NCBI RefSeq assembly: GCF_016411865.1
Contig: NZ_JAEKJA010000015.1
Coordinates: forward strand, 124,001-188,000
Reading direction: 5' to 3'
DNA from: Acuticoccus mangrovi
Lineage (GTDB): Bacteria > Pseudomonadota > Alphaproteobacteria > Rhizobiales > Amorphaceae
DNA: 64,000 nucleotides
In this document: positions 1 through 64,000 of the stretch, in pieces
Layout: each line of letters begins with the position of its first letter
How positions within the stretch are numbered: position 1 is the first letter of the stretch
Made by a program: the position numbers and the translations under genes
The notes under the pieces: generated by a model
What the model saw: the letters and a program-made list of their open reading frames with translations, nothing else
The model's database searches: none
Told to the model about the DNA's origin: nothing

Positions 1-2599
1 GCTCGCGGGCACGGGTGGCGCGGGCCGCCTCCAGAGCCGCCGCGTCGCCCGACTGCGTCGCGCCGCGCAACTCGCGCAGGAACTGGAGATCGGCGAGGTT
101 GAGGAGGATCTTGGCGTCCGGCGCATAGCGCTCGATGGCCGGAAGCAGCGCCTCCGCCACCTGGAAGCGGGTGACGTAGACGGCGTCGAACTCCCTCCCC
201 CGCGCCTCCAGGAAGGCTTCCATGGATGTGGCGAAGGGGGCGTGGATCACCTCCACCCCCATCGCCTGCATCGCTTCCGCGTAGCGCGGCAGATACTCCA
301 TCGAGCGCGGCAGCAGCGTGACCTTGGCGCCGAGGGCCTGGATGAGGCGGATCTCCTCCTCCGCCGCCACGCTGCCGGCATCGACGTCGGTGCGTGGCAG
401 CTCGATGAGGACGAAGAGGACGCGCGCCGTCACGTTGCGGTCGTGGGCGGCCCAGGCCGGTAGCTCCGGCGGCCGCCGATGCGCCCAGGTCCGCTTGAAG
501 ACGGGCGCGTTGAGCGCCTGGTGGCGCTTGATGCCGGCGCTCTCGTCGACGCCGTGCGAGCCGCCCTCCGAATGAACCACCACCGCGCCCGGCGCGTAGC
601 GCACCCGCCGCCCCGCCTCGCGCGCCTTGAAGCAGAGATCGACGTCCTCGAAATAAGCCGGCGCGTAGATCTCGGAGAAGCCGCCGACGGCGCGCCACAG
701 CGCGGCGTCGACGAGGAGGGCGGCGCCGGACACGTAGTCGACCTCGCGCCCATAGGAATAGCGGGGGTCGAAGGGGTTGCCGCCGCGCCCGACCATCGTC
801 GGATCGCCGTTGTGGTCGATCGAGCCGCCCGCATCCTGCAGGGCGCCGTCGGGATAGATCACCTTGGGGCCGACGATGCCCGTTCCCGGAAAGGCGTCCA
901 TCGCGGCAAGGAGCGCGTCGAGCCATCCCGCCGTGACTTCGGTGTCGTTGTTGAGGAAGAGGATGTGGCGACCGCGCGCCTTCGCAGCGCCGGCATTGGC
1001 GGCGCGCAGGAAGCCCGTCGAGTGGTCGTGCCTCACCACCCTTAGCCCCTCGTGCGCGGCGAGCGCCCCGGCGGTGCCGTCGGCGGAGCCGTCGTCCGCC
1101 ACGATCACCTCGAACGTCGCCTCGACCGGCGCGAAGAGGAGCGCGGCGAGGGCGATGAAGGTGAGGCCGTAGCCGTCGTGCACCGGGATCACCACCGAGA
1201 CGGCCGGCGTTTCGTGCTGGGGAAAGCGCAGGGGGAAGGGTTCGACCTGCTGCGGACCCGCCACGAGGGCGTCGTGGAGCGCCGGCAGATGGGCGACGAG
1301 CCAGGGGTCGAGCGGCGCCTTGGCGGCGGCACGCGCGTGGGCGAGGAGCGCGCGATAGCGGTGCTCGGCGAGCGGCGAGCCGAAGCCCGGCAGCGGCGGC
1401 ACCACCTCCTCCGCGATGCGCGTCCACGGTGTCGCGTGGGCGGGCGCGCTCGCAAAGCCCACCGCGAGGCGGCCCGCCTCGCTGACGAGCTCGAGGCGAT
1501 GGCTCCGCCCGTCGAAAAGGGCGGTGAGGTCCTCCACCACGCAGCCCGTCGCCTCCGCGGACGGCGCGCTGACCATTTCGGCGACGGCGCGGCCGTCGGC
1601 GAGCACCACCGCCTCGCCCGCCCAGCGTCCGGCGTCGGCGGTGACGATGCGCCCCTCCATCGCGATGCGCCCGACCCCGTCGAGGGCGCGGCGCTCGCCG
1701 ATCGGATACCGCTCGCGGCCGGCACGGACCACCAGCGGCATCGGTGGCGCGCCGCGCGAAGGCTGAGGAAGCGGCGCCTCCATCAACAGGAGATCGCCGT
1801 TGCCGAGACCCTGGAGCAGCGGCCCGAGCGGGGTGAGGCGGCGGGCGACAGGCCGCACACCGTCGCCCTCGGCAAGCTTCAGCCCGGCGAAGAAGGCGTA
1901 GGCCTCCTCCGCCCCCGCGAGCGGCGTGAGGGTGATCTTGAAGCGCAGGGCGACGGCACCCGGCGGCACGTCGACGGTCGCCGCAAGGTGGCTGTAGCCG
2001 TCGGGATGGCGGCCGCCGAAGGCTTCGGGCACCGGCGTCGGCGCGGCCCCGACATAGCGGTCGCTCGCGTCGTAGAACTCCACGCGCACCTCGAGCACCC
2101 CGCGATGGGCGGCGAAGAGGCCGCGCCAGCGGACCTTGCGGGAGGCGACCGGCAGCGCCTCGCCGAGCTCGGGGTCGCGATAGGCGATGTCGACGGGTTT
2201 CAGCGAGGCGCGCGCCGCGACGTTCACCCGCATGAAGAGGGTGTGGCCGTCGGCGAGCTGCCAGTCGGGCGCGACGTCCCGGCCGAGCACGGCGTGGCCG
2301 CCGTCGAGGTAGGTGCGCCAATGGGTGGCGACATCCTCGCCGGCGGGGTCGGAGAGAAGATCGACGTCGGCAAGGCGCGTGCCGACGGGGAGGAAGGGTC
2401 GCTCGTCGAGGCCGAGCCGCAGGCCCGGGGGCGCCGCGATCAGGAGCCGGTCGTGCCATGCGGCGACGACGCGGAAAGGGGCCCCTTCGGGTGCGGCAAG
2501 GGCGGCCGACACGCTCTGGACGGCAGCCTGCTCGGGCACGCTGCGCTCTTCCGGCGCGCCCGCCGCCTCGGCCTTCGCGCGCCGCTTGTTGAAGAACAT
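1..2599 (-). CDS. Large family 2 glycosyltransferase, C-terminus beyond the window
   Basis: The gene runs off the left edge; 866 codons are visible from an ATG at 2599 that opens with MFFNKRRAKA. Roughly the first 460 residues have no signature I recognise. A GT-A (family 2) domain follows at about residues 465-690, beginning SVVIPVHDGYG and containing VIVADDGSADGT, LFLNNDTEVT and FEDVDLCFKAREAGRR, the usual nucleotide-sugar and metal-binding elements. Beyond about residue 720 a second domain starts (RVLFVLIELPRTDVDAGS) that resembles the N-terminal half of a GT-B fold. The enzyme probably transfers sugars during surface polysaccharide or O-antigen assembly on the cytoplasmic side of the membrane. 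Substrate is unknown. No signal peptide is seen. Confidence 0.85.
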   Translation of the reverse strand, partial: MFFNKRRAKAEAAGAPEERSVPEQAAVQSVSAALAAPEGAPFRVVAAWHDRLLIAAPPGLRLGLDERPFLPVGTRLADVDLLSDPAGEDVATHWRTYLDGGHAVLGRDVAPDWQLADGHTLFMRVNVAARASLKPVDIAYRDPELGEALPVASRKVRWRGLFAAHRGVLEVRVEFYDASDRYVGAAPTPVPEAFGGRHPDGYSHLAATVDVPPGAVALRFKITLTPLAGAEEAYAFFAGLKLAEGDGVRPVARRLTPLGPLLQGLGNGDLLLMEAPLPQPSRGAPPMPLVVRAGRERYPIGERRALDGVGRIAMEGRIVTADAGRWAGEAVVLADGRAVAEMVSAPSAEATGCVVEDLTALFDGRSHRLELVSEAGRLAVGFASAPAHATPWTRIAEEVVPPLPGFGSPLAEHRYRALLAHARAAAKAPLDPWLVAHLPALHDALVAGPQQVEPFPLRFPQHETPAVSVVIPVHDGYGLTFIALAALLFAPVEATFEVIVADDGSADGTAGALAAHEGLRVVRHDHSTGFLRAANAGAAKARGRHILFLNNDTEVTAGWLDALLAAMDAFPGTGIVGPKVIYPDGALQDAGGSIDHNGDPTMVGRGGNPFDPRYSYGREVDYVSGAALLVDAALWRAVGGFSEIYAPAYFEDVDLCFKAREAGRRVRYAPGAVVVHSEGGSHGVDESAGIKRHQALNAPVFKRTWAHRRPPELPAWAAHDRNVTARVLFVLIELPRTDVDAGSVAAEEEIRLIQALGAKVTLLPRSMEYLPRYAEAMQAMGVEVIHAPFATSMEAFLEARGREFDAVYVTRFQVAEALLPAIERYAPDAKILLNLADLQFLRELRGATQSGDAAALEAARATRARE

Positions 2600-3234
2600 A
2601 GACCCCCGCTGCGCACCCGTCGTTCGATCCCCCGGTTTGGCCGGCCGGTGCGTGTCGCCGGTCAAACCAGGGCAAGGCCCCCCGCTCCGGCATGGATGAG
2701 GCGCACCACGACGCGCTCAAAGCCGGGATCGGCCACCTCGTGCGGGCGCGCCTGCGGGGTCGAGCCGAATCGCCGCCCGCATGGCGAGAGCGATCAGCAC
2801 CCGGACGGCCGCGCCGCCACCGATGGCGTGGTAGTTCGAGCCCGCGCCATAGGCAACGCCGAACGCCGACAAGACGCGAGGATCACGCCGATTGCGACCG
2901 ACGATTGCCGATGGCTGCGACGAGCGCCCTTCCGCCCGACACTTGCCGCGACCGTCGCCGCCCACCTCCACGACACGTCGCAGCGGCTGGCGGCGCCGGA
3001 AACGCTCGCAGCGACGGGCGGCACGAGAACGAGCGCCGCCGGGTTCCCCGATGCGGTCCCGCCGGCGTGTGCGGCGTCTCGGGGGCGATCGTCGGGCGAG
3101 AGCGAGAGGCGTCGCCCGGCGGAGTGGATGCCCCGGCCGCCCACGCTGCGCAGTGATGCGGCGAACGACCTCGCCGGCGGCGGCGGCAGCGGCGGGCGAC
3201 GTGGCGGGCCGCAGCGCTTCCTATCGGATCCCCG
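2600..3234. other. Gene-poor stretch between glycosyltransferase and otsA
   Basis: This 635-bp stretch lies beyond the start of the glycosyltransferase and the end of otsA. Open frames exist on both strands, but none has a recognisable protein pattern or a convincing ribosome-binding site. Apart from the hairpin at 2634-2668 I see no defined element. Short hydrophobic fragments on the minus strand between about 2740 and 2930 could be remnants of a decayed gene, but this is not supported well enough to call. Confidence 0.5.
2634..2668 (-). promoter_or_regulatory. Hairpin in the leader of the glycosyltransferase gene
   Basis: Two 11-base arms (GGTTTGGCCGG and CCGGTCAAACC) separated by 13 bases are complementary apart from one G/T pair. 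The structure lies 35-69 bp upstream of the glycosyltransferase ATG, so it would sit in its leader. There is no T-run, so it is not a typical intrinsic terminator. Function is unknown. Confidence 0.3.
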
Positions 3235-4701
3235 TCAGCCCGCGGCGATCAGCTCTTCGAGACATTGGGTGGTCCAGTGGCCGACGTCGTCTCGCGCGAC
3301 GCTCGCGATGAGCGCGCGGTGCCGCTCGCGCCGCTCCCGCAGCGGCATCGCGAGGGCCCGCTCGATGGCACTCGCCAAGCCGTCCGCATCGCGCGGGTCG
3401 ACGACGAGGGCGGCCTCCATCGCCTCCGCCGCGCCGGCGAAACGGGAGAGGACGAGCACGCCGGGGTCGTCGACGTCCTGGGCCGCGACGAACTCCTTGG
3501 CGACGAGGTTCATGCCGTCGGCGAGCGGCGTCACCAGCCCGACGTCGGCGTGGGCCATGAGGTGGGCGACCGCACGCCGCCCGTAGGGTCGCGTCAGAAG
3601 CTGCAGCGGATGGCGCGAGAGCGAGCCGAACTCGCCGTTGATGCGCCCCGCGAGCGCCTCCACCTCCTGCCGGAGGTGGGCATAGGCCGAGACCGAGCCC
3701 CGCGAGATCGGTGCGATCTGAGTCAGCACCACCTCGTCCGCCCGCGCGGGGTCGGCCGCGAGGAAGGCGCCGAACGCGGCGAGCTTTTCCGGCAGCCCCT
3801 TCGAATAGTCGAGCCGGTCGACGCCGAGGATGGCGCGGCGGCCGCCGAGACCGTCGAGATAGGCGCGCACCTCCGGCGGCGTCGGGGCGTAGAGCTCGCC
3901 CCGCAGGGCGCCGACGTCGATGCCGATGGGCAGCGCCTTGATGCGCACCCGCTCGCCGAACGCGCGCACCTCGATCACGCCCGGCCGGTTGAGCACCACC
4001 CCCTCCCCCAGCCCGGCGACGGCTTCGGCGAGGCGCGCGGCGTCCCGCGCGGTCTGCACGCCGATGGTGTCGAAGTGCATCAGCGCCTCGGCGAGCCGGC
4101 GCGCTTCGGGAACCGCGCGAAAGGCGGCGGGCTCGGGAACCGGAATGTGGAGAAACAGGCCGAGCGTCGACCCGACGCCCGCCTCCCGCAGCATTTTGCC
4201 GAGAAGCAGGAAGTGATAGTCGTGCACCCAGACGAGATCGTCGGGCCCGGCGATGCGGGCGGTCGCCTCCGCATAGGCCCGGTTGACCGCCGCGTAGGCG
4301 CGGAACTCGGCGGGGCGGTGCACCGCGAGGTCGGAGCGGCCGTGGAAGACGGGCCACAGAAAGGCGTTGGCGTATCCCTCGTAGAAGCCGCGATAGTCGT
4401 CGGCGGGAAGGTCGAGGAGGCTGTAGACGACGTCGTCGACGGTGGTGGCGGTGACGTCGGGCTCGGTCCCGTCGGCGATCGTCTTGCCCGACCAGCCGAG
4501 CCAGGTGCCGCCTTGGGCCGTCAGCGCGTCGCTGAGCGCCGAGGCGAGGCCGCCGGGCGACACCCCCTCGGAGGGCCGCGCGACGCGGTTCGACACGGCG
4601 ATGAGCCGCCCTTCGATCTCGACCTTCTGATGTCGGGCCGGGCGGACCGCTGGAATGGCCTCGACGAAAAGAGAATTCTCAACGCCCAGCATGACCACCA
4701 T
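3235..4701 (-). CDS. otsA: Trehalose-6-phosphate synthase
   Basis: A 488-residue GT20 enzyme that joins UDP-glucose and glucose-6-phosphate into trehalose-6-phosphate in the cytoplasm, the first step of the OtsAB route to the protectant trehalose. Family landmarks appear in order: RLIAVSNRV near the N-terminus, LVWVHDYHFLLLGKMLR, FLHIPVPEP, GVDRLDYSKGLPEKL, QIAPISRG, GLVTPLADGMNLVAKEF and a C-terminal HWTTQCLEEL. Length is normal for the family. The ATG at 4701 has an AGGA about 10 bases upstream; a second in-frame ATG lies three codons downstream. It starts only 47 bp after the end of ligD on the same strand, so it may be read through from the Ku-LigD block. No otsB is present nearby. Confidence 0.95.
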   Translation of the reverse strand: MVVMLGVENSLFVEAIPAVRPARHQKVEIEGRLIAVSNRVARPSEGVSPGGLASALSDALTAQGGTWLGWSGKTIADGTEPDVTATTVDDVVYSLLDLPADDYRGFYEGYANAFLWPVFHGRSDLAVHRPAEFRAYAAVNRAYAEATARIAGPDDLVWVHDYHFLLLGKMLREAGVGSTLGLFLHIPVPEPAAFRAVPEARRLAEALMHFDTIGVQTARDAARLAEAVAGLGEGVVLNRPGVIEVRAFGERVRIKALPIGIDVGALRGELYAPTPPEVRAYLDGLGGRRAILGVDRLDYSKGLPEKLAAFGAFLAADPARADEVVLTQIAPISRGSVSAYAHLRQEVEALAGRINGEFGSLSRHPLQLLTRPYGRRAVAHLMAHADVGLVTPLADGMNLVAKEFVAAQDVDDPGVLVLSRFAGAAEAMEAALVVDPRDADGLASAIERALAMPLRERRERHRALIASVARDDVGHWTTQCLEELIAAG

Positions 4702-4748
4702 CCGATTATATTCCTGTCATACGTAAACGCATGAACGGGCGGTTCGGT

Positions 4749-7337
4749 TCAGCTGGCGTTCACCGCCGTCTTCACATCTTTCCCGCGCAATCGCTGTCGC
4801 ACCGCGCCGACATCCTTCCACGAGTCCTGCGTCAGGGTGTCGCCCACATGGAATGGGGCAGGCGTCTCGAGCTTTTCGAGGGCCTCCCACGTCAGGGGGC
4901 CGGCGAAGGGCGCCCCTTCGCGCGCGCGGGTCGAATAGGGGGCAACCGCCGACGCCTTCAGGTCGTTGCGCAGATAGTCGATGAAGATGCGCCCCTTCCG
5001 CTTCGCCTTGCTCATGTTGATGAGGTAGCGGTCGGGAAAATCCCCGGCGAGGCCGGCGGCGACCCAGCGCGTCCAGGCCTTCGCCTCGGCCCACTCCACC
5101 CGGCGCTCGATCGGCACCATGACGTGGAGCCCCTTGCCGCCGGTGGTCTTCACGAACGCGGCAAGGTCCATATCCGCGAGGCGCTCGCGCAGCACGAAGG
5201 CGGCGTCGCGCACCGCGGCGAAGGCGACCCCCTCGCCCGGATCGAGATCGAAGACCAGCCGGTCGGGCCGCTCCGGCCGATCGACCCGCGCCCCCCGCAC
5301 GTGGATCTCCAGAACGCCCCGCTGCACGAGCTCGATGATGTCGGCGGGCTCTTCGGCGACGATCGCGAGGCCGTCGTCCTCGCCGATGTCGCGGGCCATG
5401 CGCTCGGGCAGCCCTTCGGGGTGACGCTGGTAGAAGCACGCCTTGGCCCGCCCCTGCGGACAGCGTACGAGCGTCAGCGGCCGACCCGCGACGTGCGGCA
5501 GGAGGAGCGCCATGTGCCGCTCGTAGTGGGCGGCAAGCGCCGCCTTGGTCACGTTCTGCTCCGGATAGAGCACCTTGTCGGGGTGGCTGAGGGGGACGTC
5601 GAACACGGTGGTCGCCATCGGCGTCTCCTTGTTTGCCGCGCCGTCCGGCCGGCCGGCGGAGCGGCGCGCGGGGGAAGCGGCGACCCGGTCGGTCTCGGTC
5701 GCCGGATGGTCGGAGGGAAGGCTCACCTCCTGCGCCGGAACGCCACTTTCGCCGACAAACACCGCATGACGCAGCATGCCCTCGTCGGTCATCGCGAGAT
5801 AGGCGACGTCGACGACAAGGTCCGGCCGCACGAAGCGGTTCCCCCGCCCCGTCAGCTTCTGCGCGAAGGGTGAGCGCCGGGTGGCGCGCTCCCGAAGCGC
5901 GGCGAGCAGGCGCTTCGCATCGCTCGCCGAAAAGCCCGTGCCGACGCGACCGCACGGCACGAGCCGGTCGCCCGCATGGGCGCCGACCACGAGGGCGCCG
6001 AGGCCACCATTCTCGCCCACCGTGTAGGCGCCGACGACGAAGGGGGCCTCGCGTACCGCCCGCACCTTCACCCAGCCGTCATGGCGGCCGGAGCGATAGG
6101 GGCTTCCCGCCTTCTTGGCGATGATCCCTTCGAGCCCCAGCGCTTCGGCATGGGCGAAAAGAGCCTCCTGCTTGTCGGCGACGTGATCGCCGTAGCGGAT
6201 CCGCCCCAAACCTTCGACGAGCGCGGTAAGACGCTGCTTGCGCGTCTCGATCGGCTCCTCGCGCAGATCCTCGCCGTCGACGAAGAGGGCGTCGAAGGCG
6301 ACGTAGACCGCGCCGTCGGCCCCATCACGGAGACTGCGCTGGAGCGCGCCGAAATCGGACCGGCCGGCATCGTCGAACACCACCACCTCGCCGTCGAGCA
6401 TCACGCCGCGCTCGGCGAGGCGGCCGGCCTCGTCGGCGATCGCGGGAAATCGGTCCGTCCAGTCCTTGCCGGTGCGGGTGAGGAGCGCGACCCGCCCCTC
6501 GGCGGCGCGCAGGATCATGCGGTAGCCGTCATACTTCACCTCGGCGAGCCAACCCTTGCCTCTCGGCACGCTCTTGCGGCTGCGGCAAAGGGCCGGCGCC
6601 ACGAAGCGCGGCACCGCGGGAGAAGACTTCGCCGCGCGCTCGGCGGGGCGCTCCGCGTTCCTCCGTCGATCCTTGCCGGCTTGGTCGGGCGCCCCGTTCT
6701 TCCTGTCCTTCCCGGCATCAGGGTCGGGGTCGGCACTCCTCGCGATCTCGGCGAGGGTGCGACGGGTGACGACGGAGCGGGTGAAGCGCTCGGTGACGGC
6801 GCGCCCCGTCCGCCGAGCCTCCTCGTCGTCCACCTTGATGAGGAGCCATTGGGGCGGGCGCCCCTTCTCGGGCTTCATCCGCTCCAGATGCCAGCGCCCC
6901 TTGAGGCGCTCGCCGTGGAGCACGAACGACAGCGAGCCGGCGGCGAGGCCGTCGGCGGCATCCTTGCCGTCGGCCATCTCCCAGGTGCCCTCGTCCCACA
7001 CCATCACCGTGCCACCCCCGTAGGCATCGGCCGGAATGGTGCCTTCGAAGCCCGCATAATCGAGCGGGTGGTCCTCCGTCTCCACCGCGAGGCGCTTGTC
7101 GGCGGGGTCGAGGCTCGGCCCGCGCGTCACCGCCCACGACTTCAGGACGCCGTCGTGCTCGAGGCGGAAGTCGTAGTGGAGGCGGCTCGCGTCGTGCTTC
7201 TGCACCACGAAGCGCGGCAGGCCGGCGGAGCGGCGGCCCCGCTTCGGGCGAGGCTCGGAGGTGCGATCGAAGTCGCGCTTGCTGCGGTATCGATCGAGGC
7301 CGGACACATCGACGCGGGACACATCAACGCCGGACAC
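4749..7337 (-). CDS. ligD: Multifunctional NHEJ DNA ligase D
   Basis: An 862-residue protein with the three LigD activities: 3'-phosphoesterase (about residues 40-190, with KHDASRLHYDFRLEHDG and an EDHPLDYAGFEG loop), ATP-dependent ligase (about 245-560, nucleotidyl lysine K268 in the motif KYDGYRM) and a C-terminal primase-polymerase (about 575-850, with VLYPEQNVTKA and the metal-binding FDLDPGEG). The order phosphoesterase-ligase-polymerase is common in proteobacteria. With Ku it repairs double-strand breaks without a homologous template. The first codon is GTG, directly abutting the Ku stop. Two more in-frame GTG codons follow at 15-base intervals because the first codons are a tandem repeat, so the exact start is uncertain. 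Confidence 0.96.
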   Translation of the reverse strand: MSGVDVSRVDVSGLDRYRSKRDFDRTSEPRPKRGRRSAGLPRFVVQKHDASRLHYDFRLEHDGVLKSWAVTRGPSLDPADKRLAVETEDHPLDYAGFEGTIPADAYGGGTVMVWDEGTWEMADGKDAADGLAAGSLSFVLHGERLKGRWHLERMKPEKGRPPQWLLIKVDDEEARRTGRAVTERFTRSVVTRRTLAEIARSADPDPDAGKDRKNGAPDQAGKDRRRNAERPAERAAKSSPAVPRFVAPALCRSRKSVPRGKGWLAEVKYDGYRMILRAAEGRVALLTRTGKDWTDRFPAIADEAGRLAERGVMLDGEVVVFDDAGRSDFGALQRSLRDGADGAVYVAFDALFVDGEDLREEPIETRKQRLTALVEGLGRIRYGDHVADKQEALFAHAEALGLEGIIAKKAGSPYRSGRHDGWVKVRAVREAPFVVGAYTVGENGGLGALVVGAHAGDRLVPCGRVGTGFSASDAKRLLAALRERATRRSPFAQKLTGRGNRFVRPDLVVDVAYLAMTDEGMLRHAVFVGESGVPAQEVSLPSDHPATETDRVAASPARRSAGRPDGAANKETPMATTVFDVPLSHPDKVLYPEQNVTKAALAAHYERHMALLLPHVAGRPLTLVRCPQGRAKACFYQRHPEGLPERMARDIGEDDGLAIVAEEPADIIELVQRGVLEIHVRGARVDRPERPDRLVFDLDPGEGVAFAAVRDAAFVLRERLADMDLAAFVKTTGGKGLHVMVPIERRVEWAEAKAWTRWVAAGLAGDFPDRYLINMSKAKRKGRIFIDYLRNDLKASAVAPYSTRAREGAPFAGPLTWEALEKLETPAPFHVGDTLTQDSWKDVGAVRQRLRGKDVKTAVNAS
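7293..7337 (-). repeat. Three tandem 15-bp units at the ligD start
   Basis: Three consecutive units close to GTGTCCGGCGTTGAT open the ligD frame (7337-7323, 7322-7308, 7307-7293), encoding VSGVD, VSRVD and VSGLD. Each unit starts with GTG, so each offers a possible initiation codon. Units differ at one or two bases. Confidence 0.8.
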
Positions 7338-8270
7338 CTAGGCGCTTCTCGCCTGCCGCGTCCGCCCGCCGGAGGACTTCGCCGGCGTCTTGGCATCGCG
7401 GCTCGCCGTCTTGCCACCGCTCGCGCCCGCCGAGGCCTTCGACGAGGACGCGCCGGAGCGGCGGGCCGACTTGCCCTTCTTCGAGCCCGACCCGTCCTCG
7501 AGGCTCGCCTTGAGCGCATCCATGAGGTTGACGACGTTCGACGCACCGCCGTCCTTGCCGCCCTTCGGCGCCGCCACGCGCTTGCCCTTCAGCTTCTTGT
7601 CGATCAGGGCGCGCAGCTCCTCCTGGTAGCGGTCGACGAAGGAATCCGGGTCGAACTCCCCGGCGCGGGCGGTGATGAGCTGCTCGGCCATCTCCACCTG
7701 GTCCTTGGAGGCCTTCACCTCCTCGATGTCGTCGAAATAGGTGTCCGCCTCGCGCACCTCGTCGGCCCAGCGCAGGGTTTCGAGAAGGAGGCCACGGCCG
7801 CATGGCTGGATCGCCACGATCCGCTCCCGCTTTGCGAGCACGATCTGGCCGAGCGCCACCTTCTTCGCCCCCCGCAGCGCGTCGCGGATGGTGACGAACG
7901 CCTCGGTGGCGATCGCTCCGTCGGGCGTCACGAAATAGGGGCGATCGAAGTAGATCGGGTCGATGTCGGCGAGGTCGACGAAGTGGGTGAGGTCGACGGT
8001 GTGCATCGATTCGATGTCGAGCGCGTCGAGCTCCTCGTCCTCGATCGGGACGTATTTGCCGCGCTCGTACTCGTAGCCCATCACGATGTCGTCGCGGTCG
8101 ACCGGCCCCTCGTCCGGCACGACATTTTGCTGGCGCACCCTCTCCCCGCTCTCGCGGTGGATGCGGTGGAGCGAGATGCGGTCCGTCGACGTCACCGCCG
8201 CATAGAGGCGGATGGGGAAGGAGACGAGGGCGAGGCGGATGTGGCCCTTCCAATAGGCGCGCGGCGCCAT
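7338..8270 (-). CDS. ku: Ku family DNA end-binding protein
   Basis: A 310-residue bacterial Ku homologue that binds broken DNA ends as a homodimer and recruits LigD. It opens with the typical APRAYWKGHIRLALVSFPIRL and contains SLHRIHRESGERVR and the core EELDALDIESMHTVDLTHFV. The last 50 or so residues form a Ser/Ala/Gly/Lys-rich basic tail (GSKKGKSARRSGASSSKAS and onward), like the lysine-rich extensions that help Ku bind DNA. The gene sits 7 bp downstream of the small Rho_N-like gene and ends immediately before the ligD GTG, so the three are almost certainly one transcript. Confidence 0.96.
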   Translation of the reverse strand: MAPRAYWKGHIRLALVSFPIRLYAAVTSTDRISLHRIHRESGERVRQQNVVPDEGPVDRDDIVMGYEYERGKYVPIEDEELDALDIESMHTVDLTHFVDLADIDPIYFDRPYFVTPDGAIATEAFVTIRDALRGAKKVALGQIVLAKRERIVAIQPCGRGLLLETLRWADEVREADTYFDDIEEVKASKDQVEMAEQLITARAGEFDPDSFVDRYQEELRALIDKKLKGKRVAAPKGGKDGGASNVVNLMDALKASLEDGSGSKKGKSARRSGASSSKASAGASGGKTASRDAKTPAKSSGGRTRQARSA

Positions 8271-8277
8271 GGCGGCC

Positions 8278-8553
8278 TCAGTGGTTGCGCAGGGCGTCGA
8301 CGAGCTCGCCCTTTTTCATCTTGGAGCGGCCGTCGATGCCGATCTCGCGGGCGCGGTCGTAGAGCGCGTCGCGGGTCCACTCCTCGTAGGGGGGCGCCTT
8401 GCCGCCGCGCTTGAAAGGCTTGTCGCCGCGCGCCTTGGCGTTGGCGATGCGGGCGGCCTTCTCCTTGCTTGCGCCGTCGCGGCGAAGCGCTTCGTAGGTG
8501 TCGTCGTCCTTGACGGTGGGGCCGGGATCCTTCCGGGTCGCGCGTTTCACCAT
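8278..8553 (-). CDS. Small Rho_N/SAP-like protein upstream of Ku
   Basis: A 91-residue basic protein. The N-terminal half (TVKDDDTYEALRRDGASKE, then KAARIANA) matches short proteins often annotated as uncharacterised near bacterial ku genes. The C-terminal half (LYDRAREIGIDGRSKMKKGE and on to VDALRNH) has the pattern of a Rho-termination-factor N-terminal or SAP-like helix-extended-loop-helix, usually a nucleic-acid-binding module. The ATG at 8553 is preferred because AAGGA lies 9 bases upstream; an in-frame ATG at 8592 would add 13 residues without a better site. As first gene of the NHEJ block it may assist Ku or LigD at DNA, but that is inference from position. Confidence 0.75.
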   Translation of the reverse strand: MVKRATRKDPGPTVKDDDTYEALRRDGASKEKAARIANAKARGDKPFKRGGKAPPYEEWTRDALYDRAREIGIDGRSKMKKGELVDALRNH

Positions 8554-8615
8554 GGCGGTCGATCCTTCGCTGACGGGCGGAGCGGTCGACATCCGTTCCG
8601 CCGGAACGAATCACC

Positions 8616-8641
8616 AACGCAAATCGCCGCCGCGACGTTCC
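8616..8641 (-). promoter_or_regulatory. EcfG-type general stress promoter for the NHEJ block
   Basis: On the minus strand GGAAC (8641-8637) is followed after exactly 17 bases by CGTT (8619-8616). This matches the alphaproteobacterial EcfG/RpoE2 consensus GGAAC-N16/17-CGTT. The expected start of transcription lies near 8608, giving a leader of about 55 bases before the ATG at 8553. A perfect 15-bp palindrome (CGTTCCG-C-CGGAACG, 8594-8608) covers the predicted start site. It implies stress or stationary-phase control of the Rho_N-like gene, ku, ligD and perhaps otsA. Confidence 0.65.
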
Positions 8642-8649
8642 GCGGAAAG

Positions 8650-10092
8650 TCAACCCCCGCTCGCCGTCTCCGGTTGCTCCGACAAAGGCGTGCTCGCGAA
8701 TTCCGTGTCGAGGTGACGGGTGAGGATCTCGCCGTAGCTCGGGCTCCTCAGAAGCGACTGGATCGCCCTGTTCAGCCGTTCGCGCAGCTGGTCGTCGCCC
8801 TTGCGCACGGCGATGGCGGCGCCGCGCGAGAGCTCCATGGTGCGTTGCGCGGAGGTGGCGAAGCGGAACGGCTCGCCGAGCGGCGTCGACAGGAACTCGC
8901 GCTGCGCCGTCAAGGCCGGCGCCAACACCGCGTCGAGCCGGTGGAGAGCGAGATCGACCCACATGCCTTCCGAATTCGGATAGAGCCACACCGTGTTGGG
9001 CGGACGGAACGTCGAGATCAGATAGTCCGCCTGCGGGGTCCCGCTCACGGCGGCATAGACGGCGCGGTCCTCCGCCTCGAGGTCGTTCACGGCGGCCTTC
9101 GGCACGACGTAGCGCATCGACAGGCGGACATAGGGGTCGGTGAAGTCGACCTCGTCGGTGAGCTGCTGGTTGCGGGCGAGCGCGGCGACGGCGGCGTCGA
9201 TGCGCCGCTCGCGCAGGGCGGAGAGCACGTCGTCGGCGGCGAGCGGCACGAGCTGGCAGGTCGCATCCATGATCGAGCAGAGCGCGCGGGCGACGTCGAC
9301 GTCGAAGCCGGCGCGCACGCCGAAACGTCCGGCGGATGAGAAGGGCGGCGCGTCGTCGAGCACGCCGATCCGGTAGGAGAGCGACGTGGTCGCCGCGGCC
9401 GAGGTCGTCGGCGTGAGGCCGAGACCCAAGGCGGCGGCCGCTGCCGCGGCGGCGGGCGACGGGGCCGTCGGCACCGCCTCGGCCGGCGTGGCGGCGGGCG
9501 TCTCGCCTGCCGCGGGCGCCGCGGGCGATGCCGCCGCCGTGCCCGCCGCACCGTCGTCCTCGTCCTGGAGCGGCGTCTCTTCGAGCGCCACCGCCGGCGC
9601 AGCCGTCGGCCCATCGACCGCGGACGGCGTGGTCGCCGCCGCCTCGTCCGCGGTCGCCGGCGTCGTTCCGCTCGCGGCCTCGCCGACGGCGGATGGCGTC
9701 GCTTCGCTCGCCGCCTCGGTGGTCACGGCCGGCGCGCCGCTCGGGGCGGGGGCGGTCGCGGCGGCCTCCCCCTCGTCGGAGGCGGTGGTGGACGGCGGAT
9801 CGACCGCCTCGGCATCCGCCGTGGACGGGGCGCTCGGCACCACCGCGGTGGGATCGGCCGTGTCCCCCTCCTCTTCCGCCGACGCCTCGCCCGCGGGAGC
9901 CGGGGCTATGGGCTCGGCTACACCGTCGGCCGGCACGGTCGGCGTCCCAGCGGTCGGCGTCCCAGCGGACGGCGTCACGGCTGGCGACGTCACGGCGGTG
10001 GGGGCCGCTTCGTCGTCGGCGAGCGCCATCGGCGGCGTCGCGATCAGAGCGACGGCCAATAGAGCGGTCAGCGTCCGCATCGATCCCCTCAT
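8650..10092 (-). CDS. Family 3 periplasmic binding protein with very long N-terminal linker
   Basis: The C-terminal 240 or so residues are a family 3 (amino-acid type) solute-binding domain: YRIGVLDDAPPFS, GFDVDVARALC, ALRERRIDAAVAALA and FTDPYVRLSMRYVVPK. Ahead of it is a signal peptide (MRTLTALLAVALIATPPMALA) and about 210 residues of Ala/Thr/Pro/Glu sequence with no lysine, arginine or cysteine, presumably disordered in the periplasm. The ATG at 10092 has GAGGGG seven bases upstream; a GTG at 10107 overlapping the previous stop (GTGA) and an ATG at 10080 are alternatives. No permease or ATPase accompanies it. Its partner gene encodes a family 1 binding protein, and the divergent neighbour is a mechanosensitive channel. 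Ligand unknown. Confidence 0.85.
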   Translation of the reverse strand: MRGSMRTLTALLAVALIATPPMALADDEAAPTAVTSPAVTPSAGTPTAGTPTVPADGVAEPIAPAPAGEASAEEEGDTADPTAVVPSAPSTADAEAVDPPSTTASDEGEAAATAPAPSGAPAVTTEAASEATPSAVGEAASGTTPATADEAAATTPSAVDGPTAAPAVALEETPLQDEDDGAAGTAAASPAAPAAGETPAATPAEAVPTAPSPAAAAAAAALGLGLTPTTSAAATTSLSYRIGVLDDAPPFSSAGRFGVRAGFDVDVARALCSIMDATCQLVPLAADDVLSALRERRIDAAVAALARNQQLTDEVDFTDPYVRLSMRYVVPKAAVNDLEAEDRAVYAAVSGTPQADYLISTFRPPNTVWLYPNSEGMWVDLALHRLDAVLAPALTAQREFLSTPLGEPFRFATSAQRTMELSRGAAIAVRKGDDQLRERLNRAIQSLLRSPSYGEILTRHLDTEFASTPLSEQPETASGG

Positions 10093-10103
10093 CGGCCCGC
10101 CCC

Positions 10104-11288
10104 TCACATCGCCTCGCGCTCGGCCTGCGCGACCTGATCCAGGATGATCTTCATCGTCGCGTCGGCCTTGACTTCGCCGCGCACCATTGCCCGCACCGCG
10201 TCCGCCACCTGATCGGCGAGATCGAGATAGGCGATCCCGAAGCGGCGCACCGGCGGCGGCACCAGCCTATTCATGTGGCTCGCGATCGTGGCGAAGACGG
10301 GGCTCACCGCGAGCAGCTCCTCGTCGTCGTAGAGGGCGGGACGGGTCGGGGCGAGGCCGTGGTCGATCGCGGCGAGGCGCTGCTCGTCCGGCGAGGCGAG
10401 GAAGGTCGCGAGCGCCTTGGCGCTCTCCTGGTTGGCCGAGTGGCGCGACACGCCGACGAACCAGGTGGTCGCCATGATCGCCTCCGCGTCGGCGGCATCC
10501 TCCGCCGGCGGGCGCAGGAGTATCGACATCACGTCGGCGATCGGCGAGCCGACGAGGCTCGGCAGCGCCGTGGAGCGAGCGAGCAGCGCCGCGCTGCCGC
10601 CGCCGGTGAACTCGGCGAGCGCCTCGCTGCCCGTGGTGCTCGTCGCCGCGGCGGAGGTGATCACCCCGACGGTGTCGTTGAGCGCCTGTAACGCCACGAG
10701 CATGCGCGGCTCGTCGTCGAGCCCCTTGGCGCCGAAGCTGTAGGCCCAGTCGACGAAGAGGGGAAAGAGCGAGGCGCCGGCACCGCCGAAGGCGAGCTTG
10801 CTCGCCTCCTCCCCCGGCGCCTGCAGCAGGCTCTCGCGCAGCTGCGTCCACGCCTCCGGCCCTTCGCTGATCTGATCGGAGCGCAGGAACAACAGCGTGA
10901 TCGCCATGTGCTGCGGCAGCCCGACCACCCGGCCGGTGCTGACGGCGACGTCGCTCACGGCCGGCAGCGCCGCTCGGGGGTCCGCTTCGTTGGCGAGTGT
11001 CGAAAGGTCGCTGGTGAGGGCCGGCGCCCAGGCATCGGGAAACTGAATCACGTCGATCCGCGGGCTCGATACGGAAAAGAGCGCCCGGTATCGCTCGAGC
11101 GCGCGCCGGTCCGTGGCGTCGGCCGACACCACGCGCACGGTGTGGCCGGTCGCCTCCTCGAAGCGGGCCGCCGAATCCCGGCACGCCGCCACGGCACGGC
11201 CCACATCGAGACACACGAGAGTGAGAGAATCGGCCCGTGCCACCCCCCCGGCAATGACGAAGAGCACGGCCGCCAGAACGAAACGCAT
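10104..11288 (-). CDS. Family 1-type extracellular solute-binding protein
   Basis: A 394-residue exported protein with a cleavable signal (MRFVLAAVLFVIAGGVARA). The mature part has the SBP family 1 layout: RFEEATGHTVRVVSAD at the first beta strand, IDVIQFPDAWAPALTSDLS, a region resembling GQNVAFGGAGASLFPLFVDW and a late SANQESAKALATFLASPDEQ, where sugar-type receptors carry a similar helix. The ATG at 11288 has AGGGAAG six bases upstream; earlier in-frame codons lack a site. The stop overlaps the GTG of the downstream binding-protein gene, so the two are co-transcribed. No membrane components are linked, so a sensing role rather than transport is possible. Confidence 0.85.
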   Translation of the reverse strand: MRFVLAAVLFVIAGGVARADSLTLVCLDVGRAVAACRDSAARFEEATGHTVRVVSADATDRRALERYRALFSVSSPRIDVIQFPDAWAPALTSDLSTLANEADPRAALPAVSDVAVSTGRVVGLPQHMAITLLFLRSDQISEGPEAWTQLRESLLQAPGEEASKLAFGGAGASLFPLFVDWAYSFGAKGLDDEPRMLVALQALNDTVGVITSAAATSTTGSEALAEFTGGGSAALLARSTALPSLVGSPIADVMSILLRPPAEDAADAEAIMATTWFVGVSRHSANQESAKALATFLASPDEQRLAAIDHGLAPTRPALYDDEELLAVSPVFATIASHMNRLVPPPVRRFGIAYLDLADQVADAVRAMVRGEVKADATMKIILDQVAQAEREAM

Positions 11289-11511
11289 GAACACTTCCCT
11301 TCGATGGCAGTCAGCTGATGCCGAGGCACGATGGCCTGCGACCCGGATCGGCGGCCGCCGGCGCACGCCGCGACCCCGCTTATTGTCTCCTCAGGCGCAG
11401 CGTCTTATACGCCGTGCTGCCCGCGCCTCAAGCCGACACCATCGTGAGCGGGCGGCAACGCCCGACGTTCCCGTCGCAGAGCGACGACCCGAAAAGCGTG
11501 ACGAGCCTTGT

Positions 11512-14500
11512 ATGCCGCGTATCTCGTGCATTTTTCTCTTTCTTCGACTGATCGGCGCCGCCGTTGTCGCAGCCACGCTGACGTTCGCCGGCGCAGCGGC
11601 CGCGCAGGACGTCGACCTCGTGAAGCTGCGCCGCTCGGTGGCCGAGGCGCAGCGTGACGCGCGCAATCTCGACATCGCGATCGAGCAGCGCGCGGCGGAG
11701 AACCAGCGCCTCGCCGACGCGCTCGACGTCGCCGACGTCCGCGAGCCGGTGACCTTTGCCGAGCTGCGCCAGGCGAAGTTCGAGGTGGACATCGCCCGCA
11801 CGCGCCTTTCCACGCTCGACCACAGGCTGAGCGAGCAGATGGCGATGATGGGGGACCTCAACGCCGAGATCATCCGCCTCACGTCGAGCAACACGGGCGC
11901 GGCGGACACGCTGAAGCGCGTCGTCGAAGAGGCCGCCCTCGACTGGCGCTCGCGCCTGCGCGACATCGAGAACGACATGATCGGCAAGCTCACGCGCTTC
12001 CGCGAGCTGTCGGCCGAATATCTCTATCTGCGCCAGGAAGAGCTGCAGATCCTGCAGAGCGAGATCAGCCTCGACGCGATCACCGGGTCGGAGGGGGGCA
12101 AGGCCGACCCGATCATCGCCCGGCTGCGCGATCTCGTGACCCAGCTCTCGCGCACCGCGATGCAGCTTTCCAACGACGCGGCCAGCATCGAGACCTCGAC
12201 GCCGGCCGCCGTCGAGCGGCGCAACCTGCTGCGCCTGCGCTCCGACGAGCTCCTGTTGCGCTCCACCGCGCGCCTCACCGACATCGTGATCGTGGAGGCG
12301 CAGAACGTCATCGACGGCGTGCGGCCGATGATCGACGAGCCGGCCGTGCCGATCCGCCTGTTCAACGAGGCGATCGGCGCGGTGGACGATGCCTCCGACG
12401 ACCTCGGCGCGCGTCGCTCCATCATCTCCGACAATCAGACGGCGCTGCAGGACTTCAACCGCTTCCTCACCGAGCCCGGTAACCTGCAGCAGGCCGCGAC
12501 GGGCCAAACCAACCGCATCCAGGCGCTGCGCCGGCTCCTCGAGACGCAGGACCGCGAAATCGGCGAGCTGCAGGACCGGCTCCTGTCGGTGCGCGACGCG
12601 CTGGTGAAGGAGCGCGCGGCGCGTCAGCGGGCCGCCCTCCTCCAGCGCGAGGTGGCGCGCACCGACCGCGGCGCCCGCGACCGCATCGCCGCCGAGATCG
12701 CCGACATTCCGAGCGAGCTGACACGCATCTACTCGGCCCGCGTCGCCGAGGTCGAGACGGCGATCGTGGTCGCCGACAACGAGCGCTTCGCCGTGCTCGC
12801 CGGAGCCCTCCTCGTCGTCCTCGCCCTCACCCTGTGGCTGCGCCAACGCGTGCTGCGCCGCTTCGTCGCCTCGCGCGCGACGCGGGCCACCGAGGTCCCC
12901 ATCGAGGTCCTGAGGCGCAACCTCTTCTGGCTGTTTCCGGCGGCGGTGTGGGGCATCTTCTGCGCCACCTTCGCGATCTCGCGGTCGACGGCGGTGTCGG
13001 TCTTCACGCTCCTGATCATCCCCGCCGCGGCGGCGCTGCTGCGCGACCTGACGCAGGTCATCGTCGCCCACTCCACCGAGGGGCGGAAGCGGCGCATCGG
13101 CATCATCATCACCCGCTCCACCGAGGTGGCGATGGTGGCGACGGCGCTCGTCGTCTTCGTCTACGTGGTGCTCGACGAGGTGCCGCTGCTGCCCTCGACG
13201 CAGACCGCCATCGACCGCCTCGCCTACTCGGTGTTCGTGCTGAGCGGGCTGCCGATGCTGCTCTTCGTGTTCGTCTTCGCCAACACCGGCAGCAACAGCG
13301 CCTACGGCAAGGCGCGGCGCTTCATCGCCGCCGTCCTGTCGCTGCTGCCGCCCGTCGCCCTCATCGCGACGGGCGTCACCGGCCTCGCCGGCTACACCCA
13401 GCTCGCCAACATCATGCTGGAGAATCTCGGCATCGCCATCGCCATCGCGGCGACGCTCGCCCTCATCCTCGGTGTGCTCAACGACATCATCGAAGGGATG
13501 GCCGAGACGATCCGCGAGAAGGACCCGGCGCGCGCCTACTTCATGCGCTCCAACTTCCTGCAGCCGCTCAACCGGCTGCTCCAGGTGCTTCTCGCCCTCG
13601 TCGCGATCGCGGTGGCGGCGCACATCTTCGGCTGGTCGCAAGAAACGCCCGGGATCAGCCAGCTCGTCGAGGTGTGGCGCACCACCGTCTTCAGCGTGGG
13701 CGGACAGGGCTACAGCATCGGCAACGTGCTGATCGCGACAGCGGCGTTCGTCTTCGTGTTCTGGGCGGCAGCCTGGACGCGCCGCGTCGCCTACACGGTG
13801 ATCTTCCGCCACCTGAAGGACATCGGCATCCGCCAGAGCCTTTCGGTGTTCGCCCAGTATGTGGTGATCGTGCTCGGCGTGCTCCTCACCCTGTCGGCCG
13901 TCGGCTTCGACGTCACGACGCTCACGGTGTTCGCCGCCTCCCTCGGCGTCGGCATCGGCTTCGGCCTGCAGAACGTCGTGAACAACTTCATCTCGGGCCT
14001 GCTCCTCCTCGTGGAGCGCCCGTTGCGCCTCGGCGACATCGTGACGGTGGGAGCGAACTCCGGCACGGTGAGCCAGATCGGCATCCGCTCGATGCGCCTC
14101 ACCACCTTCGACGAGTTCGACCTCATCGTGCCGAACTCGGCGCTGATCTCGGACACCTTCACCAACTGGACGCGCACCAACAGCCAGATGCGCGTGCTGC
14201 TCACGGTGGGGATCGCCTACGACAACGATCCGGAAGAGGCGATCAAGATCGTCTACGAGATCCTGAAGGAGCACAAAGGCGTGCTGCGCTCGCCGGCGCC
14301 GATGGTGACGGTGGAGGAGTTCGCCGATTCCTCCATCAACCTGCGCGTCTGCTACTATATCGACCTGCGCGGCAACTACTCGGGTTTCGTCGTCAAGAGC
14401 GAGGTGCTGTCGGCCGTGTGGCGCCGGTTCGCCAAGGCCGGGATCACCATCCCCTTCCCGCAACGCGACCTGCACATCATCAATCCGTCGGGCGCAGCGC

Positions 14501-14619
14501 CCGCGGCAGTGCCGAGCCAGACGGTGCCCGAGCGACCCGAGAGCGCCCACGGCGAGTGGGTGGGCGACGCCATCGAGCTCGCCCAAGAGAACGCCAGCCA
14601 GGAGAGCGCCAAGGAGTAG
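11512..14619 (+). CDS. Large MscS-family mechanosensitive channel with periplasmic coiled-coil domain
   Basis: A 1035-residue inner-membrane channel of the MscK/DUF3772 type. A signal peptide (residues 1-31) is followed by a helical, coiled-coil-rich periplasmic domain (about 32-420), then around ten hydrophobic segments from about 427 to 830. The MscS core is clear: pore helix TLTVFAASLGVGIGFGLQ near 803-820, NVVNNFISGLLLLVERPLRL, beta domain GDIVTVGANSGTVSQIGIRS and DEFDLIVPNSALISDTFTNW, and the C-terminal vestibule to about 990, with a hydrophilic tail. Such channels open on membrane tension and relieve hypo-osmotic shock. The ATG at 11512 was chosen because it begins the signal peptide; its ribosome site is weak. 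It is divergent from two orphan binding proteins across a 223-bp gap. Confidence 0.93.
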   Translation: MPRISCIFLFLRLIGAAVVAATLTFAGAAAAQDVDLVKLRRSVAEAQRDARNLDIAIEQRAAENQRLADALDVADVREPVTFAELRQAKFEVDIARTRLSTLDHRLSEQMAMMGDLNAEIIRLTSSNTGAADTLKRVVEEAALDWRSRLRDIENDMIGKLTRFRELSAEYLYLRQEELQILQSEISLDAITGSEGGKADPIIARLRDLVTQLSRTAMQLSNDAASIETSTPAAVERRNLLRLRSDELLLRSTARLTDIVIVEAQNVIDGVRPMIDEPAVPIRLFNEAIGAVDDASDDLGARRSIISDNQTALQDFNRFLTEPGNLQQAATGQTNRIQALRRLLETQDREIGELQDRLLSVRDALVKERAARQRAALLQREVARTDRGARDRIAAEIADIPSELTRIYSARVAEVETAIVVADNERFAVLAGALLVVLALTLWLRQRVLRRFVASRATRATEVPIEVLRRNLFWLFPAAVWGIFCATFAISRSTAVSVFTLLIIPAAAALLRDLTQVIVAHSTEGRKRRIGIIITRSTEVAMVATALVVFVYVVLDEVPLLPSTQTAIDRLAYSVFVLSGLPMLLFVFVFANTGSNSAYGKARRFIAAVLSLLPPVALIATGVTGLAGYTQLANIMLENLGIAIAIAATLALILGVLNDIIEGMAETIREKDPARAYFMRSNFLQPLNRLLQVLLALVAIAVAAHIFGWSQETPGISQLVEVWRTTVFSVGGQGYSIGNVLIATAAFVFVFWAAAWTRRVAYTVIFRHLKDIGIRQSLSVFAQYVVIVLGVLLTLSAVGFDVTTLTVFAASLGVGIGFGLQNVVNNFISGLLLLVERPLRLGDIVTVGANSGTVSQIGIRSMRLTTFDEFDLIVPNSALISDTFTNWTRTNSQMRVLLTVGIAYDNDPEEAIKIVYEILKEHKGVLRSPAPMVTVEEFADSSINLRVCYYIDLRGNYSGFVVKSEVLSAVWRRFAKAGITIPFPQRDLHIINPSGAAPAAVPSQTVPERPESAHGEWVGDAIELAQENASQESAKE

Positions 14620-14649
14620 CCGCCCGCCCCTGGCGGCGCGGCGGTCGCG

Positions 14650-14904
14650 TCAGCGCGGCGCCCAGATCGCGCACCAGGCGCCGGCGGCGACGCGCCCTTC
14701 CACCATGGAGCAGAGCCCGGACATCGCCTCCGGCCCCAGCCAGAAGGCGCAGCCGCCGCAGAGCTGGTCGCCATGGGGCGTGGCGCGGTAGCGCACCGAC
14801 GCCTTCTCCACCCGCCGGCCGGCCGAGCCCGGCAGCGGGAACGCGGGCGCCCGGTGCCCACAACGCCGGGTGCGCCGAGCCTCGTCGATCAGGGTGGTGG
14901 GCAT
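14650..14904 (-). CDS. HiPIP-like high-potential iron-sulfur protein
   Basis: An 84-residue protein whose C-terminal half carries four cysteines spaced C49-x2-C52-x12-C65-x12-C78, in the context GDQLCGGCAFW, GLCSMVEG and AGAWCAIWAPR. This is the 4Fe-4S ligand pattern and local sequence of high-potential iron-sulfur proteins, small one-electron carriers. Family members are usually exported by the Tat route; here the first 35 residues contain RRTRR but no hydrophobic signal, so it is either cytoplasmic or secreted in another way. The ATG at 14904 has GAGG six bases upstream and is preferred over ATGs at 14916 and 14952. It is convergent with the MscS gene and divergent from hemA. Confidence 0.75.
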   Translation of the reverse strand: MPTTLIDEARRTRRCGHRAPAFPLPGSAGRRVEKASVRYRATPHGDQLCGGCAFWLGPEAMSGLCSMVEGRVAAGAWCAIWAPR

Positions 14905-14929
14905 TGCGGACCTCATCGGGGATGGATCA

Positions 14930-14983
14930 AAATTAGAATAATTCAATTTCATAGATCGATCTATATCATAATAATTCTAATTT
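14930..14983. promoter_or_regulatory. AT-rich nested dyad between HiPIP-like gene and hemA
   Basis: Outer arms at 14930-14943 and 14970-14983 match as an inverted repeat at 13 of 14 positions (AAATTAGAATAATT against AAATTAGAATTATT). A perfect 14-bp palindrome, ATAGATCGATCTAT, lies at 14951-14964 almost at the same centre. Each outer arm contains TTAGAA-N3-TT, resembling the rhizobial iron control element (TTTAGAA-N3-TTCTAAA) recognised by Irr, with about 10 of 14 positions matching. It lies 26-79 bp upstream of the HiPIP-like start and about 195 bp upstream of hemA. The regulator assignment is inference. Confidence 0.5.
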
Positions 14984-15178
14984 GAGTTTTACCCCGTCCC
15001 GCCTCGCCCACTGCGGCCGAATGGCGCGCGGCGCCTTGGACTTGCCGCAAATCGGACGGCATCGCGCCGCCCCTCGCGCCAGCCGTGCTCAAGGTGCAGG
15101 CAATCCCACTTTTGTATTCCCCCAATGCACTTGGCCTCAGGGGCGAACACGTCTAACTCTAGGTCCAGGGAGACGGGG

Positions 15179-16408
15179 ATGACGATGGACTACGAGAAGC
15201 ACTTCGCCGATAGCCTTGACGCCTTGCGCAACGAGGGCCGCTACCGCGTGTTCGCCGATCTGGAGCGGCATCGCGGCGCCTTCCCGCGCGCGCGACGACA
15301 TCACAGCGGCGACGGTCCGTCCGACGTGACGGTGTGGTGCTCCAACGACTATCTCGGCATGGGCCAGAACCCCAAGGTGATCGCCGCGATGCACGAGGCG
15401 ATCGACAAGTGCGGCGCCGGCGCCGGCGGCACGCGCAACATCTCCGGCACCAACCACTACCACGTCGAGCTGGAGCGCTCGCTCGCCGATCTCCACGGCA
15501 AGCCGTCCGCCCTCCTCTTCACCTCCGGCTACGTCTCCAACTGGGCGGCCCTCGGAACCCTCGCCGGCAAGCTCCCCGACTGCGCCGTCTTCTCCGACGC
15601 GATGAACCACGCCTCGATGATCGAGGGCATCCGCCACTCCCGCGCCGAGCGTCACATCTTCGCCCACAACGACCCCGAGGACCTCGACCGTCGCCTCGCC
15701 GCCGTCGACCCGGACCGCCCCAAACTCGTCGCCTTCGAGTCGGTCTATTCGATGGACGGCGACATCGCTCCCATCGCCGAGATCTGTGATGTCGCCGAAA
15801 AGCACGGCGCCATGACCTATCTCGACGAGGTCCACGCCGTCGGCCTCTACGGCCCGCGCGGCGGCGGCATCGCCGAGCGCGAGGGGCTGATGGACCGCCT
15901 CACGGTGATCGAGGGCACGCTCGGCAAGGCGTTCGGTGTGGTCGGCGGCTACATTGCCGCCTCCACGGCGCTGTGCGACTTCGTGCGCTCCTTCGCGTCC
16001 GGCTTCATCTTCACCACGGCGCTGCCGCCGGCGGTGGCGGCGGGGGCGCGCGCGTCGATCGAGCACCTGAAGACCTCGTCGGCCGAGCGCGAGGCGCATC
16101 AGGCCGTGGTGGCGAAGGTGCGCGCGCGGCTCAAGGCCATCGGCATCCCGCTGATGGACAATCCGAGCCACATCGTCCCGGTGATGGTGAACGATGCCGC
16201 GAAGTGCAAATGGATCAGCGACCTGCTGCTCGACCAGTACGGCATCTACGTCCAGCCCATCAATTATCCCACCGTGGCGAAGGGCACCGAGCGGCTGCGC
16301 ATCACCCCCTCCCCGGTCCACACCGACGCGGACATCGAGCACCTCTGCCACGCCCTCAGCGAGCTGTGGTCGCAGTGCGCCCTCGCCCGCACCCGCGCCG
16401 CCGCCTGA
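15179..16408 (+). CDS. hemA: 5-aminolevulinate synthase
   Basis: A PLP enzyme of 409 residues condensing glycine and succinyl-CoA to 5-aminolevulinate, the committed step of haem and tetrapyrrole synthesis in alphaproteobacteria (Shemin pathway). Typical landmarks are [20 protein letters not shown] at the start, [47 protein letters not shown] and the PLP-lysine segment [14 protein letters not shown]. Length is typical. ATG codons at 15179 and 15185 are both possible; a purine-rich stretch (AGGGAGACGGGG) precedes them. The promoter region is shared with the divergent HiPIP-like gene and includes the AT-rich dyad, which would fit iron- or haem-responsive control. Confidence 0.97.
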
Positions 16409-16596
16409 CCGGACGCCTCGCGACCCGCTGAGCGATCTGCCGCGGGGGCGCCTCGCGGCCGTCGACGAGAACGGCGCGCACGACGCCCGAGGCGACCGGG
16501 CTCGCCCGAGGGCACCCGGCGGACGCCGACCGCGGCAGACGGGACTCGCACGAAAGGATCGGCTAAGGGGGGCGGGAGACGGCGCCGGGAGGAAGC

Positions 16597-18000
16597 ATGG
16601 TCGACATCGCGACACGCGTGTGGAACCACAAGTGGAAGATCGATCCGATCGTTCGCTCGCTGATCGACACGGACTTCTACAAGCTCCTGATGTGCCAGTC
16701 GGTCTTCCACAACAAGCCCGACACTCGGGTCGCCTTCTCGCTGATCAACCGCAGCAAGAGCGTGCGCCTCGCCGACCTCGTCGACGAGGGCGAGTTGCGC
16801 GAGCAGCTCGACAACGTGCGCTCGCTGTCCCTATCGCGCGGCGAGAGCACCTTCCTGCGCGGCAATACCTTCTACGGCAAGCGCCAGATGTTCCGGCCCG
16901 ATTTCATGGCCTGGCTCGAGGCGCTGCGGCTACCGCCCTATCACCTCGAAAAGCGCGACGGGCAATATGAGCTCACCTTCGAAGGCCCGTGGCCGGAGGT
17001 GATGCTGTGGGAGGTGCCGGCCCTCGCCATCCTGATGGAGCTGCGCTCGCGCGCCGTGATGCGCGACATGGGCCGCTTCGAGCTCCAGGTGCTCTACGCC
17101 CGCGCCATGACCAAGCTGTGGGAGAAGGTGGAGCGGCTACGCGCCCATCCCGGCCTCACCATCGCCGATTTCGGCACCCGCCGCCGCCACTCCTTCCTGT
17201 GGCAGGACTGGTGCGTGCAGGCGATGATGGAAGGCCTCGGCGCCTCCTTCACCGGCACCTCCAACTGCCTCATCGCCATGCGGCGCGAGGTGGAGGCGAT
17301 CGGCACCAACGCCCACGAGCTGCCGATGGTCTACGCCGCCCTCGCCGAGACCGACGAGGAACTCGCCGAAGCGCCCTATCGCGTCCTCGCCGACTGGCAC
17401 GAGGAGCACGAGGGCAATCTGAGGATCATCCTGCCCGACACCTACGGCACCGAAGGCTTCCTGCGGCGCGCGCCGGACTGGCTCGCCGGGTGGACGGGGG
17501 TGCGGATCGACTCCGGCGACCCCGTCGTCGGCGCCGAGACCGCCATCAAGTGGTGGAAGGAGCGCGGCGAAGACCCGCGCGAGAAGCGCGTCATCTTCTC
17601 CGACGGCCTCGACGTCGACACGATGATCGACCTCTACGAGGCGTTCCGCGAGCGCGTCCGCGTGTCGTTCGGCTGGGGCACCCTCCTCACCAACGACTTC
17701 CGCGGCCTCGTGAAGGACGACGCCCTCGCCCCCTTCAGCCTCGTGTGCAAGGCGGTGTCGGCCAACGGGCGGCCCACAGTGAAGCTCTCCGACAATCCGC
17801 GGAAGGCGACGGGCCCCCTCGCCGAGATCGAGCGCTACAAGCGGGTGTTCGGCGTCGGCGAGCAGAAGCCGATGGACGTCACCGTGTTCGATGGGCTCGG
17901 CGGCGCGGTGTTCGGCGGCCTCGGCCGGCGGATTTCCTGCCTATCCGGCAGGGCACGGGGAATCCTCCCGATCGCGCTGCCGGCCATCCAAACCGGTTGA
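16597..18000 (+). CDS. pncB: Nicotinate phosphoribosyltransferase
   Basis: The 467-residue product converts nicotinate and PRPP to nicotinate mononucleotide for NAD salvage. Recognisable segments are [45 protein letters not shown] (the phosphoribosylated-histidine region), [41 protein letters not shown] and [12 protein letters not shown]. The ATG at 16597 has GGGAGGA a few bases upstream. Family members usually end soon after the motif seen here as [14 protein letters not shown]; this protein continues for about 37 further residues ([15 protein letters not shown] onward), possibly from loss of the original stop. It is followed by the TRAP transporter in the same direction, but with a 128-bp gap containing operator-like repeats. 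Confidence 0.95.
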
Positions 18001-18065
18001 AGCCCCATCGGGAAACAGTCATTGTCCTCTCGCAGGGTGCCGACAGAGCGCCCGCGACAACAACC

Positions 18066-18114
18066 AAGAACGCCACGAACGGCGTCGACAACAAAGAACG
18101 CCAAGAATGGCGTC
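18066..18114 (+). promoter_or_regulatory. Tandem operator-like repeats before the TRAP genes
   Basis: Two 21-bp copies that differ at two positions lie at 18066-18086 and 18094-18114, 28 bp apart; the shared GACAACAA ahead of each suggests a tandem duplication. Each copy is itself an inverted repeat; the second is perfect (ACGCCA-AGAA-TGGCGT, 18098-18113). They end just before the ribosome site of the binding-protein gene, so they could be repressor sites or leader hairpins. Confidence 0.55.
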
Positions 18115-18128
18115 ATGGGAGGACATTC

Positions 18129-19103
18129 ATGAAGCTCAAGATCGTCGCGCTCGCGGCGGCCGTAGCGGCTGTCATCTCCTCGGCCGAAGCTCGCGAATGG
18201 CGGGGGTGGAACGTTCACCCGCCGGAATATCCCGTCTCCACCGGCATGGAATATTTTGCCGAACAACTGAAAGAGCGCTCCAACGGTGAGCTGACCGCGA
18301 AGGTGTTCCACTCCGGCGTGCTCGGCGACCAGCCCGACGCCATCGAGCAGGTGCGCGAGGGCGCGCTCGACTGGGCGGTGTTCAACTTCGGCCCGCTCGG
18401 CGCCATCGCGCCGGAGGTCAACATCACCTCGCTGCCCTTCATCTTCAAGGACGTGCCCTCCATGCACAAGGTCATGGACGGCCCGGTGGGCGAGGAGATG
18501 GCCGACGGGCTGCGCAAGATCGGGCTGGAGCCGCTCGGCTATTTCGATTCCGGCGCGCGCTCCTTCTACCACCGCGAGAAGCTGATCCACTCGCCGTCCG
18601 ACATCACGGGCCAGAAGTTCCGCGTCATGGGCAACGAGCTCTACGTCGACATGATCGCCCAGCTCGGCGGCAACGCCACGCCGATGCCCTATGCCGACGT
18701 GTTCCAGGCGCTCCAGACCGGCGTCATCGACGGGGCGGAGAACAACTATCCCTCCTACGAATCCTCCGGCCACTACGAGGCGGCGAAGTTCTATTCGAAC
18801 TCCCAGCACCTCATCCTTCCCGAGTGCCTGTGCATCAACAAGGATCTCTTCGACAGCCTGTCGGCGGAGCAGCAGGCGCTCTTGAAGGAGATCGGCCGGG
18901 AGGCCGCCGAGCTGCAGCGCGATGAGTGGGCCAAGCGCGAGGAGGTCTCCAAGGCGAAGGTGCTCGCCTCGGGCGTCGAGATCATCGAGATCGAGGACAA
19001 GGCCGCCTTCCAACAGCTGATGCAGCCCGTCTACGACAAGTTCCTGGCGGACAATCCCGACATGGCCCCGCTCATCGAGAAGGTGAAGGCGGCGCAGGAC
19101 TAG
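18129..19103 (+). CDS. TRAP transporter periplasmic binding protein (DctP family)
   Basis: A 324-residue exported receptor, with signal peptide MKLKIVALAAAVAAVISSAEA. The DctP fold is indicated by YPVSTGMEYFAEQLKERSNG, HSGVLGDQPDAIEQVREGAL, SLPFIFKDVPSMHKVMDGPV, the specificity segment KFRVMGNELYVDMIAQLGGN (the arginine normally pairs with a ligand carboxylate), PMPYADVFQALQTGVIDGAE and NNYPSYESSGHYE. It should deliver an organic acid to the DctQM permeases encoded directly downstream. Substrate is unknown. The ATG at 18129 has GGGAGGA six bases upstream. Two tandem inverted repeats just upstream suggest ligand-responsive control. Confidence 0.93.
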   Translation: MKLKIVALAAAVAAVISSAEAREWRGWNVHPPEYPVSTGMEYFAEQLKERSNGELTAKVFHSGVLGDQPDAIEQVREGALDWAVFNFGPLGAIAPEVNITSLPFIFKDVPSMHKVMDGPVGEEMADGLRKIGLEPLGYFDSGARSFYHREKLIHSPSDITGQKFRVMGNELYVDMIAQLGGNATPMPYADVFQALQTGVIDGAENNYPSYESSGHYEAAKFYSNSQHLILPECLCINKDLFDSLSAEQQALLKEIGREAAELQRDEWAKREEVSKAKVLASGVEIIEIEDKAAFQQLMQPVYDKFLADNPDMAPLIEKVKAAQD

Positions 19104-19137
19104 GCCGGAAGGAACGGTCCGACCCGGGGGCGCCGCG

Positions 19138-19656
19138 ATGATCGCCTTCATCGACCGCATCGGGGCGCTCCTCGCGCGGGCATTCCTGTTCGTGGCGGCC
19201 GTGGCGCTCTTCGCGCTGGTGCCGATGGCGGGGTGGCTGGTGTTCGGCCGCTACGTCCTCAACCGGTCGCCGACCTGGGTGGAGGCGACGAGCCTCGTCT
19301 TGATGCTCGTCGTCACCTTCGGCGTGGCGGCCGCCGCCACGCGCAGCGAGGAGCACCTGTCGATCGCCTTCGTGCGCGAGAGCTTTCCCCCGCCGGTGGA
19401 GCGCGTCATGCGCTTCGTCTGCCACGTGGTCCTCGCCGGGTTCGGCGCCTGGATGGCGCTCGCCTCCTACGAGAACACCGTCAACACCTGGTCGCGCCCG
19501 ATCCCCCTCCTCCAGATCCCGGAGGGCGTGCGCCACCTTCCCCTCCTCGTCGGCGGGTTCGGCATCGCCGTGTTCTCCGCCATCCATGCCCTCAAGATGC
19601 TCGTCGGCCTGCCGCGCACCACACCGTCCGGCAGCGACGGCGACCCGGCGGTCTGA
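19138..19656 (+). CDS. TRAP transporter small permease (DctQ family)
   Basis: A 172-residue membrane protein with four hydrophobic segments (about 13-35, 47-66, 87-108, 132-153) and the DctQ pattern FGRYVLNRSPTWVEATSLVL and TRSEEHLSIAFVRE. It forms the small integral subunit that associates with DctM in secondary, ion-driven TRAP uptake. It starts 34 bp after dctP and its TGA is immediately followed by the ATG of the large subunit, so all three are one operon. Confidence 0.92.
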   Translation: MIAFIDRIGALLARAFLFVAAVALFALVPMAGWLVFGRYVLNRSPTWVEATSLVLMLVVTFGVAAAATRSEEHLSIAFVRESFPPPVERVMRFVCHVVLAGFGAWMALASYENTVNTWSRPIPLLQIPEGVRHLPLLVGGFGIAVFSAIHALKMLVGLPRTTPSGSDGDPAV

Positions 19657-20946
19657 ATGGAAACAGGTCTCATCCTGCTCCTCGGCGTGTTCGCCGTGGG
19701 CCTCTTCATCGGCATGCCCGTGGCCTTCGCGATGGGGGTCGCGGCGCTCGCGGCCTTCGTGCAGGCCGACTTTCCCGCCACCACCATGTTCCGCCGCGTG
19801 GCGCAGGGGGTGTCGGCCTTCTCGCTGCTCGCCATCCCCTTCTTCATCTTCGCCGGCGAGCTGATGCTTCACGGCGGCATCGCCCAGCGCCTCGTGCGCT
19901 TCGCCACCGCGCTCGTGGGCCACGTGCGCGGCGGGCTCGGCGTCGTCAACGTGCTCTCCTCGATGCTGTTCGGCGGCATCTCCGGCTCCGCCGTCGCCGA
20001 CACCTCCGCGCTCGGCACCATCCTCATCCCCGTCATGAAGCGGGAGGGCTACCGGGCGGATTATGCGGTCAACGTGACCGTCACCTCTTCGATCGCCGGC
20101 ATCGTGATCCCCCCGTCGCACAACATGATCCTCTTCGCCGTGGCGGCGGGCGGCGGCATCTCGATCTCCAAGCTGTTCCTCGCCGGCGTCGTGCCGGGGA
20201 TCTTGATGTGCCTCTGCCTCGCGGTCGCGGCGTGGCTCGTGGCGCTGCGCCACGGCTATCGCGCCGAGCCGTTCCCGGGCGTGCGCGCGGTGCTCGTCGC
20301 CGCCCTCGTCTCGATCCCGGGCCTCTTCACCGCCGTCATCATCGTGGGCGGCGTGCTTTCCGGCATCTTCACCGTCACCGAATCGGGTGCCATCGGGGCG
20401 ATCTACGCGCTCCTCGTGACGCTCCTCGTCTACCGCGAGCTGACGTGGGCGGGCTTCGTCGCCGCCGTCACCCGCGCGGCCAAGACGACGGGGCTCGTGA
20501 TGATCCTCGTCGGCTGCGCCACGGCGTTCGCCTACATGCTCGCCTTCTACTCGGTGCCGACCCGCCTCGCCGAGCTGATGCTGACGATCTCGGACAACCC
20601 CATCGTCCTCCTCCTCCTCATCAACGTGATGCTGCTCGTCGCCGGCATGGTCATGGACATGGCGGCGCTGATCCTCATCACGACGCCGATCTTCCTGCCG
20701 ATCGCCACCCAGATCGGGCTCGACCCGATCCAGTTCGGCATTCTGCTGATGATGAATCTCGGCCTCGGCCTCTGCACGCCGCCCGTCGGCGCCTGCCTCT
20801 TCGTGGGCTGCGCCATCGGCGGGGTGCGGATCGAGAAGGCGGTGGCGACGATCTGGCCGTTCTACATCGCCATCCTCGTCGCCCTTCTCCTCACCACCTA
20901 CGTGCCGGCCGTGTCGCTGTGGCTGCCCGGCCTGGTGTTCGGCTGA
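19657..20946 (+). CDS. TRAP transporter large permease (DctM family)
   Basis: A 429-residue polytopic membrane protein with about 12 hydrophobic segments. Family signatures include LFIGMPVAFAMGVAALAAF, FILLAIPFFIFAGELM-like sequence near residue 60-70, SSMLFGGISGSAVADTSALG, TVTSSIAGIVIPPSHNMILF, GCATAFAYMLAFY and MMNLGLGLCTPPVGACLFVG. It is the translocating subunit coupling organic-acid import to an ion gradient. No stop-start gap separates it from dctQ. It is convergent with the GNAT gene that ends the anthranilate-type operon, so the transporter is physically next to that pathway, but no sequence feature shows it carries an aromatic acid. Confidence 0.94.
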   Translation: METGLILLLGVFAVGLFIGMPVAFAMGVAALAAFVQADFPATTMFRRVAQGVSAFSLLAIPFFIFAGELMLHGGIAQRLVRFATALVGHVRGGLGVVNVLSSMLFGGISGSAVADTSALGTILIPVMKREGYRADYAVNVTVTSSIAGIVIPPSHNMILFAVAAGGGISISKLFLAGVVPGILMCLCLAVAAWLVALRHGYRAEPFPGVRAVLVAALVSIPGLFTAVIIVGGVLSGIFTVTESGAIGAIYALLVTLLVYRELTWAGFVAAVTRAAKTTGLVMILVGCATAFAYMLAFYSVPTRLAELMLTISDNPIVLLLLINVMLLVAGMVMDMAALILITTPIFLPIATQIGLDPIQFGILLMMNLGLGLCTPPVGACLFVGCAIGGVRIEKAVATIWPFYIAILVALLLTTYVPAVSLWLPGLVFG

Positions 20947-20976
20947 GCCCTTCCCCCATTCGGCCGCGCCGCCCTG

Positions 20977-21696
20977 CTAAAGGACGACGCCCGTCGGGCG
21001 CTCGCGGTCGCCGTGGGCGGCGGCCTGAAGCGCCTCGAGACTTTGCCGCTGGTGGCCGCGCGCATCGAAATTGTCCGGCGACAGCCAGGCGTCCATGGCG
21101 CTTCTGAGGCGCGGCCAGTCGGCGTCCGTCATCGCGAACCAGGCGGTGTCGCGGTTGCGGTCCTTCACCACCATGTGCTGGCGGAAGACGCCTTCGAAGG
21201 CGAAGCCGAAGCGGGAGGCGGCGCGGCGCGACGCCTGGTTGGCGTTGTCGCACTTCCACTCGAAGCGGCGATAGCCGAGCTCGTCGAATAAGAGGCCGCC
21301 GAAGAGACGGATCGCCTCGGTGCCGCCCGGCGTGCGCCGCATGCCGGGGGCGAGGCAGATGTGGCCCACCTCCGCGACGCCGTGCTCGGGGCTGATGCGC
21401 ATCAGGCTCATCACCCCGCCGGCCTTGCCGTCGTCCTTGGACACGAGCGCGAAGAACAGCGGATCCTCGCTCGCCGCCTGACGCGCCAGATGCTCGGTGT
21501 AGTCCTCCAGCGTATCGAAGGGGCCATAGGGCAGATGCGCCCACAACAGCCCCTTGGGATCGCCGGCGCGGTGGGCGGCGAACTGGTCGGCGGCATGGCG
21601 GGCCGGGTCGAGCGGCTCGAGGCGGATGAAGCGGCCCTCCAGCGGCTTGCGGGGCGGCCGCTGACGCGGTGTCCACCCGAGCGTCGGCCCACTCAC
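20977..21696 (-). CDS. GNAT-family N-acetyltransferase (RimJ/RimL type)
   Basis: A 239-residue cytoplasmic acetyltransferase resembling RimJ/RimL-like proteins: FIRLEPLDPARHAADQFAAH, then GGVMSLMRISPEHGVAEVGH, the acetyl-CoA region CLAPGMRRTPGGTEAIRLF, DELGYRRFEWKCDNANQAS and SRFGFAFEGVFRQHMVVKDR. The first codon is GTG at 21696, overlapping the stop of the Rid gene (GTGA), so it is the last gene of the seven-gene operon. Its acceptor is unknown. In this setting it might modify an amine intermediate or be a passenger; no evidence in the sequence decides. Confidence 0.88.
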   Translation of the reverse strand: MSGPTLGWTPRQRPPRKPLEGRFIRLEPLDPARHAADQFAAHRAGDPKGLLWAHLPYGPFDTLEDYTEHLARQAASEDPLFFALVSKDDGKAGGVMSLMRISPEHGVAEVGHICLAPGMRRTPGGTEAIRLFGGLLFDELGYRRFEWKCDNANQASRRAASRFGFAFEGVFRQHMVVKDRNRDTAWFAMTDADWPRLRSAMDAWLSPDNFDARGHQRQSLEALQAAAHGDRERPTGVVL

Positions 21697-22100
21697 GCCG
21701 CAGCCTCCACCACCGCGACGGCTTCGATCTCCACCATGGCTTCGCGCTCCACGAGTTCCACCACCTTCACCAGGGCCATCGCCGGAAAGTGGCGCCCCAT
21801 CACCCTACGATAGACCGGCCCGAGATCGGCGAGGCCCGCACGGTAGGCCTCGATGTCGGTCACGTACCAGGTCAGACGGGCGATGGTGTCGGCGCGCCCG
21901 CCCGCCGCCTCCACCACGGCGACGACGTTCACGAGCGCCTGCTCCACCTGACCGAGAAAGGTGTCCGGGAAGCTTCCGTCCGGCCGCCAGCCGATCTGGC
22001 CGCCGACATGGACGAGGGGTCCGTCCGTCACCATGCCGTTGGCATAGCCGACGGGATTGGGCCATCCCTCGGGCTGGACGGCGCGAAGGAGTGCGCTCAT
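21693..22100 (-). CDS. Rid family (YjgF/UK114) protein lacking the catalytic arginine
   Basis: A 135-residue Rid-fold protein with VHVGGQIGWRPDGSFP, FLGQVEQALVNVVAVVEAAG and AMVEIEAVAVVEAA. RidA enzymes hydrolyse reactive enamines and imines and use an arginine in the PAR segment (Arg105 of the reference proteins). Here that segment is FPAMAL, with Met108 in its place, so canonical imine deaminase activity is doubtful. The pathway around it is expected to generate a cyclic enamine (2-amino-5-oxocyclohexene carbonyl-CoA), a plausible substrate or ligand. The ATG overlaps the ligase stop (ATGA) and its own stop overlaps the GNAT start. Confidence 0.9.
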   Translation of the reverse strand: MSALLRAVQPEGWPNPVGYANGMVTDGPLVHVGGQIGWRPDGSFPDTFLGQVEQALVNVVAVVEAAGGRADTIARLTWYVTDIEAYRAGLADLGPVYRRVMGRHFPAMALVKVVELVEREAMVEIEAVAVVEAAA

Positions 22101-23707
22101 CCGCCGGCCTCCTCGGCCGCCCTGGTCCGCAGTGCGAACCGCTGCAGCTTGCCCGTCTCCGTGCGCGGCAGCGCGTCCACGAAGTCCACGGCGCGGGGAT
22201 ATTTGTAGGGCGCGAGCTCCGCCTTCACGTGGTCCTGAAGTGCCTTCACCATCGCCGCATCGCCCTCGTGCCCCTCCTTCAGGACCACGTAGGCTTTCAC
22301 GATCTGGCCGCGATCCGGGTCGGGAGCGCCCACGACGCCCGCCTCCGCCACGGCCGGATGAGTGAGAAGGCCGCCCTCCACCTCCGGTCCCGCAATGTTG
22401 TAGCCCGACGAGATGATCATGTCGTCGGAACGGGCCTGATACCAGAAGTAGCCGTCCTCGTCGCGGATGTAGGTATCACCTGTGACGTTCCATCCTTCGA
22501 GGACGTAGTCGTGCTGGCGCGGGTCGGCGAGATAGCGGCACCCGGTGGGCCCACGCACGGCGAGGCGGCCCGGCACGCCCGGCGGGCACTCCGCCCCCGT
22601 CTCGTCGATCACCTTGGCCTCGTAATGCGGCACCGGCAGGCCCGTCGCCCCCGGCCGCACCGTCTCCTCCGAGGAGCCGATGAAGATGTGCAGCATCTCC
22701 GTCGCGCCGATCCCCTCGGTGATCTTGATGCCGGTCGCCGCATACCAGGCGTCGAAGGTCGCCTTGGGCAGCGCCTCGCCGGCCGACACGCACTTGCGCA
22801 GGGTGGAGATGTCGTGCTCGGCGAGCTTGTGCAGCATCGCCCGATAGGCGGTCGGCGCCGTGAACATCACCGTCGCCCGATATTTCTTGATGGCGGCGAG
22901 GAGGTCGTCGGGCGAGGCCTTCTCGAGGAGGATCGAGGTGCCGCCGATGCGCCAGGGAAACAGCACCAGTCCGCCGAGGCCGAAGGTGAAGGCGAGCGGC
23001 GGCGAGCCGATGAAGCGATCGTCGGGCGAGGCGCGCAGCAGGTGATGGGCGTAGCAGTCGCAGATCGCCAGCATGTCGCGATGGTAGTGCATGGTGCCCT
23101 TCGGCACCCCGGTCGTGCCGGAGGTGAAGCCGATGAGGCAGACATCGTCGGCCGCCGTGTCGCAGGCCTCGAACTCGTCGCTCGCGACGGCGAGCGCGGT
23201 GAAGTGGCCGGCCGTGTCGAAGGTCAGCATCTTGCAGTCGCGCCCGGCGACGGCCTTCTCCATCTCGTCCTTCAGCTTCTCGTCGGTGATCGCGAGGCCG
23301 ATATGCGCCTTGTCGATCATCACGCCGAGCTCCTTGGCGCGCAGCAGCGGCATCGTCGCGACCACGATCCCGCCGGCCTTGATGATGGCGAAGTAGATCG
23401 CCGCCATCATCGGGTTGTTGGCCGAGCGCAAGAGCACCCGGTTGCCCGGCACCATCCCTTCCGCCACCAGGATGTTGGCGATGCGGTTCACGACCTTCTG
23501 CAGCTCGGCATAGGTCCACTCCACGCCCTCGCCGACGAGCGCGACGTGCTCGCCCCGCCCCTCGCTCACGTGGCGGTCGATCAGCTCCACGGCGCAGTTG
23601 AGATGCGTCGGATAGTCGAGCTTCTCGAGGTTCAGAAAGGTCGGCTGGGCTGTCGGCGACGGCAGGTTGTCGCGCGCGAAGGTATCGACATGGGCGGAGT
23701 GGGTCAT
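22097..23707 (-). CDS. abmG: Aryl-CoA ligase, probably 2-aminobenzoate-CoA ligase
   Basis: A 536-residue AMP-forming acyl-CoA synthetase that activates an aromatic acid to its CoA thioester in the cytoplasm. Motifs: the phosphate loop [51 protein letters not shown] and the catalytic-lysine segment [14 protein letters not shown]. The N-terminal half ([32 protein letters not shown]) is like benzoate and 2-aminobenzoate ligases. 2-Aminobenzoate is preferred as substrate because the divergent gene encodes the matching monooxygenase/reductase fusion. Start and stop overlap both neighbours by four bases (ATGA), indicating translational coupling. Benzoate-CoA ligase is the main alternative. Confidence 0.88.
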
Positions 23708-24873
23708 CGGGCGGCGTCCTCCGGCACGCTCGCCGCGAGCACTTGACGGGCAATGACGATCTTCTGCACTTCCGAGGCTCCTTCGTAGATGCGCAGAGCG
23801 CGGATCTCGCGGTAGAGGTGTTCGACGAGGGTGCCAGTGCGCACGCCGTCGCCGCCGTGGAGCTGCACGGCCTGGTCGATGACCGTCTGCGCCGTCTCGG
23901 TGGCGAAGAGCTTGGCCATCGAAGCTTCGCGGGTGACGCGAGGCGCGCCTCGGTCACGCGTCCAGGCGGCGCGATAGACGAGAAGCGCGGCCGCATCGAC
24001 GCCGAGCGCCATCTCGGCGATGGCCGCCTGGGCGAGCGGCAGGTCGCCCATCGGCGCGCCGAAGAGGTGACGCGTGTGGGCGCGGGTGAGCGTCGCCGCG
24101 AGGGCCGCCCGCGCGAAGCCCAGCGCCGCCGCGCCGACGGTGGAGCGGAACACGTCGAGCGTCGCCATCGCGAGGCCGAAGCCGCGGCCCGGCGCGCCGA
24201 TGCGGTTCGCGAGCGGCACACGGCACCCCTCGAAGGAGAGGCGCGCGAGGGGATGGGGCGCGATCACCTCGAGCCGCTCGACGACCGAGAGCCCCGGCGT
24301 GTCGGCATCGACCACGAAGGCGGAGAGGCCCTTCGCCCCCGCACCTTCGCCGGTGCGGGCGAACACCACGTAGAAGTCGGCGATGCCGCCGTTCGAGATC
24401 CAGGTCTTCTCGCCGTCGAGGATCACGCCGTCGCCCTCGACGCGGGCGGCGAGCTCGATGGCGGCGACGTCGGAGCCCGACTTCGGCTCGGTGAGGGCGA
24501 AGGCCGCCACCGCCTCGCCGGCCGCGACACGGGGGAGATAGCGCGCCTTCTGCTCGGCGGTGCCGGCGAGCGCGATGGGGCCGGCGCCGAGACCCTGCAT
24601 CGCGAAGGCGAAGTCGGCGAGGCCGGAGTGGCGGGCGAGCGTGTCGCGGGCGAGGCAGAGGGTGCGCACGTCGTGCGGCTCGGCGACGGCGGGGGCGAGA
24701 AGCCCCGCCTCCCCCATCGCGACGACGAGGCGGCGGCAGGAGGCGTCGACGTCGCCCTCGTCGGTGAGGCTTGCGGCGTGGGCGCCGGCCCATCGGGCGA
24801 TCTCTTCGGCGAAGGCGCGGTGGCGCTCCTCGAAGAAGGGCCACGACAGCGTCTCGGCGAGAGGGTCGGCCAT
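23704..24873 (-). CDS. Acyl-CoA dehydrogenase
   Basis: A 389-residue FAD-dependent acyl-CoA dehydrogenase: [17 protein letters not shown] (flavin/substrate loop), [60 protein letters not shown] and the C-terminal catalytic segment [20 protein letters not shown], where the glutamate of YEGASE is the usual base. It would introduce a double bond alpha-beta to the thioester in the ring-derived CoA intermediate. The ATG at 24873 overlaps the hydratase stop by one base (TGATG). It lies between the hydratase and ligase genes of the operon. Confidence 0.94.
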
Positions 24874-25706
24874 CAGTTCCCCTCGAAGACCGGCTTCGAC
24901 TTGTTGGCGAAGGCGTGGAAGGCGCGGTGGTAGTCCTCGGTCTGCATGCAGAGCGCCTGGGCGACGGCCTCCTGGTCGATCGCCTCGTCCACCCCCATCG
25001 CCCACTCCATGTGCAGCATCTTCTTGGTGATGCCGTTGGCGAAGGTGGGTCCGTCGGCGAGCCGGCGGGCCATCGCCTCGGCCTCCTCGACGAGCGCATC
25101 GGCGGCGACGAGGCGGTTGAAGAAGCCCCAGCGCTCGGCCTCCTCCCCACCCATCACGCGGCCGGTGAAGAGAAGCTCGGAGGCCCGCCCCTGACCGATG
25201 ATACGCGGCAGGATCGCGCACGCCCCCATGTCGCACCCGGCAAGGCCGACACGGTTGAAGAGGAAGGCGACCTTGGCGTCGGCGGTGCCGAAGCGGATGT
25301 CGGAGGCCATGGCGAGGATCGCCCCGGCGCCGACGCACACGCCCTCGACGGCCGCCACGATGGGCTGCGGACACGCCCGCATCGCCTTCACCGTGTCGCC
25401 GGTCATCTGGGTGAAGTCGAGGAGGCCCTTGGTGTCGCGCTCGAGGAGCGGTTCGATGATCTCGAACACGTCGCCGCCGGAGCAGAAGTTGCCGCCGGCG
25501 CCCGTCAGCACCACCGCCTTCACCCTGTCCTCGTGGCGGAGGGCGCGGAAGGTGTCGCGCAGCTCCGCGTAGCTCTCGAAGGTCAGCGGGTTCTTGCGCT
25601 CGGGGCGGTCGAGGGTGATCGTCGCCACCTTGCCCTCGACCTTCAGCGCGAAATGCTGCGGCCGGTAGTCGGCGAGCGGCAGGGTGATCATGAAGCGGTC
25701 GCTCAC
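24873..25706 (-). CDS. Enoyl-CoA hydratase/isomerase family protein
   Basis: A 277-residue crotonase-fold protein: [39 protein letters not shown] (oxyanion loop), [40 protein letters not shown] and [20 protein letters not shown]. It likely hydrates or opens the cyclic or linear CoA intermediate during beta-oxidation-like processing. The GTG at 25706 is chosen because it overlaps the MarR stop (GTGA) and has AGGAGG four bases upstream; an ATG at 25691 would be five codons shorter. Confidence 0.93.
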
Positions 25707-26176
25707 GTGGCCTCCTCGACGCTGGTGCGCGCTTCCTTCAACAACGTCGACAGAGCGGCGCGCGAGGCGTCGTCGAGCCCGGCGAACAGCCCCTCGACCC
25801 AGCCCCGATGGGCTTTCGCCATGGTGTCGAACAGCGCCCGCCCCGCCGAGGTCAGCGAGACCACGGCCGAGCGACGGTCCTCCTTGGCGACGCGGCGCTC
25901 CACGAGGCCGTCGTCCACCAGGCGGTCGACGAGGCCCGTCACGTTGCCGTTCGTCACCATCAGGCGGCGCGACAGCTCGCCGAGGGCGATCGGCTCCGGG
26001 GCCTTGGCGAGCTGCGCCATCAGATCGAAGCGCGGCAGGGTCATCGAGAACTCCGAGCGCAGGCGGCGCGACAGCTCGCCCTCGACGCGGTTGGCGGTGG
26101 CGAAGAGGCGCAGCCAAAGCCGCAGCGCATCCGCCTCGTCGCGCGCTTCGACGACGGCGCGATTGACCGCGTCCAT
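25703..26176 (-). CDS. MarR-family transcriptional regulator
   Basis: A 157-residue winged-helix protein. [20 protein letters not shown] is the dimerisation helix, [20 protein letters not shown] leads into the helix-turn-helix [20 protein letters not shown], and the wing is [20 protein letters not shown]. MarR proteins controlling aromatic-acid pathways typically respond to the acid or its CoA ester. The ATG overlaps the SDR stop by one base, so the regulator is co-transcribed with the pathway it probably controls. A perfect 11-bp palindrome in the divergent promoter region at 26948-26958 is a candidate binding site. Confidence 0.93.
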
Positions 26177-26925
26177 CACATCACCTCTCCACCGGCGACC
26201 ACGATCGCCTGCCCCGTGACCGCCGCCGCGCCCGGCCCGACGAGCCAGCGCACCGCGTCGGCGACCTCCTCCGGTGCGACGAGGCGGCCCATGGGGCTCG
26301 TGGCGGCGAGCGCGGCGCGGGCGTCGGCCTCGCTGCGGCCGGTCTTCGCCATGATCCGGGCGACGCTCGTCGCGGTCATCTCCGTGTCGGCGAAGCCGGG
26401 GCAGACGGCGTTGGCGGTCACCCCCGTCTTCGCCGTCTCGAGCGCCAGCGAGCGGATCAGGCCCAGAACGGCGTGTTTGGTCGCCGCGTAGGCGCCGGCA
26501 TAGGCGTAGCCCTTCAATGCCGCGGTGGAGGCGATGGCGACGATGCGGCCGAACCTGCGCTCCAGCATCCCCGGCAGCACCAGGCGGATCGCGGCGAGCA
26601 CGCCCGCCACGTTGACCTCGAAGAGGCGGGCGAGCAGCTCCGGCTCGGTCTTGACGATGGGGGCGGTGTCCGACGCTCCGGCGGCGGCGACGAGCACGGT
26701 GACGGGACCGAAGCGGGCCTCGGCCGCTTTCACGGCGGCGGCGAGCGCGGTAGCATCGGTGACGTCGGCGGCGAAGGCCGCCGCGCTGGGGAGGTCGCCG
26801 GCGGCCGCCTCGAGCGGACCGAGCCGCCGCCCCAGAAGGGATGTGCAATAGGTGGGCCCGAGCGTCGCCGCCACCGCGCGGCCGAGCCCGGTACCACCGC
26901 CCGTGATCAATACATGCCCGTCCAT
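26176..26925 (-). CDS. Short-chain dehydrogenase/reductase
   Basis: A 249-residue NAD(P)-dependent oxidoreductase of the classical SDR type: TGGGTGLG nucleotide-binding loop near residue 8, VLVAAAGAS, catalytic serine in [20 protein letters not shown] and the YxxxK pair in YAATKHA, followed by [12 protein letters not shown]. It probably acts as the 3-hydroxyacyl-CoA dehydrogenase step of the CoA-thioester pathway. It is the first gene of the leftward seven-gene operon and is divergent from the monooxygenase/reductase gene with only 68 bp between the starts. Confidence 0.92.
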
Positions 26926-26940
26926 GGCGCCAATGTGCGC

Positions 26941-26969
26941 TTGTCGGGAAGTTACTTCAAGCCTAAAAT
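26941..26969 (+). promoter_or_regulatory. Sigma-70-like promoter with palindromic operator before the monooxygenase gene
   Basis: TTGTCG (26941-26946) and TAAAAT (26964-26969) are separated by 17 bp and point toward the monooxygenase/reductase gene. The spacer holds a perfect palindrome, GAAGT-T-ACTTC (26948-26958). A repressor bound there would block RNA polymerase, and the co-encoded MarR protein is the obvious candidate. Confidence 0.55.
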
Positions 26970-26993
26970 AATGGCGTCAACGGGAGAATGGCG

Positions 26994-29345
26994 ATGCGCA
27001 TTGCGGTGATCGGCGGCGGCCCGGCCGGCCTTTATTTCTCGATCCTCTACAAGCAGACCGATCCGAAGGCGGAGATCCGCGTCTTCGAGCGCAACCGCCC
27101 GTCCGACACGTTCGGCTTCGGCGTGGTGTTCTCTGACGAGACCTTGCAGAACTTCGAGGCGCACGACGCCGAGAGCTACCGCCTCATCACGAGCCGCTTC
27201 GCCTACTGGGACGACGTTGAGGTGAACTTCAAGGGCAGCCGCTACCGCATCGGCGGCAACGGCTTCTGCGGCTGCTCGCGCAAGACGCTGCTGGAGCTGT
27301 TGAATTACCGCGCCTCCGAGCTCGGCGTCGAGATCGTCAACGGCACCGACCTGTCGATCGACGAGATCCTGACGCTGTCAGAGGAGTGCGACCTGGTGGT
27401 CGCCGCGGACGGCATCAACTCGATCGTGCGCCAGCACTTCATCGAGCACTTCAAGCCGTCGACCGACCTGCGCCCCAACCACTTCTCGTGGATGGGCTCG
27501 ACCCGCCCGCTCGACGCCTTCTCCTTCTTCTTCGAGAAGAACGACGACGGCCTCTTCATCGCCCACGCCTATCAGTACGAGCCGGGCGCCTCCACCTGGG
27601 TGATGGAGACGGACCCCGAGACCTTCGAGCGCGCCGGGCTCGGCCGGATGAGCGAAGCGGAGAGCGCGCGCTATCTGGAGGGAGTGTTCGCCGAAGCGCT
27701 CGACGGGCATCCGCTCCTCATCAACCGCTCCATGTGGCGCAACTTCCCGATGATCCGCAATGAGCGCTGGACCATCGGCAACATCGTCCTCCTCGGCGAC
27801 GCCAAGGCGACGGCCCACTTCTCCATCGGCTCCGGCACCAAGCTCGCCATGGAGGACTCCATCGCCCTCAACGACGCCCTCGCCCGCCATCGCGACGTCG
27901 CGACCGCCCTCGCCGCCTTCGAGACCGGGCGCCGCGAGGAGGTGGAGAAGACGCAGCATTCGGCCGACGTCTCCCTCGTGTGGTTCGAGCGGCTGGGGCG
28001 CTATTGGGACATGGACCCGGTGCAGTTCGCGTTTGGCCTGATGACCCGCGCCAAGGCGATCACCTACGACAATCTGGAGCTGCGCGCGCCGGAGTTCGTG
28101 GAGGACGTCGCCCGCACCTTCGCCCGCGGCGTGCGGGCGGCGGGCTTCGACGTCGACGTCGAGCACCCGAAGCCGCCGATGTTCCAGCCCTTGCGCCTGC
28201 GCGACATGGTGCTCGCCAACCGCGCCGTCGTCTCGCCGATGGACACCTACTCCGCCGTCGACGGCGTGCCGCAGGACTTCCACCTCGTCCACTACGGCGC
28301 CCGCGCGATGGGCGGGGCGGGCCTCCTCTACACGGAGATGATCTGCGTCTCGGCGGAGGGCCGCATCACCCCGGGCTGCAGCGGCCTCTATACCGACGCG
28401 CAGGAAGCCGCATGGCGGCGCGTGGTGGACTTCGCCCGCGCCCATTCGAGCACCAGGCTGTGCTTCCAGATCGGCCACTCGGGCCGCAAGGGCGCCACGA
28501 AGCTGATGTGGGACGGGATCGACCAGCCCCTCGACGAGGGAGCGTGGGAGACGATCGCCCCCTCCCCGATCCCCTATTTCCCCCACTCGCCGGTGCCGCG
28601 CGAGATGACGCGGGCCGACATGGACGCCGTCACGGCGAGCTTCGTCCAGGCGGCGGAGCGGTGCGCGCGCCTCGGCGTCGACATGATCGAGGTGCACTGC
28701 GCCCACGGCTATCTCCTCGCGAGCTTCCTCTCCCCGCTCACCAACCACCGCACCGACGCCTACGGCGGCAGCATCGAGAACCGCCTGCGCTTTCCGCTCG
28801 AGGTGTTCGACGCGGTGCGCGGGGTGTGGCCGCAGGAAAAGCCCATGTCGGTGCGCCTCTCGGCGACGGACTGGGCGGAGGGCGGCATCACCGGCGACGA
28901 CACGGTGGAGATCGCCAAGGCGTTCGTGGCGCACGGGGTGGACCTCGTCGACGTCTCCAGCGGCCAGACCGTGCCGGAGGCGAAGCCCATCTTCGGCCGC
29001 ATGTTCCAGACGCCCTTCGCCGAGCAGGTGCGCGCCGAGGCCGGCGTCGCGACGCTCGCCGTCGGCGCCATCACCTCCGCCGACCAGGTGAACACTATCC
29101 TCGCCGCCGGCCGGGCCGACCTCGTCGCCCTCGCCCGCCCGCACCTCGTCAGCCCCGCCTTCACCCTCCTCGCGGCCGCCGACTACGGCGTCGCCGACGT
29201 CGACTGCCCGCCGCAATATTATGCCGGCCGGGACCAGGCGTTCCGCAACGCGCCGCGCGCTCGGCAGGAATTGAAGGAGCTGAGGTTGAAGGCCCGCCCC
29301 CGCCACCGCTATCAATCGGAGCGAGGTCGCGCCGCGGCGGAATAG
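26994..29345 (+). CDS. abmA: 2-Aminobenzoyl-CoA monooxygenase/reductase (fused flavoenzyme)
   Basis: A 783-residue fusion. Residues 1 to about 390 are a class A flavin monooxygenase ([55 protein letters not shown]). Residues from about 400 onward are an old-yellow-enzyme domain ([68 protein letters not shown]). This is the architecture of the enzyme that hydroxylates 2-aminobenzoyl-CoA at C5 and then reduces and dearomatises the ring; salicylyl-CoA 5-hydroxylase fusions look alike. The ATG at 26994 has GGGAG seven bases upstream; an ATG at 26988 is too close to it. It is divergent from the operon encoding the rest of the pathway. Confidence 0.92.
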
Positions 29346-29377
29346 GCCGCCGCAGCTTGTTCGGCCATCGCTTGTCG

Positions 29378-29393
29378 TTAAGATTATATTAAC
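29378..29393. promoter_or_regulatory. Perfect CtrA box upstream of the GH3 gene
   Basis: TTAA (29378-29381), seven bases, then TTAAC (29389-29393) match exactly the TTAA-N7-TTAAC consensus of the alphaproteobacterial cell-cycle regulator CtrA. The site is 62 bp upstream of the GH3 start. Another TTAAC follows at 29402-29406. In DNA this GC-rich a perfect match is unlikely by chance. Confidence 0.65.
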
Positions 29394-29454
29394 TCTGTTC
29401 GTTAACGATTTGAGCGGTGGGGCGGCAGCCTCGGCAGACCATGGGAGCGAGCCG

Positions 29455-30783
29455 ATGCGCGGGACGACACGCCGGAGCAGCCTTCGAAGCCTCGTGGCCG
29501 TCGCACTCTCGCTCGCGACCGCCGGCGCCGCCATGGCGCAGGCGCGGATTCCCTTTCCGCCCATCGACGGCCTCATCATCCGGTCGGACGACTACCAGCC
29601 CCTGCCCCACCCGAAGCCCGGTCTCGTGGCGACCTTCGCGGCCGGCTGCATCCCGACGAGCCCGGAGCTCGCCTGGGCCGCTCTTCCCCGCAGCCTGCGC
29701 GAGGTGCCGATCGAGGAGATGATCGGCCAGCTTCTCGTCATCAGCTTCTCCGGCAAGACGGTGAAGGACCCGGGCGTCGCCCTCGCGGCCCGGGAGATCG
29801 CCGACGGCAGCATCGGCGGTGTCCTCTATTTCCGCCACAACGTGGGCTCGGCGGCCGACGTGCGGGCGGTGAACGCCCTCTTCACCGACGCTCATCCCGA
29901 CCTTCCCGCGATGATCGCGATCGACCAGGAAGGCGGCGCGGTGATGCGGGTGAAGCCCAGCGAGGGTGCGCCGGCGACCCCGTCCGCCCGCGACATCGCC
30001 ACGACGAGCCCCGCCGAGGCGCGCGGTGCCTATCTCGCGATGGCCGACAATCTCGCCGACCTCGGCTTCACCACCAATTTCGGGCCGGTGGTGGATCTGG
30101 AGGTGAACCCCGACAATCCGGTCATCGCCCGCTTCGGCCGCGCCTATGGCGCCGAGCCCAAGGCCGTGATCGCCTATGCCGAAGCCTTCATCGAGGCGCA
30201 CCACGAGGCCGGCATCGGCACGGCGCTGAAGCACTTTCCCGGCCACGGCTCCTCCACCGCCGACAGCCACGAGGGCGCGATCGACCTCAACGCGACCTGG
30301 TCGCGGCGCGAGATGGTGCCGTTCCGCGAGCTCATCCGCCGCCACGAGGTGGACATGGTGATGATCGGCCACCTCGATCTCGACGGCCTGTCCGGGCCCG
30401 GTGGGTTGCCAGCGTCGCTGTCGCCCAACGCCATCGACGTGTTCCTGCGCGACACCCTCTGCTACGGCGGTCTGGTCGTCTCCGACGATCTCGCGATGGA
30501 CGCGGTGTCGGCCCGCTGGTCGCCCGAGGAGGCGGCGCTCAAGATGGTCGAGGCGGGCGGCGACATCGCCCTCCTGTCGCTGTCGGGCAAGACGGGGATG
30601 GCGCCGGTGAAGGAGATCACCCGCCGTCTCGCCGCGGCGGCCGCCGCCGACCCCAAGATCGCCGACAAGATCCGCTACGCCTACGCCCGCGTGGTGCACC
30701 ACAAGCTCGACTTCGCCGAGAAGCGCCGCGTGTCGAGCCGCAGCCGCGCACCGACCCCCACCCAGTGGGCGCAGGTCCGCTGA
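29455..30783 (+). CDS. Exported glycoside hydrolase family 3 beta-N-acetylhexosaminidase
   Basis: A 442-residue NagZ-like hydrolase. Family motifs include MIAIDQEGGAVMRVKP, the loop KHFPGHGSSTADSH (259-272) that supplies the acid/base histidine, and the nucleophile D344 in VVSDDLAMDAV. Unlike cytoplasmic NagZ it has a signal peptide (about residues 1-28, ending AGAAMA) and is about 100 residues longer, so it should act in the periplasm on peptidoglycan or chitin-like GlcNAc linkages. The ATG at 29455 has GGGAG seven bases upstream. A perfect CtrA box upstream suggests cell-cycle control, which would fit wall remodelling at division. Confidence 0.9.
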   Translation: MRGTTRRSSLRSLVAVALSLATAGAAMAQARIPFPPIDGLIIRSDDYQPLPHPKPGLVATFAAGCIPTSPELAWAALPRSLREVPIEEMIGQLLVISFSGKTVKDPGVALAAREIADGSIGGVLYFRHNVGSAADVRAVNALFTDAHPDLPAMIAIDQEGGAVMRVKPSEGAPATPSARDIATTSPAEARGAYLAMADNLADLGFTTNFGPVVDLEVNPDNPVIARFGRAYGAEPKAVIAYAEAFIEAHHEAGIGTALKHFPGHGSSTADSHEGAIDLNATWSRREMVPFRELIRRHEVDMVMIGHLDLDGLSGPGGLPASLSPNAIDVFLRDTLCYGGLVVSDDLAMDAVSARWSPEEAALKMVEAGGDIALLSLSGKTGMAPVKEITRRLAAAAAADPKIADKIRYAYARVVHHKLDFAEKRRVSSRSRAPTPTQWAQVR

Positions 30784-30867
30784 GGCGCTTGCCGCCGACG
30801 GCCGCGGACCACTCGTCCGATTGAGAACTGCGCACGCCGCCGGCGGGACAACCGACGAGGGAACCCG

Positions 30868-31689
30868 ATGAGCGACTACGCCGCCTTCGCCCGGCTCGAA
30901 CGTGACGGCTGGTGGGATGCCGACACCGCCCGCTCCTATGCCGAGGGCTTCGCCGCCGCCTCCGCCCAGTGCGTCCCCGAAATGATCCGTGCCAGTGGCG
31001 CGCGCCCGGGCTCCAAGGCGCTCGATCTGTGCTGCGGCCACGGGATCGTCGCCGAGGGGCTCCTTGCGGCGGGAGCCCGGGTCACCGCCCTCGACTTCTC
31101 CGCGGCGATGCTGGCGATGACCGCCGTGCGCGTTCCCTCGGTCACGCTCGTGCGCGGCGACGCTATGCGCCTTCCCTTCGCCGACGACGGCTTCGACGTC
31201 GTCACCATCGGCTTCGGCATTCCCCATGTGCCCGACGCGGCAGTGACGCTCGCCGAAGCGAACCGGGTGCTGCGGCCCGGCGGGCGCATCGTGCTGTCGG
31301 CCTGGCGCGACGTCGGCAGCGCGGGCGCGTTCGGCTGCGTCTACGGCGCCGTGCGCGACCATGGCGATCCGTCCGTCGCTCTGCCGCCCGGTCCCGACGC
31401 CCACACCTTCGCCGATCCCGAGCGCGCGTTTCCGGCGCTTCGGGAGGCCGGCTTCCGCACCCCGGAGATCGCCGTGGTGGAGAGCGCCTGGCAGGTGGAG
31501 GACCCGGCGGCGCCGTTCGACTACTTCATCGATGGCACGGTGCGGGGCGCGGCGCTGCTGCGGCCGCAGTCCGCCGAGCGGCGGGCCGCGATCCGCGAGG
31601 CCGTCGCCGCCACCGTACGCCGCGAGTTCGGCAGCACCGCCCCGTGGCGCGTGCCGGTGCCGGCGGCGATCGTCTCCGCCCTCGCCTGA
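30868..31689 (+). CDS. Class I SAM-dependent methyltransferase
   Basis: A 273-residue protein with a UbiE-like Rossmann methyltransferase core: SAM-binding motif I ALDLCCGHGIVAEGLLAAGA, ALDFSAAMLAMTAVR, GDAMRLPFADDGFDVVTIGF and EANRVLRPGGRIVLSAWRD. The C-terminal 120 residues are probably substrate-specific. The ATG at 30868 is preceded by GAGGGAAC. The acceptor is unknown. It stands alone between the GH3 gene and the convergent speE. Confidence 0.87.
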   Translation: MSDYAAFARLERDGWWDADTARSYAEGFAAASAQCVPEMIRASGARPGSKALDLCCGHGIVAEGLLAAGARVTALDFSAAMLAMTAVRVPSVTLVRGDAMRLPFADDGFDVVTIGFGIPHVPDAAVTLAEANRVLRPGGRIVLSAWRDVGSAGAFGCVYGAVRDHGDPSVALPPGPDAHTFADPERAFPALREAGFRTPEIAVVESAWQVEDPAAPFDYFIDGTVRGAALLRPQSAERRAAIREAVAATVRREFGSTAPWRVPVPAAIVSALA

Positions 31690-31716
31690 ACGCCGGATCC
31701 GTCGAAGCTCAGGTGC

Positions 31717-32574
31717 TCACCCGAGCGCCGCCGCCACGTAGGGCGGCAGCGCGAAGGCCGCCCGATGCACCTCCGGCGACCAGTAGCGCATCGTCAGGGG
31801 ATGTTCCCGATGGCGGGCGGTCAGCGTCTCGAGCGACACCCGACGTAGGGCATCGCCGTCGCTCGAGAGGCCGTGCGCCAACGGGCCGCCGGTATAGCTC
31901 GGCACGGTGGTGAGGAAGAAGGCGACGTCGCCGAAGACGCCGCGCAGCGTTCCGGCATGGCCCCTCATCCAGTCGGGCGTCAGGAACGGCATGCCCGACT
32001 GGGTCACGAGCGCCCCGCCCGGCCGCAACACGCGCCGGCAGTCGCGATAGAACGCCTCGCCGAAGAGCACGGCGCCGGCACCGATCGGGTCGGGCGAATC
32101 GACGATCACCACATCGAAGCGATCGGTGGTCGTCGCGACGTGCCGCACCCCGTCGTCGATCACGAGGTCGAGGCGCGGATCCTCGAACGCGCCCGCCGCG
32201 ACATCGGGGAACTCGGCGACGGCGAGATCGACCACCGCACGGTCGATCTCCACGAGCCGCACCCGCGCCACGTCGTGCCGCAAGACCTCGCGTGCGACGC
32301 CGCCGTCGCCACCGCCGATGATCAGCACCTCGCGCACCGCGCCGTGGGCGTAGAGCGGCACGTGAGCCATCATCTCGTGGTAGATGAACTCGTCGGCCGT
32401 GGTGATCTGGTAGGCACCGTCGAGCACCATCACGCGACCGAAGGTGAGGTTCTCGAACACGCCGAGATCCTGCGCGCTGTCGAGCACCCGCACACCGTTC
32501 TCGGCGCGCAGCACCGTGCGGAAGCCGGCCCGTTCGCTGACGGTCTCGACCACCCACTCGCCGTTGTCAGCCAT
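31717..32574 (-). CDS. speE: Polyamine aminopropyltransferase (spermidine synthase)
   Basis: A 285-residue enzyme transferring an aminopropyl group from decarboxylated SAM to putrescine. Landmarks are GVFENLTFGRVMVLDGAYQI, DEFIYHEMMAHVPLYAHG, the nucleotide loop VLIIGGGDGGVAREVLRH, LVEIDRAVVDLAVAEFPDVA and VIVDSPDPIGAGAVLFGEAF. Length is typical. It begins three bases after the stop of speD, so the two consecutive steps of spermidine synthesis are coupled. An incomplete ABC operon of the spermidine/putrescine class occurs near 50-53 kb, but is not adjacent. Confidence 0.95.
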   Translation of the reverse strand: MADNGEWVVETVSERAGFRTVLRAENGVRVLDSAQDLGVFENLTFGRVMVLDGAYQITTADEFIYHEMMAHVPLYAHGAVREVLIIGGGDGGVAREVLRHDVARVRLVEIDRAVVDLAVAEFPDVAAGAFEDPRLDLVIDDGVRHVATTTDRFDVVIVDSPDPIGAGAVLFGEAFYRDCRRVLRPGGALVTQSGMPFLTPDWMRGHAGTLRGVFGDVAFFLTTVPSYTGGPLAHGLSSDGDALRRVSLETLTARHREHPLTMRYWSPEVHRAAFALPPYVAAALG

Positions 32575-32577
32575 GTT

Positions 32578-32967
32578 TCAGATGCCGCGACCGCGCAGAA
32601 GCTCGCTGACGGCCACGTTGCTGGCGCTGAAGGCCTCGCGCAGCACCTCCACGCACGCCTCGGGCTGCGTGTCGCCGCACATGAAGATGTCAAGCGCGGC
32701 GTACTGGTGCTCCGGCCAGGAGTGGATCGAGATGTGGCTCTCGGCCAGCACCGCGACGCCCGACACACCGCCGTTCTCGTCGAAATGGTGGAGATGGACG
32801 TGCAGCAGCGTCGCGCCGGCCACCTCCACGCACCGCCGCAACGTCGCGTCGATGTGGTCGATGTCGTCCAGCCTTTCGCCGCCATAGACGTCGACGATGA
32901 GATGAGCGCCGGCGCACCTCACGCCGTCGCGCACCATCACGTGCTCCTCGCCTGCCGTTTCCGGCAT
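32578..32967 (-). CDS. speD: S-adenosylmethionine decarboxylase proenzyme
   Basis: A 129-residue class 1b proenzyme. It self-cleaves between Glu76 and Ser77 in LAESHISIHSWPE to give the pyruvoyl cofactor at the new N-terminus; His82 and Cys97 (DIFMCGD) are the usual processing and catalytic partners. It supplies decarboxylated SAM to the adjacent SpeE. The ATG at 32967 is chosen because AGGA lies seven bases upstream and the length fits the family; an in-frame ATG at 33039 would add 24 residues of no family character. A promoter with an inverted repeat is visible at 33078-33107. Confidence 0.92.
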   Translation of the reverse strand: MPETAGEEHVMVRDGVRCAGAHLIVDVYGGERLDDIDHIDATLRRCVEVAGATLLHVHLHHFDENGGVSGVAVLAESHISIHSWPEHQYAALDIFMCGDTQPEACVEVLREAFSASNVAVSELLRGRGI

Positions 32968-33077
32968 CGCGGTGTCCTGCGATGCGTCCCAATCCACGAC
33001 CTCGTCGATCGCGTCAGCCAAAAGGCGGTGTTGTGCCATCCGCTCCCCGTTCACCCCGAGCTTGCCAATAGTTCCAT

Positions 33078-33107
33078 GACGATAAAATCGTCGACCGCCG
33101 ATTTCAA
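33078..33107 (-). promoter_or_regulatory. Promoter with inverted repeat upstream of speD-speE
   Basis: On the minus strand TTGAAA (33107-33102) and TATCGT (33084-33079) are spaced by 17 bp. A perfect inverted repeat, GACGAT-AAA-ATCGTC (33078-33092), covers the -10 element, so a repressor or a leader hairpin could control speDE transcription. Match to the -10 consensus is only moderate. Confidence 0.45.
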
Positions 33108-33189
33108 GGAATGAAGCGCGCTCAGTGCGCACATCTTTCGCGACGTTTTCGCGCCTGCAGAAATGCTCTTGCGGTGGCTTTCGACAGCC

Positions 33190-33226
33190 ATATATCTCGG
33201 CCCGAGATATATCGAACCGGGATATA
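33190..33226. promoter_or_regulatory. Overlapping palindromes, probable PadR operator
   Basis: A perfect 23-bp palindrome lies at 33190-33212 (arms ATATATCTCGG, one central base). Its right arm overlaps a second inverted repeat, TATATC-N7-GATATA (33208-33226). GATATA half-sites recur 15 bp apart. A weak promoter (TTGCGG at 33169-33174, TATATC at 33191-33196) would be covered by the sites. They lie 19-55 bp upstream of the PadR start, fitting autoregulation and control of the efflux genes. Confidence 0.7.
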
Positions 33227-33244
33227 GCCACGCGAGGATCGCCT

Positions 33245-33808
33245 TTGTCCACCGATACGCTGAGCCCCGTGAGCACCCTGTGCCTTGCCATTCTCCAATG
33301 CGGCGAGGCGACGGGTTACGAGATCAAGAAGGAATCGGTCGAAGGCGATTATCGTTACTTCGTCGACGCGAGCTACGGCTCGATCTATCCGGCCCTCGCC
33401 CGCCTTGCCAACGACGGATACGTCACCGTGCGGGAAGAGACCCATCCCGGCCGGCCCATCCGTAAGATCTATTCCATCACCCCGGAGGGGACAGATGCGC
33501 TCATTGCCGCACTGTCGCAGCCGCCGGGACCCGACCAGCGCCGCTCCCGCTTCCTGCTCGTCGCAAAGTCCGCGCCGCATCTGCCCGCCGCCGTGGTCAA
33601 GGCGGCCGTCGACGAGCGCCGCCGTCTCCTGACGGAGGAGATGGAGCACTTGAGGCGGATCACCGCCGACTATTCGGACGAGCCGAGCGTCGCCTGGATC
33701 GTCGGCTACGGGCTCGCCTGCATGGGCACGTCGCTCGACTACCTCGAAAAGAATGCTGACGACCTCGTGGCCATCGCGAAGCCGCCGCTGGCGGACGCGG
33801 CGGAATAG
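33245..33808 (+). CDS. PadR-family transcriptional regulator
   Basis: A 187-residue PadR-type repressor. The winged helix is TLCLAILQCGEATGYEIKKE, YFVDASYGSIYPALARLAND, GYVTVREETHPGRPIRKIYS and ITPEGTDALIAAL; the remainder is the helical dimerisation arm. Translation most likely starts at TTG 33245, which has GAGGA six bases upstream; a GTG at 33269 lacks a site. It is followed within 9 bp by the RND adaptor gene, and its promoter holds an extensive palindrome, so it probably represses the efflux operon and itself until an inducer binds. Confidence 0.92.
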   Translation: MSTDTLSPVSTLCLAILQCGEATGYEIKKESVEGDYRYFVDASYGSIYPALARLANDGYVTVREETHPGRPIRKIYSITPEGTDALIAALSQPPGPDQRRSRFLLVAKSAPHLPAAVVKAAVDERRRLLTEEMEHLRRITADYSDEPSVAWIVGYGLACMGTSLDYLEKNADDLVAIAKPPLADAAE

Positions 33809-33816
33809 GGATCATC

Positions 33817-34902
33817 ATGAACGCCAAGATCATCCTCGCGCTCGTCATCGCGGGCGGCATCGCCGCGTGGATGGCGACGGGAACGCTCGTCGTGTCGGGC
33901 ACCGCGCAGGAGGCGACACCGCGTCCGCCGGCGGAGCGCTCGGAGGCGAACGACGCCCCCTTCAGCGTGCGCGTCGCGACGCTCACGGCGGTCGATCGGC
34001 CGCGCTCGCTCAAGATGCGCGGCCGCACGCGCGCCGATGCGCTGGTCTCGGTGGCCGCCGAGACCGGCGCCCGCATCGCCGAGCGCCTGGCGCACCGGGG
34101 CACCAAGGTGGAGCCCGGCGACGTACTCTGCCGCCTCGAGGAAGGCGCCCGCGCCGCCCAGCTCGCCCAGGCGAAGGCGGAGGCCGCACGCGCCCAGCTC
34201 GACTTCGACGCCGCCACCAAGCTGCGCGGCCGGGGCTTCGAATCGGAGACCCGCGTTGCCACCACGCGCGCCGAGCTCGACGCCGCCCAGGCGAGCGTCG
34301 CCGCGGCCGAGCTGGAACTCGCCCGGACCGTCGTCGAGGCCCCCATCGCCGGCATCGTGCAGGAGCCGATCGCCGAGGTCGGCGCCCGGCTCGCCGTGGG
34401 CGACGTCTGCGCCACCATCGTCGATGCCGACCCGATCGTCATCACCGGCCAGGTCTCCGAACGCGACATCTCGCAGGTGCGCGAAGGGGTGACGGCCGAG
34501 ATCACCCTCGTCACCGGCGAGAGCGTGAAGGGCACCGTTGTCTTCATCTCGCGCACCGCCGATGCCGATACGCGCACCTTCACCGTCGAGATCCACGTCC
34601 CCAATCCCGATGGGACGCTGCGCGCCGGCGTGACCGCCGAGGCCCGGATCCCGCTGCCCGCGATCAAGGCGCATCGCCTGTCGCCCGGCATCCTCACCCT
34701 CGCCGACAACGGCGCGGTGGGCGTGCGCACGGTCGGCGAGGACGACAAGGTCGCCTTCATGCCGGTCAAGATCGTGATGCAGGACACCGAAGGCTTCTGG
34801 GTCACCGGCCTTCCCGACGTCGTCACGGTCATCACCGTCGGCCAGGACTATGTGATCGACGGGCAGACCGTCGACCCGGTCAAGGAAGCGAACGACGCAT
34901 GA
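33817..34902 (+). CDS. RND efflux periplasmic adaptor (membrane fusion protein)
   Basis: A 361-residue adaptor with an N-terminal membrane anchor (AKIILALVIAGGIAAWMATG). Segments in family order are SLKMRGRTRADALVSVAAE, GTKVEPGDVLCRLEEGARAA (lipoyl half), a coiled coil (AQLAQAKAEAARAQLDFDAA and LDAAQASVAAAELELARTVV), APIAGIVQEPIAEVGARLA and GQVSERDISQVREGVTAEIT (beta barrel). It links the inner-membrane pump to an outer-membrane channel. The stop overlaps the pump start (ATGA). No outer-membrane factor gene is nearby, so a TolC encoded elsewhere is probably used. Confidence 0.93.
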   Translation: MNAKIILALVIAGGIAAWMATGTLVVSGTAQEATPRPPAERSEANDAPFSVRVATLTAVDRPRSLKMRGRTRADALVSVAAETGARIAERLAHRGTKVEPGDVLCRLEEGARAAQLAQAKAEAARAQLDFDAATKLRGRGFESETRVATTRAELDAAQASVAAAELELARTVVEAPIAGIVQEPIAEVGARLAVGDVCATIVDADPIVITGQVSERDISQVREGVTAEITLVTGESVKGTVVFISRTADADTRTFTVEIHVPNPDGTLRAGVTAEARIPLPAIKAHRLSPGILTLADNGAVGVRTVGEDDKVAFMPVKIVMQDTEGFWVTGLPDVVTVITVGQDYVIDGQTVDPVKEANDA

Positions 34903-37900
34903 ATGGCTTGCTCGAAGGGCTGCTCAGTCGGCCCCGCAGTCTCATCACGCTCCTGCTCTTCCTCGTCACCGCCGGCGCGGTCGTCTACACGACGATCCCC
35001 AAGGAGGCTAACCCGGACATCGACGTCCCCGTCTTCTACGTGTCGATCACCCAGCAGGGCATTTCGCCGGAGGACGCCCAGCGCCTCCTCGTAAAGCCGA
35101 TGGAAAAGGAGCTCCGCGGCCTCGACGGGCTGAAGGAGATCCGCGCCGTCGCCTCCGAATCCCACGCAGGCATCATCCTCGAGTTCGAAGCCGACTTCGA
35201 CAAGGACGAGGCCCTCGCCGACGTGCGCGACAAGGTCGACCAGGCGAAGGCCGACCTTCCTGAGGACGCGGAGGAGCCGACGATCACCGAGACCAACTTC
35301 TCGCTGGTCCCGACGATCGTCGTCGCCCTCTCCGGCGACGTTCCCGAGCGCACCCTCTACCAGCGCGCCAAGGAGCTTCAGGACCAGATCGAGGCGATCC
35401 CCACCGTGCTCTCGGCGGATCTTTCGGGGGCGCGCGACGAGCAGCTCGAGGTGCTCGTCGATCGCACGCTGATGGAAAGCTACGGCCTCAACCCGGTGGA
35501 GCTCCTGCAGTCGCTTCAGCGCAACAACGCGCTGGTGCCGGCCGGCTTCATCGACACCGGCGAGGGCCGCTTTTCGGTGAAGGTGCCGGGCCTCGTGGAG
35601 ACCCCACAGGACGTCTACTCGCTGGTCATCAAGCAGCAGGCCGAAGGCGTCGTCACCGTCGGCGACGTCGCCACCGTGCGGCGCACCTTCGAGGACCCCA
35701 CCACCTTCACCCGCGTGAACGGCCGCCCCGCGATCACCATCGAGGTGGTGAAGCGGCTCGGCGAGAACATCATCGAGAACAACCAGGCCGTCCGTGACGC
35801 GGTGGAGGAGACCACGGCGGACTGGCCCGATTCGATCAAGGTCGACTACCTGCTCGACCAGTCGAACTTCATCTACGAGGTGCTCGGCAGCCTCGAGGCG
35901 TCGATCTCCACCGCCATCGTGCTCGTCATGATCGTGGTGGTGGCGGCGCTCGGCTTCCGCTCCGCCCTGCTCGTGGGCATCGCGATTCCCACCTCGATCC
36001 TGCTCGGCTTCCTGGTGCTCTCCGGCCTCGGCATGACCGTCAACATGATGGTGATGTTCGGCCTCGTGCTCACCGTCGGCCTCCTCGTCGACGGCGCCAT
36101 CGTGGTGGTGGAATATGCCGACCGGCGGATCGCGGAGGGCGCCTCCCGGGCGGACGCCTTCCAGGAGGCGGCCAAGCTCATGGTCTGGCCGCTGATCTCC
36201 TCCACGGCGACCACCCTCATCGCCTTCCTGCCGATGCTCCTGTGGCCCGGCGTCGCCGGCGAGTTCATGAGCTACCTACCGATCATGGTGGTGATCGTGC
36301 TGACGGTGGCGCTCGTCACCGCCATGGTCTTCCTGCCGGTGGTGGGCGCGCTCCTCTCCAACGCGATCATCGCCGGCCTGTTCGCTGGCATGGTGGTCGC
36401 GGCGGGCGCGGTGATGCTCCTCGCTCCCTTCGGGGCGATGGCCTACGTGGCGGCCGTCGCTGGCTTCCTCGGCGCCGCGATCCTCACCACCTCGCTCGCC
36501 AACCGCTGGGCGGCGCGCCGGCCGAAGACGCCGCCAATCCCGCACGAAACGCTGTTCAACCCGTCCGCGGTGCGCGGCGTCACCGGCCTCTATGTGCGCG
36601 TGCTGCGTCTTCTCGCCGGCAACGTCGCCGGCGTCGTCCTCACCGGCGTCGCCGTCGTCGGCATCGCCGTGTGGGTGATGATGCTCTTCAGCGCGAACAA
36701 CAAGGGCGTGGAGTTCTTCGTCAACGAAGAGCCCGACGTCGCCGTGGTGATGGTGTCGGGCCGCGGCAACATGAGCGCCCGCGAGGCCCTCAACCTCGTC
36801 AAGGACGTGGAGCGCGAGGTGCTCGCCGTCGACGGGGTGGAGGACGTCGTGACCAAGGCCTTCCCGTCCGGCGCGAGCTCCGGCAGCGGTGGCGGTATCG
36901 GCGACGTGAACGACAAGCCGGCCGACCTCATCGGTCAGCTCCAGGTCGAGCTCGTGAACTATTGCTGCCGTCGCCCGGCGCTCGACATCTTCGAGGACAT
37001 CCGCGCGCGCACCGCCTTCCCGGGCATCAAGACCGAGGTGCGCAAGGTCGAAGGCGGCCCGCCGACCGGCAAGGACATCCAGCTTCAGGTCTCCTCCAAC
37101 AACTACGACACACTCCTCGCGGTGACGAAGAGGGTGCACGACCACGTGGCGACGGTCGAAGGGCTGCGCGACGTGGAGGACGACCGCCCCCTCCCAGGCA
37201 TCGAGTGGCAGCTCGACGTCGATCGCGAGGAGGCCGGCCGCTTCGGCGCCGACGTGCAGACGGTCGGCCAGATCATCCAGCTCGTGACCAACGGCGTGCT
37301 CCTGTCGCGCTACCAGCCGGACGATTCGGACGATCAGATCGACATCCGCATCCGCTTCCCCGAGCAGGACCGGACGCTGCGCCAATTCGCCGACCTGCGC
37401 CTGCCGAGCTCCAGCGGCCTGGTGCCGATCATCAACTTCATCGACATCACCCCGCAGCAGCGCGTGTCGGCGATCACCCGCATCGACGGCCAGTTCGCGA
37501 TGACGGTGAAGGCGGACGTCCTCGACCAGCAGGGCTACGACCTCAACGCCAAGATCGCCGAGCTCGACGCGTGGGTGAAGAGCCAGACCTGGCCCGACGG
37601 CGTGACCTTCATGTTCCGCGGCGCCAACGAGGACCAGGCGGAGGCGATGGGCTTCCTCATGAAGGCGATGATCGCCTCGCTGGTGATGATGTTCCTGGTG
37701 CTCGTCACCCAGTTCAACAGCTTCTACCAGACGGCGCTGACGCTCCTGACGATCATCCTTTCGGTGTTCGGCGTGCTCCTCGGAATGGTCATCACCGGGC
37801 AGAAATTCTCGGTCATCATGACCGGGACGGGGGTGATCGCGCTCGCCGGCATCGTCGTCAACAACGCCATCGTGCTGATCGACACCTTCAACCGGGAGCG

Positions 37901-38501
37901 CACGTTGCAGCCGGACATGCTGACGGCGGTGCTCTCCACCGCGGCGCAGCGCGTGCGACCCATCCTGTTGACCACCATCACCACCATCGCCGGCCTCATC
38001 CCGATGGCGACCGAGGTCAACCTCGACTTCTTCTCCCGCACCATCGCGGTGGGCGGCATCACGGCGGTGTGGTGGGTGCAGCTCTCGACGGCGATCATCT
38101 CCGGCCTCGCCTTCTCCACCATCCTCACCCTGGTGGTGGTGCCGGTGATGCTGGCGATGCCGGAGACGGTGTCGCGCCGCTTCGGCCGCCGCGGCTCGGC
38201 GGCGGCGGCGCCCAGCGCGCCGCTCGCTCCCGCCGCACCGCCGGCCGCGCCCGCCCCCGTCGCGGCGACGCCCGCGCTGCCGATGGTGGCATCCGCCGAG
38301 GTGGCACCGGCGCCGACGGTGGAAGAGACGGCCGAGACCTACGCGCAGACGGCCGCCCCGCACCCGCCGGTTGCCGCTCCGGGCCACGCGGCGGCGACGC
38401 GGGCCGAAGCCCCGCCGCTCGACGTCTACGCCCCCGTCGTAGCGCCCCAGCGACGGCCGGGGGACGAGCGCCGGCCCCACGTGAAGCAGGCGGCCGAGTA
38501 G
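34899..38501 (+). CDS. RND-family efflux pump permease
   Basis: A 1200-residue proton-driven pump of the AcrB superfamily. It has an N-terminal transmembrane helix (SLITLLLFLVTAGAVVYTTI), two large periplasmic loops and two clusters of helices; GLVLTVGLLVDGAIVVVEYA carries the conserved acidic residue of TM4, and GVIALAGIVVNNAIVLIDTF is its TM10 counterpart. The region around residues 480-550 has extra hydrophobic segments (AGLFAGMVVAAGAVMLLAPF) inserted between the usual helices. The C-terminus carries about 107 residues of Ala/Pro-rich cytoplasmic tail not needed for the pump fold. The start overlaps the adaptor stop. Substrate is unknown; PadR control suggests a phenolic or drug-like inducer. 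Confidence 0.94.
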   Translation: MNGLLEGLLSRPRSLITLLLFLVTAGAVVYTTIPKEANPDIDVPVFYVSITQQGISPEDAQRLLVKPMEKELRGLDGLKEIRAVASESHAGIILEFEADFDKDEALADVRDKVDQAKADLPEDAEEPTITETNFSLVPTIVVALSGDVPERTLYQRAKELQDQIEAIPTVLSADLSGARDEQLEVLVDRTLMESYGLNPVELLQSLQRNNALVPAGFIDTGEGRFSVKVPGLVETPQDVYSLVIKQQAEGVVTVGDVATVRRTFEDPTTFTRVNGRPAITIEVVKRLGENIIENNQAVRDAVEETTADWPDSIKVDYLLDQSNFIYEVLGSLEASISTAIVLVMIVVVAALGFRSALLVGIAIPTSILLGFLVLSGLGMTVNMMVMFGLVLTVGLLVDGAIVVVEYADRRIAEGASRADAFQEAAKLMVWPLISSTATTLIAFLPMLLWPGVAGEFMSYLPIMVVIVLTVALVTAMVFLPVVGALLSNAIIAGLFAGMVVAAGAVMLLAPFGAMAYVAAVAGFLGAAILTTSLANRWAARRPKTPPIPHETLFNPSAVRGVTGLYVRVLRLLAGNVAGVVLTGVAVVGIAVWVMMLFSANNKGVEFFVNEEPDVAVVMVSGRGNMSAREALNLVKDVEREVLAVDGVEDVVTKAFPSGASSGSGGGIGDVNDKPADLIGQLQVELVNYCCRRPALDIFEDIRARTAFPGIKTEVRKVEGGPPTGKDIQLQVSSNNYDTLLAVTKRVHDHVATVEGLRDVEDDRPLPGIEWQLDVDREEAGRFGADVQTVGQIIQLVTNGVLLSRYQPDDSDDQIDIRIRFPEQDRTLRQFADLRLPSSSGLVPIINFIDITPQQRVSAITRIDGQFAMTVKADVLDQQGYDLNAKIAELDAWVKSQTWPDGVTFMFRGANEDQAEAMGFLMKAMIASLVMMFLVLVTQFNSFYQTALTLLTIILSVFGVLLGMVITGQKFSVIMTGTGVIALAGIVVNNAIVLIDTFNRERTLQPDMLTAVLSTAAQRVRPILLTTITTIAGLIPMATEVNLDFFSRTIAVGGITAVWWVQLSTAIISGLAFSTILTLVVVPVMLAMPETVSRRFGRRGSAAAAPSAPLAPAAPPAAPAPVAATPALPMVASAEVAPAPTVEETAETYAQTAAPHPPVAAPGHAAATRAEAPPLDVYAPVVAPQRRPGDERRPHVKQAAE

Positions 38502-38512
38502 CCCGCCGGCGC

Positions 38513-38545
38513 GGCATCCGGGGTGGCGCAGGCCCCTCGGATGCC
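38513..38545 (+). terminator. Possible terminator-like hairpin after the RND genes
   Basis: GGCATCCG and CGGATGCC form a perfect 8-bp stem, extended by three G-C pairs with one bulge, in the gap between the pump and the ABC exporter gene. No T-run follows, so it is a weak intrinsic terminator at best, or an RNA processing/attenuation element. Confidence 0.35.
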
Positions 38546-38594
38546 CTACTTGCGACTTGTTCGCGCTCTAATCATCCCAACACGAGGCGGTCGC

Positions 38595-40508
38595 ATGACC
38601 ACCACTTCACCAGGCGTCTCGGCCGGCCGCGGCGAGACGCTGAAGGCGCTCCGCCGCCTCTGGCCCTATATGTGGCCGACCGATCGACCGGATCTGAAGG
38701 GCCGCGTCGCCATCGCCATCGTGGCCCTGGTGGCAGCCAAGCTCGTCACCGTGCTGATCCCCTACACCTACAAGTGGGCGACGGACGCGCTGACGTCCGG
38801 CGAGTTCGGCCCGGCCGCCGAGCGGATCGCCGAGACGACGCCGGGCTGGAACATGCCGGCCTTCATCGTCGCGCCCATCATGCTGGTGATCGCCTACGGG
38901 GCGGGGCGCATCCTCTCCACCGGCTTCAACCAGCTCCGCGACGCCCTCTTCGCCCGCGTCGGCCAGCATGCCGTGCGCCGCCTCGCGCGGCGCACCTTCG
39001 TGCACCTCCACGACCTGTCGCTGCGCTATCACCTGCAGCGGCGCACCGGCGGCCTCAACCGGGTGATCGAGCGCGGCGTCAAGGGCATCGAAACGCTGGT
39101 GCGCTTCACCATCCTCAACTCGCTGCCGACGGCGCTCGAGTTCGCGTTGGTGGCGGCGGTGGTCGCCTACCAGTTCTCCTTCACCTACGTCGGCGTGATC
39201 GCGCTCGTGGTGGTCGCCTATGTCTGGTTCACGGTGCGGGCCTCGCAGTGGCGCATCACGATCCGGCGCGAGATGAATGATTCCGACACCGACGCCAACG
39301 CCAAGGCGATCGACAGCCTGATCAATTACGAGACGGTGAAATACTTCAACAACGAGGCGATGGAGACGCGGCGCTTCGATCGCTCCATGGCCGACTACGA
39401 GACGGCGGCGATCAAGTCGTGGACCTCGCTCGCCTGGCTCAACATGGGGCAGACGGTGATCTTCACCGTCGGCCTCACCGTTCTCATGGTGATGTCGGCA
39501 CGGGCGGTGATGCGGGGCGAGCAGACGCTCGGCGACTTCGTGATGGTGAACGCGCTGCTGATGCAGCTCGCCATTCCGCTGAACTTCATGGGCTTCGTCT
39601 ATCGCGAGATCAAGCAGGCCCTCGCCGACGTGGAGGCGATGTTCGCCGTGCTCGAGATCCCGCAGGAGGTGACGGACCGGCCCGACGCCGTCCCGCTTGA
39701 GGTCGACGGCGGCACGGTGCGCTTCGACAACGTGTCGTTCCACTACGACCCCGAGCGGCCGATCCTCCACGGCATCAGCTTCGAGGTGCCGGTGGGGCGC
39801 ACCCTCGCGATCGTCGGCCCGTCGGGCGCCGGCAAGTCCACCATCTCCCGCCTCCTCTACCGCTTCTACGACGTGACGGGCGGCCGCATCCTCGTCGACG
39901 GGCAGGACGTGCGGTCGGTGACGCAGGATTCGCTTCGCCGCAACATCGGCATCGTTCCCCAGGACACGGTGCTCTTCAACGACACCATCGCCTACAACAT
40001 CGCCTACGGCCGGCCCGAGGCCACGCGCGAGGAGGTGGAGGCGGCGGCCGACATGGCGCAGATCGGCGCCTTCGTGCGCGCCCTGCCGCATGGCTTCGAG
40101 ACCGAGGTCGGCGAGCGCGGTCTCAAGCTCTCCGGCGGCGAGAAGCAGCGCGTCGCCATCGCCCGCACCATCTTGAAGGCGCCGCCCGTCCTGATCCTCG
40201 ACGAGGCGACCTCGGCGCTCGACACGCGGACCGAGGAGGATATCCAGGTGGCGCTCGACGAGGTGGCGAGCGGTCGCACCACGCTGATGATCGCCCACCG
40301 CCTCTCCACGGTGGTGCGGGCCGACGAGATCATCGTGCTCGAGGCGGGCCGGATCGTGGAGCGCGGCACTCACGCCAGTCTGGTGGAGCGCGGCGGCGTC
40401 TACGCCGCGATGTGGAACCTCCAGCGCCAGGAGGCGGAGATCCCGCCGCCACCCCCGCAGCCGCCGCGTCCACCCTCGGTGCGCGAGCGCGAGGAGGCGA
40501 TGCGCTGA
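38595..40508 (+). CDS. Atm1-type ABC exporter (ABCB7/HMT family)
   Basis: A 637-residue half-transporter. Six membrane helices occupy about residues 30-330, with the Atm1-type segments RRLARRTFVHLHDLSLRYHL, RRTGGLNRVIERGVKGIETL and DSLINYETVKYFNNEAMETR. The ATPase domain has Walker A GPSGAGKST (about 409), signature LSGGEKQRVAIAR, Walker B VLILDEATSALD and H-loop IAHRLSTV. Atm1 proteins export glutathione conjugates linked to iron-sulfur maturation and heavy-metal detoxification. The ATG at 38595 has GAGG seven bases upstream. A small secreted cysteine-rich gene follows 37 bp later in the same direction. Confidence 0.93.
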   Translation: MTTTSPGVSAGRGETLKALRRLWPYMWPTDRPDLKGRVAIAIVALVAAKLVTVLIPYTYKWATDALTSGEFGPAAERIAETTPGWNMPAFIVAPIMLVIAYGAGRILSTGFNQLRDALFARVGQHAVRRLARRTFVHLHDLSLRYHLQRRTGGLNRVIERGVKGIETLVRFTILNSLPTALEFALVAAVVAYQFSFTYVGVIALVVVAYVWFTVRASQWRITIRREMNDSDTDANAKAIDSLINYETVKYFNNEAMETRRFDRSMADYETAAIKSWTSLAWLNMGQTVIFTVGLTVLMVMSARAVMRGEQTLGDFVMVNALLMQLAIPLNFMGFVYREIKQALADVEAMFAVLEIPQEVTDRPDAVPLEVDGGTVRFDNVSFHYDPERPILHGISFEVPVGRTLAIVGPSGAGKSTISRLLYRFYDVTGGRILVDGQDVRSVTQDSLRRNIGIVPQDTVLFNDTIAYNIAYGRPEATREEVEAAADMAQIGAFVRALPHGFETEVGERGLKLSGGEKQRVAIARTILKAPPVLILDEATSALDTRTEEDIQVALDEVASGRTTLMIAHRLSTVVRADEIIVLEAGRIVERGTHASLVERGGVYAAMWNLQRQEAEIPPPPPQPPRPPSVREREEAMR

Positions 40509-40545
40509 ACTTTGCCGACGGCCTGGAGTGACATATATCCACTCC

Positions 40546-40881
40546 ATGTGGCGCAGCGTGATTATGTTCATTCTGGCGGTTTCGGCGGCACTGCCTGCGG
40601 CGGCGGGCCTCAATCCGTCCGCCGTGGCGCCGGTGGCCACCGCGGGCCCCGGCCCGCTGATCGCGGTGCACGGCTGCCACGCCAACCCGTTCTTCGACGG
40701 GCGCGGCTGGCTGCACCGCCACGAGGGGCCCGACTGCCGCACGGTCCCGGTGCGTCCGCTCCTCGGCATCCACATCTGCTCGAAGGTGGCGCGGGCCTGC
40801 GAGAAGGCCTGTGGCACGGCACGCCATCCGGGCCGCTGCCTGCGCCTCTGCTACGTGCGCAACGCGCCGCGCGTCTGCTGA
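40546..40881 (+). CDS. Small secreted eight-cysteine protein
   Basis: A 111-residue protein I do not recognise. The N-terminus is a signal peptide (MWRSVIMFILAVSAALPAAA, about 20 residues). The mature part has eight cysteines at 44, 64, 78, 85, 89, 98, 102 and 111, the last being the final residue; an even number and spacings such as CEKAC and CLRLC suggest four disulfides or a metal-binding site. The ATG at 40546 is preferred; a GTG at 40528 would add six residues, and neither has a strong ribosome site. Downstream of the Atm1-type exporter it may share its transcript. Confidence 0.6.
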   Translation: MWRSVIMFILAVSAALPAAAGLNPSAVAPVATAGPGPLIAVHGCHANPFFDGRGWLHRHEGPDCRTVPVRPLLGIHICSKVARACEKACGTARHPGRCLRLCYVRNAPRVC

Positions 40882-40894
40882 GACGCCGCCCGCC

Positions 40895-41191
40895 CTATTT
40901 CGGGATCTCTCCCTTCGGATGGGCGACGACGCCGTCGGCGCTCGGCAACGGCACGTCCTCCAAGGTGAGGCCGCTGGTGAGGACCCAGTAGACGCCGCCG
41001 AACACCACGAAGGAAAGCAGCGAGGTGATGATCACCTTGCGCCACATCCGCGGCAAGGCGGGCGCGCCGGGCTCCGCGCCGCTCACCCGCTCATGCGCGG
41101 GGTCGGGCCGCCGATCGCCGAACGGCAGCACCAGGAACAAGAGAAGCCACCAGATGATGAAGTAGATGGCGATACCGCTGCCAAGTCCCAT
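40895..41191 (-). CDS. DUF1467 family membrane protein
   Basis: A 98-residue protein with two membrane helices (IAIYFIIWWLLLFLVLPFG near the start and VIITSLLSFVVFGGVYWVLT around 52-72), the arrangement of DUF1467, an uncharacterised alphaproteobacterial family. The start overlaps the mce stop (TGATG). It closes the conserved block nuoN-birA-rnj-mce-DUF1467. Function is unknown. Confidence 0.88.
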   Translation of the reverse strand: MGLGSGIAIYFIIWWLLLFLVLPFGDRRPDPAHERVSGAEPGAPALPRMWRKVIITSLLSFVVFGGVYWVLTSGLTLEDVPLPSADGVVAHPKGEIPK

Positions 41192-41595
41192 CAGACTTCT
41201 TCGATCTCCGTCAGCACGCCGCCCATGTCCTTGGGATGGATGAAGAGGACGGGCTTGCCGTGGGCGCCGATCTTGGGCTCGCCGTCGCCGAGGACCCGCG
41301 CGCCGCTCGCCACGAGCTGGGCCGCGGCCGCCCTGATGTCGCCCACCTCGTAGCAGACGTGGTGGAGCCCCCCCGCCGGGTTGCGCTCCAGGAAGGCGGT
41401 GATCGGCGAGCCGGGGCCGAGCGGTTCCAACAGCTCCACCTTGGTGTTGGGAAGGGTCACGAACACCACCCGCACGCCATGCTCGGGAAGGTCCACCGGG
41501 TCGGAGACCTCCGCCCCCAGCGCCTCGGCATAGACCTTCGATGCGGCCGCCACGTCGGCGGTGGCGATCGCCACGTGATTCAATCGCCCGATCAT
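41191..41595 (-). CDS. mce: Methylmalonyl-CoA epimerase
   Basis: A 134-residue VOC-fold metalloenzyme interconverting (R)- and (S)-methylmalonyl-CoA in propionyl-CoA metabolism. Key segments are RLNHVAIATADVAAASKVYA (metal-ligand histidine near residue 7), FVTLPNTKVELLEPLG, NPAGGLHHVCYEVGDI and VLFIHPKDMGGVLTEIEEV with the conserved metal-binding glutamate. Length is typical. It starts at the ATG at 41595, 20 bp after the rnj stop. Confidence 0.94.
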   Translation of the reverse strand: MIGRLNHVAIATADVAAASKVYAEALGAEVSDPVDLPEHGVRVVFVTLPNTKVELLEPLGPGSPITAFLERNPAGGLHHVCYEVGDIRAAAAQLVASGARVLGDGEPKIGAHGKPVLFIHPKDMGGVLTEIEEV

Positions 41596-41614
41596 AGCCC
41601 CTCCCTGTGTCCGC

Positions 41615-43291
41615 CTACCTCTCCGTGGCGACGAAGACGTGGCAGATCGGTTTCTTGCCCCAGCGCTGAGACATATGCGAGCGAATCGCCCGGCGGGAGG
41701 CCTGGGCCACGACGTCGCGGTCGCGCCGGCGGTGCCGCGGGATGCTCTCCACCGCCGCCGCCACCTCGTCGACGAGCAGCTCGCGGAAGGTCTCGCCGTC
41801 GTCGTCCCGGCTCGGGATGCCGATGAGCACCAGCTCCGGGTCGTCGGCGAGCTCGAAGCGCCCATCGAGCGTCACGAGCGCGGTGACCACGCCGGCGAAC
41901 GCCAGCGACCGGCGTTCGCGCACGTTGGCCGCATCCGGATGGCGCAGGAGCTTACCGTCGAGCAGCAGCACGTCGACGGCAACCTGATCCACCACCTCGG
42001 CGGGATCGGGCGCGAGGCGAACCATCTTGCCGTTGCCCGTCATCACCACTTCGGGGATGCCGCTGGCGCGGGCGAGCGCGGCCTGGGCGGCGAGATGCAT
42101 CGGCTCCCCGTGGACCGGCACCAGCACCCTGGGGCGCAGCCAGCGGTAAAGCTCCACGAGCTCGTCGCGCCGGGGATGGCCGGAGGTGTGGACGAGGCCG
42201 TCGGCATCCGTCACCACCTCGATCCCCTGTAGGGCGAGGCCGTTGATGATCTGGTTCACCGCCTTCTCGTTGCCCGGAATGGTGCGTGAGGAGAACACCA
42301 CTCGGTCGCCGGGCGAGAGGGCGACGCGGGGGTGCTCGTCGCTCGCGATGCGCGCGAGGGCGGCGCGGTCCTCGCCCTGGCTGCCAGTGAGGAGCAGCAG
42401 CACCTTCTCGCGCGGAAGATGGCCGAAATCGTCCTCCGAAAGGGTCGCGGGCAGACCGTCCATGAAACCGCACTCGGCGGCGACGGCGATCACGCGGCGC
42501 ATCGCCCGCCCCATCACCACCACGTGCCGGTCGGCCGCCATCGCCGCCTCCAGAATGGCGCGGATACGGGCGACGTTGGAGGAGAAGGCGGTCACGGCGA
42601 CCCGGTGCGGCGCGCCGGCGACCACCTCCTTCAGCCCCTCGGCCACATCGTGCTCGGAGGGCGAGCGGCCGGGGCGCATGGCGTTGGTGGAGTCGCACAG
42701 GAGCGCCAGCACCCCCCGATCGCCGATCGCCTTGAGACGATCGGTGTCGATGGGGCGGCCGATGCCGGGCGTCGGGTCGATCTTCCAGTCGCCGGAGTGC
42801 ATCACCGTGCCGAAGGGGGTGGTGATCGCCAGCGCGTTGGGCTCGGGAATGGAGTGGGAAACGGGCACGAGCTCGACCTGGAAGGGCCCGAGCTCCAACG
42901 TCTCGCCCTGCTCCACCACGCGCACGTCGGGGCTGTTCTGCCGGCCGTTCTCGATGGCCTTGGCGCGCAACAGTCCCGCGGTGAAGCGGGTCGCGTAGAC
43001 CGGCACCTCGAGGCGCGGCCACAGCTCCAGGAGCGCGCCGTAGTGGTCCTCGTGGGCGTGGGTGATCACGATACCGAGGAGGTCGTGCTTTTCCTCCTCG
43101 ATGAAATCGATGTCGGGAAACACCAGGTCGACGCCCGGCGTTGTTCGCGGATCGGCGAAGCTGATGCCGCAATCCACCATCAGCCACTTCCGGTCATGCA
43201 CCGGGCCAAATCCGTAAAGGCCCAGATTCATGCCGATTTCGCCGACCCCGCCGAGCGGCAGGAACACCAGCTCGCTGCCGGCTTCACTCAT
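41615..43291 (-). CDS. rnj: Ribonuclease J
   Basis: A 558-residue metallo-beta-lactamase/beta-CASP nuclease processing and degrading RNA, with endonuclease and 5'-3' exonuclease activity. Landmarks are LVFLPLGGVGEIGMNLGLYG, the zinc motif ITHAHEDHYGAL, VSHSIPEPNALAITTPFGTV, MHSGDWKIDPTPGIGRPIDT, SSRTIPGNEKAVNQIINGLA and HTSGHPRRDELVELYRWLRP. The ATG at 43291 is chosen for GGAG five bases upstream; an in-frame start at 43312 is weaker. It overlaps the end of birA by eight bases. Confidence 0.96.
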   Translation of the reverse strand: MSEAGSELVFLPLGGVGEIGMNLGLYGFGPVHDRKWLMVDCGISFADPRTTPGVDLVFPDIDFIEEEKHDLLGIVITHAHEDHYGALLELWPRLEVPVYATRFTAGLLRAKAIENGRQNSPDVRVVEQGETLELGPFQVELVPVSHSIPEPNALAITTPFGTVMHSGDWKIDPTPGIGRPIDTDRLKAIGDRGVLALLCDSTNAMRPGRSPSEHDVAEGLKEVVAGAPHRVAVTAFSSNVARIRAILEAAMAADRHVVVMGRAMRRVIAVAAECGFMDGLPATLSEDDFGHLPREKVLLLLTGSQGEDRAALARIASDEHPRVALSPGDRVVFSSRTIPGNEKAVNQIINGLALQGIEVVTDADGLVHTSGHPRRDELVELYRWLRPRVLVPVHGEPMHLAAQAALARASGIPEVVMTGNGKMVRLAPDPAEVVDQVAVDVLLLDGKLLRHPDAANVRERRSLAFAGVVTALVTLDGRFELADDPELVLIGIPSRDDDGETFRELLVDEVAAAVESIPRHRRRDRDVVAQASRRAIRSHMSQRWGKKPICHVFVATER

Positions 43292-44027
43292 AGCTACTCC
43301 GTACGAAAACATCGCCTGCGGCGATCGGCTCCCTGCTGCCGTCCCGGTCCAGGATCAGCCGGCCACTGTCATCGAGACCGACGAAGCGGCCCTCGCGCGT
43401 CTCGTCGTCGAACCGTACGGCGACCTCGCCGCCGATCCCGACGGACCGGGCGAGCCATCGCTCACGCATCGCGGTGAGCCCGCCCGGCCGGGACAGTATA
43501 TCGATCGTCGCGTCGAGAATGGGGCAGAGCGCAATCCATACATCCTCCGGCGTGGCTTGGGGATGATGCGCGCAAAGGTTGGTCGCAGCAACGTCTTCCG
43601 GATGGTGGGCGATGTTCACTCCGATGCCGATGACGACGCGCCGGCGGTGAGGCTCGGCCGCGCTCATGCGCGCCTCGATGAGGATGCCGCAAACCTTGCG
43701 GCCCTCGATGAGAACGTCGTTCGGCCACTTCAGTTGCGGCGAGAGGCCGGTCGTCTCCTCGATGGCGTCCGCCACGGCGACGGCCACCGCCAGCGGCAGG
43801 AAGCCGAACGCGTCGCCCGAGAGCGTCGTCGACGTCGCAAACGAAGCATAGAGATTGCCGGCTTCGGAGACCCAGGGCCGGCCGCGTCGGCCGCGGCCAG
43901 ACAGCTGGCGCTCGGCGATCACCCACACCGGACGGCCGTCCTCGACGAGGCGTTGCATCGCCTCGTCGTTGGTGGAGCCCACGTCGCCGAGACGGATGAC
44001 CGCCGGCGACCGGGCCTCCCCGCTCAC
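43284..44027 (-). CDS. birA: Biotin-[acetyl-CoA-carboxylase] ligase
   Basis: A 247-residue biotin protein ligase that adenylates biotin and attaches it to carboxylase carrier domains. The catalytic domain shows GSTNDEAMQRLVEDG, the biotin/AMP loop [40 protein letters not shown] and VVIGIGVNIAHHP, then a C-terminal SH3-like domain. There is no N-terminal helix-turn-helix, so it is not a repressor. Translation starts at GTG 44027, overlapping the nuoN stop (GTGA). Confidence 0.95.
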   Translation of the reverse strand: MSGEARSPAVIRLGDVGSTNDEAMQRLVEDGRPVWVIAERQLSGRGRRGRPWVSEAGNLYASFATSTTLSGDAFGFLPLAVAVAVADAIEETTGLSPQLKWPNDVLIEGRKVCGILIEARMSAAEPHRRRVVIGIGVNIAHHPEDVAATNLCAHHPQATPEDVWIALCPILDATIDILSRPGGLTAMRERWLARSVGIGGEVAVRFDDETREGRFVGLDDSGRLILDRDGSREPIAAGDVFVRSSYE

Positions 44028-45472
44028 AAAAGCAGGCTCTTCGCGGCGGTCAGCGCGGCCGACAGGATCGGCGTCCACACGAGGAAGAAGAAGACGGTGA
44101 ACCCGCTCGCGACCGCCAGCACCACCCGCAGTTCCGCGGCCATCGGCTCGAAGCGGTCCTTCGGCTCGTCGAACATCATCACCTTGATGATGCGCAGGTA
44201 GTAGAAAGCCGCCACCGCCGAGGACAGCGCGCCGATGACTGCGAGCGGCAGAAGGTCGGCCTCCACCGCGGCGAGGAAGACGTAGAGCTTGCCCCAGAAG
44301 CCCACCAGCGGCGGAATGCCCGCGAGGGAGAAGAGCAGCGCCGTGAAGGCGACCGCCATCCAGGGCTTGGTGCGGATGAGGCCGGAGAGGTCGGCGATAT
44401 CCTCCACCATCCCCTCGTCGGCGCGGCGCATGGACAGGATGCAGGCGAAGGAGCCCAGCGTCATCACGAGGTAGATGGTCATGTAGACCACCACGCCGAG
44501 AATGCCCTGCTCGGTGCCCGCGGCGATGCCGATCAGCGCGTAGCCCACGTGACCGATGGACGAATAGGCCATCAGCCGCTTGATGTTGGTCTGCCCGATG
44601 GCGGCGAACGCGCCGAGCAGCATCGAGGCGATGGACAGGAAGATGACGATCTGCTGCCACTGGATCATCGCCGGCTCGAACGCGTCGGACACGACGCGGA
44701 CGAACAGCGCCATCGCGGCGATCTTCGGCGCCGACGCCATGAACGCGGTGACCGGGCTCGGCGCTCCCTCGTAGACGTCCGGCGTCCACATGTGGAACGG
44801 CACCGCCGACACCTTGAAGGCGAGGCCGGCGAGCACGAACACGATGCCGAAGACGATGCCGAGACCCACGCCCTCCGCGCCGATCGCAGCGGCGATGCCG
44901 GCGAACTGGGTGGAGCCGGTGAAGCCGTAGATCAGACTGATGCCGTAGAGCAGCATGCCCGACGACAGCGCGCCGAGGACGAAATATTTGAGGCCCGCCT
45001 CCGTGGAGCGCACCGAGTCGCGGTTGATCGAGACGGCGACGTAGATCGCCAGCGACTGCAGCTCCAGCCCGAGATAGAGGGCGATGGTGTCGTCGGCGGA
45101 GATCATCAGCATCATGCCGACGGTCGCGAGCAGCAGGATCACCGGATATTCGAACCGCGAGAAGGCCTGGTGGCGGGCGTAGCCCATCGTCATCGCCACC
45201 GTCACCGCCGCTGCGATCAGGGTGAGGATCTTCATGTAGCGGGCGAAGGCGTCGAGCACGAAGGCGCCCTCGAAGGTGGTGCGGTCGGTGGGCATGAAGC
45301 CGAGCACCGCGGCGCATCCGAGCATCGCCACGATGGTGAGGACGCTGATCGTCGGGGTGACGTCTTCCTTGTCGAAGGCGCCGATCATCAGGAAGGCGAT
45401 GGCGGCGATCGCGAGGATCAGCTCCGGCAGGAGCGGAAAGAGGGACGGAAGGGCGTGCGCGTCAGCCATCAT
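44024..45472 (-). CDS. nuoN: NADH-quinone oxidoreductase subunit N
   Basis: A 482-residue antiporter-like subunit of complex I with about 14 membrane helices. Diagnostic stretches include [80 protein letters not shown] and [20 protein letters not shown]; lysine and glutamate residues in broken helices carry protons. The start overlaps nuoM by four bases and its stop overlaps birA. Confidence 0.97.
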
Positions 45473-47184
45473 TCACTCGCGGGCGTCTGTTCGGAGGCCG
45501 CGTCGGGCTCCCCGTGATTGTCGGCAGGCGCCGCATGATCGTCGGACGCCTCCTCTGCGTGGCCAGTCTCGCCATGGCCAGACTCGCCGTGGCCGCCGCC
45601 GGCGGGCGTCATGCCCGCGGCTTCGAGCCCCCTCTCCACCGCATCGGTGGAGGAGCCCGACACCATGGCGAATTCGGATGCGTCGATCGCCGGCCCCTTC
45701 GGCCCGCCCGTCGCCTCGGCGACGCTGCCGACCAGCGCGTTCACCGACGCGTCGGTCACGCTGAGGACGGGGTTCGGGTAGACGCCGAAGACGATGGTGA
45801 GGACGATCAGCGGCACCATGATGAACTTCTCGCGCAGCGAGAGGTCGAGCATCCGGCGCATGGATTCCTTCTCCAGCGGACCGAACACCACCCGGCGATA
45901 GAGGAACAGGGCGTAGGCTGCCGACAGGATGACGCCGGTCGTCGCCACCACGGCGGCGAGCGTCGACGTCTTGTAGGTGCCGACGAGCGTCAGGAATTCA
46001 CCCACGAAGCCGGAGGTGCCGGGCAGCCCGACGTTGGCCATGGTGAACACCATGAAAGCCGTCGCGTACCAGGGCATCCGCTGGACGAGGCCGCCATAGG
46101 CGGCGATGTCGCGAGTGTGGGTGCGATCGTAGACCACGCCGACGCAGAGGAAGAGAGCCGCCGACACGATGCCGTGCGACAGCATCAGATAGATCGAGCC
46201 CTGAATGCCCTGCACGTTCATGGCGAAGATGCCCATGGTCACGAAGCCCATGTGGGCGACCGACGAATAGGCGATCAGCTTCTTCATGTCCTGCTGCACC
46301 AGCGCCGTCATGGAGGTGACGACGACGGCGATGGCCGACAGCGAGAAGACCAGCCACGCAAGGTCCGCCGACGCGTCGGGGAACATCGGCAGCGAGAAGC
46401 GCAGGAAGCCGTACCCGCCCATCTTCAGCATGATGCCTGCAAGGAGCACCGAGCCCGCGGTGGGCGCTTCGACGTGGGCGTCCGGCAGCCAGGTGTGGAC
46501 CGGCCACATCGGCATCTTCACCGCGAAGGAGGCGAAGAAGGCGAACCAGAGCCACATCTGCATGTCGGTGGGGAACTGATAGTTCATCAGCTCCGGAATG
46601 GAGGTGGTGCCGGCCTGCCAGTACATCGCGATGATGGCGATGAGCATGAGGAGCGAGCCGGTCAGCGTGTAGAGGAAGAACTTGAACGTCGCGTAGATGC
46701 GCCGCGGCCCGCCCCAGGCGCCGATGATCAGGAACATCGGGATCAGGCCACCTTCGAAGAAGATGTAGAAGATCACGATGTCGAGGGCGCAGAAGACGCC
46801 GATCATCAGCGTCTCGAGCACCAGGAAGGCGACCATGTACTCGCGCACCCGGTCCGTCACCGACTTCCAGGAGGCGAGGATGCAGAACGGCATCAGGAAG
46901 GTGGTGAGGATGACGAACAGCATCGAGATGCCGTCGACGCCGAGGTGGTAGCTGACGAGGCCGGGGATCCAGTCGCGCTTTTCGACGAACTGGAAGCCGG
47001 GGTCCGACGGGTCGAACCAGATCCACAGCCCGAGCGACAGGATGAAGTTGAAGACCGTCGTGACCAGCGCGACGCGGCGGATGTTCTCCACCGCCGTGTC
47101 GTCGTTGTCGCGTACGAGGAGGATGTAGGCGACGCCGACGAGCGGCAGGAAGATCAGGATGGTGAGGAGCGGCCAATCGCTCAT
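45469..47184 (-). CDS. nuoM: NADH-quinone oxidoreductase subunit M
   Basis: A 571-residue antiporter-like subunit of complex I, with about 14 helices. Typical stretches are [60 protein letters not shown] and [20 protein letters not shown]. Helices end near residue 485. The remaining 85 or so residues are hydrophilic and finish in a His/Gly/Glu-rich run ([17 protein letters not shown], then [13 protein letters not shown]) not usual for NuoM and possibly metal-binding. It starts directly at the end of nuoL. Confidence 0.96.
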
Positions 47185-49121
47185 CAGAAGTACCCCCGAT
47201 CGAGGGCGATCATCACGGTCACGAACACGGCGATCCCGGTGAGCATCACGAAGGCGTAGTGGTAGAGGTAGCCGGACTGGAAGCGATGGGCGAGCCCGGC
47301 GATGTCGCGCACCCGGGCGGCGATGCCGTCGGGGCCGAAGCCGTCGATCACCCGTCCATCCCCCTTCCAGAAGAGGCGGCCGAGGGCGCGGACGGGGCGG
47401 ACGAAGATGCGGTCATAGAGCTCGTCGAAGTACCACTTGTTCAGGAAGAAGCGGTGCACCGCCGGGAAGGCCTCGATGAAGCGCTTCGGCAGCGTCGGCA
47501 CCAGCATGTAGGTGACGAGCGCGACGATGAAGCCGAGCACCATGACCACCGTCGGTGCGATCACCGCCCAGCCCGGCACCTCGTGCATGGCGTGCAGCAC
47601 GTGGTTGGCGGCGCTCGTGAAGATCGCCCCGTTCCAGAAGCCGCCGTCCGTCGGGTGCTCGAAGGAGTGGGCGAAGACGTAGCCGCCGACGAGCGCGCCG
47701 AGGGAGAGAACGGCGAGCGGGATCAGCATGTTGGGCGGCGACTCGTGCGCATGCTTCAGCGTGTCGGCCGAGGCGCGGCTGGTGCCGTGGAAGGTCATGA
47801 AGAGCAGGCGCCAGGAGTAGAAGGAGGTGAGCAGCGCCGCCCCCACCAGCATGATCCAGGCGTAGGTGGCGAAGGGGTTCTGGCCGACGAAGGAGGCCTC
47901 GATGATGGCGTCCTTGGAGAAGTAGCCGGCCGTGAGCGGAAAGCCCGTCAGCGCCAGCGAGCCGATCAGCATGCCCGCGTAGGTGTAGGGGATCTTCTTC
48001 CACAGTCCGCCCATGCGGCGCATGTCCTGCTCGTCGTGCATGGCGTGGATCACCGAGCCGGCACCAAGGAAGAGCAGCGCCTTGAAGAAGGCGTGGGTGA
48101 AGAGGTGGAACACGGCGATGCCGTAGGCCCCCACCCCGAGGGCGGCGAACATGTAGCCGAGCTGGGAGCAGGTGGAGTAGGCGATCACCCGCTTGATGTC
48201 GTTCTGGGCGCAGCCGATGGTGGCCGCGAACATCGCCGTGGAAGCGCCGACGAAGGTGACCACCGCGAGCGCCGTCGGCGCAAACTCGAAGAGCGGCGAC
48301 ATGCGCGCCACCATGAAGACGCCCGCCGTCACCATGGTGGCGGCGTGGATGAGGGCGGAGACCGGCGTCGGGCCCTCCATCGCGTCGGGCAGCCAGGTGT
48401 GGAGGCCGAGCTGGGCCGACTTGCCCATGGCGCCGACGAAGAGGAGCAGGCAGGCGAGCTCCAGCGCCGGCACCTCGAAGCCGAGGAAGCTGAACGTCAT
48501 CGTCGACAGGGTCGGCGCGGCGCCGAAGATCACGTCGAACGACACCGCCCCGGTGATGGTGAAGATGGTGAAGATGCCGAGGAGGAAGCCGAAGTCGCCG
48601 ACACGGTTGACGACGAAGGCCTTGATCGCCGCAGCGTTCGCCGAGTGGCGATCGTTCCAGAAGCCGATGAGGAGGTAGGAGGCGAGACCGACGCCCTCCC
48701 AGCCGAAGAACATCTGCACCAGGTTGTCGGCCGTCACCAGCATCAGCATCGCGAAGGTGAAGAGCGACAGGTAGGAGAAGAACTTCGCCTTGGCCGGATC
48801 GTGCGCCATGTAGCCGAAGGAGTAGAGGTGCACCAGCGCCGACACGGTGTTGACGACGACGAGCATCACCGCCGTCAGCGTGTCGATCCGCAGGCGCCAG
48901 GCAATCTCGAGATCACCGGAAACGATCCACTCGGCCACCGGCACCCGATCCGTCGGGGCGTCGTTGAAGCCGTAGGCGATGAACACGATCCAGGAGAGCA
49001 CGGCGCAGACGAACAGCAGCGCCGTGGTCACGACCTGCGCCGTGAGCGCTCCGGTCTGCCGCCCGAAGAGGAACGCGAACAGGAAGCCGACGAGCGGCAG
49101 GAAGACGATGAGTTCCACCAT
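47184..49121 (-). CDS. nuoL: NADH-quinone oxidoreductase subunit L
   Basis: A 645-residue subunit, the largest antiporter-like protein of complex I, ending in the long lateral helix and a final membrane anchor. Recognisable are [80 protein letters not shown] and [20 protein letters not shown]. Length is normal. It begins six bases after nuoK. Confidence 0.97.
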
Positions 49122-49127
49122 CGGGGG

Positions 49128-49433
49128 TCAGCCCTTCAACGTATCGATGTCTTCCACCGCGATGGAGCCGCGGTTGCGGAAGAAGGCGACGAGGATCGCG
49201 AGCCCGATGGCCGCCTCGGCTGCGGCCACGGTGAGCACGAAGAGCGCGAACACCTGGCCGACGAGATCGCCGAGCGCCTCGCTGAAGGCGACGAAGTTGA
49301 TGTTGACCGCGAGCAGGATGAGCTCGATCGACATCAGGATCACGATGACGTTCTTGCGATTCAGAAAAATGCCAAACACCCCGATAACAAAAAGGATGGC
49401 GGCGACCGTGAGGTAGTGTGACAGACCGATCAT
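49128..49433 (-). CDS. nuoK: NADH-quinone oxidoreductase subunit K
   Basis: A 101-residue, three-helix subunit. [40 protein letters not shown] (with the conserved membrane glutamate) and [20 protein letters not shown] are the three helices; the second glutamate sits in AAAEAAIG. Length is standard. The ATG at 49433 overlaps the nuoJ stop by four bases. Confidence 0.96.
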
Positions 49434-50050
49434 AGTTGCAGGCCTCGGCCGGATGCGACGTCGCGCACTTCCATGGTGTCCTCGCGCCGGCGGCTCACCT
49501 GGGCGCCGACGTCCTGCCGCTTGGCCCGGCTGGAGTGACGCAGCGTCAGGACGATGGCCCCCACCATGGCGACCAGCAGGATCAGGCCGCAGATCTGAAA
49601 GTAGAAGGCGTACTTGGTGTAGATCACGTGGCCGAGCGCCTCGGTGTTGGTCATCGCGTCGGGCGGCGGAATGGGCACGACCGGCGCGCCGGCGATGACC
49701 GGCGCGATGGTGTAGGCCCCGAGCACCAGAACAAGCTCGACGAGCAGCACCAGACCCACGGTTGCACCGACGGGGAGATACTGCATCACGCCATGCCGCA
49801 ACGCAGCGAAGTCCACGTCCAGCATCATCACCACGAAGAGGAACAGCACCAGAACCGCGCCGACGTAGACCACGATCAGGATCAGCGCGAGGAACTCGGC
49901 CCCGGTGAGCATGAACAGGCCCGCCCCGTTGAGGAAGGCCAGGATCAAAAATAGGACCGAATGGACTGGATTCCGCGACGAGATGACCAACAGCGCGGAG
50001 GCCACCATCACAGCGGCGAACAGGTAGAAGAACAGCGCAACCAGGGTCAT
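49430..50050 (-). CDS. nuoJ: NADH-quinone oxidoreductase subunit J
   Basis: A 206-residue, five-helix membrane subunit of complex [61 protein letters not shown] and the final [20 protein letters not shown]. The C-terminal 35 residues are hydrophilic. It is the first nuo gene in this direction; nuoI and the other upstream subunits do not precede it, and the 158 bp before it lead to an unrelated ABC permease gene. Confidence 0.95.
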
Positions 50051-50208
50051 TCAGCGTCTCTCGCACGCAAGGGTTCGGGAATGCGGCGGTGGGGGGCAAC
50101 CGTCGACGGCCCCCCGTCTCTTAGCGGACGCACCATCGCGCGTCCACCGCCCCTATCACCCACAACCCAGCTGTCCGCAATCTCCGCGCGCGCTTCGGCC
50201 GCAGCGGC

Positions 50209-51069
50209 TCAACGGGAAAGCTCCCGCCGCACGTCGACGATGCGGAAGATCAGCCCCGCGAACAGCATCACCACGGCGAGAAGCACCACCGCGTTGGCGG
50301 CCGCTCGCGGATAATTGAGGAACTGGATGTCGTTGGAGATCCCCGACGTCGCCGAGCCGGAGAGCCCGCCCGACATCACCTTCACCACGAAGAAGTCGCC
50401 CATCACCAGCGCCACCACGAACAGCGAGCCGAGGGCGATGCCGGTCTTCGAGAGGGGCAGCACCACGTTCCAGACAACGCCGAAGCGCGAGGCGCCCGCG
50501 TCGTAGGCGGCCTCGAGCAATGCCCGATCGATTCGCGCCATGGAATTGAAGATCGGCACGATCATGAAGAGCGTGAAGAGGTGCACGTAGGCGACGACGA
50601 CAGCGAAGTCGGAAAACAGCAGCCAGTCGAGCGGCTGCGTGATCAGCCCGGACTGGACGAGGGCGTCGTTGATCAGCCCCTCGCGCCCGAGCACCGGCCG
50701 CCACGAGATCATGCGGATGATGTTGGAGGTCCAGAACGGCACGGTGCAGACGAGGAAGAGCGCGATCGCCGTCAGCGTGTTGCGCACCTTGAAGACCAGG
50801 AAGTAGCTGATCCAGAAGCCGATGAACATCGTGATCACCAAGGTGATCAGCGTGAACTTGATGGTCGAGAGGTAGAGGTGAAGGTTCGTCGCGTTGGTGA
50901 GGATGTCGATATAGTTGGTGAGGGTGAAGTCGGGCTGCAGGCCGACGAGCATCACGTAGCGGTAGAAGCTCACCGTCACCACCAGCGCGATGGGCAGCAC
51001 CACGAACACCGCCAGCACCAGCACCAGCGGCAGGACGAGGAGATAGGGAGCCAGGGGGTTCGATTTCAT
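50209..51069 (-). CDS. ABC transporter permease, spermidine/putrescine (PotB) type
   Basis: A 286-residue membrane protein with six helices and the ABC coupling motif EAAYDAGASRFGVVWNVVLP at about residues 187-206. The order (N-terminal PLAPYLLVLPLVLVLAVFVV, then FTLTNYIDILTNATN) is that of PotB/PotH permeases. A complete importer needs a second permease and an ATPase, which are absent from this locus, where nuoJ follows. The ATG overlaps the stop of the K+ channel gene (ATGA). Confidence 0.9.
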   Translation of the reverse strand: MKSNPLAPYLLVLPLVLVLAVFVVLPIALVVTVSFYRYVMLVGLQPDFTLTNYIDILTNATNLHLYLSTIKFTLITLVITMFIGFWISYFLVFKVRNTLTAIALFLVCTVPFWTSNIIRMISWRPVLGREGLINDALVQSGLITQPLDWLLFSDFAVVVAYVHLFTLFMIVPIFNSMARIDRALLEAAYDAGASRFGVVWNVVLPLSKTGIALGSLFVVALVMGDFFVVKVMSGGLSGSATSGISNDIQFLNYPRAAANAVVLLAVVMLFAGLIFRIVDVRRELSR

Positions 51070-51788
51070 TCCTCGTCCTCTTTGGAGCGCAGCGGGTCAC
51101 CACTCGACAGGGCGGAGCTGACGAGCCCCGTCGGCACCGCGATGACGCCGAGGGCCAGCATCAGCATGAGACCGGTGAAGAGGCGGCCGCCGGCGGTGAT
51201 CGGGTAGACGTCGCCGTAGCCCACCGTCGTGAGCGTCACCACCGCCCACCACATCGCGTCGGGGATCGAGCCGAACGCCTCCGGCTGCGCGTCGTGCTCG
51301 AAGAAGTAGATGCCCGTCGCACAGAGGTAGAGCACGATGATCGCGACGGCGGCAAACACCACGAGCTCGTCGCCGACCGTGCGCACCGCCCGGCCGAGGC
51401 GCTCCAGCGCGCGCACGTAACGCGCGAGCTTCAGGAGGCGCAGGACACGCAGCACGCGCAGTGCCCGGATCGAGCGCACGTCGTAGCCGAGGAGCAGCAG
51501 CGTCGGCAGGATGGAGATGAGGTCGATGATGCCGAAGAAGGAGAAGACGTAGCCGAGCCGTCGCGGCGCCGCGTAGAGCCGCAGGAGATATTCGGCGCTG
51601 AACACGCCGACGATCACCCACTCCTCGACGAGGAAGATCCCGTGCCAGGCCGGCCCGAACGCCGGCATCGTCTCGAGGGCGATCGTCACCACCGACACCA
51701 GGATGAGCCCTTGGAGGAAGAAGGCCACGCTGCGGCCGAAAACCGGATCCTCGCCGTCGAGGATCGCCTGAATGCGTTGTCGGCTCAT
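51066..51788 (-). CDS. Voltage-gated-type potassium channel (six-helix ion transporter)
   Basis: A 240-residue channel subunit. Helices S1-S3 lie at about 20-100; S4 is RSIRALRVLRVLRLLKLARY (105-124) with arginines every third residue, the signature of a voltage sensor. S5 (139-160), the pore loop with selectivity filter TTVGYGD (187-193) and S6 (200-224) complete a Kv-like subunit that should form tetramers. The ATG at 51788 has GGAAG five bases upstream; a TTG at 51806 is less likely. It sits between a binding-protein/lipoprotein pair and an ABC permease, overlapping the latter, an unusual context for a channel. Confidence 0.92.
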   Translation of the reverse strand: MSRQRIQAILDGEDPVFGRSVAFFLQGLILVSVVTIALETMPAFGPAWHGIFLVEEWVIVGVFSAEYLLRLYAAPRRLGYVFSFFGIIDLISILPTLLLLGYDVRSIRALRVLRVLRLLKLARYVRALERLGRAVRTVGDELVVFAAVAIIVLYLCATGIYFFEHDAQPEAFGSIPDAMWWAVVTLTTVGYGDVYPITAGGRLFTGLMLMLALGVIAVPTGLVSSALSSGDPLRSKEDEE

Positions 51789-51835
51789 CGTCGCTTCCAC
51801 GATCAAAGGCGCCCGACGGCCTCCTCATCGCAGCC

Positions 51836-52003
51836 TCAGCAGGAGATGTTGCCCGAGCAGCTTACGATGTTGACGTCGGTGGTCACAGCCCCGCCGACCC
51901 TGACCGTCGTCGCGCCGTTCTGACAGCCGGCGAGGCCCACGACGAGCGCGGCCACGCCGACGAGGGGGAGGAGACGTCCCCTCCCCGACCGCCACCCGCT
52001 CAG
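51836..52003 (-). CDS. Putative 29-residue mature lipoprotein
   Basis: A short frame with an excellent lipoprotein signal: basic n-region (WRSGRGR), hydrophobic core LLPLVGVAALVVGLAGC with lipobox LAGC, then a mature peptide of only 29 residues ending in IVSCSGNISC. No ATG, GTG or TTG precedes the n-region; the only candidate is CTG at 52003, overlapping the binding-protein stop as CTGA. A GTG further in would remove the basic region. It lies in the operon between the binding protein and K+ channel. Real expression is uncertain because of the rare start codon. Confidence 0.45.
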   Translation of the reverse strand: MSGWRSGRGRLLPLVGVAALVVGLAGCQNGATTVRVGGAVTTDVNIVSCSGNISC

Positions 52004-53265
52004 GCGGCGTTGAACTCGTTCCACTTGCCGAACAACAGCGGCGCGTTGTCCATGAGATTGTTCCAAACCGCCACCTTGGAGAAGCGCTCCTCGTAGGAGC
52101 CACCGTCGCGCACGTCGCCGGCCTTGTTGGTCACCTCGCCGGTCGGGCTGGTGATCGGCGCCGTCGCGGCCTTGCCCTCGTAGAAGAAGCCCCACTCGTT
52201 CTCCGTCAAGAAGTCTTTCGCCTTCTCGGGGATCGAGATGTAGTAGCCCTGCTTGGCGATGAAGCCGCCGACCCAGCCCGACAGGTACCAGTTGAGATAC
52301 TCGTAGGCCGCGTCGCGCTTGAGGCCGTCGAGGTGGCTCATCATGGCGAGGCCGTTGCCCCAGCCGCGATAGCCCTCCTTGAGCGGCTGATAGACGCAGT
52401 TCACCCCCTGGGTGCGCACCGCCGTCACCGCCGGCGACCACATCGACTGGATCACCACCTCGCCCGAGGCCATCAGGTTCACCGACTCGTCGAAGGTGTT
52501 CCACAGCGCCCGCCAGTGGCCCGCCTTCTTCAGCTCGATGAGCTTGCCCACCGTCTGGTTGATCTCGTCGGGCGTCAGGTTGCCGCGGTCGCCGTAGGTC
52601 ATCTCGCCGGCGGCCTGGAGCGCCATCACCGCGTCCATGATGCCGTTGGTGGGAATGTTCTGGATCGCCGCCTTGCCGCGGAACTTGGGATCGATCAGCG
52701 AGGCCCAGGAGGACACCTCGCCGTCGATCTTGTCGGGGCGGATGCCGAGCGTGTCGGCGTTGTAGACGCTCGGCACGAAGGTCGCCCAGCCGGTGGGCCC
52801 GGTCGCGAAGGAGGTGGCGTCGGCGCTCTCGCGATACATGTACTCGAACGGCGAATCGCCCTCGCGCGACACCTCCTTGCCGGCGAAGGTGCCGTCCTTA
52901 TAGAGCGGCGTCACCTGATCCCACGTCTCGATCTTCGACACGTCGATGCCCTGGGTCGTCCCCTGCGGCACGAACACCTTGGCCTGCCAGATCTCCGAAT
53001 CGGCGATGTCGATGGAGGTCGGATCGTTGATCATCCGGTTGATCAGGCCCGGATGGTCGACGACGCTCATCTCCACCTTGAAGCCGAGGTCCTCGCTCGC
53101 CTTGCGGGCGATGTCGATGAGCGTCGAGTAGCTCATCCCGGTGTGGTTCAGCGTGATGTTCTTGATGTTCTGCGCCCAGACGGTGGGAAAACCCGTGACC
53201 GCCGTCGCCGCGCCGGCTGCCGCCGCGCCCTTCAGAACGCCACGCCGCGAAATCTTGTCGCCCAT
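52000..53265 (-). CDS. Tat-exported ABC solute-binding protein (PotD-like)
   Basis: A 421-residue receptor with a twin-arginine signal (SRRGVLKGAAAAGAATAVTG, cleavage near residue 31). The mature fold fits polyamine/iron-type family 1 receptors: ARKASEDLGFKVEMSVVDHP, PTSIDIADSEIWQAKVFVPQ, YNADTLGIRPDKIDGEVSSW, LIDPKFRGKAAIQNIPTNGI, SGEVVIQSMWSPAVTAVRTQ and AAYEYLNWYLSGWVGGFIAK. Ligand is unknown; pairing with a PotB-type permease suggests a polyamine or similar. It is the first gene of the operon with the lipoprotein, K+ channel and permease. A promoter-proximal inverted repeat lies at 53289-53305. Confidence 0.9.
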   Translation of the reverse strand: MGDKISRRGVLKGAAAAGAATAVTGFPTVWAQNIKNITLNHTGMSYSTLIDIARKASEDLGFKVEMSVVDHPGLINRMINDPTSIDIADSEIWQAKVFVPQGTTQGIDVSKIETWDQVTPLYKDGTFAGKEVSREGDSPFEYMYRESADATSFATGPTGWATFVPSVYNADTLGIRPDKIDGEVSSWASLIDPKFRGKAAIQNIPTNGIMDAVMALQAAGEMTYGDRGNLTPDEINQTVGKLIELKKAGHWRALWNTFDESVNLMASGEVVIQSMWSPAVTAVRTQGVNCVYQPLKEGYRGWGNGLAMMSHLDGLKRDAAYEYLNWYLSGWVGGFIAKQGYYISIPEKAKDFLTENEWGFFYEGKAATAPITSPTGEVTNKAGDVRDGGSYEERFSKVAVWNNLMDNAPLLFGKWNEFNAA

Positions 53266-53288
53266 GCCCCGCTCCTCTTCGCATTCTT

Positions 53289-53305
53289 TGGATCGAGTGG
53301 ATCCA
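53289..53305. promoter_or_regulatory. Inverted repeat upstream of the Tat binding-protein gene
   Basis: TGGATC and GATCCA flank five bases, 24-40 bp upstream of the binding-protein start. A second perfect palindrome, CGTTCGAACG, lies at 53344-53353. Either could be an operator in the divergent region shared with the Tim44-domain gene. Confidence 0.35.
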
Positions 53306-53520
53306 CCCTTTGCCCGAGGCCTGCAATATCAAGGCCATCCGGGCGTTCGAACGATGGCATTTTTCGCGCCCCGGTGAAACGGTCGAGCGGCCTCCGCGGG
53401 CGTCCATCGGACGCCTGCGCCGCGCCTTGTCGCACCCTGCAGGGGGCCGCAGCGGTGGTGGCCGGCGCGATCGCTCCCATATGACACGGTGCGATCGTCC
53501 GACGCCAAGAGAGATAAACC

Positions 53521-54543
53521 ATGCCTTCTCGTCACCGCCTCCGCGCTCTTCTCGCGCTCGCCGTGCTCGCCACGAGCTTCACACTCGTGACCGCCGACTT
53601 CGCCGAAGCGCGACGCGGCGGCTCGTTCGGCAGCCGCGGCTACCGCACCTATTCCGCACCCGCGCCGACCCGCACCTCGCCGAGCACGGCCGCGCCCATC
53701 AACCGCTCCATGACGCCGCGTCAGACGACGGGCTCGCCCAACGCCGCCGGCGCCACGACCGCCCGGCAGACGCGCCGCGGCGGCCTGTTCGGCGGGCTCG
53801 CCGGCGGCCTTCTCGGCGGGCTGATGCTCGGCGGCCTCGTCGGCATGCTGATGGGCCACGGCCTCGGCGGCATGGCCGGCTTCTTCGGCCTCCTGCTGCA
53901 GATCGGCCTCGTGATCCTCGTCGTCTCGTTCGTGATGCGGATGTTCCGCGGCCGGCGCGAGCCGGCGTTCGCCGGCGGGCGCATGGATGCGCCCCATCAG
54001 AGCCCCTACGCCGGCTTCGGCAACGGCGGCACGGGTCCGACGCGAACCGCCGGCGGAACTCAGAGCCCCAGCGGCCTCTCCGGTCATCCGGGCGCCGACG
54101 TCGCGGACATCGACGCCGAGCCGCTGACGGCGACCGGCGCCGACGAGATCGGCATCACCGCCGACGATCTCGACGCCTTCGAGCAGCTCCTCGCCGAGAT
54201 CCAGGCGGCCTATGCGCGGGAGGACTTCGCCGGCCTGCGCGCGCGCTGCACGCCCGAGATCGTCTCCTTCTTCTCCGAGGAGCTCAGCGAGAACGCCATC
54301 AACGGCGTGCGCAACGACGTGACCGACGTGCACCTCCTCCAGGGCGACCTCGCCGAGGCCTGGCGCGAGGACGACGAGGAGTATGCGACCGTCGCCATGC
54401 GCTACTCGAGCGTCGACGTCATGCGCAACCGCAACACCGGCGAGATCGTGGAGGGCGACCCCGCCCCCACCGAAACGATGGAGGTGTGGACCTTCGTCCG
54501 CCCCGTCGGCGGCGCCTGGAAGCTCTCCGCCGTCCAGGAGTAG
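53521..54543 (+). CDS. Tim44-domain membrane-associated protein
   Basis: A 340-residue protein. A signal or anchor (about 1-30) is followed by an Arg/Ser/Thr-rich stretch, a Gly/Leu-rich hydrophobic region (GGLAGGLLGGLMLGGLVGML and FFGLLLQIGLVILVVSFVMR, about 90-145), a linker and a C-terminal Tim44-like domain (about 215-340: DLDAFEQLLAEIQAAYARED, SFFSEELSENAINGVRNDVT, MEVWTFVRPVGGAWKLSAVQ). Bacterial Tim44-like proteins are mostly uncharacterised. It is monocistronic, with a clear terminator downstream at 54615-54647. Confidence 0.9.
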   Translation: MPSRHRLRALLALAVLATSFTLVTADFAEARRGGSFGSRGYRTYSAPAPTRTSPSTAAPINRSMTPRQTTGSPNAAGATTARQTRRGGLFGGLAGGLLGGLMLGGLVGMLMGHGLGGMAGFFGLLLQIGLVILVVSFVMRMFRGRREPAFAGGRMDAPHQSPYAGFGNGGTGPTRTAGGTQSPSGLSGHPGADVADIDAEPLTATGADEIGITADDLDAFEQLLAEIQAAYAREDFAGLRARCTPEIVSFFSEELSENAINGVRNDVTDVHLLQGDLAEAWREDDEEYATVAMRYSSVDVMRNRNTGEIVEGDPAPTETMEVWTFVRPVGGAWKLSAVQE

Positions 54544-54614
54544 CCCCTCACCCGCCTCGGATGCGGCGCGCGCCCGCCGCATCCCGCACGACGGATCCCC
54601 GACACTGCGCTCGC

Positions 54615-54647
54615 AACACCCCGGCGGCTTTCGCCCCGGGGTGTTTT
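54615..54647 (+). terminator. Intrinsic terminator after the Tim44-domain gene
   Basis: AACACCCCGG and CCGGGGTGTT form a perfect 10-bp stem with an 11-base loop, running into TTTT. Spacing of about 70 bp from the stop is normal. It isolates the gene from the downstream hydrolase gene. Confidence 0.85.
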
Positions 54648-54745
54648 CGTTCAGAGGCGGCACGGGGCCGCGACCGGCGATTTGACAGCACGAGGGCGAG
54701 CGCCCAAAACATACGCATTATTTATACATTCAATTCAGGTGATTT

Positions 54746-55792
54746 ATGAGCGTCTACGATGAGGAGTTCTTTAAGCTCGTCTCGCTGCTCGGCGATCGTC
54801 CCGTCGAATTTCCCACCCTCCGGCCGGCGCACGTCGCCCAATGGATCCTCGAATCCGACCGCGGCCTCTCCGATCTCGCCCGCCGCTTCCACAATTTCGG
54901 CGGCATGAAATATCGCAGCGAGCTCGCCGGCATCGCCCTCCCGATCGCCTACGAGGCGCACGACGGGCTCGACACCTACTGCGCGTTCCCCGACAACGCC
55001 GCGTTCCTGGAGGGCTATTTCCGCTTCCTCGACCGCTCGCCCTACAGAGGCTGGCGTGACCATGCCGCGAGCCCGGAAGCCTTCCTGAGCTTCATCGGCC
55101 CGATCTGGGCCGGCGATCCGGCTTACGTGACCAAGGTCCTCGGCCTCCTGCCCGAGGCGAGCGATCTGCTGAAGAACGCCACCACTGCTGGGGTCGACGA
55201 CGCGGCGCCCGATCCCACCCCGTCGGTGCCCGGCCGCCCCTATATCCGCCTCGACGGCGCCCAGGCGGTCGCCACCGGCTTCGACGGCCTCAAGATCAGC
55301 TACAAGGGCGACGCCGGCTGCCCCTACGGCATCGTCGCGACGCAGGGCCGGCGCCCCTTCACGGGCATCATTTTGCACCACACCCAGCCCGGCAAGAGCG
55401 CGGCCTGGTACGTGCGCTACCAGATCGACGGCGATTCCGACCGCGGCGGCCATTTCGGCTACCACTTCTATATCGGTGAGGACGGCACCGTGCTGCAGGG
55501 CGCTCCGCTCGACAAGCGCACCAACCACATCTCGAGCAAGGCCGACATCCGGCGCTCGATCGGCAGCCACCTGCGCAACAGCAACGCCATCGGCGTCAGC
55601 TTCGTGGGCGCCGGATTTCCGAGCGGGTCGAAGCCCACCCCGTTCCAGGAGGCCGCCGCCGAGGTGCTCGTCTACGCCCTCGCCGACCACTACGAGATCC
55701 CGTTCGACAGCGTCTTCGGCCACGGCGAGATCCAGCGCAACCGCATGGCGAGCGAAGGGCGCGACGTCGCCCAGCGCATCCGCAGCTGGTAA
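54746..55792 (+). CDS. Two-domain peptidoglycan hydrolase (glucosaminidase-like plus amidase)
   Basis: A 348-residue protein with two wall-lytic modules. Residues about 20-140 resemble GH73 glucosaminidases (VAQWILESDRGLSDLARRFH, NFGGMKYR; Glu36 would be catalytic). Residues about 185-348 are a type 2 N-acetylmuramoyl-L-alanine amidase: GIILHHT supplies one zinc histidine, VFGHGEIQ (His326) the second, and the third ligand is unclear, perhaps Glu337 or Asp340. There is no signal peptide, so like phage endolysins it would need a holin, lysis or another exit. An AT-rich leader with TTGACA at 54682-54687 precedes it; no phage genes adjoin it. Confidence 0.85.
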   Translation: MSVYDEEFFKLVSLLGDRPVEFPTLRPAHVAQWILESDRGLSDLARRFHNFGGMKYRSELAGIALPIAYEAHDGLDTYCAFPDNAAFLEGYFRFLDRSPYRGWRDHAASPEAFLSFIGPIWAGDPAYVTKVLGLLPEASDLLKNATTAGVDDAAPDPTPSVPGRPYIRLDGAQAVATGFDGLKISYKGDAGCPYGIVATQGRRPFTGIILHHTQPGKSAAWYVRYQIDGDSDRGGHFGYHFYIGEDGTVLQGAPLDKRTNHISSKADIRRSIGSHLRNSNAIGVSFVGAGFPSGSKPTPFQEAAAEVLVYALADHYEIPFDSVFGHGEIQRNRMASEGRDVAQRIRSW

Positions 55793-55804
55793 CGGGCGGC
55801 GGGC

Positions 55805-57580
55805 TCAGGCGAGCGCGCGACGCTCGGCCCGCAGCACCTCCGTCGCCTCGAGGTCGAGGCCGTAGTCGTAGCCGTCGTCGGTGCGCGAGAGCACCACGCC
55901 GTAGTCGACCCGCGCCGCCTCCGGCGTCACGAATCCGTCGAGCACGTCGTCGAGCACCTTCTCCGGGTCGCGCTCCAGCGGGTCGCCGTAGCCGCCGCCG
56001 GAGGGGGAGTAGTAGGAGATCACATCGCCCGCCTCGACGCGCAGGCCGGAGAGCTTGGCGGGCTCGTTGCGCACCTCGTCGGGGCGGTTGATGTTGGAGA
56101 CGGTGAGCTGGCCCACCGCGCCTTCCTTGCCGCCGAAGATGCCCCAGGGGGTGTCCTCCTGGCGGTCGCTTTCGTGCGTCATGAAGCCCGGCGTGAGGAA
56201 GCGCTGGCTCTTCACGACGCCCTGCCCACCGCGGAACTTGCCGGCGCCGGGCGCGATGTCGTCGCGCACCTCGTAGCGGTCGCAGATGAGGGGCAGGTGC
56301 ATGCCGAGGTCCTCGAGCGGGTTGTTGCGCGTGTTGCGCATCAGCTCCTCGACCGTGTCCGGCCCGTCGGAGGTGGGGCGCCCCCCCATCGCCGCCTCGT
56401 TGACCTCCAGGAACACCCAGTAGTCGCCCGACGGCCGCACGCCCGAGAAGGCGGCGAAGGAGAGGGTCGCGGCGTTCCCGGCCGTCACCTTGTCCGGGAT
56501 CACCGGGGCGAGCGCCTTGATGATGAGGTCGACGAGCCGCTGGATCTGGCAGAAGCGCGCCTCCGCCGCGACCGGCGCCGACGGGTTGAAGATCGACCCC
56601 TTGGGCGAGGTCACTTTGACCGGACGGAACGAGCCCTCGTTCTGCGGGATGTCGACGTCGTGGGTGTAGGTGTCGAGGAGCAGCGCGCGGAAGGCGAAGA
56701 AGCAGGCGACGTTGGTCGACCCCTCGAACGGCACGTTGAAGCAGGTGGGGACCTGGTCGGAGGAGCCGGTGGTGTCGACCTCTACGCTGTCGCCGCGCAC
56801 CTTCACCGTAACCTTCACCGGCAGGTGGACGCCGCGGTTGCGGCCATCGTCGTCGAGGAAGCCCTCGGCGGTGTAGTCGCCGTCGGGGATCTTGGCGATC
56901 TCGGCGCGCAGCATGCGCTCGGCGTAGTCCATCAGCTCGTCGCAGGCGGCCTTCACGTCGGCCTTGCCGTACTTCGCGAACAGCTCCTCGAAGCGGCGCA
57001 CGCCGAGCTCGGCGGAGGCGATCTGCGCCTCGAGGTCGCCCATCACGAGGCTCTTCACCCGCGTGTTGTCGGCGATGAACTGCCACAGCGCCTCGTTGCG
57101 CACGCCGCCGTCGTAGAGCTTGAGAGCGTTCATCAGCATGCCCTCGGCGTACATGTCCGGCACGTCGATGATGAGGCCCGGCGTCGCCGCGCCGATGTCG
57201 ACGTGGTGCGCGGTGTTGGCCGAGAAGCCGACCAGCTCGCCCTCGAAGAACACCGGCATCACGATGGCGATGTCGGGCGAGTGGCTCGCCCCCTCGTAGG
57301 GGTGGTTGTGGATCACGCAGTCGCCCGGCTTCCAGGCTTCGTTGGGGATGCGCTTGCCGATGCCGCGCAGATAGCCGGGGAGCGAACCGATGTGCATCGG
57401 CGTCGAATCACTCTCGCAGAGGGTGTTGTAGCCGGTGTCGAAAAGGCCCGCGCCGAGGTCCTGGCTCTCCCGGATGATGGACGAATAGCTCATCCGGTAG
57501 AGGACGTTGCCCATCTGCTCGGCGATGGAGTGCAGCGCCCCGCCGATGACCTGGAGCGTGATCGGGTCGATCTGAGCCAT
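55805..57580 (-). CDS. hyuB: Hydantoinase B/oxoprolinase-family subunit
   Basis: A 591-residue HyuB homologue: MAQIDPITLQVIGGALHSIA, GNVLYRMSYSSIIRESQDLG, VIHNHPYEGASHSPDIAIVM, EVDTTGSSDQVPTCFNVPFE, CQIQRLVDLIIKALAPVIPD and PGAGKFRGGQGVVKSQRFL. With HyuA it forms ATP-dependent amidohydrolases of hydantoins, 5-oxoproline or N-methylhydantoin, or acetone-carboxylase-like enzymes; the substrate cannot be read here. It is transcribed in the same direction as hyuA, but over 800 bp downstream and after a terminator, so it must have its own promoter. Confidence 0.93.
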   Translation of the reverse strand: MAQIDPITLQVIGGALHSIAEQMGNVLYRMSYSSIIRESQDLGAGLFDTGYNTLCESDSTPMHIGSLPGYLRGIGKRIPNEAWKPGDCVIHNHPYEGASHSPDIAIVMPVFFEGELVGFSANTAHHVDIGAATPGLIIDVPDMYAEGMLMNALKLYDGGVRNEALWQFIADNTRVKSLVMGDLEAQIASAELGVRRFEELFAKYGKADVKAACDELMDYAERMLRAEIAKIPDGDYTAEGFLDDDGRNRGVHLPVKVTVKVRGDSVEVDTTGSSDQVPTCFNVPFEGSTNVACFFAFRALLLDTYTHDVDIPQNEGSFRPVKVTSPKGSIFNPSAPVAAEARFCQIQRLVDLIIKALAPVIPDKVTAGNAATLSFAAFSGVRPSGDYWVFLEVNEAAMGGRPTSDGPDTVEELMRNTRNNPLEDLGMHLPLICDRYEVRDDIAPGAGKFRGGQGVVKSQRFLTPGFMTHESDRQEDTPWGIFGGKEGAVGQLTVSNINRPDEVRNEPAKLSGLRVEAGDVISYYSPSGGGYGDPLERDPEKVLDDVLDGFVTPEAARVDYGVVLSRTDDGYDYGLDLEATEVLRAERRALA

Positions 57581-57823
57581 GAAGAACCTCCGCTAGCACG
57601 TCCATACTAGGCAAGGCCGAGGCCAAGTGCGAGCCGCCATCGTGCGCGCCCGTCCCGCCCTCGGCGCGCGCGGGATGCCGCCTGGAAACGATTCCAGAAA
57701 AGTGACAGAAGTTTCCAACGGATGCGCATTTATTGCGCCCGCCTCCTCGCCGAAATCCCGATCCACGGCTCGAATCCTGGAACAGGAAGACGCAATTTGT
57801 GCGCTTTCCTCTTGCCAACAGAC

Positions 57824-57837
57824 ATGACCGATGTCAT
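57824..57837. promoter_or_regulatory. Inverted repeat in the hyuB upstream region
   Basis: ATGAC-CGAT-GTCAT is a perfect 5-bp-arm inverted repeat within GACATGACCGATGTCAT, whose outer bases form a second overlapping repeat (GACAT/ATGTC). It lies about 245 bp upstream of hyuB and 190 bp upstream of the small gene. A GntR-type operator is possible, but no regulator gene is linked. Confidence 0.35.
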
Positions 57838-57939
57838 ATTGTCGTCATCAAACAGCGGGGGATGATCGCGCGGCCAACTGGCAAGCGGCCAACCGCAAGG
57901 GGAAGCGCCGATGTGTGACGCGCAGCACAGCCCCCGGGC

Positions 57940-57965
57940 GGAATAAACGCCACATTGCATGCGTT
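57940..57965 (+). promoter_or_regulatory. EcfG-like promoter before the small gene
   Basis: GGAAT (57940-57944), 17 bases, then CGTT (57962-57965). It differs from the general-stress consensus GGAAC-N16/17-CGTT at one base of the -35 element. Predicted start near 57973 gives a leader of about 50 bases before the ATG at 58025. Confidence 0.45.
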
Positions 57966-58024
57966 GTAACCAAGTCGCCCACGGCGAGACGCCGGGGAGC
58001 GCTCTGATAAGAAAGGGTTTTAAG

Positions 58025-58225
58025 ATGATGGGACGCTTCTTGGTCGTGGGCCGCGCCAGCACGCTGCCCCGTCACCACAACCCCGCCGAGCCGACCTTCG
58101 AGGATCTCGTGCGCACCAACCACCGCCGCGACGACTACGAGCGGCGCCACTGGAACCTGCGGGACCGCCCGAGCCCGTCGGCGGCGGCCGCCATCGGTCG
58201 CCCCTTCATCGAGCCGGCCGAATAG
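58025..58225 (+). CDS. Small hypothetical protein, 66 residues
   Basis: An unrecognised small protein starting MMGRFLVVGRASTLPRHH, with a basic, charged middle (RTNHRRDDYERRHWNLRDR) and no membrane segment or cysteine. AAGGG lies seven bases before the ATG at 58025, a good ribosome site; ATG 58028 is the alternative. A stress-type promoter candidate is upstream and a strong terminator lies 115 bp downstream, so it looks like an independent transcription unit placed between hyuB and hyuA on the opposite strand. Confidence 0.6.
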   Translation: MMGRFLVVGRASTLPRHHNPAEPTFEDLVRTNHRRDDYERRHWNLRDRPSPSAAAAIGRPFIEPAE

Positions 58226-58339
58226 GCGCACACGTCGGCGTGACGCGCGATCCCTCGCAGGCGCACAGCGTGCTCCCATCGGCGGCAGCGTGACACGAGA
58301 CGATTTTCATCGGCGATCGCGACGGATCGCCCTCCGAGC

Positions 58340-58371
58340 AAAAACGGCCCGCCTTCCGGCGGGCCGTTTTT
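58340..58371. terminator. Bidirectional intrinsic terminator
   Basis: AAAAACGGCCCGCC and GGCGGGCCGTTTTT form a perfect 14-bp dyad around TTCC. With an A-run on one side and a T-run on the other it can end transcription both of the small plus-strand gene and of hyuA, whose stop is 27 bp away. Confidence 0.93.
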
Positions 58372-58397
58372 GTTGCGGGTCGGTGTAGCGGTGGCGG

Positions 58398-60473
58398 TCA
58401 GTCGCGCGTCAGCCGCAGATCGCCGTGGAGGATCACCGTCGCCGTCCAGCCCGGCGGCACGAGGGTGGTGGAATTGTGCTGCACGATGATCGCCGGCCCG
58501 CTCACCCGGTCGTCCGCGCCGAGGTCGCCGCGACTGTAGCGGGGCGTATCGTGGGCGGTGCCGTCGTCGAAGGTGGTCGGACGGTGATACATCACCGCCT
58601 CCGCCGGATTGGTCCGCCCGCCGTGGCCGAGCTCGGGCACGGTGAGCGAGCCCGCCCCCGCCCCAGCGATGAGACGCAGGGTGATCGCCTCGGTCAGCTG
58701 GTCGCGGAAGGCGTGGCCGTAGACCTGCTTGTGGGCATCGTAGAAGGCGTCGATCACGGCCTGCTTGGTCTCCGCCGTCAGCGGGCCGTCCGGCAGGTCG
58801 GCGCGCAACTCGAAGCCCTGTCCGACATAGCGGCACTCGGCGACCTTCTTGTAGACCCGCGCCTCGGGGGGCACGCGGTCGGCGTCGAGCTGGGCGTCGG
58901 CGAGGGCGCGCAGGGCGTCGAAGTCGGCGTTGAGCTCGGCGAGCTCCTCGTCGGACGCCGTGTTCATCACCGTCAGCACCGAGTGGGTGTACTCGTACTG
59001 GAGGTCGGTCACGAGGAGCCCCATCGCGGCGGTGATACCGGGCTGGAGCGGGCTGATGACGTCCTTCGCCTTGATGATCTCGGCGAGAGCCGTCGCGTGG
59101 AGCGGCCCCGCCCCGCCGAAGCCCATCAGGGTGAAGGTCCGCGGATCGATGCCCTTCGCCACCGAGTTGGCGTTGATCGCGAGCGCCATGTTGTTGTTGA
59201 TGATCCGCAGCACGCCGAGGGCCGCCTCCTCCACGCTCATGCGCAGCGGCTCGGCGATGTGGGTGCGGATCGCCTCGCGCGCGAGGGCCTCGTCGATGGT
59301 GAGGTCGCCGCCGAGGAACTGGTCGGGGTCGAGCCGGCCGAGCACCACCTGGGCGTCGGTCACGGTGGGCTCCGTGCCGCCCTGGCCGTAGCAGGCCGGC
59401 CCCGGCGCCGCCCCGGCCGAACGCGGCCCGACGCGGAAGGCGCCCCCGGCGTCGATATGGGCGATCGAGCCGCCACCGGCGCCGATGGCGTCGATGTCGA
59501 TCATCGGCACCAGCACGGGGAGCGCGGCGACCTCCGTGTCGCGCGGGTTCTTGATGCGCACCTCGCCGTCCTGGATCACCGAGATGTCGGCCGAGGTGCC
59601 ACCGATGTCGATGGTGATGATGTCCTTCGCGCCGGCGGCCTCGCCCGTCCACTTGCCGCCGATGACACCGCCCGCCGGACCCGACAGGAGCAGCCCCACC
59701 GGCCGCTCGCTGGAGTTCTCCACCGTGGAGATGCCGCCGTTCGACTGCATGATGCGCACGATCGCCTCGACCCCGGCCTCCTTCAGCCGCGCTTCGAGGC
59801 GCTTCAGATAGGCGCTGGTCTTGGGGCCGATATAGGCGTTCATGGCGCAGGTGGAGAAGCGCTCATACTCGCGGATGACGTTCACCACCTCCGACGAGCA
59901 GGACACGAACGCGTCCGGCATCACCTCCTCGACGATGGCCTTGGCGCGCTTCTCGTGACTGTCGTTGAGGAAGGCGAACAGGAAGCCGATGATGACGGCG
60001 TCGAGCCCGCGCTTCTTGAAGAGCTCGGCGGCGGCGCGCACCTCGTCCTCGTCGAGCGGCACCTCCACCTCGCCGGTCGGCGGCATGATGCGCTCGGTGA
60101 TCGCCAGCCGGTCGCGCCGCTTCACGAGCGGCTTCGACTGCCAGGGCACGTCGAACTGGAGCGAGAAATTGTGCGGCCGCTTGTGCCGCGCCATGTGCAG
60201 GATGTCGCGGAAGCCCTTGGTGGTGAGCATGCCCACCCGCGCGCCCTTGCGCTCGATCACCATGTTGGTGGCGACCGTGGTGCCGTGCAGCACCATGTCG
60301 ATGGTCGACGGCTCGATGCCCGCGATTCTGCAGATCTCGGTGACGCCCTTCACCACCCCCTCGGACTGATCCGCCGGGGTCGAGGGAACCTTGTGGACGA
60401 CGATGCCCTCGCCGGGACGGTCCAGCACGATGTCGGTGAAGGTGCCCCCGACGTCCACGCCCACACGGATCAT
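58398..60473 (-). CDS. hyuA: Hydantoinase A/oxoprolinase-family subunit
   Basis: A 691-residue ATP-binding HyuA homologue: IRVGVDVGGTFTDIVLDRPG (phosphate loop), MVLHGTTVATNMVIERKGAR, GMLTTKGFRDILHMARHKRP, MQSNGGISTVENSSERPVGL, LLSGPAGGVIGGKWTGEAAG, IDIGGTSADISVIQDGEVRI and GPACYGQGGTEPTVTDAQVV. It pairs with HyuB to form an ATP-dependent lactam hydrolase or related carboxylase. The ATG at 60473 has GAGGTGAG five bases upstream. The terminator at 58340-58371 directly after it separates its transcript from hyuB. Confidence 0.94.
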   Translation of the reverse strand: MIRVGVDVGGTFTDIVLDRPGEGIVVHKVPSTPADQSEGVVKGVTEICRIAGIEPSTIDMVLHGTTVATNMVIERKGARVGMLTTKGFRDILHMARHKRPHNFSLQFDVPWQSKPLVKRRDRLAITERIMPPTGEVEVPLDEDEVRAAAELFKKRGLDAVIIGFLFAFLNDSHEKRAKAIVEEVMPDAFVSCSSEVVNVIREYERFSTCAMNAYIGPKTSAYLKRLEARLKEAGVEAIVRIMQSNGGISTVENSSERPVGLLLSGPAGGVIGGKWTGEAAGAKDIITIDIGGTSADISVIQDGEVRIKNPRDTEVAALPVLVPMIDIDAIGAGGGSIAHIDAGGAFRVGPRSAGAAPGPACYGQGGTEPTVTDAQVVLGRLDPDQFLGGDLTIDEALAREAIRTHIAEPLRMSVEEAALGVLRIINNNMALAINANSVAKGIDPRTFTLMGFGGAGPLHATALAEIIKAKDVISPLQPGITAAMGLLVTDLQYEYTHSVLTVMNTASDEELAELNADFDALRALADAQLDADRVPPEARVYKKVAECRYVGQGFELRADLPDGPLTAETKQAVIDAFYDAHKQVYGHAFRDQLTEAITLRLIAGAGAGSLTVPELGHGGRTNPAEAVMYHRPTTFDDGTAHDTPRYSRGDLGADDRVSGPAIIVQHNSTTLVPPGWTATVILHGDLRLTRD

Positions 60474-60543
60474 GTGCTCACCTCGTTGATTGTCTTAATG
60501 ATTGCGGATGCACGCTTCGTGCCGTGGCTATCCTCGTCTCACG

Positions 60544-60816
60544 TCATGGCCGCGGCAATTCTGCCCGCACGTCCATACGACGCAGCGCGATCTCGCGACA
60601 GAGCTTGATGGTGGGCTTGAGGGCAAAGAGGATCGAGCCGATGAGGAAGAGCCATGTCCCGCCGGTGGTGAGGCTCGGGTAGAAATAGAGGATCGAGCCG
60701 GCGACGAAGCAGAAGGCCGCCAGGAAGTCCACCACGGTCCGCGCGAACTCGAAGCGCGCGTACACCGTATTGTGGCGATCGCTGAGCGTGGCGTTGTCCG
60801 GATGAAAGAGCGACAT
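60544..60816 (-). CDS. YrhK-family membrane protein
   Basis: A 90-residue protein with two membrane helices (TVVDFLAAFCFVAGSILYFY and TGGTWLFLIGSILFALKPTI) and the YrhK-like leader SLFHPDNATLSDRHNTVYAR. The family is of unknown function. The ATG at 60816 is chosen as it begins the conserved region; upstream codons in the frame are not family-like. Confidence 0.85.
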   Translation of the reverse strand: MSLFHPDNATLSDRHNTVYARFEFARTVVDFLAAFCFVAGSILYFYPSLTTGGTWLFLIGSILFALKPTIKLCREIALRRMDVRAELPRP

Positions 60817-60887
60817 GGGCGGGGACGTGTCTCGGCGCGGTCGGATCGATCGCGCCAGCCTCGCACCGGTGGCGGGCGGAGCGCAAC

Positions 60888-61250
60888 CTACCCCGCCGTC
60901 TCCACGAAGGTCAGCCGGTTCGCGAACGGGTCGGTGATGGTGATCTCCGTGGTACCCCAAGGCGTCGCACGAGGCTCACCCGGGCGGGCGTAGCGATAGT
61001 TCGCCGCGCGCAGCCGGACCGTCCAGTCGGCGAGCCCCGTCACCGCGATGCGCACGTGGGCGCCGGGTGCCGCGTCGCCGTGATGCTCCGACAGGTGAAG
61101 GTCCACCCCCTCGCGCCGGATCCCCATATAGAGCGGGAATTCCTCGCCGTAACGGTGCTCGAACACGACCTCGAAGCCGAGGAAGTCGATGTAGAACTCC
61201 CTCGCCTTCTCCGTGTCGAAGATCCGCAGGATCGGCGTTACCGCGGCCAT
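60888..61250 (-). CDS. VOC-family (glyoxalase/bleomycin-resistance-like) protein
   Basis: A 120-residue single-repeat VOC protein close to bleomycin-binding proteins: VTPILRIFDTEKAREFYIDF, FEHRYGEEFPLYMGIRREGV, DLHLSEHHGDAAPGAHVRIA and GTTEITITDPFANRLTFVET. It could sequester a small aromatic or peptide compound, or act as a metalloenzyme; nothing in context decides. It ends 71 bp before the YrhK gene and is 7 bp after purB. Confidence 0.88.
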   Translation of the reverse strand: MAAVTPILRIFDTEKAREFYIDFLGFEVVFEHRYGEEFPLYMGIRREGVDLHLSEHHGDAAPGAHVRIAVTGLADWTVRLRAANYRYARPGEPRATPWGTTEITITDPFANRLTFVETAG

Positions 61251-61257
61251 CGGGTCC

Positions 61258-62555
<1,298 letters not shown>

Positions 62556-62559
<4 letters not shown>

Positions 62560-63524
62560 GGGAGGCTCCTCGCGTTGGGCACCGCGCTGTGGGCTGCGAC
62601 GAGGCGCCGGCCGAGCGGTTTCAGGATCATGGGAAAGAAGAAGATGGGCAATTGGCTGAGGGCAAAGATCAGCCAGACCATGTCGTCGATCTGGGTCACG
62701 CCGAGGGCGGCCACCACGAGGCCGGCGTTGCGGTTGCCGGCGGCGTACCCCATCGCCACCGCATCGACGCCGACGAACGGGCGGAACACGGCGTAGGTCA
62801 GCGCCATCTGGGCGAGGGCGAAAGCGAACGACCCGACGGTGATGCCGAGCGTCAGCCCGGGATCGGTGAGGAGGCGTGCCCCCACCCCGTCCATCGCGCC
62901 GAGGGCGAAGATGATGGCGACGACGACGCTCACCGTGTCGAGCACCGGCCGCGCCGCCGCCACCCGACCGGGGCCGAGCAGGCGCCGCAGCAGGAAGGCC
63001 AAGGCGAACGAGGCCGAGATCATCAGGGCGAGGCGCAGCGCGAGGTCGACCGCGCTGATCGGCATCGTCTCGGCGACGAAGAAGGAGGCGATGGTGGGCG
63101 CGGTGATCGGCATGACGACGGTGCCGATCAACGTGACGGCGAGCACCAGGGCTCCGTCGAGCCCCATCAGCATGGCGAAGGCCGGCGCCGAGACGATGGG
63201 CGGCGGCGCCACGAAGATGAAGATGATGGTGAGCCCGAGCGGCAGGGCGAAGGGCGGGCCGAGGAGGACGGCGAGGCAGAGGAGCGTCAGCGGGAACACC
63301 ACCACGAGCCAGAGCCCGGCGCAGATCGCCGGCAGCGGCCGCCGCACCCGGGCGAAGAAGGACGCGACGTCGACCCGCAGCATCGACACGGTGAGCATCG
63401 TCAGCACGCAGTAGCCGAGAAACGGGCGCAGCGCGTCCGCGAGCCCCGGCAGAACGAGACCGAGGAGCGCGGCCCCCGCGATGATGCGGGTGGAATTGCG
63501 GCTGATAAAAGTGAACGGACCCAT
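62556..63524 (-). CDS. BASS-family (SBF-like) membrane transporter
   Basis: A 322-residue protein with about ten hydrophobic segments. It has the inverted-repeat look of bile acid:sodium symporter relatives, with IFIFVAPPPIVSAPAFAMLM in the first repeat and MGYAAGNRNAGLVVAALG in the second, where the family binds sodium. Substrate is unknown; such proteins carry organic anions. The ATG at 63524 begins the conserved part and has GGAGG-like purines before it in the minus-strand leader. It overlaps purB and is divergent from the fadJ-like gene. Confidence 0.82.
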
Positions 63525-63682
63525 GGAGGGCTTCTCATCCACCTTCCGGGTCCGCCGCGCAAGCCTGCGCTGCACGAGGTCGAGCCGGGCGGCGGGCGCG
63601 GCATGCGGCTGCACACGCACGGCGTGGCAGGACGCCCCCCACCATGGCATAAGGCGGCCGTTGCACCTTCGAGGAGACCCAG

Positions 63683-64000
63683 ATGGTCGTCACCACCGAG
63701 CGCCACGGCAAGACCGGACTCATCGTCGTGGACAATCCGCCCGTGAACGCCCTCTCCCAGGCCGTCCGCTCCGGCATTCTGGAGGCCGTCCAGACCCTCG
63801 ACGCCGACCCCGAGATCGACGTGATCGCGCTGCTCGCCGAGGGTCGCACCTTCATCGCCGGCGCCGACATCCGCGAGTTCTCCGCCCCGCCCAGCGAGCC
63901 GCTGCTTCCGGCGGTGGCGGCGGCGATCGTCGGCAGCGCGACGCCGGTCGTCTGCGTGATCCACGGCACCGCGCTCGGCGGCGGCTTCGAGATGGCGCTC
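63683..64000 (+). CDS. 3-Hydroxyacyl-CoA dehydrogenase/enoyl-CoA hydratase, N-terminal part
   Basis: The first 106 codons are visible before the window ends. The sequence is a crotonase domain (LIVVDNPPVNALSQAVRSGI, GRTFIAGADIREFSAPPSEP and VIHGTALGGGFEMAL, forming the oxyanion hole) in the form found at the N-terminus of bifunctional FadB/FadJ-type proteins of fatty-acid beta-oxidation. The ATG at 63683 has GAGGAG six bases upstream. Whether a dehydrogenase domain follows cannot be seen. Confidence 0.85.
   Translation, partial: MVVTTERHGKTGLIVVDNPPVNALSQAVRSGILEAVQTLDADPEIDVIALLAEGRTFIAGADIREFSAPPSEPLLPAVAAAIVGSATPVVCVIHGTALGGGFEMAL

Follow-up and report, generated by a model that had tools for sequence, protein, structure and literature searches.

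A predicted EcfG-regulated DUF7218-ku-ligD repair block and a linked, apparently separately promoted trehalose-synthase paralogue in Acuticoccus mangrovi

Stress control of NHEJ and trehalose genes in related bacteria

EcfG-dependent ku and ku-ligD genes have already been published in sphingomonads, and NHEJ and trehalose synthesis are each known, separately, to be stress-controlled. In Sphingomonas melonis Fr1, ku depends on EcfG and carries the site GGAACGACTCTTTCTCCCATGAATT 30 bp upstream (PMC6599016). The ku-ligD genes of Sphingopyxis granuli TFA belong to the EcfG general stress regulon; the AAC of the −35 box is almost invariant in Sphingopyxis, GGAAC and GCAAC being the two most frequent −35 boxes of its general stress response promoters (PMC7083833). 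In Bradyrhizobium diazoefficiens, otsA and otsB are under EcfG (PMC8092242).

The locus analyzed here lies on the minus strand of a 64,000-nucleotide stretch from Acuticoccus mangrovi (the window). It begins with a gene of 91 codons (8278..8553) for a small protein with a DUF7218 domain (PF23855) and a sub-threshold Rho_N match (PF07498), which is tightly followed by ku (7338..8270; PF02735, TIGR02772) and ligD (4749..7337). Profile matches to Pfam and NCBIfam assign a Ku domain to the former product and phosphoesterase, ligase and polymerase domains to the latter, as is expected of NHEJ proteins. Beyond a spacer of 47 bp lies otsA2 (3235..4701; PF00982), a divergent second trehalose-6-phosphate synthase paralogue. 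Four congeneric genomes (G002-G005) share the order mscS, two solute-binding-protein genes, DUF7218, ku, ligD and otsA. The nearest named relative found was Acuticoccus yangtzensis (L062). The large MscS-type channel gene (11113-14619, plus strand) is divergent from the solute-binding-protein genes (10104-11366, minus strand) and adjoins the block throughout the genus. MscS channels are members of published EcfG regulons; no good EcfG site was seen for this channel gene.

A conserved EcfG-type site ahead of the DUF7218-ku-ligD block

The preliminary description of this DNA had reported GGAAC-N17-CGTT upstream of the Rho_N-like gene, ku and ligD. We confirmed this site on the minus strand at 8641..8616 (GGAAC at 8637-8641, CGTT at 8616-8619), where the exact match is GGAACGTCGCGGCGGCGATTTGCGTT. 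Its −10 box lies 62 bp ahead of the block, and the stop codon of the preceding solute-binding-protein gene, which ends at 8650, lies 9 bp before the motif. The site thus agrees with the pattern by which we recognized candidate promoters, namely GGAAC and CGTT at a distance of 16-17 nt within about 150 bp of a start codon. The bare motif is expected by chance about once per 64 kb when spacers of 16-18 nt are allowed, and the exact site about 0.002 times in a given 150-bp stretch of one strand. Across the genome, 62 matches were counted, compared to 65 for the same pattern reversed, which served as a backward control; this count shows no enrichment and was dropped as evidence. Because the bare string is not rare, conservation has to decide whether the site is meaningful. 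The check on related genomes that had been proposed with the site was carried out, and GGAAC-N16/17-nnTT was found at the same place, no more than 150 bp ahead of the DUF7218 orthologue, in all six congeneric genomes. Each of them retains GGAAC and, in the −10 box, TT; this box differs from CGTT in four (GGTT, GGTT, AGTT and CATT). In resampled upstream regions the same pattern occurred at rates of 0.011-0.027 per region, which are not to be multiplied since the congeneric genomes share ancestry. The equal frequency of the motif and its backward control would be in keeping with a chance match at 8616-8641, but its position is kept in all six congeners and the same promoter type precedes DUF7218 genes in other families, which makes coincidence extremely improbable.

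Transcription of the block might alternatively depend mainly on read-through from the solute-binding-protein genes, which lie upstream on the same strand, keep their order in the genus and are separated from the block by no terminator that we could see. This is, however, difficult to reconcile with the alignment of the congeneric genomes, in which 32 of 61 columns are invariant in the intergenic block as opposed to 7 of 171 in the flanks. Moreover, DUF7218 genes of other families have the site and do not appear to require these neighbors. We therefore regard upstream read-through as very unlikely to be the main source of transcripts. A sigma-70 promoter was also looked for, and none was found.

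Conservation reaches beyond the sigma boxes, so that another regulator may also act at this promoter. The sequence TTGAC(A) is kept in the genus 6-7 bp before the −35 box, and directly 3' of the −10 box a near-palindromic element, GGTGATTCGTTCCGGCGGAACG (8594..8615, minus strand), is conserved in the alignment. Genus-wide this element reads GGTGATTCGTTCC(n)GCGGAACG, as judged from the window and the orthologous sites L166-L169, the copy in the window having one extra base. When searched as a gapped pattern, its core was present once per genome in five genomes, and it may represent an operator. Two other roles for these sequences were considered and rejected: folding of the element as an RNA hairpin was no better than that of shuffled sequences, and inspection by eye of the window and of one congener (G004) revealed no CGTT-like box at 16-17 nt that would turn the inverted repeat into a promoter for the reverse direction. 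The extended conservation and the near-palindrome GTTCC(n)GCGGAAC also raise the question of whether the whole block is mainly an operator for LexA (SOS) or another dimeric regulator, GGAAC being merely a part of the inverted repeat. Indeed, GTTGGTGATTCGTTC matches 7 of the 8 fixed bases of the alphaproteobacterial LexA box GTTC-N7-GTTC. The remaining mismatch, however, falls in one half-site, and we rejected it as a LexA box; moreover, other families lack the element, and GGAAC-N16/17-nnTT nonetheless persists there before DUF7218 and ku. An operator as the main function of the block is thus very unlikely, and an EcfG-type promoter remains the preferred reading of 8616-8641.

To define which gene this promoter serves, we compared DUF7218 and ku loci across the Alphaproteobacteria, using the backward pattern as the control for all counts. 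Matches on the opposite strand were judged unsuitable for this purpose because of the partial self-complementarity of the site (GGAACG...CGTTCC) and because divergent neighbors may have sites of their own. An EcfG-type site was found close upstream of 17 of the 18 DUF7218 genes from outside the genus, compared to 1 of 18 for the control. The congener G007 keeps the solute-binding-protein genes, the DUF7218 gene and the promoter site, and lacks ku, a ligD beside the DUF7218 gene and a second otsA. In at least two of the genomes from outside the genus (G036 and G042), ku is remote from the DUF7218 gene or located on another contig. Taken together, these three observations indicate that the promoter at 8616-8641 belongs first to the DUF7218 gene, which is followed here by ku and ligD. 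A literature search for the DUF7218 family in one library gave no paper.

The preliminary description had also proposed that the motif be sought upstream of ku in related genomes, and such sites do precede many ku genes: they were present at 77 of 78 loci in a set consisting mainly of Bradyrhizobium (control 0), at 17 of 26 loci of the order outside that set (control 1) and at 15 of 28 loci drawn class-wide (control 0). A separate count of the first two sets together, with slightly different ends of the searched regions, gave 94 of 104 loci with a site. The Bradyrhizobium-dominated loci (L064-L141) commonly have GGAACCAAAACCC...GGTT about 63 bp upstream of ku; the opposite strand of these regions often matches as well, possibly reflecting divergent ligD promoters. 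A different situation was seen in G006 (L172), a congener in which no DUF7218 gene was detected and which has a different, more distant ku-ligD pair (42% and 39% identity). This suggests that NHEJ was replaced or gained independently in that genome.

The regulators that such a promoter would need are encoded in the genome, which has genes for EcfG, NepR and PhyR with an HWE kinase close by. The region of nepR-ecfG and phyR is where the regulators of the general stress response are usually encoded, and between nepR-ecfG and phyR overlapping GGAAC-N16-CGTT sites occur on both strands (L173, 6378-6404). EcfG control of the Rho_N-ku-ligD block, as it had originally been predicted, thus appears well supported by the conservation of the site in the genus, the presence of such sites at DUF7218 genes and many ku genes across the class, the ecfG-nepR-phyR genes and the published reports that ku depends on EcfG in related bacteria.

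The ligD-otsA2 junction and the second otsA

The preliminary description had further suggested that a single promoter serves the block and, by read-through, also otsA. Such a polycistronic transcript, starting at 8616-8641 and running through ligD, would be favored by the common strand and the 47-bp spacer, as well as by the junction, where no terminator was found in the window or in G004. The last observation implies that some read-through may occur as well. As the main route to otsA RNA, however, it is unsupported, since otsA has its own EcfG-like site directly upstream, and this site is conserved in the five genomes in which the genes are linked. In the window it reads TGAAC-N17-CGTT (4751..4726, minus strand; TGAAC at 4747-4751, CGTT at 4726-4729), with one mismatch to the consensus and a −35 box that overlaps the ligD stop codon. 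In all five linked genomes the spacer between ligD and otsA contains TGAAC or GCAAC-N17-CGTT, with the AAC of the −35 box, the spacing and CGTT kept throughout; in resampled regions, such a site occurred at rates between 0.0003 and 0.014 in each of the five genomes. The spacers of the relatives are longer, about 80-170 bp, and contain the site, which likewise speaks against dependence on read-through. The consensus GGAAC was found in none of the five, each being one base off. GCAAC occurs in proven general stress response promoters of Sphingopyxis (PMC7083833), so that the non-consensus −35 box lowers the claim for this promoter without excluding it. With the site kept in the spacer, AAC near-invariant and GCAAC common in Sphingopyxis, a separate stress-type promoter for otsA2 is the simpler reading of these sequences, and a long transcript from 8616-8641 is unlikely to be the main source of otsA RNA. 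The existence of a separate otsA promoter had been named beforehand among the outcomes that would contradict the single-promoter model, and with a candidate site at the junction in all five linked genomes that outcome is half in hand. The repair block and otsA2 are thus probably switched on side by side and not by one long read-through transcript.

Of the two otsA genes in the genome, the core copy is located on another contig about 2 kb from otsB, while the ligD-linked copy belongs to a clade of its own that is fully supported, has a long branch and stands apart from the core copies. Nine core otsA copies from this genus and its sister genus were examined; no close EcfG site was found at any of them, and three have a weak match 250-300 bp upstream. 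The ligD-linked copy was found only in the genomes whose ku-ligD block is of this type (G000 and G002-G005); outside these genomes, none of 104 ku loci had otsA beside ku, many of them being covered with only 1.5 kb of flank, and the best otsA loci from outside the genus had no ligD beside them. The five otsA2 proteins belong to glycosyltransferase family 20 (GT20) and score 428-493 bits against TIGR02400, compared to 562 for core otsA and a cut-off of 565. In an alignment of five sequences, with otsA2 aligned to a solved OtsA, the columns of the active site are invariant, for which we take the residues to be Y76, W85, D130, H154, R262, K267, R300 and D361 to E369 in E. coli numbering. The otsA2 product is likely to make trehalose-6-phosphate.

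A general-stress module and its relation to known systems

We consider it likely that an EcfG promoter drives the DUF7218/Rho_N-ku-ligD genes and that otsA2 has a promoter of its own at which this sigma factor also acts. Under stress, PhyR would titrate NepR, and the EcfG thus freed would direct RNA polymerase to start at 8616-8641, giving transcripts of the DUF7218/Rho_N gene and then of the closely packed ku and ligD, from which the NHEJ proteins would be made. For otsA2, the same sigma factor would act at the ligD-otsA junction, and read-through would contribute at most in addition. The sites and their conservation, the gene order and the regulator genes are observed directly; sigma-factor binding, start points, induction and a benefit to non-growing or dry cells are what we infer from the sequences. 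More tentatively, and with the balance tilting against it, the fast-evolving otsA2 might be the dedicated general-stress copy of the genus, co-inherited beside NHEJ as part of a doubly promoted module, with DUF7218 as a conserved protein of the general stress response that acts together with NHEJ. A single stress module would then unite end-joining with a drying protectant.

The locus thus offers a concrete, testable case in which template-free break repair and trehalose synthesis may be parts of a single programmed response in alphaproteobacteria that are not growing. Judged by sequence, the comparisons also suggest that the general stress sigma factor targets DUF7218 almost universally within the order, and that EcfG-type promoters precede ku in many families beyond the few strains studied. 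The parts are known; their arrangement and the almost universal presence of such a promoter at DUF7218 genes are, as far as we know, new.

Among the described systems, S. granuli TFA resembles this locus in that its ku-ligD genes are EcfG-linked, with the promoter GGAAC-N16-CGTT and a flexible −10 box, and differs from it in that the accessible part of the report mentions neither linkage to otsA nor a DUF7218 gene at the head (PMC7083833). S. melonis Fr1 likewise has an EcfG-dependent ku gene, and its regulon also includes trehalose genes, which carry other gene numbers; these, however, belong to the malto-oligosyltrehalose route to trehalose and are not adjacent to ku (PMC6599016). In B. diazoefficiens, as apparently in Acuticoccus, the trehalose-6-phosphate pathway is tied to the general stress response; the available text on that organism mentions no NHEJ linkage, whereas in Acuticoccus the candidate stress-type promoter sits on a second otsA paralogue (PMC8092242).
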